Assembly (NCBI GenBank): GCA_004321735.1
Contig: SGZB01000008.1
Span: 1 to 39,315, forward strand
DNA length: 39,315 bases
Source: Flavobacteriales bacterium
GTDB taxonomy: Bacteria; Bacteroidota; Bacteroidia; Flavobacteriales; Flavobacteriaceae
Direction of reading: 5' to 3'
The notes below the pieces were generated by a model, which was given only the letters and a program-made list of their open reading frames with translations, had not been told where the DNA came from and did no database searches. Positions 1 through 39,315 of this stretch are shown piece after piece. Position numbers and translations under genes: made by a program. Every line of letters starts with the position of its first letter. The first letter of the stretch is position 1.

Positions 1-588
1 GAGACTGCAAAAGCACAAGACTTCGGAGCTGATGTAGTAAGTGCATATGTTTGGAGAGGTACCCAATTTGGTGAAGGCCCTCACGTTCAACCTTGGATGG
101 AGTTAGGTTCTGGTGCTCTTACTGGTGGTATTTGGGGGAGTTTTCCAATAACTGGAGGTGATGGAGGTCACGAACTTGATTTGTGGGCGTCATACGATTT
201 TGGTCCTCTCGCAATTACTGTTACTAATTATTCTTTTCCTAATTCAAATGGAACTTACTCTAGTGGTGGTGTGTTTGATGGAGATTTAGAATTAAGTGGT
301 TCAACAAGTTTAGGTCCAATTGATCTTACAGTTGGTTATTTTACAGATTTAGAAGCTTTATACATTGAAGCAGGTTTCCCTTTAGGTCCTGTAGGTGTAG
401 GAATAGGTTTTGGTAGTGATGCTGCTGATGCTTTTTACGCAGGTGGAGAAAGTGGACTTGTTAATCTTTCATTCAGCGGTGAAAAGGAAATTAAATTCAC
501 TGAAGACTATTCACTCCCAGTATTTGGATCATTTATTTATAATCCAGATGCAGAATCAGCATTCTTAGTATTTGGATTTAGTTTATAA
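1..588 (+). CDS. TorF-family putative outer-membrane protein, 5' end missing
   Basis: The reading frame is open from base 1 to the stop at 588. The ATG at 97 is internal, because the 32 codons before it read as good protein ending in SAYVWRGTQFGEGPHVQPW. The stretch DVVSAYVWRG followed by Gly-rich alternating beta segments is typical of the TorF / Gcw_chp family of presumed outer-membrane beta-barrels, and the protein ends in Phe-Ser-Leu. The missing part should be the signal peptide. It lies 16 bases before the P-II gene and is probably in one operon with it and amtB, so it may be a porin serving ammonium uptake. Substrate and pore activity are not shown by the sequence. Confidence 0.75.
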   Translation, partial: ETAKAQDFGADVVSAYVWRGTQFGEGPHVQPWMELGSGALTGGIWGSFPITGGDGGHELDLWASYDFGPLAITVTNYSFPNSNGTYSSGGVFDGDLELSGSTSLGPIDLTVGYFTDLEALYIEAGFPLGPVGVGIGFGSDAADAFYAGGESGLVNLSFSGEKEIKFTEDYSLPVFGSFIYNPDAESAFLVFGFSL

Positions 589-604
589 TTAAAATTTACA
601 TAAT

Positions 605-943
605 ATGAAAAAAGTAGAAGCAATTATTCGAAAGTCCAAATTTCGAGAAGTAAAAGAAGCTCTTCATAATGTTGAAGTGAACTTCTTTAGTTACTGGGAC
701 GTTACTGGTGTTGGTAATGAAAAAGTTGGTAAAAGTTATAGAGGTATAACTTATAGTACCTCTGACATTCAGAGAAGATATTTATCTATAGTAGTTTCTG
801 ATTCATTTCTTGATAGAACTATAGAAGCAATATTAAAATCTGGCTCCACAGATAATGTAGGAGATGGAAAAATATTTGTAAGTGAAATTAAAGAGGCTTA
901 CAGAATAAGAACAGGAGAAAAAGGTAACGAATCATTAAATTAA
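605..943 (+). CDS. glnB: P-II nitrogen regulatory protein (GlnB/GlnK type)
   Basis: A 112-residue protein aligning along its full length with P-II trimeric signal proteins, which sense ATP/ADP and 2-oxoglutarate and control AmtB and glutamine synthetase. It starts MKKVEAIIRKSKF; GDGKIFV (Lys89) and RIRTGE (Arg100, Arg102) are the ATP-site motifs. The T-loop keeps YRGITY with Tyr50 at the position of E. coli Tyr51. The usual GFGRQKG at 35-41 reads GVGNEKV, so Arg38 and Gln39 (which helps bind Mg-2-oxoglutarate) are Asn and Glu, and the second half of the T-loop (STSDIQRRYL) differs from DFLPKVKI. It ends 6 bases before amtB, the classic glnK-amtB pairing. Confidence 0.93.
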   Translation: MKKVEAIIRKSKFREVKEALHNVEVNFFSYWDVTGVGNEKVGKSYRGITYSTSDIQRRYLSIVVSDSFLDRTIEAILKSGSTDNVGDGKIFVSEIKEAYRIRTGEKGNESLN

Positions 944-949
944 AACAAT

Positions 950-2191
950 ATGGAATTATTAACGACGAACAACGTATGGATGATGATATGTACTGCATTA
1001 GTATTTTTTATGCACTTAGGTTTCACATTTTTAGAAATTGGTTTAACAAGACAAAAAAATACAATAAACATTATTTTTAAAAATTTCTTTGTAATCACAA
1101 TGGGATTACTTGTTTATTGTGGTTTTGGTTTTAATTTAATGTATCCTGGAGATTTTAATATTATCGATGGTGTTTTAGGATTTTCAGATTTTGGACTAAA
1201 TCCAGGTGAAGGATATGATCAAATAGCATACGCAGATGGCGGTTACACTTACTGGACAGATTTTCTGTTCCAAGGAATGTTTGCAGCAACAGCAGCCACA
1301 ATTATTTCAGGAGCTGTAGCTGAAAGAATTAAAATTTCATCATTTATGCTTATTGCTTTTTTATATGTGGCAATTGTGTATCCAATAGTTGGATCATGGC
1401 AATGGGGAAGTGGATTTTTTAGCACTTTTATAAGCGAAGATTTAGGTTTTTATGATTTTGCAGGCTCAACACTTGTTCACTCTGTTGGTGGATGGGGAGC
1501 ATTAGTTGTTATATATTTTTTAGGTGCTAGAAAAGGAAAATTTGACTCAGAAGGAAATCCTCAGGCAATTCCAGGATCTAATATTCCTCTTTCAGCAGCA
1601 GGAGTATTAATCCTTTGGTTAGGTTGGTTTGGGTTTAATGGTGGATCAGTACTATCTGCTGATCCCGCTCTAACATCAATAACTCTAGTTACTACATGCC
1701 TTGCTGCAGCAGCTGGTGGAATTGGTGCAGCCTTATTTACATGGGCTAGATATAAAAGTTTAGATGTAACTATGTTTATGAATGGCGTATTAGGAGGACT
1801 AGTTGGGATTACAGCAGGTGCAGATTTAATGTTACCTGGAACTGCAATTATAATTGGATTATTAGCAGGTGTTATAGTTGTTCTATCAATTTCATTTATG
1901 GATAAATGTAAGCTTGACGATCCTGTAGGAGCAATACCTGTTCATTTATTTTGTGGAATATGGGGAACATTAGCTGTTGGAATTTTCGGAGAAAAAGCTG
2001 GTTTTGATCAATTTATGGTTCAATTAGCATGCGTTGGAATTGCTGGAGTTTTTTGTGTATTTGGAGCTACAATCATAACATTATTAGTAAAATCAATAGC
2101 TGGGTTAAGAGTTGATGAAAAAGAAGAAGCTGTTGGACTTGATATCGCTGAACATGGCTCAGAAGCTTATGGTGATTTTAGTATGAAATAA
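950..2191 (+). CDS. amtB: Ammonium transporter AmtB
   Basis: A 413-residue polytopic inner-membrane protein of the Amt/MEP/Rh family. The signature around GSTLVHSVGGWGALV is present, with the twin pore histidines at about His177 and His332 (in GAIPVHLFCG). FQGMFAATAATIISGAVAER in the first half is also typical. There is no obvious cleaved signal peptide, and the first helix starts almost at once. The hydrophilic C-terminal tail (last about 30 residues, GLDIAEHGSEAYGDFSMK) is where P-II proteins dock in studied homologues. It is transcribed with the P-II gene just upstream and is followed by a strong terminator at 2263. Confidence 0.96.
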   Translation: MELLTTNNVWMMICTALVFFMHLGFTFLEIGLTRQKNTINIIFKNFFVITMGLLVYCGFGFNLMYPGDFNIIDGVLGFSDFGLNPGEGYDQIAYADGGYTYWTDFLFQGMFAATAATIISGAVAERIKISSFMLIAFLYVAIVYPIVGSWQWGSGFFSTFISEDLGFYDFAGSTLVHSVGGWGALVVIYFLGARKGKFDSEGNPQAIPGSNIPLSAAGVLILWLGWFGFNGGSVLSADPALTSITLVTTCLAAAAGGIGAALFTWARYKSLDVTMFMNGVLGGLVGITAGADLMLPGTAIIIGLLAGVIVVLSISFMDKCKLDDPVGAIPVHLFCGIWGTLAVGIFGEKAGFDQFMVQLACVGIAGVFCVFGATIITLLVKSIAGLRVDEKEEAVGLDIAEHGSEAYGDFSMK

Positions 2192-2262
2192 AAATAAAAG
2201 AGTTTAGAAAATAATCCATAATATAAAGTTAGTTGTTTAATATTTTATTTCTGAATTCTTAC

Positions 2263-2291
2263 AAAAGAGGCTTTTTTAAGCCTCTTTTTTT
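2263..2291. terminator. Bidirectional intrinsic terminator between amtB and pyrF
   Basis: An 11-bp perfect stem (AAAAGAGGCTT / AAGCCTCTTTT) with a four-base T loop. It is followed by a T run on the plus strand and by TTTTG on the minus strand. It serves amtB and the convergent pyrF, whose stop codon it touches. Confidence 0.9.
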
Positions 2292-3087
2292 ATTTGAAAT
2301 CTATTTGTGAATTAATATAATCAACAGATTTTTCTGCCTCATCCAAATATTCTTTTGAATTAGAAGCGTAAATAATAGCTCTAGAAACATTGATTAAAAT
2401 ATTCTTAGATGTTTTGGTAAGATTCTTTACAACCTTATTGATATCTCCACCCTGTGATCCAACACCAGGTATTAACAAAAAACTCTCTGGAATTAAAGCT
2501 CTAATCTTTTCAAAATAGTCATCTTTTGTTGCTCCAACAACATACATTAATTTATTTGATTCTTCCCAGTCCTGAGATTTAGCTATAACATTTAAATATA
2601 AATCATTTGGAATTTGAAAATCATGGGAACCTTCATTAGATGTTAAAGCTAGAAGAATTACATATTTATTTTCATATTTTAAAAATTGATTTACGGAATC
2701 TTTTCCCATGTATGGAGAAATAGTTATTGAATCAAAATTTAATTTTTCAAAAAAAGCTTTAGCATACATACTTGATGTATTACCAATATCTGCTCTTTTA
2801 GCATCAGCAATGGTAAATAAATCAGGATAGTTATGATTTATGTAATCAACGGTTTTAGTCAAGCTCGACCATCCTTCTGTTCCATTAGCTTCATAAAATG
2901 CCGTATTGATTTTAACTGCTATAATTTTATTATGCAACCTGTCAATCAATGATTTATTAAACTCAAAAACTGAATCAGAATATTTATTTAAATGCGGAGG
3001 AACTTTTTCAATATCAGTATCTAATCCTAGACATAAGTAAGTTTTCTTTAACTCAATATTTTTTTGGAGTTCATTCAATCTCATCAT
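2290..3087 (-). CDS. pyrF: Orotidine 5'-phosphate decarboxylase
   Basis: A 265-residue protein of the longer PyrF subfamily, catalysing OMP to UMP in de novo pyrimidine synthesis. The core is visible as LCLGLDTD near the N terminus, the invariant DAKRADIGN motif (catalytic Asp-Lys-Asp network) around residue 90, and [11 protein letters not shown] (phosphate loop) near 205. The first ATG overlaps the prfA stop codon (ATGA), so translation is probably coupled. A second Met directly follows and could be the start. It is last in a purM-prfA-pyrF operon. Confidence 0.95.
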
Positions 3088-4160
3088 AGATTTTCATTTT
3101 CGTTTTTCATAAGTTCAGTATTTTGAGCAACTTTTAGCTCATCAATTAACTTTTCAATATCACCATTAACAATATTTTGTAAATCATATAAAGTTAAATT
3201 TATTCTATGATCAGTCACCCTTCCCTGAGGATAATTATATGTTCTGATTTTAGCAGATCTATCCCCTGAAGAAACCATCAAGCTGCGTTTCTGAGAATCT
3301 TCCTCAAGTTTTTTACTTAATTCTAGCTCATATAACCTAGTTCTCAAAACTTTTAGTGCTTTCTCTAAATTTTTGTGTTGTGATTTTTGATCTTGGCAAC
3401 TTACAATTAAACCAGTTGGTTCATGATGAAGATTTATTGCAGAATATGTTGTATTTACAGATTGTCCACCAGGACCAGTACTGGTTGTTCTTTCAATTCT
3501 AACTTCTTGCATATTTAATTCAACATCAAATTCTTCAGCTTCTGGTAATACCATTACTGTAGCTGCAGAAGTATGAACTCTTCCTTGTGTTTCGGTTTGT
3601 GGAACTCTTTGAACTCTATGAACTCCTGATTCAAATTTTAATGTTCCGTAAACATTCTCACCATTAATTTCGATGATTATTTCTTTAAAACCTCCTGCAG
3701 TTCCTTCATTTAAATCAACAATATTAACTTTCCATCCTCTTTTTTCGGCAAATTTCGAATACATTCTAAATAAGTCTCCAGCAAAAATACTAGCTTCATC
3801 TCCCCCAGTTCCAGCTCTAAGCTCCATTACTATATTTTTAGAATCATCAGGATCTTTTGGGATTAGCATTATTTTTAATTCTTCTTCAATTTCATTAATC
3901 AAATCATTGTTACTAGATAATTCAGAAGATGCTAACTCTATCATCTCTTGATCACTTTCAGATTTTAAAATTTCTTCTGCTTCATAAATATTTTCCTTTA
4001 TAGTATTATATTCATTTATCTTATCAACTATTTCTTTTAAGTCTTTATATTCCTTTGAAATTTTAACGTATTGCTTTTGATCTGAGATAATATCAGGTTG
4101 AATAATCAAATCTGATAACTCAACAAATCTTTGTTTAATAATATTTAGTTTCTCTTCCAT
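3084..4160 (-). CDS. prfA: Peptide chain release factor 1
   Basis: A 358-residue class I release factor that reads UAA/UAG stop codons and triggers peptide release on the ribosome. The GGQ motif is at residues 231-233 inside [31 protein letters not shown] near residue 300 is characteristic of RF1. Length is normal and no programmed frameshift (an RF2 trait) is present. It lies 5 bases after purM and overlaps pyrF by 4 bases. Confidence 0.96.
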
Positions 4161-4165
4161 AAATA

Positions 4166-5338
4166 TTAATATTCAAAAGTACCATAGCTTGAGGATATAG
4201 TTAATTTTTTGTTCATAGAATCTTCTACTCTACCAACTATTTTTGCTTCAATATTGAAACCTTTAGAAATACTTATAATTTTATCAGCAGTCGATCTATC
4301 TGTATATATTTCCATTCGGTGTCCCATATTAAAAACTTGATACATTTCTTTCCATGAGGTTCCAGATTCTTCTTGAATAAGTTTAAATACTGGCGGGAGA
4401 TCAAATAAATTATCTTTTATAATGTGAAGTTTATCAACAAAATGAAGAATTTTTGTTTGTGCCCCTCCACTACAATGAATGATTCCATTTATTTTTTTTC
4501 TATCAATTTCTTCAAAAATCTTTTTTATTAAAGGAGCATAGGTCCTAGTTGGCGATAACACCAGTTTACCTGCATCTAATGGTAAATTTTCAATACGATC
4601 AGTAACTTTTTTTGTACCAGAATAAACTAGTTCGTCGCTAATTTGGTTATCAAAAGACTCAGGGTATTTATTTTTTAAAGATTTTTCAAAAACATCATGT
4701 CTAGCAGATGTCAATCCATTACTGCCAATTCCGCTATTATACTCTTCTTCATAGCTAGCTTTTCCAAAGGAAGATAGACCAACTATTACATTACCTGCGA
4801 TAATATTTCCATTATCAATGACATCAGCTCTTTTCATTCTACAAAAAACAGTTGAATCAACTATTATTGTTTTGACTAAATCACCAACATCAGCAGTCTC
4901 ACCCCCAGATGACACCACATTCATTCCATACTTATTTAGATTATTAATAACCTCTTCATTTCCTTCAATTATTTGTTTAATAATTTCTCCAGGGATTAAT
5001 TTTTTATTTCTTCCAATTGTTGAAGAAACTACAATATTTTCAGTAGCTCCAACACATATTAAATCATCAATATTCATTATCAATGAATCTTGACTTATAC
5101 CCTTCCACACTCTCAAATCTTTTGTTTCTTTCCAATAAACGTAGGCAAGAGAAGATTTAGTACCAGCACCATCAGCATGCATAATAATACAATACTCAGA
5201 ATCATTTGATAATGTATCCGGAATAATTTTACAAAAAGATTTTGGAAACAATCCTTTATCTATATTTTTAATTGCATTATGGACATCTTCTTTTCCGTGA
5301 GAAACACCCCTGTCAGCATATTTATTTGAAGAGCTCAA
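4166..5338 (-). CDS. purM: Phosphoribosylformylglycinamidine cyclo-ligase (AIR synthetase)
   Basis: A 390-residue PurM in the Bacteroidota form. It closes the imidazole ring of AIR in purine synthesis using ATP. Recognisable segments are [18 protein letters not shown] at the N terminus, [14 protein letters not shown] (ATP-site Gly/Asp region), [13 protein letters not shown] and [10 protein letters not shown] near the C terminus. The start is TTG at 5336-5338. An in-frame stop lies upstream, and the next Met is only at about residue 53, inside conserved sequence, so TTG is the only sensible start. A -7 promoter element lies about 17 bases upstream. Confidence 0.93.
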
Positions 5339-5354
5339 AAGTTTAATTATTTAA

Positions 5355-5362
5355 CAAAGATA
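5355..5362 (-). promoter_or_regulatory. -7 promoter element for purM operon (TATCTTTG)
   Basis: On the minus strand TATCTTTG matches the Bacteroidota -7 consensus TAnnTTTG exactly. It lies 16 bases before the TTG start of purM, giving a leader of about 10 bases. No convincing -33 TTG was seen at standard spacing. Confidence 0.55.
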
Positions 5363-5570
5363 GTTTATATCACAATTTTTGAAAACATTTGATTAAAATA
5401 TGATTTCAAATAATTAACAAAATGATAAAAAAAGCAAAATATTTTATTAATATATGATTTATTATATGGTAAAATTATCATGTTGATAAAAACATAATTA
5501 AAACATCTTACACGTTCGTTTTCAACTAAATTAAAATTTAAATTTAGAGGCTTAATAACTTTATATTATT

Positions 5571-6578
5571 ATGAATAAATCAAAACTTGAATATTTATGG
5601 TTAGATGGGTATAAACCCACACAAACCCTAAGAGGAAAAACAAAAATCGTTGAAGATTTTAGTGGAAAACTAGAAGACTGTCCAATGTGGTCGTTTGACG
5701 GTAGTTCAACAAGACAAGCGGAAGGAGGATCTTCCGACTGTTTATTAAAGCCTGTAGCAATTTATCCTGATCCGGTAAGAAGAAATGGTTTTATCGTTAT
5801 GACTGAAGTTTTAAATGCCGATGGTTCTCCACACGAATCAAACGGTAGAGCAACTATCGATGACGATGATAATGATTTCTGGTTTGGATTTGAACAGGAA
5901 TATTTCCTGTGGGATCCTGAAACAAATCTACCTTTAGGATTTCCAAAGGACCAAACTCCACAAGGACAATTCTATTGCTCAGTTGGAGGTAAAAATACAT
6001 TTGGAAGAGAAGTAATGGATAGACACTTAGACATTTGTTTAGATGCTGGAATCAATGTAGAAGGAACCAATGCAGAAGTTGCTGCTGGACAATGGGAATT
6101 TCAAACATTTGCAAAAGGAGCTAAAAAAGCTGGTGATGAAATGTGGGTAGCTAGATATTTATTAGAAAGATTAGCTGAAGAATATGGATTAGGTATTGAA
6201 TATCATCCTAAGCCATTAGGTCCAACTGACTGGAACGGGTCAGGAATGCATGCAAACTTCTCAAACACTCTTTTAAGAACTTGTGGTTCTAAAGAAACTT
6301 ATGAGGCTGTATGCGAAGCTTTCAGACCTGTAGTTAAAGAACATATTGATGTATATGGTGCTTACAATGATCAAAGATTAACAGGTGAACATGAAACACA
6401 ATCTATCCATGAATTTAGCTATGGAGTTTCTGATAGAGGTGCGTCTATAAGAATACCAATTATGACTGTTGAAAAAGGATGGAAAGGGTGGTTAGAGGAC
6501 AGAAGACCTGCTTCGAATGGTGATCCGTATAAAATTGCTGGAAGAATTATAAAAACTGTTAAGTCAGCTAAGGTATAG
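5571..6578 (+). CDS. glnA: Glutamine synthetase, GSII (eukaryote-like) type
   Basis: A 335-residue enzyme joining glutamate and ammonia with ATP. The length (versus about 470 for GSI and 700 for GSIII) and motifs point to GSII: WSFDGSSTRQAEGGSSD near residue 40, FGFEQEYFLW near 100, NGSGMHANFS near 222 and GEHETQSIHEFSYGVSDRGA near 265. It stands alone, with 232 bases of AT-rich DNA upstream shared with divergent purM and a terminator downstream. P-II and AmtB lie 3.4 kb away, so the window holds uptake, sensing and assimilation of ammonium. No clear TAnnTTTG element was found ahead of it; TAACTTTA just before the ATG is one base off. Confidence 0.96.
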   Translation: MNKSKLEYLWLDGYKPTQTLRGKTKIVEDFSGKLEDCPMWSFDGSSTRQAEGGSSDCLLKPVAIYPDPVRRNGFIVMTEVLNADGSPHESNGRATIDDDDNDFWFGFEQEYFLWDPETNLPLGFPKDQTPQGQFYCSVGGKNTFGREVMDRHLDICLDAGINVEGTNAEVAAGQWEFQTFAKGAKKAGDEMWVARYLLERLAEEYGLGIEYHPKPLGPTDWNGSGMHANFSNTLLRTCGSKETYEAVCEAFRPVVKEHIDVYGAYNDQRLTGEHETQSIHEFSYGVSDRGASIRIPIMTVEKGWKGWLEDRRPASNGDPYKIAGRIIKTVKSAKV

Positions 6579-6596
6579 TTGATAAGATTTTATCTT

Positions 6597-6630
6597 TAAA
6601 AAACACCTCAATTTGGGGTGTTTTTTTTAT
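6597..6630. terminator. Bidirectional terminator between glnA and the CaCA exchanger
   Basis: The hairpin CACCTCA / TGGGGTG (one G-T pair) is flanked by A-run and T-run, giving T8 after the stem on the plus strand and T6 on the minus strand. It lies between the convergent ends of glnA and the exchanger gene. Confidence 0.88.
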
Positions 6631-7562
6631 AATAAAGTGAAGTAATATAAAAAAAATGCTGATAATAAAAATAGCCCATGAATTGAGTACATTTTATACT
6701 TTCTTGGAAAAAAGAAAAATACCCCGAGCACTGCGCTAAAAGCAAACATAACGTAAATATCAAAACTTAAAATTTCAGAACTTTTTATAGATAGAGTTCT
6801 TATTATTGAAGTAATTCCAATTACTGCAAGAATATTAAAAATATTAGATCCTATTATATTTCCAATTGAAATGTCTAACTCTTTCTTATATATTGCCACC
6901 AATGTTGTAGCTAATTCAGGAAGACTTGTTCCCATGGCAACCATTGTTAATCCAATAACTCTTTCAGAAACACCAAAATAATTTGCGAAAAAAATTGAGC
7001 TTTCTACAAATAGCTCAGAACCTGAATAGAGAAGGATTGAAGATAAAGCTAGATAAATAAAGATTTTACTCAATGACATATTTGAAGTTGATAAGTCATC
7101 TAAATCTTCACTTTCATTCGCTCTAACTTTGAAGCTAAAAATGATAAATAGAACTAAAACAGAAGTAAAAACAACACCTTCAAACCTGTCAATCTGTGAG
7201 TCTTGAAGAAACCAAATAAACAATAAACTTACTATGATTAGCCAAGGAAAATCATACTTAATATTTTCCTTTTTAATATTTATAGTAACAAATAATAGTG
7301 CAATTGAAAAAACCAATCCAATATTGGCGATGTTTGAACCAATAACATTTGAAATAGCTATATCGCTAGAATTTTTTAAAACTGAACTTATACTTATTAG
7401 TAACTCTGGAGCTGATGTGGCAAATGAAACAATAGTTAAACCTATAACAAGCTTTGAAACATTGTACTTGAGTGATAAATCAATTGAGCTTCTTAAAAGC
7501 AAATCACTTCCAACAACTAACAAAACAAGACCAAGTACAAGAAAAATTACTTCCAAAATCAT
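6627..7562 (-). CDS. Calcium/sodium antiporter, CaCA family (YrbG-like)
   Basis: A 311-residue inner-membrane cation/Ca2+ exchanger. The two inverted alpha repeats are clear: SFATSAPELLISI with SNVIGSNIANIGLV in the first half, and AMGTSLPELATTLVAI with GNIIGSNIFNILAV in the second. They carry the ion-binding Glu and Asn/Ser residues. About ten hydrophobic segments are split by a charged loop near residue 150 (ESEDLDDL). It is divergent from the small gene at 7603. A near-match -7 element (TATCTTAG, minus strand, 7569-7576) lies just before its ATG. Confidence 0.92.
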   Translation of the reverse strand: MILEVIFLVLGLVLLVVGSDLLLRSSIDLSLKYNVSKLVIGLTIVSFATSAPELLISISSVLKNSSDIAISNVIGSNIANIGLVFSIALLFVTINIKKENIKYDFPWLIIVSLLFIWFLQDSQIDRFEGVVFTSVLVLFIIFSFKVRANESEDLDDLSTSNMSLSKIFIYLALSSILLYSGSELFVESSIFFANYFGVSERVIGLTMVAMGTSLPELATTLVAIYKKELDISIGNIIGSNIFNILAVIGITSIIRTLSIKSSEILSFDIYVMFAFSAVLGVFFFFPRKYKMYSIHGLFLLSAFFLYYFTLL

Positions 7563-7602
7563 TAGTTGCTAAGATAATACATGTATTGTATATTGCATTT
7601 AA

Positions 7603-7758
7603 ATGAATTCAAAACTTATTTTTAGATTTTTAGCTTTATTAAATAAAATCATTTTACCTAGTTACACTAAAAGAAGGTTAAATCTTTCAAAAGCCACAAA
7701 ACTTCAATTAGCAATCATTTATTGGAGATACATAATAACAACAAAAGCACTAAAATGA
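7603..7758 (+). CDS. Small basic protein of the family often labelled SsrA-binding protein in flavobacteria (51 aa)
   Basis: An ATG at 7603 opens a 51-codon frame beginning MNSKLIFRFLALLNKIILPS and ending IIYWRYIITTKALK. From memory, many flavobacterial genomes carry a protein of about 50 residues with the same pattern (FKxLAKLNKxxLPSxxKxxLDLSK...AIxGWRYxVTxNAL), usually named SsrA-binding protein although it is not SmpB. Its TGA overlaps the ATG of the asparaginase gene (ATGA), implying coupled translation. True function is unknown. The family match is the main reason to believe it is real. Confidence 0.7.
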   Translation: MNSKLIFRFLALLNKIILPSYTKRRLNLSKATKLQLAIIYWRYIITTKALK

Positions 7759-8723
7759 AGAAAAAATATACATTATTGGCACTCATTCTTTTGATTATTT
7801 CATGTGAAACAGTGAATAAAAATGAATTCGCTATTGTTATCCACGGTGGCGCAGGTACAATACTTAAAGAAAATATGAGTAATGAATTAGAGACTGCATA
7901 TAAAAATAAAATGAAAGAAGCCTTAGATGCAGGGTACTATATTTTAAAAACCAGTGGAACAAGCATAGATGCAGTTGAAGCTGCTATTAAAATTCTTGAA
8001 GACTCAGAACTTTTTAATGCAGGAAGAGGTTCGGTTCTATCTAACAATGAAGAGGTTGAAATGGATGCCTCCATAATGACGGGTCACAATTTAAATGCAG
8101 GTGCAATATCTGGAATAAAGCATATAAAAAATCCCATTTCACTAGCAAGAAAAGTGATGGAAGAATCTGAACATGTTTTTTTATCTGGAAAAGGAGCTGA
8201 AGATTTCGCAGTTTCTAAAGGATTTGAAACTATTGAAAACAATAGTTTTATTACTGAAAGAAGATTAAATTCAGTAAGAAATGCTAAAAAAAGAGATTCA
8301 ATTCAAGACAATAAATTTGGAACAGTAGGTTGTGTTGCACTTGATAAATTTGGAAATATAACAAGTGGAACATCAACAGGTGGAATGACGAATAAAAAAT
8401 GGAATAGAATTGGTGATGTGCCAATTATTGGAGCAGGTACATATGCTAACAATAACACCTGTGGCATATCATCAACCGGTTGGGGCGAATATTTTATCAG
8501 AAATGTAGTTGCTTATGATATTTCTTCTCAAATAGATTATTTAAAAATTGATATTAACCAGGCTGCTAAAAATACTTTAAAAAAAGTGAAAGATCTTGGC
8601 GGGAGTGGTGGTGTAATTGGAATTGACAAAAATGGAAATGTAATGATGGATTTTAATACTAAAGGAATGTACAGAGGTTATATTAAGTCAGACGGAGAAA
8701 TTAAAATTGAGATTTATCAATAG
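7755..8723 (+). CDS. Isoaspartyl peptidase / L-asparaginase (Ntn hydrolase, lipoprotein)
   Basis: A 322-residue threonine aspartase-type N-terminal nucleophile hydrolase. The precursor is expected to cleave itself before Thr190 in FGTVGCVALD; GTSTGGMTNKKWNRIGD and GAGTYANN that follow form the substrate site. The N-terminal part shows VIHGGAGTI and FNAGRGSVL. The frame extends up to a TTG at 7722, but MKKKYTLLALILLIISCETV from the ATG at 7755 is a clear lipoprotein signal with Cys about 17, so that start is chosen. It releases Asp/ammonia from beta-aspartyl peptides or asparagine, probably in the periplasm. The 3' end overlaps crtY by 7 bases. Confidence 0.9.
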   Translation: MKKKYTLLALILLIISCETVNKNEFAIVIHGGAGTILKENMSNELETAYKNKMKEALDAGYYILKTSGTSIDAVEAAIKILEDSELFNAGRGSVLSNNEEVEMDASIMTGHNLNAGAISGIKHIKNPISLARKVMEESEHVFLSGKGAEDFAVSKGFETIENNSFITERRLNSVRNAKKRDSIQDNKFGTVGCVALDKFGNITSGTSTGGMTNKKWNRIGDVPIIGAGTYANNNTCGISSTGWGEYFIRNVVAYDISSQIDYLKIDINQAAKNTLKKVKDLGGSGGVIGIDKNGNVMMDFNTKGMYRGYIKSDGEIKIEIYQ

Positions 8724-9877
8724 CCTCTAATTATTTTACCAATATTATTTAGCAATGAGTTAGTAAAAATTCTTTTTGGAAATGATGCTGTAATCTTTAA
8801 TTCGTCTATGATGGATGTTTCATTATCCAAAAACATAAAAATTTTTTCCATAGGATTTTTAGAGAACATTTTTGTAAATAAATTACTTCCTAGATAATTT
8901 TTTTTATACAAAACATCAAGAAAAATCAAGTCATAAATCCAATGTCTAGTTTTGATTTTAAAATTTGAAAATTGAGTATTCTTTTTTATGTGGGCAACTA
9001 ATTTAATCGTGTTTTTTTCAATAAATTTAAATGTATAACCAGATGATGGCTTTGTCCAGCCTCCAGCAGTACCTATATTGAGTATTTTCGATGTATTCTT
9101 CCTTTCAAAAGGATAACAGGTCATAGGAATTACCCCAAATTCATCCTCAACTATTTTATACTTATCAATTTTAAGAGACTTTATATACTTTTTTAATTCT
9201 AACTCATACTCATCTTTTTTTAATAAATCTTTTGAAAAAACCGTAAACTCAATCAAAGCTTTTTTATCAGAAAGAGGTAATACATAAAAAAATCTAGTTT
9301 CATCTTTTTGATCAATCGAAAAATCCATTATTGTAGCTTTCTTTTCATTAAAAAAACTTTCACTAGTTTCTATTGTCCATCCTAAAAAATGTTGGAGTAA
9401 AAAAGGATAAGAAGTTTTAGACTTAATTTCATCAACATCAACACAACTATTGAATACATTATTTGCTAAAAATTGATTTGATTTAGTCTTAACTAAGACA
9501 TTATTTTCTGATTCAAAAAAATCAACAATTTCGTCCTGAAAAAAATCAAAATTGTTAGCCTGCTTTATTTTATTGATGATACTATCTAAAAAGAATTTAG
9601 ATTTTATCATTTTGTAAGAATAATTTTTTAATGATTTTTCTTTTTTAAACCCTTTAGATTTAAAAATTACAGTGTCCCATGATTTGATAATATAATCTTT
9701 CCATACCGAGTTTCCTGTTTCCCAAAAGCACCATGTTTTATTTACAGAAGATTTAAGATTCTTATCAATTAATAAAATGTTCTTATCATCAAAAAAACGA
9801 TCATCAAATATTCTGCTCGCTAAAATTAATCCAGAAAGTCCTGCTCCACAGATAATATAATCGTATTTTTCTTTCAT
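8717..9877 (-). CDS. crtY: Lycopene beta-cyclase, CrtY type
   Basis: A 386-residue flavoprotein that turns acyclic lycopene ends into beta-rings. The N-terminal dinucleotide-binding motif reads YIICGAGLSGLILASRI, followed by acidic end ILLIDK at about 40. NKTWCFWETG near 50, FFYVLPLSDKKALIEFTVF near 200 and NIGTAGGWTKPSSGYTFKF near 275 match CrtY hallmarks. The gene is divergent from the crtA-like operon with 50 bases between them. Lys-rich codon bias (AAA) is strong, as in the neighbouring carotenoid genes. With CrtD, CrtA-like and CruF next door it probably makes the single beta-ring of a monocyclic carotenoid. Confidence 0.9.
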   Translation of the reverse strand: MKEKYDYIICGAGLSGLILASRIFDDRFFDDKNILLIDKNLKSSVNKTWCFWETGNSVWKDYIIKSWDTVIFKSKGFKKEKSLKNYSYKMIKSKFFLDSIINKIKQANNFDFFQDEIVDFFESENNVLVKTKSNQFLANNVFNSCVDVDEIKSKTSYPFLLQHFLGWTIETSESFFNEKKATIMDFSIDQKDETRFFYVLPLSDKKALIEFTVFSKDLLKKDEYELELKKYIKSLKIDKYKIVEDEFGVIPMTCYPFERKNTSKILNIGTAGGWTKPSSGYTFKFIEKNTIKLVAHIKKNTQFSNFKIKTRHWIYDLIFLDVLYKKNYLGSNLFTKMFSKNPMEKIFMFLDNETSIIDELKITASFPKRIFTNSLLNNIGKIIRGY

Positions 9878-9927
9878 TAATTGTAACTTTAAATATATTA
9901 CTTATTATTTTAACTTATTATTGAATT

Positions 9928-10596
9928 GTGATTACAACAATATCATTTTTTAAATACAACTCAAATAAATTTTGGGCTTTTAGACAAATGGCTGAATCTC
10001 ATAAATTTTTTGAAAATAATCCAAAAATTATTTTATATAAACTTCTAGGGACTGGAGCCGGTGATGGATTTTTATGGCCTGATTTTAGTACATATAGCAT
10101 TTTAATACTTTGGAAAAAAGAAGAATTTGCTAATGAGTTTATTTCAAAAAGTGATCACTCTAAAATTATTGAAAAAAAAGCATATTCAAGACATGACTAT
10201 TTCATGCAACCAATTCAAACACATGGATCGTGGGACGGCATCAATCCTTTTAAAAATTGTTTAGTGGAAAAGAATAAAGAAGATAAAATTGGAATTATAA
10301 CAAGAGGAAAGGTTCGTTTATCTAAACAAATTGACTTTTGGCTTAATGTTCCTCAAGCTTCGAATGCAATTAAAAGAGCAAAAGATGTCGAATTTTATAA
10401 AGGAATAGGAGAATTACCCTTTTTGGCTCAAGCAACATTTAGTGTGTGGAAAAATTTAGATTCCGTTATGAACTTTGCATATAAATCTAAAGATCATTCA
10501 GATATTATAAAAAAAACAAGAAAAAGAAATTGGTATTCAGAGGATATGTTCACCCGTTTTATAATTAAAAAAAATATTGAAACAAGTTTAAATTGA
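9928..10596 (+). CDS. CrtA-related carotenoid oxygenase (spheroidene monooxygenase-like, possible 2-hydroxylase)
   Basis: A 222-residue protein resembling spheroidene monooxygenase CrtA: MAESHKFFENNPKIILYKLLGTGAGDGF, SIGLLW-like SILILWKKEEFANEF, and PFLAQATFSVWKNLDSVMNFAYKSKDH near the C terminus. The start is GTG at 9928. CrtA-type proteins ketolate or hydroxylate C-2 of acyclic carotenoid ends. A CrtA-related 2-hydroxylase has been described for myxol synthesis in a marine flavobacterium, and the crtD and cruF neighbours favour that role here. Its stop overlaps the next start (TTGA). Activity is inferred from context. Confidence 0.8.
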   Translation: MITTISFFKYNSNKFWAFRQMAESHKFFENNPKIILYKLLGTGAGDGFLWPDFSTYSILILWKKEEFANEFISKSDHSKIIEKKAYSRHDYFMQPIQTHGSWDGINPFKNCLVEKNKEDKIGIITRGKVRLSKQIDFWLNVPQASNAIKRAKDVEFYKGIGELPFLAQATFSVWKNLDSVMNFAYKSKDHSDIIKKTRKRNWYSEDMFTRFIIKKNIETSLN

Positions 10597-12056
10597 ATAA
10601 CAAAGTTGCGATCATAGGTTCGGGAATTGCAGGAATAGCAACATCAATTAGATTAAAAGCTAAGGGTTTTGATGTTACAGTTTACGAAAAAAATAGTTTT
10701 CCAGGTGGTAAATTATCCTCATTCAAACTAGGTGAGTTTAGATTTGATGCTGGACCTTCCTTATTTACAATGCCTCAGTATGTTGATGAGTTATTTGATA
10801 TTTCAGGTGAAAATCCAAAAGATCATTTTAAATATAAAAGAAAGAAAATTGCATGTAAATATTTTTGGGAAGATGAATCAATCTTTAATGCTTATTCAGA
10901 CAAAGAAAAATTTTATGATGAATGTGAAAATAAGTTCAACGTTGAAAGAAAACAAATAAAAAAATATCTAGATAAGGCTAAGAAAAAATTTGATCTTACT
11001 AGAAAAATATTTTTAGAAAAATCTCTGCATAAAATAAATTCATTCTTAAACTACGAAACAGTTAAAGCTCTTTTTAATCTAAATATTTATCAAATAAATA
11101 AAAATTTAGATGAGGTAAACCAAAAAGAGATTGAAGAAAAACATTTAGTACAGCTATTTAATAGATACGCTACATACAATGGATCATCTCCCTATAAAAC
11201 ACCTGGAATGATGACTCTAATACAACACTTAGAAAGTCACTATGGGACATACATACCAATTAAAGGAATGAATGATATTTCGAATTCTTTGTACAGACTA
11301 GCAGAACGAAAAGGAGTAAAATTTGAATTTGAATCTGAGGTTAAAAAAATAGAAATTCAAAATAATAAAGCGATCGGAGTCATTGTAAATAATAAATTAA
11401 ACAGATTTGACAAAATAGTTTCAAACTCCGATGTATACTCAACTTATAAATATTTACTTAAAGAAAAATTAAACCATAATTCACTTAAACAAGAAAGATC
11501 CAGCTCTGCAATAATATTCTACTGGGGAGTTAAGAAGATTTATAAACAGCTTGATCTTCACAACATATTCTTCTCTGATAATTATGAGAAAGAATTTAAA
11601 TACATTTTTGATGAAAATAAAATTATTGATGATCCAACAATTTATGTAAACATTACATCAAAAGATGTCCCCACTGACAGTCCAGATTCATGTGAAAACT
11701 GGTTTGTTATGGTTAATTCGCCTTTTAATATAGGGCAAGATTGGGAAAAAATTAAGAACACTCTTAGATCAAATATAATATCAAAACTCGAAAGAATTTT
11801 AAAAGAAAATATTTCCAAAAACATAGTTGAGGAAAGGATTTATACACCTGTTGATTTAGAATCAAACACCAATTCGTATCAAGGATCACTTTATGGTATT
11901 TCTAGTAATAATAAGTTTTCCGCATTTCTAAGACACCCGAATTTTCTTAAAAAAATACCTAACTTATATTTTTGTGGAGGGAGTGTACATCCAGGTGGTG
12001 GAATTCCTTTGTGTTTATTATCAGCAAAAATTGTCTCTAATTTAATTGAGAAATGA
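10593..12056 (+). CDS. crtD: CrtI-family carotenoid desaturase, probably CrtD (hydroxycarotenoid 3,4-desaturase)
   Basis: A 487-residue FAD-dependent desaturase. The N terminus reads VAIIGSGIAGIATSIRL, and GGKLSSFKLGEFRFDAGPSLF is the usual second FAD motif. The C-terminal FAD motif is LYFCGGSVHPGGGIPLCLLSAKIV. LFNRYATYNGSSPYKTPGM at about 190 resembles CrtD more than CrtI. The start is TTG at 10593 inside TTGA, overlapping the stop of the previous gene. No ATG exists between the upstream stop and the dinucleotide motif, which must lie near the N terminus. It most likely introduces a 3,4 double bond in a 1-hydroxy carotenoid end; phytoene desaturase activity cannot be excluded. Confidence 0.85.
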   Translation: MNNKVAIIGSGIAGIATSIRLKAKGFDVTVYEKNSFPGGKLSSFKLGEFRFDAGPSLFTMPQYVDELFDISGENPKDHFKYKRKKIACKYFWEDESIFNAYSDKEKFYDECENKFNVERKQIKKYLDKAKKKFDLTRKIFLEKSLHKINSFLNYETVKALFNLNIYQINKNLDEVNQKEIEEKHLVQLFNRYATYNGSSPYKTPGMMTLIQHLESHYGTYIPIKGMNDISNSLYRLAERKGVKFEFESEVKKIEIQNNKAIGVIVNNKLNRFDKIVSNSDVYSTYKYLLKEKLNHNSLKQERSSSAIIFYWGVKKIYKQLDLHNIFFSDNYEKEFKYIFDENKIIDDPTIYVNITSKDVPTDSPDSCENWFVMVNSPFNIGQDWEKIKNTLRSNIISKLERILKENISKNIVEERIYTPVDLESNTNSYQGSLYGISSNNKFSAFLRHPNFLKKIPNLYFCGGSVHPGGGIPLCLLSAKIVSNLIEK

Positions 12057-12685
12057 ATTTAGATTTTAACAAAAAAATATCGATTGGGATTATTTGGCTT
12101 TTTCACTTATCTGGATTAGTAGGGCTATTATACATTGATAAAAATTTATTTGCATCTCTTACTCCTTTAAATTTATTTATATCCTCCACTCTACTTTTTG
12201 TGAATCAAAAATCATTGAAGAAGAAAGAAGTCATAATAGTTTTTTTGATTTTTTCAATTGGAATGATTGCTGAAATCCTTGGAGTTAATTACGGATTAAT
12301 ATTTGGAAAATATGATTATGGAGACAATCTTGGATTAAAGTTACTAGGCGTTCCTTTATTAATTGGATTAAATTGGGTTGTATTAACCTTTATATGTGGA
12401 AGCATTTCCAACCATTTTATAAAAAACAAATACTTATCTATTGTAGTTGGAATTATATTTATGTTAATAATCGATATAACCCTGGAACCTATTGCACCAA
12501 CCTTAGATTATTGGGAATTTTCAGGATCTATAGCGCCAATTCAAAATTATATTGGTTGGGCCTTTACATCATTATTGACACTTTATATTTACCAATTTTA
12601 CTACTCTAGTAAAGAATTTACTTTTTCTATTAATCTTTTTCTAGCTCAATTTTTATTCTTTGTTGGGTTTAATTTTTTAGGATAG
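12053..12685 (+). CDS. cruF: CruF-like carotenoid 1,2-hydratase (DUF422 membrane protein)
   Basis: A 210-residue membrane protein with six or seven hydrophobic helices. It carries the conserved blocks of the COG2324/DUF422 family: EILGVNYGLIFGKYDYGDNLG with GVPLLIGLNWVVL, and DITLEPIAPTLDYWEF. CruF adds water across the C1-C2 double bond of the acyclic carotenoid end, giving the 1-hydroxyl seen in myxol, saproxanthin and flexixanthin. Its ATG overlaps the crtD stop (ATGA), so the crtA-like, crtD and cruF genes form one tightly coupled operon. Confidence 0.85.
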   Translation: MNLDFNKKISIGIIWLFHLSGLVGLLYIDKNLFASLTPLNLFISSTLLFVNQKSLKKKEVIIVFLIFSIGMIAEILGVNYGLIFGKYDYGDNLGLKLLGVPLLIGLNWVVLTFICGSISNHFIKNKYLSIVVGIIFMLIIDITLEPIAPTLDYWEFSGSIAPIQNYIGWAFTSLLTLYIYQFYYSSKEFTFSINLFLAQFLFFVGFNFLG

Positions 12686-12709
12686 GTTTCATAAAAATTA
12701 AAATAATTA

Positions 12710-12717
12710 TAGTTTTG
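12710..12717 (+). promoter_or_regulatory. -7 promoter element for tRNA-Arg (TAGTTTTG)
   Basis: TAGTTTTG, followed by C, matches TAnnTTTG and ends 8 bases before the mature tRNA 5' end, placing the transcript start within a few bases of the tRNA. Confidence 0.6.
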
Positions 12718-12724
12718 CAACGCA

Positions 12725-12798
12725 GGCCTCGTAGCATAACTGAATAGTGCATCTGATTACGGCTCAGAAGGTTGCAGGTTTGAATCCTGCCGAGGTCA
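12725..12798 (+). tRNA. tRNA-Arg(ACG)
   Basis: A complete 74-base cloverleaf. The acceptor stem GGCCTCG pairs with CGAGGTC (one G-T), and the discriminator is A at 12798. The D-stem is GCAT/GTGC, the anticodon stem TCTGA/TCAGA with loop TTACGGC and anticodon ACG at 12759-12761, and the T-stem GCAGG/CCTGC. CCA is not encoded. A34 should be deaminated to inosine by TadA to read CGU, CGC and CGA. Unusually, position 19 is A (12743) and position 56 is T (12781), where almost all elongator tRNAs have G19 and C56. G18, U55 and A15-U48 are kept. Confidence 0.95.
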
Positions 12799-12802
12799 CA
12801 AG

Positions 12803-12838
12803 AGGGAATTTATTTTTTAAGTAGATTCCCTTTTTTTC
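12803..12838 (+). terminator. Intrinsic terminator after tRNA-Arg
   Basis: AGGGAAT and ATTCCCT form a perfect 7-bp stem around a 15-base AT-rich loop, followed directly by a T7 run. Confidence 0.85.
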
Positions 12839-12887
12839 ATAATAATTATTATATAACTTAAAGTCTTCATCTATATTTTTTTAAAAC

Positions 12888-14924
12888 ATGAAATCATTAC
12901 AACTAATATTGTGCATGCTAACGATAAGCTACACATACTCACAAGAAAAAACTATTATCTCTGATCTTGAAGATTTATCCCTTAATATAGGTGAAGTATT
13001 TAAGCCTAATTCCAAGGTCGTAAATTCAGATGGCAGTGAAGCTGAATGTGACAGGCTTTATTATTATAACAAAAAAGGGGTTTTTAGCTCAGCTAAGTCT
13101 ATAACATTTGATAGATCTGAAGGAACTCTAATGGCAAATGAACCGGGCACTCATGAAGTTGTTGCTATATGTATTGATTCGGAAGGAAAAAGATTAAGTA
13201 AGACATTTTATGTAAATGTAAATTATCCAAAAATCAAAGAAGTAAAATTATCATTAAATGATGAAAATATTTATGTTGGTAATTACATTCCCCTCGTTTA
13301 CGAAATAACGGATGAACTAGACACAAAAAGAGTGATTGATTTTTGGACAACAGATGTTGCTGCTAAATATTTTTCTGAAGTTGATATGTCATTAACATCT
13401 AGTAATAATAAAATTGAAATTGATGAATCCAATAACATTCTAGCTATAGAAGAAGGGAGTTCTTCAATAATAGCATTGTTCGATGGAGTTAAGGGACAAA
13501 TTGATATTAAAGTCAAAAAAAATCCAGTATCAAGATTAGTTTTAAAATCAAGTGAAAATAATGTAAGATCTGGTGATGTGATAAACTATAATACAATTGC
13601 ATATGACAAAAAAGGTAATGTGATTGAAGGAATAAAAGTAGAATACTCTTTTACAGGAAAGTCATCAGATAAAAGTAATACAGCTTCAGGTTTAATTCTT
13701 AATGATGGAAGATTTGTAGGTGATGTTCCTGGAAAATATATTATTTCTGCTAAAGTTGGTAATATTTCAACTTCAAAGGTTGCAAACGTATTTCCAAGAG
13801 AAGTTCAAAGAGAAGTAAATTCTGTTGGGACTGGACTCGTTGGGGATAAACATACATCTGATTTCTGGATTTTTGAAGGTGTTGATGGTGGAGATTATGG
13901 TGTCACAGGTACTTGGGGGGCAGATGGAACTGCATATTTCTGGGATGTTTCAGATCCTAGTGACTTAAAAAAAATAGATAGTGTTCAAGTTGATGCAAGA
14001 ACAGTTAATGATGTTAAGGTATCTCAAGACGGTAAAATCTGTGTAATAACTAGAGAGGGGGCATCTAATAGAAAAAATGGAATGATCATTATTGATGTTT
14101 CAAATCCAAGAGATGTAAAAATACTTAGTGAGTATACCAAAAATCTTACAGGCGGTGTTCATAATGTTTTTATTGATAATAATCATGTTTATGCACTTAG
14201 TAATGGTGAAAGATATTATGTTGTAAATATTGATGATCCATCTAATCCTAAAGAAGTAGGTATGTTTGAGTTAGGTAAGGAAGGACAATCAATTCATGAT
14301 GTATGGATTGAGGACGGAATAGCATATTCTTCAAATTGGAGAGATGGAGTGTATTTAGTTGATGTAGGAAATGGAATTGTAGGAGGTTCACCATCAAATC
14401 CAATTGCTTTTGGAAATTACAGTTATGCTAGTGGTGCCCATCATGCAACTTTTCCATTTAAAAGTAAATCAACAGGAAAGTTTTATACAGTTCTTGGTGA
14501 TGAAATCTTTCCAAATGGTGTAAATCCAAATGGCACAAATGAAACTGCTGGATTTATTCATTTTGTTGATTTTTCTGATTTGAATAATCCGAAGGAAGTT
14601 GCAAGATATGAGCTTCCTGGACACGGATCGCACAATTATTGGATTGAGGATGACATATTATATGTTGCAATGTACACTGGTGGTTTGAGAATAGTTGATA
14701 TTAGTGGAGATCTAATTGGAGACCTATACAAGCAAGGAAGAGAAATAGGATATTTATTGACTGGAAGTGAGGATGGATATATTCCTAATGACACAATGGT
14801 TTGGGGTGCTCAACTATACAAAGGGCATGTATTCTATTCTGATTTCAATACTGGTTTAGGAGCAGCAAAAGTTTCAGGAGGAAAGCCTGATAACAGTAAA
14901 ACAAATCAACATTTAGACAATTAA
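12888..14924 (+). CDS. Secreted Ig-like plus LVIVD-repeat beta-propeller protein
   Basis: A 678-residue protein with a Sec signal peptide (first 18 residues, ending YTYSQ). Residues about 20-305 look like three Ig/Big-type beta domains, each ending in a motif such as KTFYVNVNYPK or GQIDIKVKK. Residues about 310-665 hold repeated AYFWDVSDPSDLKKI / MIIIDVSNPRDVKIL / YYVVNIDDPSNPKEV units, the LVIVD (COG5276) pattern expected to fold as a beta-propeller. Histidines recur at blade edges (GVHNV, IHDVW, GAHHATF, GHGSHNYW). The next gene, also a propeller, starts 2 bases after its stop. The biochemical role is unknown. Confidence 0.8.
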   Translation: MKSLQLILCMLTISYTYSQEKTIISDLEDLSLNIGEVFKPNSKVVNSDGSEAECDRLYYYNKKGVFSSAKSITFDRSEGTLMANEPGTHEVVAICIDSEGKRLSKTFYVNVNYPKIKEVKLSLNDENIYVGNYIPLVYEITDELDTKRVIDFWTTDVAAKYFSEVDMSLTSSNNKIEIDESNNILAIEEGSSSIIALFDGVKGQIDIKVKKNPVSRLVLKSSENNVRSGDVINYNTIAYDKKGNVIEGIKVEYSFTGKSSDKSNTASGLILNDGRFVGDVPGKYIISAKVGNISTSKVANVFPREVQREVNSVGTGLVGDKHTSDFWIFEGVDGGDYGVTGTWGADGTAYFWDVSDPSDLKKIDSVQVDARTVNDVKVSQDGKICVITREGASNRKNGMIIIDVSNPRDVKILSEYTKNLTGGVHNVFIDNNHVYALSNGERYYVVNIDDPSNPKEVGMFELGKEGQSIHDVWIEDGIAYSSNWRDGVYLVDVGNGIVGGSPSNPIAFGNYSYASGAHHATFPFKSKSTGKFYTVLGDEIFPNGVNPNGTNETAGFIHFVDFSDLNNPKEVARYELPGHGSHNYWIEDDILYVAMYTGGLRIVDISGDLIGDLYKQGREIGYLLTGSEDGYIPNDTMVWGAQLYKGHVFYSDFNTGLGAAKVSGGKPDNSKTNQHLDN

Positions 14925-14925
14925 A

Positions 14926-16023
14926 ATGTTCAGAATATTACTAATACTAATTATATCTTTTAATATAACCTATTCTCAAGATTACTATTTGTACGTTGCT
15001 GCAGAATCAGATGATACAGTATCATTACTAAAGTTTGATGGGAATAATCTTAGTGAAACAGAAAGAATAGTTGTAGGTAGTTATCCTACTGAAAATGAAG
15101 GACCGCATGGACTTACAGTAGATCCTAATGGAAAATATTGGTATTTAACCCTTGCACATGGAAATCCATTTGGTAAACTAATTAAATATTCAACTGAAAC
15201 AAATGAACTAGTTGATGAAACTACTCTTGGTTTATTTCCTGCATCAATGCAAATTTCAACTGTTACTGGATTTTTGTACTGTGTAAATTTCAATTTACAT
15301 GGCGACATGAAACCATCTTCAGTTTCTGTTGTAGATCCTGAAACTATGACAGAAATAACAAGAATTAAAACTGGAAGTATGCCTCATGGGTCAAGAATAA
15401 CAAGTGATGGACTTAAACAATATTCAGTAGCTATGATGTCTGGTGAGTTATTTGAAATTGATGCACTTTCATTAGAAGTATCAAGGATCTTAGATCTTGA
15501 AGATCACTCTAAAATGGATCATTCAAAGATGGATCATTCAAAAATGAATGATTCTAAAATGGATCATTCAGAAATGAAACATTCAAATGTTAAACCTACT
15601 TGGGTAATACCCCACCCTAACAAAAATGTAATTTATATAGCAGGAAATGGAAGTGATGAAATTATTGAAGTTGATTCTGATTCTTGGAAGGTATCAAAAA
15701 GAATTAAAACAGGTAAAGGTCCCTACAACGTAGAAATATCTCCAAATGGTAAATACATGATTGCCACTCTAAAATCAATCGGAAGTACAGGGATTTGGGA
15801 TTTAGATTCAGGAAAATTATTAAGTGAAGTTAAAAACTCAACATCTGTATCACATGGAATTGCAATTTCACCTGACAGTAAATATGCTTTTATCTCTGTG
15901 GAAGGTATTGGTGGTGAGCCAGGAATTGTGGATGTAATAGATATTAAAAGTCAAACATTAATTGATAATGTAGAGATTGGGAAACAAGCAGGTGGTATAG
16001 CTTTTTGGAAAATGGAAATTTAA
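14926..16023 (+). CDS. Secreted YncE-like beta-propeller protein with His/Met pentapeptide repeats
   Basis: A 365-residue protein with a signal peptide (first 17 residues, ending ITYSQ). Repeats such as GPHGLTVDPNGKYWYLTLAHG, GPYNVEISPNGKYMIATLKS and SHGIAISPDSKYAFISVEG are YVTN/YncE-type propeller blades. A low-complexity loop at residues 193-222 contains six pentapeptides of the DHSKM type, of the kind seen in periplasmic copper-handling proteins. It is transcribed with the LVIVD-repeat gene upstream. Its TAA overlaps the stop of the opposite chitinase gene inside a TTAA palindrome. Metal binding is inferred from composition only. Confidence 0.8.
   Translation: MFRILLILIISFNITYSQDYYLYVAAESDDTVSLLKFDGNNLSETERIVVGSYPTENEGPHGLTVDPNGKYWYLTLAHGNPFGKLIKYSTETNELVDETTLGLFPASMQISTVTGFLYCVNFNLHGDMKPSSVSVVDPETMTEITRIKTGSMPHGSRITSDGLKQYSVAMMSGELFEIDALSLEVSRILDLEDHSKMDHSKMDHSKMNDSKMDHSEMKHSNVKPTWVIPHPNKNVIYIAGNGSDEIIEVDSDSWKVSKRIKTGKGPYNVEISPNGKYMIATLKSIGSTGIWDLDSGKLLSEVKNSTSVSHGIAISPDSKYAFISVEGIGGEPGIVDVIDIKSQTLIDNVEIGKQAGGIAFWKMEI
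15502..15591 (+). repeat. Six tandem 15-base units encoding DHSKM-type pentapeptides
   Basis: Units read DHSKM, DHSKM, DHSKM, NDSKM, DHSEM and KHSNV, with core DNA GATCATTCAAARATG. Copies differ at third positions, so the array is not freshly expanded. It inserts between propeller blades. Confidence 0.9.
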
Positions 16024-17093
16024 TTTCCTTTAACAGCTTTAACCATAGTTGATAATAGTCCATTCTTTTTCTTATCACTCATAAGCTGCCAAAACATTAT
16101 TCCTCCAAGTTTATTTTTAATAGCATATTCAGATTTAAGCTTAATAGATTTGTGATCATCAAAAGTTGCAAAAACTTTATTAACTGAATCATATGCATAA
16201 GGAGCATTAGCTCTTTCATCCCAGTAGAAAGAAAAATTTTCTTTTACTTCTTCAAAGTTAATTTGATTATAACTTCTATTCCATTCAGAATTTTGACCCA
16301 AACCATTTGATTTGTTATCAATATTTTTAAAAGTTTTGATATAAAAAGCTGCACCAATAAAAATCTGCTCAGGTTTCACACCGTAAGAAATAAGCTCATC
16401 AATAGAATTAAATGCAGATCTTCCATCAAAATCAACCGAGCCTAATGCAGTATGGTGTCCCGTTTGTTTAGAACCACTACCATAGAAATCATATGTCATC
16501 AAGTTAACATTGTCAACCAATGGCATTACTTTGTCCCATTCTACAGAATTTTCAAAGAACCTACTCGATGCACCAGCAGCAAAACTTAATATATCACCTT
16601 CCTTCATATACTTTCTAAGAAGAATGACTAAATCAGTAAAATTTTCTTTGTCTTCAGGTTTCCATTTATGTCCTGGATAACCTGATATCCCTGGATATTC
16701 CCAATCCAAATCAATTCCATCAGCATTATAAAATTCAATAATATCTGCTGTTGATTTAGCGAACTCTTCTCTAGCTTCTTTTGAACTAAAAACATCACTA
16801 CATGTTTCACATCCTCCCCATCCACCTAAAGAAACTAGTACTTTAAGATTAGGATACTTATTTTTTTGATTAACAACATTAATAAGAGTTAAGCTATCAG
16901 TTTCATTATCAATGGCTAGTTTATTACCTTTTAAGTGAAGAAAACTATAAATAATTTGGTCAACGCCTGTTAAGTCAAATTCATCAATAGATTTTTCATC
17001 TCCATGATAATAAGCAATTACTTGTTGTTCTTTATCTCCTTCGTTTTGACATGAAATCAAAAAACACATGAATAGAAGAATTAATTTTCTCAT
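16020..17093 (-). CDS. Glycoside hydrolase family 18 protein (chitinase-like lipoprotein)
   Basis: A 357-residue protein. MRKLILLFMCFLISCQNEG is a lipoprotein signal with Cys at about 15. The GH18 active-site signature DxxDxDxE is intact in DGIDLDWEYPG (catalytic Glu about 132). KVLVSLGGWGGC is the second GH18 motif, and GGIMFWQLMSD near the C terminus is the last barrel strand. It should cleave beta-1,4-N-acetylglucosamine links in chitin or peptidoglycan fragments outside the cell or in the periplasm. No carbohydrate-binding module is seen. A 46-codon ORF overlaps its start. Confidence 0.9.
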   Translation of the reverse strand: MRKLILLFMCFLISCQNEGDKEQQVIAYYHGDEKSIDEFDLTGVDQIIYSFLHLKGNKLAIDNETDSLTLINVVNQKNKYPNLKVLVSLGGWGGCETCSDVFSSKEAREEFAKSTADIIEFYNADGIDLDWEYPGISGYPGHKWKPEDKENFTDLVILLRKYMKEGDILSFAAGASSRFFENSVEWDKVMPLVDNVNLMTYDFYGSGSKQTGHHTALGSVDFDGRSAFNSIDELISYGVKPEQIFIGAAFYIKTFKNIDNKSNGLGQNSEWNRSYNQINFEEVKENFSFYWDERANAPYAYDSVNKVFATFDDHKSIKLKSEYAIKNKLGGIMFWQLMSDKKKNGLLSTMVKAVKGN

Positions 17094-17230
17094 TTCTCCC
17101 CTATATTTTTTTTAATTACGTGTAATGTAGTTAAAAAAGTGATTTTTTCAACTGAATTTCTAAAATCTTCTTCCTCTATTCTCTTTTCAAGATGATTGAT
17201 AAATTCATATAAAGTACTTTGTCTATTCAT
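17090..17230 (-). CDS. Possible small protein, 46 aa, overlapping the chitinase start
   Basis: The ATG at 17230 starts a frame of 46 codons (MNRQSTLYEFINHLEKRIEE at the N terminus) whose TGA overlaps the chitinase ATG (ATGA). The composition is protein-like: charged, mostly helical, no signal peptide. It starts about 13 bases after the T-rich end of a strong terminator, so its own promoter is not obvious. It could be a coupled leader ORF or chance. I recognise no family. Confidence 0.4.
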   Translation of the reverse strand: MNRQSTLYEFINHLEKRIEEEDFRNSVEKITFLTTLHVIKKNIGEK

Positions 17231-17245
17231 GATCAAAAAGTACAA

Positions 17246-17275
17246 AAAAAAAAGAGGAGTTCAAACTCCTCTTTT
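17246..17275 (-). terminator. Intrinsic terminator downstream of the SnoaL-like gene
   Basis: On the minus strand a 10-bp stem AAAGAGGAGT / ACTCCTCTTT with a four-base loop is followed by a run of Ts. It separates the SnoaL-like gene from the chitinase unit. Confidence 0.88.
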
Positions 17276-17301
17276 ATTGATAATTAGTAAAATTTATTTA
17301 A

Positions 17302-17829
17302 TTATTCAGCTGGCGTTGATGCTCTAGAATAAACCCAGAAACCACCAACTTTACCATCTTCAATATAGAAATCAGCTACATCATATGTAATTACTTCCTC
17401 TCCCTCAACATTTTGAGTTAGTGTATGACCTGTTATTACCCACTCTCCTACTTGACCATCAACTTTCATAGTATATGAAAAGAAAGTATTCCATTGAGGA
17501 TTATTTGAATCAAACCAACCTTCTAAAAACTCTTTGTGAGTTTCTCTGCTTTGTAAGAACTCACCTCTTGGTCCGTAAACAAAGAATTGTCCAAATTGTT
17601 TTGTTGAATCTGCTTCCATCTCAAAAATAGCTTCAACATCAGCAGCGTTATGAGCGTCTAAATATTTATCTATGATATCTAAGTTTGCTGGATCAGCATC
17701 TCTGGCATCTGTTTTGCCATCCGCAGTTGCTAAATAACCTGCAGCTGGATTATCATCACACTCAGGCGCAGCAGTTTCACAAGAAAAAGTAAATACTGCA
17801 ATCAATAATAGTAATAAGTAATTTTTCAT
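17302..17829 (-). CDS. SnoaL/NTF2-like lipoprotein of unknown function
   Basis: A 175-residue protein from the ATG at 17829. An upstream ATG (17850) would add seven residues, but MKNYLLLLLIAVFTFSCETA is a standard lipoprotein signal with Cys 17. The mature part has a SnoaL-like pattern: NLDIIDKYLDAHNAADVEAIFEM, then SRETHKEFLEGWFD and a beta-rich end GEWVITGHTLTQN / VADFYIEDGKVGGFWVYSR. Such small cone-shaped folds bind or isomerise small hydrophobic ligands, but many have no known activity. It lies between two terminators, just after the TonB receptor gene. Confidence 0.7.
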   Translation of the reverse strand: MKNYLLLLLIAVFTFSCETAAPECDDNPAAGYLATADGKTDARDADPANLDIIDKYLDAHNAADVEAIFEMEADSTKQFGQFFVYGPRGEFLQSRETHKEFLEGWFDSNNPQWNTFFSYTMKVDGQVGEWVITGHTLTQNVEGEEVITYDVADFYIEDGKVGGFWVYSRASTPAE

Positions 17830-17861
17830 AATAGTTATTGTTTTACTCAATTAAATTACAA

Positions 17862-17893
17862 AAAAAAAAGCAACCCATGTATGAGTTGCTTTT
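17862..17893 (-). terminator. Intrinsic terminator downstream of the TonB-dependent receptor
   Basis: On the minus strand AAAAGCAAC / GTTGCTTTT forms the stem, followed by at least seven more Ts. The short T-run on the other strand makes minus-strand use more likely. Confidence 0.85.
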
Positions 17894-17915
17894 CTTGTAT
17901 TGATATAATTTCTCT

Positions 17916-20444
17916 TTAGAAATTATGTGTAAGAGTAAATAATGCTTGTTGACCAACCATTGGCATATTAACCATTGTTTGATATTTTTTACCTAAAATA
18001 TTATCAACTGTTAAGTCTAATCTAGTTTTTGAACTTAGAGGTAAACCAACATTTATATCCCATACAGTTCTTTTAGGAACAAATCCATCAAACCAGAACA
18101 CATTAGAATTGCTTGAATTTAATGTATTAATATTCATTGAATTTTGGTATCTGAATGATGCACCGAAGTTCATTCCTTTTTCAGGGTTGTATGCAAAACC
18201 TGCTTTAACTCTGTGCTTTGGAATATTTAAATGATAAACTGCAGGTGAAGTTTCATCTCCTCCAGAAACATCTTCTTTTGTAAATTCTGTTTGATTTACA
18301 AATGAATAATTAGCAAAAAATAAAGCAGAATCATTTATTTCATATGATGTGGCTATATCACTTCCCCAATAATTAATTTCACCGAAATTCATAGCACCAA
18401 AAAAGATTCTACTCATACCGTTCGATTGATCAGCTTGAACTAACCCAAAAGAAGGTATTGAAGCAGCAGTAGCTGCAGCATACTGCCCAGCTATTCCACC
18501 TAAAAACAGAGCATTTTGTTCTGCTACACTTCCAGGTAACCCTGCATTTAGATATATGTTATTAAAAACATTATACATTGTAGAATACATTCCTTGCTGA
18601 GCTGCACCTGGATCTAATGCGACATGTGGCGTTACTTGTCTTGTAGTAACCATATTAGTTTTTCTTATGTTGTATATATCAACAGCGAAAGAGAATTTAC
18701 CCACTGTATTACTATATCCTAACTCATAAGTTGTCTCAGTAGATAATTTAGAAGTATCGCTGCCCATAATATCCATTCTGTTTCCATTACCATCGTGTGT
18801 GTAGAAAGGAGTGAATGCATTGTAAGCTAAAATATCACTTAATAGAGCTCCCGGGTTTTGGAAAGGTAATAATAATAACATATTTCCAGTTGCCATTGCT
18901 TGTTGTGCAACTGCACTAATAAACTGACCTGCAAATAAACCCATTAAAGCAAAATGATCCATTCCCAATCCTTTATAAGGACCTGGATGTATATTATAAA
19001 CTGGATCAAACATTGACCAAGGTTTCCAAGTAGGGTTTGTAAAGGTTATTGCATTTTTATTTCCATAAGGTCCCATATAACCACCATCCCATGAGTTAGC
19101 AGCAAAATCGCTAAATAATGTATAAGCATTATCAGTCGCATGAGATTGACCCATACTTAATCTTAAAGTTCCTCCAGAATTATCATCTATAAAAATGATA
19201 CCTTTAGGTGAGAATGCATTTTGATTGATAACTGAGAAATGATCTACTCTTCCCTGGAATAAAAGATCAATATTGTCAGTTAAGGCTGTAGAGGATTGTA
19301 ATGAAAATCCATAAGTTCTAAAGTCATCTTCGTCTTCGTATGCTCCAAACACTCTTCCTTCTGAATCAAATTTTGTTAATCTATGATCTGCAGTTAATGT
19401 AACATCCGTGCCTAATTTAGGTAATGTTAAATCATATCCAATCTGCGCATGAGATTGTTTGCTTTCAATAGTTTGATCCTGACCTAACCAATAGCTGTAA
19501 TTACCACCGCCAACTTTGTTTGGTGCTTCGTTCGAAGTTACTGTGTACTGAGCAAAAAAGTCATCGAAGTCTAATTTAGCATTAAAGAAAGTACTATGCA
19601 TATCTCTTTTTTCTTCACCCCAAACTTGTCTTCTTTGAATATTTTCAGTTTCATTAGTTCCAAAAGATATAGTTAAATCATAATCTTCGTAGTTATAATA
19701 AAGAGATGTATCAAAGTTAAATGAAGACATCAATGGAATTTGACCTCCTAACGCTTGAGATGTTTGATCACCAACTAACCAGTCTGTGTTTTCAGAGTAG
19801 CTTAAATTGATTTTATATCCAAATGTTTTGTCTTCATTGTGGTCAGCATGTCTTAAGTTAGCAGAAAATAAATTCCAGTTTGACTGAACGTCTGATTCGC
19901 TTCCTGATAAAATTGATGCATTTCCATTTTTATTAATACCACCGCTAGAAATAGCCACTGTAGTTCCTGGGTAATCAAAAGGATTTTTAGTTGTTACACT
20001 AACAACACCAGAGGTTGCATTTAATCCATAAACAGCTCCAGATGATCCTCTTACAACTTCAACTCTAGCTATATCTAGAGCAGATAAGGTAGAAGCTGCA
20101 GCATCAAAAAACTTAAGACCGAAGTTGTTTAATTCTCTACCATCAGAAAGAAACAAGGTTTGAGTTGAAAAAATATCAACACCTTCTCTTAAATGGAGAT
20201 TAAAACTATTAACTCCTTGTCTTGAGATGTTGACACCAACAGTGTTATCAAGAAGTCCTAAAACATTAAAAGTTTTTTTGTTGTTAATTTCTTCATGAGA
20301 AATTATTGTTGTTGAGTTACTTGCACGGTTTAGCTTTTCAGCTGTTCTTGATGCAGCAGTAACTTCATCATCGTTTTGTTGTGCATTAATGTTAAATGAA
20401 AACAACATTAATAATGCAAAAAACTGATAATATAAATTTTTCAT
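17916..20444 (-). CDS. TonB-dependent outer-membrane receptor
   Basis: An 842-residue protein with a signal peptide ending NINAQQ. The plug domain follows (about 25-160: NVLGLLDNTVGVNISRQG, LDIARVEVVRGSSGAVYG, SGVVSVTTKNP), then a 22-strand-type barrel ending in TLTHNF with terminal Phe. There is no N-terminal carboxypeptidase-like domain and no SusD next to it, so it is not a classic polysaccharide system. Extracellular loops around 490-560 and 640-690 are unusually rich in Ala, Gly and hydrophobics (FALMGLFAGQFISAVAQQ). It lies 50 bases downstream of an acyl-CoA synthetase on the same strand, suggesting a lipid-like ligand. That ligand is inference. Confidence 0.9.
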   Translation of the reverse strand: MKNLYYQFFALLMLFSFNINAQQNDDEVTAASRTAEKLNRASNSTTIISHEEINNKKTFNVLGLLDNTVGVNISRQGVNSFNLHLREGVDIFSTQTLFLSDGRELNNFGLKFFDAAASTLSALDIARVEVVRGSSGAVYGLNATSGVVSVTTKNPFDYPGTTVAISSGGINKNGNASILSGSESDVQSNWNLFSANLRHADHNEDKTFGYKINLSYSENTDWLVGDQTSQALGGQIPLMSSFNFDTSLYYNYEDYDLTISFGTNETENIQRRQVWGEEKRDMHSTFFNAKLDFDDFFAQYTVTSNEAPNKVGGGNYSYWLGQDQTIESKQSHAQIGYDLTLPKLGTDVTLTADHRLTKFDSEGRVFGAYEDEDDFRTYGFSLQSSTALTDNIDLLFQGRVDHFSVINQNAFSPKGIIFIDDNSGGTLRLSMGQSHATDNAYTLFSDFAANSWDGGYMGPYGNKNAITFTNPTWKPWSMFDPVYNIHPGPYKGLGMDHFALMGLFAGQFISAVAQQAMATGNMLLLLPFQNPGALLSDILAYNAFTPFYTHDGNGNRMDIMGSDTSKLSTETTYELGYSNTVGKFSFAVDIYNIRKTNMVTTRQVTPHVALDPGAAQQGMYSTMYNVFNNIYLNAGLPGSVAEQNALFLGGIAGQYAAATAASIPSFGLVQADQSNGMSRIFFGAMNFGEINYWGSDIATSYEINDSALFFANYSFVNQTEFTKEDVSGGDETSPAVYHLNIPKHRVKAGFAYNPEKGMNFGASFRYQNSMNINTLNSSNSNVFWFDGFVPKRTVWDINVGLPLSSKTRLDLTVDNILGKKYQTMVNMPMVGQQALFTLTHNF

Positions 20445-20494
20445 AGTTGATTAATTTTTGTGAATTTAACAATATTTTATGAGAAATTTAACTT

Positions 20495-22168
20495 TTAGAT
20501 AATATACCCCCAGATAACTTCCTCTGTAGCATTGTACCAATTTTGATATTTTGAAGAAAAAGCTTCGTCAATCTTTGCTCTTTTAATCTTTAAAGTTGGG
20601 GTTGTTAAACCATTTTCAGGTTTCCAGTCCTCAGAAAGAAGAATGATTTTCTTTACCTTTTTGTATCCGTCGGCAGTTGAATTGAAATCCAAAAGAATTT
20701 TTTTCAAACTCTCCTTTGTTTTTTCTTTATCATTTAATGCTTGTTCATTTGGCACAGCAAGTAATATAGGCTGAGCTAAACCAAGCCCAACAATACATAA
20801 CTGTTGAAAAAGGTTCGATTTCTCAAACTTTTCTTCAATTAGATGAGGTTCTATATATTTTCCTTTTGATGTTTTAAAAATATCTTTTACTCTTCCAGTT
20901 ATATGTAAATATCCATTATCATCTAGATGCCCTTTGTCTCCTGTATTAAACCATCCATCAACTAAAACTTCATTAGTATAATCCGGGTTTTTATAATACT
21001 CTTTCAGTAAATATGGACTCTTATTGAGAATCTCACCATTTTCTCCAATTTTAATTTCAACTTGATCCCATGGTTTTCCAACAGAACCCTTACCATCAGC
21101 TGTTGTAGTATCTAGATAAGAACAAACACAACAATTTTCTGTCATTCCATAACCATTAAGAATATTAATTCCTAGTCTACCATACCATTCAATCAAATCC
21201 TGAGGGAGAAAAGCAGCACCGCTCACAATTGCATTTGCATTTGACCAGCCCAACGATTTTCTTACTTTTTTCTTAATCAAGGATGATATTATTGGAACAC
21301 TTAAAAGAAAGTTTAATCTTTTTTGTGGCATTTTTTCTAAAATCTTGTCTTTGAATTTATTGTAAATTCTAGGAACACCAGCGAACGTTGTAGGTTGCAC
21401 ATCGGCTAAATTTTTTGGAAAAGATTCAAGTGATTCAACAAATGACATTGTACCACCATATCTCATGCATTGAAATTCAAGGACAACTCTTTCAAAAATG
21501 TGATTTAAAGGTAAATAAGAGAAAAAACTATTATTACCGTTTCTGTCCATCCCCAATGGATTCACATCGCTTTCAACAATGATTTTTGTTAAAAATATAG
21601 TTCTGTAATCTAAAACAACCCCTTTTGGATCTCCAGTTGTTCCAGAGGTAAATACAATTGTCCAAATATCATCAAGCTCAGGGTAGTAGTCTTCTTTTTG
21701 AGGTTCATTATTTTTTAAAAGATCTTCCCATTTATCAGAATTATTAATAACCGAATGATTTTCATAATGAGGGAAAGAAATAACTGGAATATTTTTAACA
21801 CCTTTAGATTGTTCATCCCAATTTTCTAACTTTCCTGCAAACAATAACTTAACTTCTCCAAAATCAATTAACTTTTCAAGTTCAAAAGATTGAAGTGTAG
21901 GAAAAAAAGGGACTGAAATATGACCAGCCATCATTACGGCCAAATCAGCAATTATCCACTCTCTACAGTTTTTTGAAATAAGTCCAATGTTAGATTTTGG
22001 CGTAAGGTTATAACTACTAATTGCAGTTGCCATTTTTCTAGCCATTACTCCAACTTCACCCCAGGTATATTCTTCCCAATTATCACCAAATGGCTGTCTT
22101 AAAAAAGGGTCATTAGCTTTTTCTTTTTCCCATTTGTAAAATGGAAAATCATAATATTTGTTATCCAT
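20495..22168 (-). CDS. Long-chain acyl-CoA synthetase (AMP-binding)
   Basis: A 557-residue adenylate-forming enzyme, activating fatty acids to acyl-CoA with ATP. The phosphate loop is TIVFTSGTTGDPKGVVLDY near 175. GYGMTENCCVCSY (A5 motif) lies near 345, GWFNTGDKGHLDDNGYLHITGR near 415 and VKDIFKTSKGKYIEPHLIEEKF (hinge, long-chain type) near 435. It lacks a signal peptide, so it is cytoplasmic or membrane-associated. It is divergent from the carboxylase operon with 80 bases between, and upstream of the TonB receptor on its own strand. Confidence 0.92.
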   Translation of the reverse strand: MDNKYYDFPFYKWEKEKANDPFLRQPFGDNWEEYTWGEVGVMARKMATAISSYNLTPKSNIGLISKNCREWIIADLAVMMAGHISVPFFPTLQSFELEKLIDFGEVKLLFAGKLENWDEQSKGVKNIPVISFPHYENHSVINNSDKWEDLLKNNEPQKEDYYPELDDIWTIVFTSGTTGDPKGVVLDYRTIFLTKIIVESDVNPLGMDRNGNNSFFSYLPLNHIFERVVLEFQCMRYGGTMSFVESLESFPKNLADVQPTTFAGVPRIYNKFKDKILEKMPQKRLNFLLSVPIISSLIKKKVRKSLGWSNANAIVSGAAFLPQDLIEWYGRLGINILNGYGMTENCCVCSYLDTTTADGKGSVGKPWDQVEIKIGENGEILNKSPYLLKEYYKNPDYTNEVLVDGWFNTGDKGHLDDNGYLHITGRVKDIFKTSKGKYIEPHLIEEKFEKSNLFQQLCIVGLGLAQPILLAVPNEQALNDKEKTKESLKKILLDFNSTADGYKKVKKIILLSEDWKPENGLTTPTLKIKRAKIDEAFSSKYQNWYNATEEVIWGYII

Positions 22169-22248
22169 AATTAACTAAATATAGTTTTTTTTTAAAATAT
22201 AATATTAGCATTATAGTTGATAAGAATATTTAACTTAGTCTATCTAAA

Positions 22249-23847
22249 ATGAAGAAATTTAAATCCACAATAAACAACAGAAGTGCTTCTTTCAAAAACA
22301 ATAAGAAGGCTATGTTAAAACTTGTTAAAAAGTTAAACGGATTTTTGAAATTATCTAAAAGTGCTGGATCTCCAGGAGCACTTATAAAAGCTAAACAAAG
22401 AGGAAAATCTTTGAGTTCTGAAAAACTAAATCTTATTCTTGATAAAGACTCGCCATTCTTAGAATTAATGTCATTAGCTGGTATGGGGCATGAAAATGGT
22501 TTTGGTCCAGGTGGTACTACATCTTGCATACTTGGTTTTGTTTCAAATAAATTATGCCTTATTAATTCAAATATTGGAACTAAAAAAGGTGGTGTAGTTG
22601 ATTACGCAACAAGTCTAAAGAATTTAAGAATAGGTCAAATTGCTGAGGAAAATAAACTTACCTTGATTAATCTAGTTGAAAGTGGAGGTGCCAACCTTCC
22701 TGATCAAGATAAAGTATTTACCAATTATGGTAAAATGTTTTATGATATGTCAAGAAGATCAAAAAAAGGTATCATGACTATTTCTATTGTATTTGGAAAT
22801 GCAACAGCTGGAGGTGCTTATGTCCCTGGAATGTCTGATTTCAATATCATGCAGAAGAATCAAGCAAAAGTTTTTTTAGCTGGTCCTCCACTTGTAAAAA
22901 TGGCTACTGGTGAGGAATCATCCGACGAGGAATTGGGTGGAGCTAAAATGCATAGTAACCTTTCCGGTGTTTCTGATTTTTTGGCAAATGATGAAAAAGA
23001 AGCCATAGAAATGGCGAGAAGTATTGTAGACAATGTAATTGATGATAAGATAGTTGATTCAGGTGAAGATGCTAACCCACCTATTTATGATAATGATGAA
23101 ATACTTGGAATAATTCCCGAAAATTTAAAAACTCCATTTGATATTAGAGATCTAATAGTAAGATTTGTTGATAATTCTATTTTTGAAGAATTTAAGAGTA
23201 ATTACGGAATAACAATGAAATGCGGATGGGCTAAAATCAATAACCATAAAGTGGGTATCATAGCAAGTAATGGGGTGATTTTTAGTGAGTCTGCAAAAAA
23301 AGCAACACAATTTATACTACTCGCTAATAAAAATAATATACCTATTCTTTTCATACATAACACTACTGGTTTTATGGTTGGAAAAAGACATGAGCAAATG
23401 GGTATATTAAATCATGGCTCTCAATTGGTTCATGCAGTTGCTGGAAGTGAAGTTCCACATATTACACTTTTGGTTGGTAATTCTTATGGTGCAGGTAATT
23501 ATGCGATGTGCGGTAGATCATTTAATCCAAGGTTTTTATTTGCATACCCTAATGTAGAATCTGGGGTTATGGGTGCAGAGCAATTAGCAGGAGTTATGGA
23601 ATTGATAAAAATCAATGCTGCAAAAAACAAAAACGAAAAGTTAAATAAGAGACAGCTAAATAAGGAAAAAAAGGAATTAATAATCAGTGCAAAAGAAAAA
23701 TCTAGTATTTGGCATACAACATCTGAGGTTTTAGATGATGGGGTTATTGACCCTAGAGACACAAGAAAATACCTTTCATTGTGTTTTGAAGTGATTTATA
23801 AAGAAAAAATAAATGGATCAAAATCCTATGGTACTTTTAGAATATAA
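22249..23847 (+). CDS. Acyl-CoA carboxylase, carboxyltransferase (beta) subunit
   Basis: A 532-residue biotin-dependent carboxyltransferase of the PccB/MccB/AccD group. The N-terminal half holds LVESGGANLPDQDKVFTNYGKMF, FGNATAGGAYVPGMSD (first oxyanion glycines) and ATGEESSDEELGGAKMHSNLSGVSD. The second half has NTTGFMVGKRHEQMGILNHG, VGNSYGAGNYAMCGRSFNPRFLF and VMGAEQLAGVM. The sequence favours a branched or medium acyl-CoA substrate over acetyl-CoA but does not decide it. The biotin-carrying alpha subunit is not in the window, so the partner must be elsewhere. It leads a four-gene operon. Confidence 0.9.
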   Translation: MKKFKSTINNRSASFKNNKKAMLKLVKKLNGFLKLSKSAGSPGALIKAKQRGKSLSSEKLNLILDKDSPFLELMSLAGMGHENGFGPGGTTSCILGFVSNKLCLINSNIGTKKGGVVDYATSLKNLRIGQIAEENKLTLINLVESGGANLPDQDKVFTNYGKMFYDMSRRSKKGIMTISIVFGNATAGGAYVPGMSDFNIMQKNQAKVFLAGPPLVKMATGEESSDEELGGAKMHSNLSGVSDFLANDEKEAIEMARSIVDNVIDDKIVDSGEDANPPIYDNDEILGIIPENLKTPFDIRDLIVRFVDNSIFEEFKSNYGITMKCGWAKINNHKVGIIASNGVIFSESAKKATQFILLANKNNIPILFIHNTTGFMVGKRHEQMGILNHGSQLVHAVAGSEVPHITLLVGNSYGAGNYAMCGRSFNPRFLFAYPNVESGVMGAEQLAGVMELIKINAAKNKNEKLNKRQLNKEKKELIISAKEKSSIWHTTSEVLDDGVIDPRDTRKYLSLCFEVIYKEKINGSKSYGTFRI

Positions 23848-23849
23848 AC

Positions 23850-24617
23850 ATGTTTTTTAAGGAAGAATACATAGAAAATTACGATTTCAGCTTAAACAAA
23901 TTTACGTTAGTTAATATCACAGATAATTTTTTAGAAATAACCCTAAACAGAAACGAGAAAAAGAATGCGCTGAGCACAGAGATGATTAAAGAACTAGCTG
24001 TTTGCACCGATTATGCAAATACTAAAAAAGAAATAAGAGGTGTTATTTACAAGTCTTCTGGAGATACATTTTGTGCTGGTCTAGATTTAAAAAATTTAGA
24101 AACCAATGAAGATGTTTTTTTAGGTGATGTTTTTAATAAACTAGAAAAACCAAAACTAGCTGTTATTGAAGGAAATGTTTATGGTGGAGGTTTATTGTTT
24201 TTATCTTGCAGTGATTTCATAATAGCAAAAAAAGACTTAATTTTTTCCCTCACTGAAACTAAAAGAGGTCTATTCCCATATCAAATAATGCACTCGTTTT
24301 CAATGGTTATGCCTCCAAAAATAGCGTTAAAGTTATGTGTACATGCCTCTGCTTTTAATTCAGAAGAAGCACAGAAATACAACCTAATAGACATCATAAC
24401 CGATGACATTGAGTTACAAATTAGAGAATGGAAAAATTCTATAAATCAAGGATCACCTAATGCTATAAATTCGGGGATTAAGGTATTTAACAAATTATAC
24501 CATAACAAAGACACAATCGCATACCTAAATAAAGAATTAGATTTATTAAAAGAATCTGATGATGCTAAAGAGGGAATAAAAGCTTTTATTGAAAAAAGAG
24601 ATCCAGAATGGAAATAA
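23850..24617 (+). CDS. Enoyl-CoA hydratase/isomerase family protein
   Basis: A 255-residue crotonase-fold enzyme. LNRNEKKNALSTEMI and SSGDTFCAGLDLKNLE form the first oxyanion loop, and EGNVYGGGLLFLSCSDFIIA the second. LTETKRGLFPYQIM places a Glu where LiuC/AtuE-type glutaconyl-CoA hydratases have the catalytic one. It follows the carboxylase by 2 bases, which is the order of leucine or acyclic-terpenoid type breakdown: carboxylation, then hydration of a glutaconyl-CoA. The next gene begins inside its last codons (10-base overlap). Confidence 0.87.
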   Translation: MFFKEEYIENYDFSLNKFTLVNITDNFLEITLNRNEKKNALSTEMIKELAVCTDYANTKKEIRGVIYKSSGDTFCAGLDLKNLETNEDVFLGDVFNKLEKPKLAVIEGNVYGGGLLFLSCSDFIIAKKDLIFSLTETKRGLFPYQIMHSFSMVMPPKIALKLCVHASAFNSEEAQKYNLIDIITDDIELQIREWKNSINQGSPNAINSGIKVFNKLYHNKDTIAYLNKELDLLKESDDAKEGIKAFIEKRDPEWK

Positions 24618-25057
24618 ATAATAAAACTGTAAGAATAGTACAGTTACCAAAAGCTTATCCCTCAAGAGAAATGTGGATGATGAGTGAAGAAAACTTTGAC
24701 CTTCAGCTAAAAGAAAATGAATTTATTGTCAAGAATGAATTTATTTTCTTAGATGATAGAACCTTAGAATATTTAAATAAAGAATCATCAAAAATTTTAA
24801 ATAAAGTCATGTTTGCTATAACCTTTGGAAAAGTTTTAGAATCTAAAAATGTAAACTATGTTAAAAATGATGTTGTAATTGGTAATGGTGGCGTACAAGA
24901 CTATTGTATAACAAATGAAAAAATATTTAATAAAGTTGATAATAATTCATATTTGTTGGATGAAGATGAATGTCATGAAGGAATACATAACTTTCATAAT
25001 ATTTTAATGAAATTATATGATGATAAAAAAAAAGGTAAATTAGTTTTAAAGATTTAA
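24608..25057 (+). CDS. Shortened MDR (CurA-like) protein lacking the Rossmann domain
   Basis: A 149-residue intact frame. Residues 7-115 resemble the N-terminal GroES-like domain of NADP-dependent CurA/leukotriene B4 dehydrogenase-type reductases: VRIVQLPKAYPSREMWMM, ENEFIVKNEFIFLDDRTLEYL, ITFGKVLESKNV, DVVIGNGGVQDYCI. The last about 30 residues (HEGIHNFHNILMKLYDDKKKGKLVLKI) match the C-terminal tail of the same family (normally EGLENAPEALLGLFEGKNFGKLVVKV). The NADPH-binding middle, about 190 residues, is missing, so it cannot be an ordinary reductase. The match is from memory. It sits with overlap inside a tightly packed operon, which argues against simple decay. Confidence 0.65.
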   Translation: MEINNKTVRIVQLPKAYPSREMWMMSEENFDLQLKENEFIVKNEFIFLDDRTLEYLNKESSKILNKVMFAITFGKVLESKNVNYVKNDVVIGNGGVQDYCITNEKIFNKVDNNSYLLDEDECHEGIHNFHNILMKLYDDKKKGKLVLKI

Positions 25058-25059
25058 TC

Positions 25060-26037
25060 ATGAGTAAACCAGAATTCTTCAACAACCTAAGTCTACCTGC
25101 AGTAGCAGCTCCAATGTTTCTTATTTCAGGTCCGAAACTAGTTATCGAATGTTGTAAGAATGGGATTGTTGGAACTTTTCCAGCCTTAAATCAAAGAACA
25201 ACTGAAGGTTTTGAAGAATGGGTCATACAGATTAAAACTGAGCTTGAAGAGTTTGAAAAAGAAACTGGAAAAAAAGCTGCTCCATTTGGAGTAAATCTTA
25301 TCGTTCACAATACTAATCCCAGAATAAAAGCAGATCTTAAGGTTTGTGTTAAACATAAAGTTCCTCTAATTATAACTTCTCTTGGTGCTGTTTCCCAATT
25401 AGTAGGTGCCATTCATTCTTACGGTGGTCTGGTATATCATGATATTATTAAAAAAAGACATGCAGAAAAAGCTATGGAAGCAGGCGTTGATGGTTTGATT
25501 CTAGTATCAGCTGGAGCAGGAGGACATGGTGGAACACTAAATCCTATCTCACTAATTTCTGAAATTAGAACTTTCTTTAAAAAAACAATTTTACTCTCTG
25601 GTTGCATTAGCAACGGTAGAGATATAGCTTCAGCATTACAAATGGGTGCAGATTTAGCATATATGGGAACTAGATTTATAAATACAAAGGAGAGCTTGGC
25701 TGATGAAGATTATAAAAATATGATTATAAACTCAACTGCAGATGACATAATCTATACAGCAGTAGTTTCAGGTGTAAAAGCAAACTTCATTAAACAAAGT
25801 CTTGAAACAATGGGAATTACTGAAGATGATTGGAGCAAAACAAAAAAAATAAACTTTGGAGAAGAATTGGACGCAGCAAAAGCTGAGGCAAAAGCTTGGA
25901 AAACAATTTGGTCTGCAGGTCAAGGTGTTACAAGTATTAAAGATTGTCCACATGTAAGTGAACTAATTTCAGACCTAAAATCAGAGTTTATTGATTCAAT
26001 TCAAGAGCAATTCCAATTATTACAAAACTTTAAATAA
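25060..26037 (+). CDS. Nitronate monooxygenase-like FMN protein
   Basis: A 325-residue TIM-barrel flavoprotein of the NMO / 2-nitropropane dioxygenase family. The N terminus PAVAAPMFLISGPKLVIECC, the FMN phosphate region VSAGAGGHGGTLNP with the active-site His, and SGCISNGRDIASALQMGADLAYMGTRFI are all family landmarks. Members oxidise propionate-3-nitronate or related compounds, or act as enoyl reductases like FabK. In this operon with a carboxylase and hydratase, a reaction on an acyl-CoA or toxic side product is possible but unproven. It ends the operon, and a terminator follows at once. Confidence 0.85.
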   Translation: MSKPEFFNNLSLPAVAAPMFLISGPKLVIECCKNGIVGTFPALNQRTTEGFEEWVIQIKTELEEFEKETGKKAAPFGVNLIVHNTNPRIKADLKVCVKHKVPLIITSLGAVSQLVGAIHSYGGLVYHDIIKKRHAEKAMEAGVDGLILVSAGAGGHGGTLNPISLISEIRTFFKKTILLSGCISNGRDIASALQMGADLAYMGTRFINTKESLADEDYKNMIINSTADDIIYTAVVSGVKANFIKQSLETMGITEDDWSKTKKINFGEELDAAKAEAKAWKTIWSAGQGVTSIKDCPHVSELISDLKSEFIDSIQEQFQLLQNFK

Positions 26038-26066
26038 AAAAAAACCCGCAAAAAGCGGGTTTTTAG
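26036..26066. terminator. Bidirectional terminator after the NMO-like gene
   Basis: The GC-rich stem AAACCCGC / GCGGGTTT has a five-A loop, with T5 following on the plus strand and T9 on the minus strand. It is shared by two convergent genes. Confidence 0.9.
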
Positions 26067-26073
26067 TTTTAGA

Positions 26074-26853
26074 TTATTTGATATAATAAATTTCTTTTGT
26101 TTCAGCATCAATTCCACCAAGCATCACTAATATTTCATCTTCATGATCTGCAACTGATGCCCAAAACTTCTTAGAAGTTTCATTCATAGGTTGAAAATTA
26201 CCTTCCTCAAATGCTGCAAAATCTGACCAAGAATCATAAAATATATAAATGTTAAATGAATAACCTGCTCCGTATAAATGTCTATTTGAATAAACTGCAA
26301 CAGGAATTCCGCTATCTTGGTAATTTTTAAGGTTCTGTTGTAAACCAGCATTAAAATCTTGATTCATTCCCCACTTAACATTGTACTTTGATACAACCAT
26401 TATTTTATTAGTAGACCAATCAAGATTTTCTGCTTCCCAAAACAATGAGTTTTCATTAGAGATTCTGATTTCATCATAATGATTATAAACAGCCATTTTA
26501 TTGTAATTGCCCCATTGTGGGCCTACAACTTGTTTTTCATCATCTGAAAGTGAATTCCAGTATGCTGTTCTAGCAGCAGCAGCAGCAGCAGTATCTTTTT
26601 CTAAATCAGATTCAGAATTATAAAATGCGTATGTTGCGACAGAATAATTTCCAGCATACTTATGAGCAAAAATACCACCACCTGTTACAGTTGATTCATC
26701 AGAAATTGACACATCATGAAATTTTTTGTGAAGAGTTAAAAACTCATCCATTTTTTCTCTAGGAACATCATGGAAGGTAACATTTACAATTGATTGTTGT
26801 GCGTAGGTTGCAAAAGAAAATAGCAAAACTACTAGATAAGTTAATTTTTTCAT
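26074..26853 (-). CDS. Secreted protein with two ABM-like ferredoxin-fold repeats
   Basis: A 259-residue protein with a clear signal peptide (MKKLTYLVVLLFSFATYAQQ). The mature part seems to have two similar halves, each starting with a beta strand (VNVTFHDVPREKMDEFLTLH; VVSKYNVKWGMNQDFNAGLQ). Each continues to a Tyr/Phe-rich strand (SVATYAFYNSESDLEK; FNIYIFYDSWSDFAAFEEGNF) and a helix before DDEKQV or DHEDEI. This resembles tandem antibiotic-biosynthesis-monooxygenase/Dabb folds. A run of Ala at about 89-95 is coded by a GCN microsatellite. A 10-bp stem abuts its start codon. No function is assigned. Confidence 0.65.
   Translation of the reverse strand: MKKLTYLVVLLFSFATYAQQSIVNVTFHDVPREKMDEFLTLHKKFHDVSISDESTVTGGGIFAHKYAGNYSVATYAFYNSESDLEKDTAAAAAARTAYWNSLSDDEKQVVGPQWGNYNKMAVYNHYDEIRISNENSLFWEAENLDWSTNKIMVVSKYNVKWGMNQDFNAGLQQNLKNYQDSGIPVAVYSNRHLYGAGYSFNIYIFYDSWSDFAAFEEGNFQPMNETSKKFWASVADHEDEILVMLGGIDAETKEIYYIK
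26572..26591 (-). repeat. Trinucleotide microsatellite (AGC on plus strand)
   Basis: AGC is repeated six times plus AG within the ABM-like gene, coding a poly-Ala run on the minus strand. It keeps the frame at any copy number. Confidence 0.85.
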
Positions 26854-26880
26854 TTTAAGATTAATTGTTGAATCTTAAAA
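26853..26880 (-). promoter_or_regulatory. 10-bp inverted repeat abutting the start codon of the ABM-like gene
   Basis: On the minus strand TTTTAAGATT and AATCTTAAAA form a perfect 10-bp palindrome around an eight-base loop. The second arm runs into the ATG. There is no T-run after it, so it is not a terminator. It could be an operator or an mRNA hairpin covering the start. Confidence 0.5.
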
Positions 26881-26920
26881 TTACAAAAAAGTTATTTTAG
26901 ATATGTTATGCTAATGTAAA

Positions 26921-27538
26921 CTATTGTTTTACAATTATCAATGTAGCTTTTGCTCCTGTTGCTAAATTCCATTGATTTGCAGATAATAAGACGTCATTAT
27001 CATCATAAATTCTTAATTCAGCAGTATTAGGACCTGATTCACCTTGATTTAATGCAATGAATTCTATTTTATTGAATCCATCTTTAAGTTTAAGATTAAT
27101 TCCTCTAAATGATGAATTTAAGGTTAAATTTTGAACGATAACCTCATCATTTACAAGAATAGATACACGATCACCATCTACATATTCAAAATCTCTACAG
27201 ACAATATTAGCAGTATCAGAAATTGTCTTAACATCACCTAAATATGCATCACCTGTATAATTATTTGGATTTTTTTCTTTTTCCTTATTCAATCTTTTTA
27301 AATAAGTATCACCAGGATTCAAATAATATTCTTTATCAGGAATCATAAAACCTTTTTTATCCTCACTTTTTTCAATTTTCTTGAATGTAAATGAATTAGG
27401 ATTATTCTTAATTACAGGTGGAATTTTAACTGATTTCTTGGGCGGAGTTATATCAATTTTACGACTACTACTCTCAACTTGAGAATAGGAGTTACTAATA
27501 AATAGTGTAAGAAATAATGTAAATAATAATCTTCTCAC
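26921..27538 (-). CDS. Conserved-looking secreted protein of unknown function
   Basis: A 205-residue protein starting at a GTG (27538), since the signal peptide MRRLLFTLFLTLFISNSYSQ begins there. It has a Lys/Pro-rich linker (about 25-60: ITPPKKSVKIPPVIKNNP). A C-terminal beta domain at about 105-205 holds CRDFEYVDGDRVSILVNDEVI, GFNKIEFIALNQGESGPNTAEL and WNLATGAKATLIIVK. The last block recalls calcium- or ligand-binding beta-sandwiches common as secreted proteins in flavobacteria. It is 31 bases after ccsBA and probably the last gene of that operon. I do not recognise a named family. Confidence 0.7.
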   Translation of the reverse strand: MRRLLFTLFLTLFISNSYSQVESSSRKIDITPPKKSVKIPPVIKNNPNSFTFKKIEKSEDKKGFMIPDKEYYLNPGDTYLKRLNKEKEKNPNNYTGDAYLGDVKTISDTANIVCRDFEYVDGDRVSILVNDEVIVQNLTLNSSFRGINLKLKDGFNKIEFIALNQGESGPNTAELRIYDDNDVLLSANQWNLATGAKATLIIVKQ

Positions 27539-27569
27539 GATACAAATTTAAAAAACAAAAACTATACCT

Positions 27570-30500
27570 TTATTTACTGAGGAATTTGTTGTATCTCCAC
27601 TTTGATATTATACCCAGAATTAATACGAATACAATACTGTAGTAAACAAAATCTGGCGTAATTACTTTATCACCACTGGCATATGAGTGAAGACCAACTA
27701 GATAGAAGTTTACACCGAAGTATGTCATAACTATACTTGCAAAAGCTATAATTGACATTAAGTTAAATAACCAAGCTCCCCTCATTTTGGGAATTAATCT
27801 CATGTGAAGAACAAAGGCATAAACTAAAATACTTATCAATGCCCATGTTTCTTTAGGGTCCCATCCCCAATAACGACCCCAGCTTTCATTGGCCCACATT
27901 CCACCAAGGAAGTTGCCTATGGTTAACATAACTAATCCAATAGTAAGAGCCAATTCATTAATTATGGTTAGTTCGGAAAGTTTATGCTTAATTACTTTTG
28001 AATTCTTAGATGTAGACAAAATCATCAAGAATAGTGAAACAATACCTAATATCATTCCTAAAGCAAATGGACCGTAACTTCCTACAATAATAGAAACATG
28101 TATCATTAACCAGTAACTATCAAGTACTGGGACTAAATTAGCAATTGAAGGATCCATCCAATTCCAATGTGCAATCATTAAAATCATCGATGCAACAAAT
28201 GAGGTTGAAGCTAGAGTTAAATCAGATTTTTTAGCAAATAAAAGTCCAATTCCCATAGTAGCCCAGGCTACATAAATCATCGATTCGTAAGCATCACTCC
28301 ACGGCGCATGTCCTGAAACATATCCTCGTGCAATTAAGGCAATTGTATGTAAAATAAATAAACCAAAAATTATAATCTTAAACCCTTTAAAGATGTAATT
28401 AAAGATGTTATTAATTTTTTTATTTGAGTTAAATATTTGTAAAATTATAAATACAAAATACACTAAACCAGCTAGAAAATAATAAAGAAACAGTCTCTTA
28501 AAAATATCGTATTTATTGTATAAAACTTCTGCTTTAATTCTATCTTCACTAGGTACTACTTCACTCCCATATTTTAATTGGAAACCTTTAATACTTTCAA
28601 GAATTCTTTCAGCATTAGAATAGTCATTAGAACTAACGCCATTATCTAATTCTTTTAAATATAATGGAACAATATTATTTACAAATAAAGAATCAACATT
28701 TTGATAGTTATAATTTTTAACTTCGGATTGTGAGATCCACTTATTATTTTCATCATTTGGGACAGGAAAAATTTTTAGAATTTCACCTTCTAAAGCAGAA
28801 AAAAATAGATTTACTTTTCTATCAGTATCTATAAAATCTTTTTCAAACTGATTTGGCAAAGATGATTTATATGCTTTTTCTAAGTAAGTAGACAACTTAT
28901 AATTACCACTATCATCAAAGAAATTGATAAAAGCAGCATATTTACTTTCTTTATCAACACCAATAATATTTCTAATACTGTCATTTCCTCTTTTTAAGTA
29001 AATTATGGGTTCAGAATACCATGCAAGAGGATTTCTAAGTATAGATAAAAAAACTTGATCAGAGTTTAAATCATTGTAAGTATCTGATTTACTTACTTTT
29101 CTTAAAAGTTCTGATGAAAAAGTGTTCAATGGCTTCATTCTTCCACCAGTATCTTGAATAACAATTTCACCAAATTTATTTGCATGTTCTAAATCAACTA
29201 CATAATTCTTAATTGTAGGATCCATAGAAAAATTATCTCCATCGTGAGTATAATCTGCCTGTGCTGTTATTGCAGTTGAAAAAAACAAAAAGATAATGGA
29301 TAGATTTACTCTCTTTGATTTTAGTTTATCAAGCCTTACAGATAAATCTTTAAATCTAGTTTTCCCATAAAACATTATTGCAACTAAACCAATGTAAAGT
29401 AATATATAGCCTATATAAGTAATTAAAGTTCCAAAAAAATCTTTATTTACTGAGAGAATAGTACCCTTTTCATCAGGATCAAATGAAGCTTGAAAAAATC
29501 TATATCCTTTGTGATTAAGAATATGATTCATGTAGATATCGTAATCAAAAGCATTATCACTATCAACAGTAACTCTACTCATAAAACTACTGTAACTTTT
29601 TTCAGTACCAGGATATTTTTCGGCTATAAAATCATTTAATTTAATGTAGAAAGGTAATTCATATAGAAGAGATCCATACTTTAAAGAAAAATCAAGTCCT
29701 GCTAATGAGAAAGTTTGATATTGATCTGCAATTCCTTTACCACCTGCAAGTTCAATAATTGATTCTTCACCATTAGATGATACTTTTAATTTTAGTAAAT
29801 TTTGATTTGTTTCTTCTTCCTCATTTTTTACTAGTTTATAATCACCACTAATAATTGGTTCTGGAAAAACGAACTGTAATCCTGCGACATTGTAAAGACT
29901 CCTGTATTGTAATTCGTCTTGAATATCTTTTTCAACTCGTCCATTAAATTGATCGATCATTCTCATGTATGATCCATTAAAAGAAGATTCAATGTAAAGA
30001 TCATAACCATCAGAAGTAATGTTTATTGCTCCATCAATTTTATTATTTAAAGAAAATAATACACCATGGATATTAGTAACTTCTCCATCTTCAAGATAAT
30101 GGTCATGACGATCTCCACTCGAAGCTTCTACCAGTTTGAGAAACTTTTTATCACTCTCTCCCTCTACAACTTTATATTCAACATTTTCAATAAAATCTAA
30201 GTATTCAACTTTAAATTTTTGATTATTAAAGTCATTCTTGATTGTAAAACTGTTATTAAAATCAGTCGCTTCGGAGAGTAGAACCTTTTTTTCTAGCTTT
30301 TTTCTTTGTGGTTGACCATTCATTTCACCATCCACCAAAACAGTAACGTAAGTATCGGATGATAAGAATTGATTTGAATTAGCACCTTCTCTTATTGGCA
30401 TTATACCTTCGTAACCAATATATCTTGTTATTCCAGCACCAACTATTATGAGTATCCAAGAAATATGTAGAAGTAATACTGCTATTTTTTCTTTTCTAAG

Positions 30501-30713
30501 AAGGCTATATCTTTTAATGTTATATGCAAAGTTTACAACAAACAAAATCATCATTATTTCAAACCAAATAGCATTATAAACTAAAATTTTAGATGCGTCT
30601 GTTCCATAAAAACTTTCAATGAAAGTTCCCACAGCCATTGCTAATGAAAATGAAATAAAGAGAAATGCTGTTAATCTAGTTGAAACTAGAATTGATATTA
30701 TTTTTTTAACCAC
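27570..30713 (-). CDS. ccsBA: Fused cytochrome c biogenesis protein CcsBA (ResB-CcsA)
   Basis: A 1047-residue fusion of the two System II cytochrome c synthetase subunits, which export heme and attach it to apocytochromes c. Residues about 1-470 are ResB/CcsB (N-terminal helices, a long periplasmic part, then a helix at about 440). A periplasmic segment of about 260 residues follows (TGGRMKPLNTFSSELLRKV). The CcsA half (about 740-1047) carries the heme-binding WWD motif as WGRYWGWDPKETW at about 945 and flanking histidines. The start is GTG, overlapping the last 16 bases of the SurA-like gene. The fusion is normal for Bacteroidota. Confidence 0.94.
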   Translation of the reverse strand: MVKKIISILVSTRLTAFLFISFSLAMAVGTFIESFYGTDASKILVYNAIWFEIMMILFVVNFAYNIKRYSLLRKEKIAVLLLHISWILIIVGAGITRYIGYEGIMPIREGANSNQFLSSDTYVTVLVDGEMNGQPQRKKLEKKVLLSEATDFNNSFTIKNDFNNQKFKVEYLDFIENVEYKVVEGESDKKFLKLVEASSGDRHDHYLEDGEVTNIHGVLFSLNNKIDGAINITSDGYDLYIESSFNGSYMRMIDQFNGRVEKDIQDELQYRSLYNVAGLQFVFPEPIISGDYKLVKNEEEETNQNLLKLKVSSNGEESIIELAGGKGIADQYQTFSLAGLDFSLKYGSLLYELPFYIKLNDFIAEKYPGTEKSYSSFMSRVTVDSDNAFDYDIYMNHILNHKGYRFFQASFDPDEKGTILSVNKDFFGTLITYIGYILLYIGLVAIMFYGKTRFKDLSVRLDKLKSKRVNLSIIFLFFSTAITAQADYTHDGDNFSMDPTIKNYVVDLEHANKFGEIVIQDTGGRMKPLNTFSSELLRKVSKSDTYNDLNSDQVFLSILRNPLAWYSEPIIYLKRGNDSIRNIIGVDKESKYAAFINFFDDSGNYKLSTYLEKAYKSSLPNQFEKDFIDTDRKVNLFFSALEGEILKIFPVPNDENNKWISQSEVKNYNYQNVDSLFVNNIVPLYLKELDNGVSSNDYSNAERILESIKGFQLKYGSEVVPSEDRIKAEVLYNKYDIFKRLFLYYFLAGLVYFVFIILQIFNSNKKINNIFNYIFKGFKIIIFGLFILHTIALIARGYVSGHAPWSDAYESMIYVAWATMGIGLLFAKKSDLTLASTSFVASMILMIAHWNWMDPSIANLVPVLDSYWLMIHVSIIVGSYGPFALGMILGIVSLFLMILSTSKNSKVIKHKLSELTIINELALTIGLVMLTIGNFLGGMWANESWGRYWGWDPKETWALISILVYAFVLHMRLIPKMRGAWLFNLMSIIAFASIVMTYFGVNFYLVGLHSYASGDKVITPDFVYYSIVFVLILGIISKWRYNKFLSK

Positions 30714-32074
30714 TTATTCGCAAAATTACATTGTTTGTTTAGATCATTTACAGAGACGTAAGTATCAATAATCTTTTCATTCATCCACTTTTGGATTGCG
30801 GTAAGTTGTTTTTCTTTTAGTGCTAGTTCTTTGATTTTTATATAATCTTTGGAGTAATCAGCTACGTGTTCATCAAACCTATCAGATACCATAATCAATT
30901 TATAGCTTTGATTACCTTGACGATCTTTTTCAAGAAGAGGTGATGAAATTTCGTTATCTCCAAGTCTTTGAATCTGATTATATAATACTGGATCAATTTT
31001 AGTTAACTCAAATTTTGTATCTCCAGTAGTTGGATTTATGAGAACACCTCCATTATTTTTTGTAGATTTTTCGTCAGAAAAAGATTTGGCAGCTTCTTGA
31101 AAAGATAGTTCTCCATCTACTACTCTCTTTCTAATTAAATCGACTTTCTTTTTTGCTTCTGCCATTGCATCAGGTGAAATTTCTGGCGTTAAAAGAATAT
31201 GTCTTACGTCAACTTCCTGCCCCCTAATTCTATCAACCTTAACAATGTGCCATCCAAATTCAGTCTCAAATGGTTCAGAAACTTCATTTTCTTTAAGTCT
31301 GTAGGCAACATCTCTAAATTCTTTTACCATTTGTGGTCTATTTCTATTCAAAGTATACTTTCCTCCAGTAGATCTAGAACCAGGATCTTGGGAGTATAAG
31401 ATCGCTTTAGTAGCAAAACTAGATCCGTTAACAACAACATCATCTCTAATTGATTCAAGTCTGTCTATAACTTTCTTCTTTTCAGCCTCACTAACTTCAG
31501 GTTTGACAACAATCTGAGATATCTCTAATTCTGCACCAAAAATTGGTAAATCATATCTAGGAATATTATTAAAAAATTGTTTTACTTCTTCAGGTGTAAT
31601 TTCAATTTCATCAACAATTTTAGATTGCATTTTTTGTGAAAGCTGATTCACTTTATTGATTTCAAAAAGTTCTTGTCTAAAAGCCTGTTCATCTTCTTTT
31701 TTATAGAATTCTAAAACTTTATCAATATCTCCAAGTTGACTAATAAAGTAATCAATTGTTTGATCAACATAATTGAATATTTGTTGGTTATCAATTTCTA
31801 AACTATCCTGTTCGGCATGATGAGCATATAGCTTATCTTCCATCAATTTACCAAGTAAACTACATTTGTCCAGATTATCAGTTGCAACGCCTTGAGATTG
31901 TAAATCAATTAATGTTTTATCAATATCTGAGTCAAGAATGATAAAGTCACCCACAACTGCTGCAAGACCATCAATCTTTATTTTTTGTTGAGAGCTCAGT
32001 GAACTGCAGAAAAGTAAAATTAGCGTAAATGCTGTTTTACTTAGTAGACTGAAACTTGTTATCTTTCTTTGCAT
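30698..32074 (-). CDS. SurA-like periplasmic peptidyl-prolyl isomerase/chaperone
   Basis: A 458-residue protein with a signal peptide (ending SSLSSQQ). A SurA N-terminal domain (IDGLAAVVGDFIILDSDIDKTL) follows. Two parvulin domains come next: one around 175-275 (RSTGGKYTLNRNRPQMVKEF, EPFETEFGWHIVKV) and one around 280-390 (EVDVRHILLTPEI, NNGGVLI). It should help outer-membrane proteins fold. It overlaps the upstream lipoprotein gene by 38 bases, and its signal peptide confirms this start. Confidence 0.9.
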   Translation of the reverse strand: MQRKITSFSLLSKTAFTLILLFCSSLSSQQKIKIDGLAAVVGDFIILDSDIDKTLIDLQSQGVATDNLDKCSLLGKLMEDKLYAHHAEQDSLEIDNQQIFNYVDQTIDYFISQLGDIDKVLEFYKKEDEQAFRQELFEINKVNQLSQKMQSKIVDEIEITPEEVKQFFNNIPRYDLPIFGAELEISQIVVKPEVSEAEKKKVIDRLESIRDDVVVNGSSFATKAILYSQDPGSRSTGGKYTLNRNRPQMVKEFRDVAYRLKENEVSEPFETEFGWHIVKVDRIRGQEVDVRHILLTPEISPDAMAEAKKKVDLIRKRVVDGELSFQEAAKSFSDEKSTKNNGGVLINPTTGDTKFELTKIDPVLYNQIQRLGDNEISSPLLEKDRQGNQSYKLIMVSDRFDEHVADYSKDYIKIKELALKEKQLTAIQKWMNEKIIDTYVSVNDLNKQCNFANKWLKK

Positions 32075-32876
32075 TATCTAAAATTTCTTTTTCAAATTTT
32101 TTAATAAAATCAACTTTCTTTCTGTTCTGAAGAATTTCTTCAATTCGATCATAAATATAATCTATTGGAGCGACATCATCTACCATTTTATAATCATTAA
32201 CTTTTATCAAATATACATCCAAAGAATCTTCTTTTGAACGGTATAACATATTTTTAACAATTCTTTCTTTTTCAAGGTCATTTAAAACAGGAATTTTACT
32301 AAAAAATAAATTTTTATTAATCCAGGTTGAATCGTTAAAAGAATAATTAAATAGCTGAATTGAAATTGAATCAAAAAATGATTTATCATCACTATTTAAT
32401 CTTCTAAATCTTCTTTTTATCTCTTGAAGATTGAAGTTGTCTTTACTCAGTTTAACATATCTTCCTTTAACAATATCTTCGTATAGTTTAAAATTATCTC
32501 TAAACTCATCATAATAATCAATCACATCCGAAGAATTTACAATTGTATCTGAATTAACAGCAGCAACTTTGTTTTTGTAAGCAGTGATCAAAAGTTCATC
32601 ATAATACTTTTCTGAAAGCTTGGTTATTTCTTCAATTTCTTCTTCTGAGAGGTTTAATTCTGCATTTTCACGTATAAGTTGATTTAATGCCCAATTATTA
32701 ATGTATTTATTTAGTATTTTAATTGAGTCGTCTTTGCTTAAGCCGTCTGGAACCAAATTAATTATATCTTCTTTGATCAAAGTATTTTCACCTATTCTAG
32801 CTACAACTTCAGTTTCGATAGGAGCTGAAATATCACAACTCAAAAAAATGAGAAAAAAAATAAAAATCTTTTTCAA
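32037..32876 (-). CDS. SurA-N/PpiC-related lipoprotein without an evident parvulin domain
   Basis: A 279-residue lipoprotein (MKKIFIFFLIFLSCDIS, Cys 14). Residues 20-110 (VARIGENTLIKEDIINLVPDG and a helical continuation) resemble the SurA N-terminal chaperone domain. The rest (DVIDYYDEFRDNFKLYEDIV and later helices) resembles the matching C-terminal part. No typical GWHI/HILL parvulin motifs are visible. Flavobacteria commonly carry such a gene next to surA-like genes. It is flanked without gap by guaB and overlaps the SurA-like gene, so the two are likely made together. Confidence 0.75.
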   Translation of the reverse strand: MKKIFIFFLIFLSCDISAPIETEVVARIGENTLIKEDIINLVPDGLSKDDSIKILNKYINNWALNQLIRENAELNLSEEEIEEITKLSEKYYDELLITAYKNKVAAVNSDTIVNSSDVIDYYDEFRDNFKLYEDIVKGRYVKLSKDNFNLQEIKRRFRRLNSDDKSFFDSISIQLFNYSFNDSTWINKNLFFSKIPVLNDLEKERIVKNMLYRSKEDSLDVYLIKVNDYKMVDDVAPIDYIYDRIEEILQNRKKVDFIKKFEKEILDNAKKDNKFQSTK

Positions 32877-34349
32877 TTATCTTGAATAATTTGGTGACTC
32901 TTTGGTAATTGTAATGTTGTGAGGATGACTTTCGTCTAGCCCTGCTCTAGTAATTTGAACAAAACTTGATTTATTTTTTAAATCATCTATAGTTTTTGCT
33001 CCACAATATCCCATTCCAGATCTAATTCCACCAACAAATTGATACATGGTCTCTACAATAAAACCTTTATATGGAACTCTACCAACAATCCCCTCAGGAA
33101 CAAGCTTATTTTTATCGTCTACATTGGATTGAAAATATCTTTCTTTACTTCCTTTTTGCATTGCCTCAAGTGATCCCATTCCTCTGTAAGTCTTAAATTT
33201 TCTTCCCTCATAAATAATAGTCTCACCTGGAGATTCATGAGTTCCAGCAAGTAATGAACCTAACATGACACAATCAGCTCCTGCAGCAATTGCTTTAGTT
33301 ATATCACCTGTGTGCTTAACTCCTCCATCTGCAATTACTGGAATGTCACTTCCTTTTAAAGCTTTTGAAATATTATGAATTGCAGATAACTGCGGATATC
33401 CAACCCCAGCAATTATTCGTGTGGTACATATTGAACCGGGGCCAATTCCAACTTTAATTCCATCTACACCAGCTTTAGCTAAAAACTTTGCAGCATCTGC
33501 AGTTGCAATATTACCAGCAACAACATCAAGTGAAGAAAATTTTGATTTTAATTTCTTTATTGTTTCCAAAACAGAAATTGTGTGAGCATGTGCTGTATCG
33601 ATAACCACAGCATCCAATCCGGCATTATATAGCATTTCTGTTCTTTCAATCGAATCACCTCCTACTCCAACTGCAGCAGCAACCCTTAGTCTTCCAAATT
33701 CATCTTTATTAGAGGATGGCTTTGTGGTTAATTTTTGAATATCTCTAAAAGTAATTAATCCGATCAACTTGTAATCTTTATCTACAATTGGTAATTTTTC
33801 AATTTTATTTTCTTGAAGGATTATTTCAGCTTCTTTTAATGTTAACTCTTTAGATCCTGTAACAAGATTTTTAGAAGTCATAACATCACCAATTTTTTTG
33901 TCAAGTTGTCTTTCAAACCTCAAATCTCTATTGGTGACAATACCAATTAATTTTTTGTTACTATCAACTACTGGAATTCCACCAATACTGTATTCTTTCA
34001 TGCAGTTTAAAGCATCTGCAACAGTTTTAGATTTAGACAATGTAATAGGATCTAGAATCATTCCGGACTCAGACCTTTTAACTTTTCTTACTTTGTCACT
34101 TTGTTCCTCAATCGATAAATTTTTATGAATTACACCAATCCCACCTTCTTGAGCCATCGCAATTGCCATTTTACTTTCAGTAACAGTATCCATCGCAGCA
34201 GAGACAATTGGAACCTTTAATTGAAGGTTTTTAGAAAATCTAGAATATAATGAAACTTCTGAAGGCAATACTTCAGAGTATGAAGGAACTAGAAGAACAT
34301 CATCGAATGTTAGACCAATTTCTAAAAATTTTGAATTATTTGGAGCCAT
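32877..34349 (-). CDS. guaB: IMP dehydrogenase
   Basis: A 490-residue enzyme oxidising IMP to XMP, the committed step of GMP synthesis. The catalytic Cys is about residue 308 in [13 protein letters not shown]. Tandem CBS domains fill about 90-205, and the active-site flap region reads [20 protein letters not shown]. The start is taken at the ATG at 34349 ([20 protein letters not shown]); the frame extends eight codons further upstream but that part crosses a hairpin and promoter. It appears to head the operon running through the two chaperone genes to ccsBA. Confidence 0.95.
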
Positions 34350-34350
34350 A

Positions 34351-34369
34351 GCAATTAAGAAATAATTGC
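34351..34369 (-). promoter_or_regulatory. Hairpin directly before the guaB start codon
   Basis: GCAATTA and TAATTGC form a perfect 7-bp stem with a five-base loop, ending one base before the ATG. It lies inside the predicted leader and could hide the start codon. Confidence 0.5.
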
Positions 34370-34372
34370 GCA

Positions 34373-34380
34373 CAAATATA
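34373..34380 (-). promoter_or_regulatory. -7 promoter element for guaB (TATATTTG)
   Basis: On the minus strand TATATTTG matches TAnnTTTG exactly, 24 bases before the guaB ATG. No -33 TTG at usual spacing was seen. Confidence 0.5.
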
Positions 34381-34391
34381 AGGATTATGAT

Positions 34392-34871
34392 TTACTTTTT
34401 ATAAAGTTCTTTGAAAATCAGGAAAACAGCTAAAAAATAGCAAACATGTAAGAGTATTCCAGAGATCATTATTACGTAAGTAAACCAACTTATTTCAAGC
34501 CAGAGCATGTAAATTCCACCAAATGTTAAAACAATTGATACAAAAGGCTCTACAATTAGAAAGTTTTTTAATGGATTTGATATATCAGTTTTTGTTAAGA
34601 AGTAACCAATAACTAAGAAAATCAATGACATTGAAAGAATATGAGAATGGACAATATTCAAAATTTCTTTCTCACTTTTTTTAAACTTCATTACTTCTTG
34701 GTTATCTGAAAATTCATTTCCGTTATAGTGTTCTTCAATTCCTATTGGGGTTGTAGTATTGCTGTAAAATAAAAATTTAGTTCCTGAAAAAAAACCAATA
34801 GTCAAAACAATCAGGAAAGTAGATATTAAAAGTTTTACATCTTTTGATAAGTTAGAAAGTGTTGATTTCAC
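34392..34871 (-). CDS. Four-helix membrane protein with helix-located histidines
   Basis: A 159-residue protein starting at GTG (34871). Helices lie near 14-35, 68-92, 100-128 and 130-155. Helix 2 begins with NIVHSHILSMSLIFLVIGYF and helix 4 contains GILLHVCYFLAVF, giving His-x-His and another His that could ligate heme or metal. A loop between helices 1 and 2 (about 36-66) is polar, probably periplasmic. It follows the FMN-binding gene by 9 bases. Together with it, this protein may pass electrons across the inner membrane. The family is not recognised and heme binding is a guess. Confidence 0.6.
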   Translation of the reverse strand: MKSTLSNLSKDVKLLISTFLIVLTIGFFSGTKFLFYSNTTTPIGIEEHYNGNEFSDNQEVMKFKKSEKEILNIVHSHILSMSLIFLVIGYFLTKTDISNPLKNFLIVEPFVSIVLTFGGIYMLWLEISWFTYVIMISGILLHVCYFLAVFLIFKELYKK

Positions 34872-34880
34872 TTTTTAAAA

Positions 34881-35402
34881 TTAATAGAAAAAATTAATAG
34901 AATTTAATTTATCTAAATCAGATAAAAAATAATTGATGGAACGAGTCATAGATTTGACTGAAATGGTAGCTCCAGAAATAGCAGAAATATTTTCTCTGTA
35001 TACATATTTTTTACCACCTTGAGCTCCAGTGAATTGCTTTAGCCATCTGTTACTACTAATTTCACCACCCCAACTTTCTCTGTAAGCAAGTATTTTAATT
35101 TTTTCAATTGAAAGATTATGATCAAGGATAATCATGTAATCAAAAGTTTCAGTCTTACTTGGCGCATTGCCTAAGTATAAATATGATGGTTTTTTAGAGT
35201 CTGGGAAAGTGATTTTGAAAAAATTATTTTCATTTAACGAAATATCAAAATCTATTTCATTAAAATTTATTTCATTCATTTTAAAATCAATCGTGTCATA
35301 GTGTTTTGAAATAACTTTTTTAGACTTATCAATATATCTAGATGGATTGTTGAATGCTGTGATCAAAATAAAAGCTATAACAAAATAAATTAACCTTTTC
35401 AT
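34881..35402 (-). CDS. FMN-binding domain protein (covalent flavinylation type)
   Basis: A 173-residue protein from the ATG at 35402 (MKRLIYFVIAFILITAFNNP), chosen because the longer frame would overlap the porin gene and weakens the signal anchor. The C-terminal half resembles the FMN_bind domain of NqrC/RnfG/NosR-type proteins: IEKIKILAYRESWGGEI, then FTGAQGG and the attachment motif AISGATISVKSMT with Thr about 146. ApbE-type transferases attach FMN there, outside the cytoplasmic membrane. It lies between the porin and a four-helix membrane protein. No ApbE gene is present in the window. Confidence 0.8.
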   Translation of the reverse strand: MKRLIYFVIAFILITAFNNPSRYIDKSKKVISKHYDTIDFKMNEINFNEIDFDISLNENNFFKITFPDSKKPSYLYLGNAPSKTETFDYMIILDHNLSIEKIKILAYRESWGGEISSNRWLKQFTGAQGGKKYVYRENISAISGATISVKSMTRSINYFLSDLDKLNSINFFY

Positions 35403-35412
35403 TCTTAAACTA

Positions 35413-36522
35413 TTAAAAAAACACACCTAAACCCATATTAAATTGACCATAATCATCATCTAATAGTGTTCTTTTAGATTGATAATCCATCTTAAACACA
35501 GTACCACGTGATAAATGATAAGAAAAACCAAAAGTTGTTTCTTTTCTATGAAAATCTTCATTTATAATTAAAGAATCATCAGTTGACTTGTGCGTGTTGT
35601 AATCTTCGTATCTCAAAAACAAATCTAATTTTTGAGTATTTTCCAATGGCAATAAATTAAATGCACCTTCAACGTAATAACCTGAAGCTTTAGAACCTAA
35701 ATCCTTTCCTGAAAATAAATTATATTTTCCAGTATCTGATAAACTAGCAGACACCAATTGTGCTCTTGCTGAAAATCTATTTTTGACATATCTAGCATCA
35801 AAAGCTACCATTGAAAGTCCAACTTGAGATGCATCTATAGATTGATCCGTTGTTTGTGTTTTACCACTGTAGTATCCCAGTCCTAATTTTAATCCTGGCA
35901 ATCCATAATAATCAATTTTAGCTGTGAAATTACCATTACTCCCAACAGATTCAGCACCCTTCTGTCTTCCTTTTCTAATAAGATCTGAACCTCTTAGTTT
36001 GTAGTCACCATCATAAGAAATTGGACCATTAACAATATAAGCCTGATATCTTAGAGATAGTGCATTTGATTTACCGTAAATCCCAAACCCTATTTCTCTC
36101 CATGTTGAAGGAATAATTTTCCCATCAATACTAGGTCTTTCAACACCGTTGAATGTTGTAGGCTCGTGATATTCATTAATTATTCCCATGGGAATTAGCA
36201 TTAAACCTCCTCTTAGATTAAGATTTTCGTTCAAGGCATAATTTAAAAAGGCTTGTTCAACATACACTTCTTTTACATGTTCAAATTCAATTTCAGTAAC
36301 AAATGAAACCCTATCATCAAATTTATATGCGAACAACAAGACTAATCTTTGAACATCAATTTCAGAAACATCATCAGATGGATCATTATAAGTAATTTCA
36401 CCATATCCACCGATAGTCAATCCAGAATCTATTGAGCTGAGATTACCTAGTTGTGTTTCTGAACTATTTTGAGAAAAAACAAATCCTCCAAAAAATATTA
36501 AAAGGATAAAAGTTTTTTTCAT
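35413..36522 (-). CDS. Outer-membrane porin, OprP/OprO-like
   Basis: A 369-residue protein with signal peptide MKKTFILLIFFGGFVFSQ. The rest alternates beta strands and ends in FNMGLGVFF with terminal Phe. Features such as FVTEIEFEHVKEVYVEQAFLNY, LNLRGGLMLIPMGIINEYHEP and PSIDGKIIPSTWREIGFG are typical of the phosphate-selective porin O and P family in Bacteroidota. Phosphate specificity is not implied. It heads a three-gene unit with the FMN-binding and membrane genes. A -7 element and a 21-bp palindrome lie just before its start. Confidence 0.82.
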   Translation of the reverse strand: MKKTFILLIFFGGFVFSQNSSETQLGNLSSIDSGLTIGGYGEITYNDPSDDVSEIDVQRLVLLFAYKFDDRVSFVTEIEFEHVKEVYVEQAFLNYALNENLNLRGGLMLIPMGIINEYHEPTTFNGVERPSIDGKIIPSTWREIGFGIYGKSNALSLRYQAYIVNGPISYDGDYKLRGSDLIRKGRQKGAESVGSNGNFTAKIDYYGLPGLKLGLGYYSGKTQTTDQSIDASQVGLSMVAFDARYVKNRFSARAQLVSASLSDTGKYNLFSGKDLGSKASGYYVEGAFNLLPLENTQKLDLFLRYEDYNTHKSTDDSLIINEDFHRKETTFGFSYHLSRGTVFKMDYQSKRTLLDDDYGQFNMGLGVFF

Positions 36523-36528
36523 TAGACC

Positions 36529-36549
36529 TATTTAGAATGATTTTAAATT
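36529..36549. promoter_or_regulatory. Fur/PerR/Irr-like palindrome at the porin start
   Basis: A 21-bp interrupted palindrome, TATTTAGAAT-G-ATTTTAAATT, 8 of 10 arm positions complementary. It sits 7 bases before the porin ATG, just after the predicted transcript start, the place of a repressor operator. A near-identical copy lies 59 bases away. Confidence 0.55.
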
Positions 36550-36553
36550 ACCG

Positions 36554-36561
36554 CAAATCTA
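36554..36561 (-). promoter_or_regulatory. -7 promoter element for the porin operon (TAGATTTG)
   Basis: On the minus strand TAGATTTG followed by C matches TAnnTTTG, 31 bases before the porin ATG. The palindrome at 36529-36549 lies directly downstream. Confidence 0.55.
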
Positions 36562-36587
36562 ATATAGAATCTTGAAATAAAAAAGCT

Positions 36588-36608
36588 TATTTAGAATTAT
36601 TTTAAATA
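36588..36608. promoter_or_regulatory. Fur/PerR/Irr-like palindrome before the DCC-family gene
   Basis: TATTTAGAAT-T-ATTTTAAATA, 9 of 10 arm positions complementary, identical at 19 of the first 20 positions to the copy at 36529. It ends 28 bases before the ATG at 36637 and would cover the -33 region. Confidence 0.55.
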
Positions 36609-36625
36609 AGGTTTTAAAAAGTTAT

Positions 36626-36633
36626 TAACTTTG
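36626..36633 (+). promoter_or_regulatory. Possible -7 element before the DCC-family gene (TAACTTTG)
   Basis: An exact TAnnTTTG match ending only 3 bases before the ATG at 36637. If used, the mRNA would be essentially leaderless. Confidence 0.35.
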
Positions 36634-36636
36634 AGC

Positions 36637-37023
36637 ATGGAATATGAGGTAATTGTTATTGATGGGTATTGCAATATATGTAGCAAATTCTATCAATTTA
36701 TTGTAAAATATGACATAAACAATAAATATAAACTCTCAGAATTTGATAGTCTTTTTTCTAAGCAAAATAACCTGGATTTAAAAAAAATAAATTCTATTGT
36801 ACTTGTAAAAAAAGACAAATCAATACTTAAAAACTCTAAAGCACTAAAATCAATATTTTACAACATACCTAAACTAAAACCTATTTATTACATATTAAAA
36901 ATTACACCAGAATTTATTTCTGATTTTGCTTACAAAATAATAGCTAACAACAGGTATAGTCTATTTGGAAAAAGAGAATCGTGTTCTATTTCATCTAAAA
37001 AAAACAATAAGTTTATAAACTAG
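36637..37023 (+). CDS. DCC-family thiol-disulfide oxidoreductase-like protein (DUF393)
   Basis: A 128-residue protein from the ATG at 36637; a TTG two codons earlier is less likely. The N terminus VIVIDGYCNICSKFYQFIVK carries the DxxCxxC motif (Cys 12 and 15) that names the DCC family, a thioredoxin-like group. ALKSIFYNIPKLKPIYYILK and a basic end (LFGKRESCSISSKK) follow as in relatives. It has no signal peptide. It is divergent from the porin operon and shares the paired palindromes. Its stop overlaps that of the LysE gene in a CTAG palindrome. Redox function is inferred from the family. Confidence 0.82.
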   Translation: MEYEVIVIDGYCNICSKFYQFIVKYDINNKYKLSEFDSLFSKQNNLDLKKINSIVLVKKDKSILKNSKALKSIFYNIPKLKPIYYILKITPEFISDFAYKIIANNRYSLFGKRESCSISSKKNNKFIN

Positions 37024-37622
37024 CTCAAGAGAATATAAATTGCTATTAATTGAAAAATAATTCCTTGGATAAATTTTGATTCTTTTGATTTTATAAAGTT
37101 TTCAAATTTTGGTTTTAGAAAATTTGAAAAATAAGATATTGTTAAAAAAATTAATGTTGCAATTAACCAAAAAATAAACCCCAATATTAAAAACTGAAGG
37201 TTAACAGCTAAATCATTATGAAATAAAAATGCTGGAAGAAATGCCATAAAAAAAATACTAACCTTAGGATTAAGAAGGTTCATTAAAAGACCTGTAACAA
37301 AACTATTTTTGCCATCATTCCTTTTATTATCACCCTTATTTTTATTTAAAAATTGATTCAGGGCTAAATATGTAAAATATATAAAACCAAAATATTTGAT
37401 AAAATCGAAGTAATCTTGATTTGATTTAATTAAAGCGGAAATACCTAATACTACAAATAATGTATGAATCAAAAGACCTGAGGTTAATCCTATACTCAAT
37501 TTTGCAGCTTCTTTAAAGCCACTAGTTGAACTTTTATAAAATACATAAATAATGTCAGGTCCTGGTGACAACGTTAAAAAGAAGACACTTGTTAAAAAAG
37601 CAAAAAGAACATCGATTTGCAT
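37020..37622 (-). CDS. LysE/RhtB-family amino-acid exporter
   Basis: A 200-residue inner-membrane protein with five or six helices. The family signature is at the N terminus (FFLTLSPGPDIIYVFYKSSTSGFKEA). GLTSGLLIHTLFVVLGISAL and FVTGLLMNLLNPKVSIFFMAFLP are conserved as in threonine/homoserine and related exporters. The actual substrate cannot be read from the sequence. It is convergent with the DCC gene and divergent from the DUF3050 gene. Confidence 0.88.
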   Translation of the reverse strand: MQIDVLFAFLTSVFFLTLSPGPDIIYVFYKSSTSGFKEAAKLSIGLTSGLLIHTLFVVLGISALIKSNQDYFDFIKYFGFIYFTYLALNQFLNKNKGDNKRNDGKNSFVTGLLMNLLNPKVSIFFMAFLPAFLFHNDLAVNLQFLILGFIFWLIATLIFLTISYFSNFLKPKFENFIKSKESKFIQGIIFQLIAIYILLS

Positions 37623-37660
37623 AATTTTTGAAATTATTTAAAAATAAATTTTTTAATAGT

Positions 37661-37668
37661 TAATTTTG
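37661..37668 (+). promoter_or_regulatory. -7 promoter element for the DUF3050 gene (TAATTTTG)
   Basis: TAATTTTG followed by CC matches TAnnTTTG and ends 8 bases before the ATG at 37677, giving a leader of only a few bases. Confidence 0.5.
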
Positions 37669-37676
37669 CCTTTTTT

Positions 37677-38441
37677 ATGAACAAAATAGACAACCTTCTT
37701 TCAGAAATTTCAGAAACTAGAGAGCAATTACTTAAACACAAATTGTATAATAAATTAAATAGTGTTGAGGCAATTTCTAAATTCATGGAAATTCATGTTT
37801 TTGCCGTTTGGGATTTTATGTCATTGGCAAAGTCTTTACAAAATAATTTAACATGTACTGAAATTCCTTGGTACCCAACGGAAGATAGAGTATCGAGAAG
37901 ATTAATTAATGAGATTATTCTTGGTGAGGAAAGTGATGTTGATCAAAAAAATAATCCAGCAAGTCACTTTGAATTATACGTTGAATCAATGAAAAAAATT
38001 GGATCTAGTGCAAAACTAATTGAAAAATTTGTTAGAAAAATTAAAGAAACAAAAGACTATAATTCATCAAAAGAGGGATCAAACCTTCCTGACGCCATTA
38101 TAAATTTTTTAGATTTTACATTTGATACAATTAACACAAATAAATCACACGTAATAGCAAGTGTTTTTACATTTGGAAGAGAAGATTTAATTCCAGATAT
38201 GTTTATCAATATTGTTAAAACGCTCAATGAAAAAAATGAAACTCAAATTTCTGATTTGCTTTATTACCTAGAAAGACATATTGAACTTGATGGAGATGAA
38301 CATGGACCAATGGCTCTAAAAATGATTAGTGAACTTTGTGGAGATGACGCCACAAAATGGAAAGAAGCCACCCTAATGTCAAAGAGAGCTTTAGAGATGA
38401 GAATCAAGCTTTGGGATTTTATCGAAAGTAGCCTAAACTAA
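37677..38441 (+). CDS. DUF3050 family protein (heme-oxygenase-like fold)
   Basis: A 254-residue cytoplasmic protein. The block FMEIHVFAVWDFMSLAKSLQ followed by LTCTEIPWYPTEDRVSRRLI near residues 35-85 is characteristic of DUF3050. FTFGREDLIPDMF (about 160) and LERHIELDGDEHGPMALKMI (about 195-215) supply His and Glu residues typical of iron-binding helical bundles in the heme-oxygenase/TenA superfamily. No activity is established to my knowledge. It is a single gene with its own promoter, convergent with the sulfatase. Confidence 0.85.
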   Translation: MNKIDNLLSEISETREQLLKHKLYNKLNSVEAISKFMEIHVFAVWDFMSLAKSLQNNLTCTEIPWYPTEDRVSRRLINEIILGEESDVDQKNNPASHFELYVESMKKIGSSAKLIEKFVRKIKETKDYNSSKEGSNLPDAIINFLDFTFDTINTNKSHVIASVFTFGREDLIPDMFINIVKTLNEKNETQISDLLYYLERHIELDGDEHGPMALKMISELCGDDATKWKEATLMSKRALEMRIKLWDFIESSLN

Positions 38442-38456
38442 AATCTTATCAATTAA

Positions 38457-39315
38457 CTAATCACGAGATTCTAACTGATCATCTCCGTAAACTATTTTTT
38501 CTTTGTGAATTTTAACAATTTTTAAAATCTCGTTTATCTTTTCTGGATTATCCTCAGAAATATTATATTTTTCTGATGGATCTATTTCAAGATCAAATAG
38601 CATAGGTGGGTCATGTGTTTCAACCTTACTAAACCAAGATGATGTTTTTAAATGAAGTTTATAGTTTTTATAACGAAATGCATATAATTCAGATCCATTA
38701 TAAAAAGGCATAATTTCTCTGGTGGATGATCCGTTGTTAAATAACACCTCAGATAGATCAACTCCATCCAGTTTATTATCATCTTTATAACTTATATTCG
38801 AGATTGACATAAAAGTCGGATAAAGATCTAATGTTGAACCCATTTCATTCACAGATTTCGAAACTATACCTGCTCCCCAAAATATTGCTGGAACTCTCAT
38901 TCCACCCTCCCAGGTTGTACCTTTTCCATTTCTCAAAAGGCCAGCCGAACCACCATGTGTTTTATATGTCAACCATGGTCCATTATCAGAGGTGAATACT
39001 ACAATAGTATTTTTTTCTAGCTTAAGTTTTTTTAACTCAGTAAGAATTTGCCCCACACCAAAATCAATTTCTTCTATTACATCACCATACAAACCTCTTT
39101 TACTTTTTCCTAAAAATTCAACAGAAGCATACAAAGGAATGTGAGGAAGACTGTGAGCTAGATAAATAAAGAAATTATCTTCTTTATACTGGTGTACTAA
39201 TTCAATGACTTTTTTAGAAAACCTTTTTGTTATTGTTGTTTGATCAGCAGGTCTTTCTATGATTTTAAAATTTTCAATTAAAGGAACATTATAACTTTTA
39301 GAATTCAATTCATCT
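38457..39315 (-). CDS. Sulfatase (arylsulfatase A-like), N-terminal part outside the window
   Basis: About 286 residues of the C-terminal part. The frame is open to the window edge; a TTG at 39308 is internal. FFIYLAHSLPHIPLYAS, GLYGDVIEEIDFGVGQIL, TIVVFTSDNGPWLTYKTHGG with Asp-Asn metal ligands, and GKGTTWEGGMRVPAIFWGAG are S1-family sulfatase motifs. The formylglycine Cys site is upstream and not seen. The end (LFDLEIDPSEKYNISEDNPE) is the usual sulfatase C-terminal domain. Such enzymes desulfate algal or animal polysaccharides, in keeping with a marine flavobacterium. Confidence 0.93.
   Translation of the reverse strand, partial: DELNSKSYNVPLIENFKIIERPADQTTITKRFSKKVIELVHQYKEDNFFIYLAHSLPHIPLYASVEFLGKSKRGLYGDVIEEIDFGVGQILTELKKLKLEKNTIVVFTSDNGPWLTYKTHGGSAGLLRNGKGTTWEGGMRVPAIFWGAGIVSKSVNEMGSTLDLYPTFMSISNISYKDDNKLDGVDLSEVLFNNGSSTREIMPFYNGSELYAFRYKNYKLHLKTSSWFSKVETHDPPMLFDLEIDPSEKYNISEDNPEKINEILKIVKIHKEKIVYGDDQLESRD

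Follow-up and report, generated by a model that had tools for sequence, protein, structure and literature searches.

A predicted double Fur operator at the promoter of a flavobacterial porin and FMN-binding protein operon

Two near-identical palindromes bracket the promoter of an outer-membrane porin gene in a 39,315-base stretch of flavobacterial DNA, which was analysed as a whole and is referred to here as the window. Judged from the sequence, they very probably form a double Fur operator on the porin promoter. When enough iron is present, Fur loaded with ferrous iron would bind both sites: box 1, which touches the -33 region, and box 2, whose occupancy would cover the transcription start and the 5' leader. 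The bound protein would shut off the operon encoding the porin, an FMN-binding protein and a four-helix membrane protein, and box 1 would probably also repress the divergent DCC gene. When iron is short, Fur would leave and the operon would be expressed alongside feoAB. The boxes, their conservation, the promoter geometry and the iron genes as other targets of the motif were computed directly; from these we infer that the organism's own Fur binds here, that binding depends on iron and represses the operon, and that DCC is controlled as well. An otherwise unannotated porin/FMN/membrane-protein operon would in this way be linked with the iron regulon by a double operator that is conserved.

The stronger site (putative Fur box 1) is the 23-bp palindrome TTATTTAGAATTATTTTAAATAA at 36587-36609, which abuts the porin -33 region and lies in front of the DCC gene. 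The putative weaker site (Fur box 2) reads CTATTTAGAATGATTTTAAATTA and occupies 36528-36550, between the porin -7 element and the porin start codon; no strand is assigned to either box. Counted by eye, the arms of the 11-1-11 palindrome are complementary at 10 of 11 positions in box 1 and at 8 of 11 in box 2. The repeat cores, TATTTAGAATGATTTTAAAT at 36529-36548 and TATTTAGAATTATTTTAAAT at 36588-36607, are identical at 19 of 20 positions and start 59 bp apart, so that direct checking of the sequence bears out the near-identical repeat reported in a preliminary description of this DNA. The 21-bp unit given there does not hold, as the quoted string (10+1+9) has 20 bases, and the unit is better described as 23 bp. 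In a pattern search, box 1 matched TTATTTANANTNANTCTAAATAA on the minus strand with zero mismatches. Box 2 has two mismatches, a number equal to that of another site in the same genome without evident iron link (G000:C14:14035-14057).

A weight matrix trained solely on porin-promoter boxes from other genomes was used to scan the 39,315-base window. Box 1 ranked first (29.8 bits) and box 2 second (20.2 bits), with the third place at 8.4 bits. When the window was shuffled 300 times with dinucleotides preserved, the top score was at least 20.2 bits three times and never as high as 29.7 bits. Loose counting of the consensus with up to three mismatches gave 16 matches in the window against 11.4 expected, which is not significant, and the loose pattern gave 17 matches across the own genome versus 33 for the reversed control, which is no enrichment. 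Because neither the window nor the own genome has an excess of loose matches, this counting was dropped in favour of the matrix from relatives, and the evidence consists of the two strong sites and their conservation.

The motif has a published counterpart. In the available sections of a study on Riemerella anatipestifer (Flavobacteriales, Weeksellaceae), a Fur box was predicted as ATTTAGAATTATTCTAAAT from promoter sequences, and purified Fur bound fragments with the putative box in gel shift, for which four promoters were selected, including that of hmuR (PMC5609570); these sections show no footprint. The boxes are described there as lying within 100 bp of start codons, with a Fe3+-dicitrate receptor and HmuR among the genes, and -7 and -33 promoter elements are mentioned. 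The core of box 1, ATTTAGAATTATTTTAAAT, is the same 19-bp palindrome, identical to the published consensus at 18 of 19 positions (17 of 19 for box 2). It differs at 1 of 19 positions from ATTTAGAATAATTTTAAAT, which the table in these sections lists together with its reverse complement at RAYM_06185 and HmuR, one site on two strands. The table as available (Table 5) does not contain feoAB, and several of its sites fit the consensus poorly; it also holds no porin/FMN operon and no double site per promoter, whereas the window has both. The classical Fur box, quoted in the same source as GATAATGATAATCATTATC, is likewise a 19-bp inverted repeat at iron-gene promoters, but the half-site of the window type is ATTTAGAAT rather than GATAATGAT. 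Within the open-licence literature, the exact motif string was found in one paper only, no iron control of a porin/FMN operon was found, and a paper on Har of P. gingivalis offered no usable box in its available text (PMC4222909). The Fur motif was thus known already, whereas this instance, the double-operator geometry and the tie to the operon are apparently new in the literature searched.

Further copies of the box were sought in the own genome by pattern, and the matrix was applied to the sites found. The sole other copy with at most one mismatch (G000:C28:11454-11476, 20.9 bits) lies immediately before feoAB, which encodes the ferrous-iron transporter; the search for copies near iron genes suggested in the preliminary description therefore returned a strong one. 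The two-mismatch site mentioned above (16.7 bits) lies between Lrp-like and helix-turn-helix genes, named by eye. It is also present in G004, where the surrounding DNA is nearly identical, and its recurrence is thus uninformative on selection. Three sites with three mismatches on the genome's own contigs (L071-L073) were treated as chance because they lie in or across genes without evident metal role.

The association with feoA extends to other genomes. Stand-alone feoA genes were scored in genomes with Fur. A site of 12 bits or more lies upstream of 23 of the 29, the remaining six scoring 4.9, 5.8, 7.6, 8.1, 8.2 and 10.3 bits, and none of 34 coding-region controls reaches 12 bits (maximum 1.8). 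FeoA domains occur in 35 of the 60 genomes compared, and 30 loci were examined first. Left out were three loci with FeoA domains inside DtxR-type proteins (L147, L148, L149) and two with fused feoAB in genomes that have neither Fur nor DtxR (L120, L123); 21 of the 25 loci kept reach 12 bits. Four stand-alone genes were added, in G040 (25.1 bits), G047 (4.9), G048 (8.1) and G053 (25.1). The feoA gene of G047, a genome with Fur, has no box above background, since 4.9 bits are reached in 23 of 200 shuffles that preserve base composition, not dinucleotides. Genome-wide, loose matches are enriched over reversed controls in G025 (53 vs 24), G029 (23 vs 5), G027 and G028, barely in G037 and G058, and not in G046 (21 vs 21).

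Within the genus, a zero-mismatch box is present in 19 of 23 genomes. Twenty genus box loci were inspected, their gene families being scanned for representatives only. Nine boxes lie at the divergent promoter of a TonB receptor and a FutA-like gene, one upstream of a FutA-like gene at a contig end, two between FutA-like and DUF4856 genes (L174, L182), two between divergent DUF4856 and DUF6607 genes (L181, and L185 at 1501-1523) and five between DCC and hemA; the last is a two-mismatch site inside a gene (L166). Perfect boxes occur at the TonB receptor/FutA-like promoter, before hemA and at the four DUF4856 loci. All NCBIfam matches of the FutA-like protein are below cut-off, and its link to iron comes from its solved relatives, most of which are named as iron-binding proteins (e.g. 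2pt1, E 1.1e-91). The DUF4856 and DUF6607 families, whose function is unassigned, probably fall in the iron regulon. Many genus genomes carry two boxes between DCC and hemA, the glutamyl-tRNA reductase gene (L171 781-879, L270-L273, L275-L279, L281, L282), which suggests that iron controls the first step of haem synthesis.

One Fur-family protein was found in the own assembly (G000:C12:41982-42338; PF01475, E 2.4e-24, over the cut-off); this assembly is 77.7% complete and could be missing a second Fur-family gene. The closest solved proteins are Fur (5fd6, E 1.2e-16). Its best NCBIfam matches are also Fur models (E 3.1e-17 and 2.2e-16), with all its scores under the curated NCBIfam cut-offs. 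Fur is assigned as the regulator because Riemerella Fur was reported to bind promoters with putative boxes of this motif and because the box tracks Fur better than DtxR across genomes.

DtxR was an early leading idea, prompted by a box between DtxR-type and receptor-like genes, and the phylogenetic profile ruled against it; a DtxR/MntR-family metal repressor acting at the boxes is now considered very unlikely. This family is widespread in these bacteria (DtxR-type proteins in 33 of 60 genomes, Fur in 51), and the neighbours of its gene can include ZIP transporter, feo and box-bearing receptor genes. G056 and G043 (L055, L064) carry zero-mismatch boxes in the interval that separates a DtxR-type gene from one that looks receptor-like by eye, and the own genome encodes a 140-aa MntR-like member. 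However, the 19 genus genomes with perfect boxes include 15 with Fur and 2 with a DtxR-type match, in drafts that are 55-87% complete and in which gene absence is weak evidence for any single genome. G037 and G052 have Fur, no DtxR match, and feoA boxes that are kept (13.3 and 16.4 bits), the reported binder in the available text on Riemerella is Fur (PMC5609570), and the 4.1 kb around the own DtxR-family gene and the catalase-peroxidase gene that it adjoins (L150 2708-4028) contain no box above 12 bits. G044 and G057, which have neither Fur nor DtxR, have fused feoAB without a box (-3.0 and -0.4 bits). The position of the MntR-like gene beside the catalase-peroxidase gene suggests a manganese/peroxide coupling. 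In G016 and G003 (L151, L152), a DtxR-family gene likewise lies beside long ORFs that resemble catalase-peroxidase by eye.

A PerR- or Irr-like member of the Fur family, sensing peroxide or haem, is a very improbable regulator as well. The core TTTAGAA-N3-TTCTAAA resembles the rhizobial Irr box, an iron control element with TTTAGAA half-sites, a Fur-family regulator and a haem-synthesis target; hemA is a target in sister species, and the own protein has weak matches to PerR and Irr models in addition to those to Fur. The PerR and Irr matches (best PerR model E 1.4e-13, best Irr model E 1.9e-9, both NCBIfam and below cut-off) are worse than those to the Fur models, with 37.7 bits against a cut-off of 170 and 36.9 bits against a cut-off of 150 for the Irr models. 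Moreover, the identified targets are mainly iron-uptake genes, and no box above 12 bits lies within the 4.1 kb around the own catalase-peroxidase gene, the one peroxide gene covered. Where the preliminary description had left the choice between Fur, PerR and Irr boxes, the motif and the targets support a Fur-family metal regulator, and PerR and Irr are disfavoured by the iron-uptake and haem targets and by the better fit of the Fur models. Its proposal that the porin/FMN operon and DCC share one metal- or peroxide-sensing regulator is retained for metal and for their co-location, probably also for DCC, and is not supported for peroxide by the one peroxide gene covered.

The assignment of both predicted Fur sites to the porin follows from the promoter geometry and its conservation. 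The porin -7 element TAGATTTG (36554-36561, minus strand) is of the TAnnTTTG type, which we take to be the Bacteroidota -7 consensus; it is 25 bp away from box 1 and 3 bp away from box 2. Both boxes bracket the promoter, and the geometry is equal in relatives. As the porin operon was not found in the 22 other genus genomes searched, conservation was tested in other genera. Porin relatives occur in 15 of 60 genomes, the own genome included. Ten genomes outside the genus have a strong porin match (E below 1e-60), and in each of them one or two boxes lie upstream of the porin, a count that leaves out weaker porin paralogues in G025, G038, G039, G055 and G059.

A named species-level genome collection was additionally searched for the porin, and the best 80 of 554 candidate loci were studied, none of which shares more than 200 40-mers with the matrix-training loci. 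By record title, they are mostly Flavobacteriaceae, with a few labelled Bacteroidetes or Cryomorphaceae and one labelled Neomarinimicrobiota. At least 100 bp upstream is available for 76 of these 80 loci, and 75 of the 76 score at least 20 bits. The sole miss, L190, has a wrongly chosen start, and two 26.5-bit boxes are present at the right place, so that all 76 have a box. Of the four loci with less than 100 bp upstream, three still show a box of at least 24 bits and the fourth had 15 bp. A second box of at least 12 bits is found in 67 of the 75 loci with at least 150 bp upstream. As a control, 764 regions upstream of other ORFs in these loci were scored, and 23 reach 20 bits, which is an upper estimate since this control set probably contains true boxes. 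The palindromes, whose conservation in relatives the preliminary description had named as a test, are thus conserved in the 10 genomes as well as in the 76 loci.

TAnnTTTG sits between the boxes in all 69 pairs (68 loci and the window). Its distance to box 1 is 25 bp in 61 pairs, 24 bp in 6, 26 bp in 1 and 5 bp in 1, and box 2 lies 0 to 18 bp away from it. The fixed spacing of box 1 and the looser spacing of box 2 would fit one repressor at the -33 region and a second over the start site. A division of labour that reserves box 1 for DCC and leaves box 2 to the porin is highly improbable. In the window, the box closer to DCC is indeed box 1 and the one closer to the porin is box 2, and the preliminary description had placed one palindrome at each promoter. 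However, ten close loci have no divergent upstream gene that would need box 1, and box 1 stands at the usual 25 bp from the porin -7 element in 61 of 69 pairs. Because relatives without DCC upstream of the porin keep both boxes around the porin promoter, the pair is read as a double operator of the porin, with box 1 additionally facing DCC. Chance AT-rich repeats or a transcription-termination or processing element can practically be dismissed: the GC content is 26% in 36001-38000 and weak pattern matches abound, but the sites are conserved with fixed promoter spacing in 76 of 76 loci, no terminator-like hairpin was found in 36400-36750, and the scores exceed those of almost all shuffles.

The gene divergent from the porin encodes a DCC1-like thiol-disulfide oxidoreductase (36637-37023, plus strand; PF04134, E 3.1e-17), and beyond it lie LysE (minus strand) and then DUF3050 (plus strand). 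A candidate DCC -7 element, TAACTTTG (36626-36633, plus strand), is separated from box 1 by 16 bp and from the DCC ATG by 3 bp; the distance to box 1 differs from the conserved 25 bp on the porin side. A DCC promoter at this element, for which the indications are weak, would imply a transcript with almost no leader. Control of DCC by box 1 is plausible.

The divergent porin/DCC layout was found in none of the best 80 of 554 loci. In all ten close relatives listed, the porin is preceded by a same-strand gene, which in eight is a hydroxymethylglutaryl-CoA lyase gene (named by likeness to that of L269). LysE and DUF3050 lie just past the lyase in L186-L188 (by eye), and in the window DCC occupies the place of the lyase in the opposite direction. 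Elsewhere, a DCC gene is located directly 3' of the four-helix gene (L202, L205, L206, and L160 of G046). DCC is present in 18 of 23 genus genomes, and the genus DCC loci with enough flank have a long same-strand ORF directly upstream. This ORF is a TonB-receptor barrel in four of four tested, and siderophore-receptor models are the best match, below cut-off, in two of two receptors tested. The order in G018 is LysE, HMG-CoA lyase, DCC, receptor, boxes and FutA-like gene (L269, L168), with DCC and the receptor reading away from the boxes; the receptor-DCC genes thus have LysE and HMG-CoA lyase for neighbours, which is the setting of the porin locus. The window DCC may be a remnant of a receptor-DCC unit like that of G018.

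The operon under the predicted Fur operator is composed of three genes on the minus strand. The porin gene (35413-36522; Porin_O_P, PF07396, E 2.7e-6) is followed by that of the FMN-binding-domain protein (34881-35402; PF04205, E 3.6e-7), in which SGAT, presumably the flavin-attachment motif, is invariant in 10 of 10 aligned proteins. The last gene encodes an unnamed four-helix membrane protein (34392-34871) with two invariant histidines (HxH, in 45 of 45 aligned proteins). Among the best 80 of 554 loci, the FMN-protein gene follows the porin in 79 and the four-helix gene is conserved with it in 76; of the others, L209 runs off its end and L190, L192 and L246 have no four-helix match. The operon is followed by guaB (IMP dehydrogenase; 32877-34373, minus strand; PF00478), a conserved downstream neighbour, which sequence likeness places in this order in L154-L156 as well as in 8 of 10 listed close relatives; no iron regulation is claimed for it. 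The four-helix protein was modelled with AlphaFold (pLDDT 89). Its sequence matches no Pfam family above cut-off and nothing in NCBIfam, and its model has no Foldseek match at E ≤ 0.001. Structural alignments of the model (best Z 10.2, to unrelated helical bundles) were uninformative on function, and a Pfam match to myelin proteolipid was ignored because it is below the curated cut-off.

A survey of flavinylated extracytosolic electron-transfer systems links, in its available text, several FMN-binding systems to iron and some to Fur (PMC8238504). The window is alike in having an FMN-binding-domain protein beside a membrane protein, probable Fur control and an iron context. It differs in that the available main text of the survey does not contain 'porin', 'DCC' or 'Bacteroid', and this operon type is apparently not described there (PMC8238504).

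Among the 23 genus genomes, the own genome alone has a FeoA match and the porin. The FutA-like protein is present in 18 of the 23 (one of them with a 36-residue fragment), the own genome not being among these. All 11 of the 60 genomes with a strong porin match also have a FeoA-domain match, in counts that are non-independent by relatedness. These distributions suggest two alternative iron routes in the genus and a link of the porin operon to ferrous-iron uptake. As a tentative proposal, which we consider possible and somewhat doubtful, the operon of porin, SGAT FMN protein and four-helix HxH protein, joined by DCC in some lineages, could be a Fur-controlled flavin electron-transfer module that reduces extracytoplasmic ferric iron and feeds FeoB. 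The own species would then use a ferrous route (porin operon and feoAB), versus a ferric route with a siderophore-type receptor and the FutA-like protein in most sisters.

Interest in the operon would grow if it is a ferric reductase. Porin relatives occur in at least 554 stretches of the species-level collection, of which the best 80 were studied, and a role in ferric reduction is directly testable in cultured genera among these 80, for example Winogradskyella, Tenacibaculum and Cellulophaga. With a sharp, promoter-anchored Fur motif for flavobacteria, iron responses could be predicted from sequence. In G029 (L052 70-1523), a PepSY_TM gene and the receptor-like gene (by eye) that follows it each have boxes upstream; they are a candidate second iron-reduction system under the same motif.
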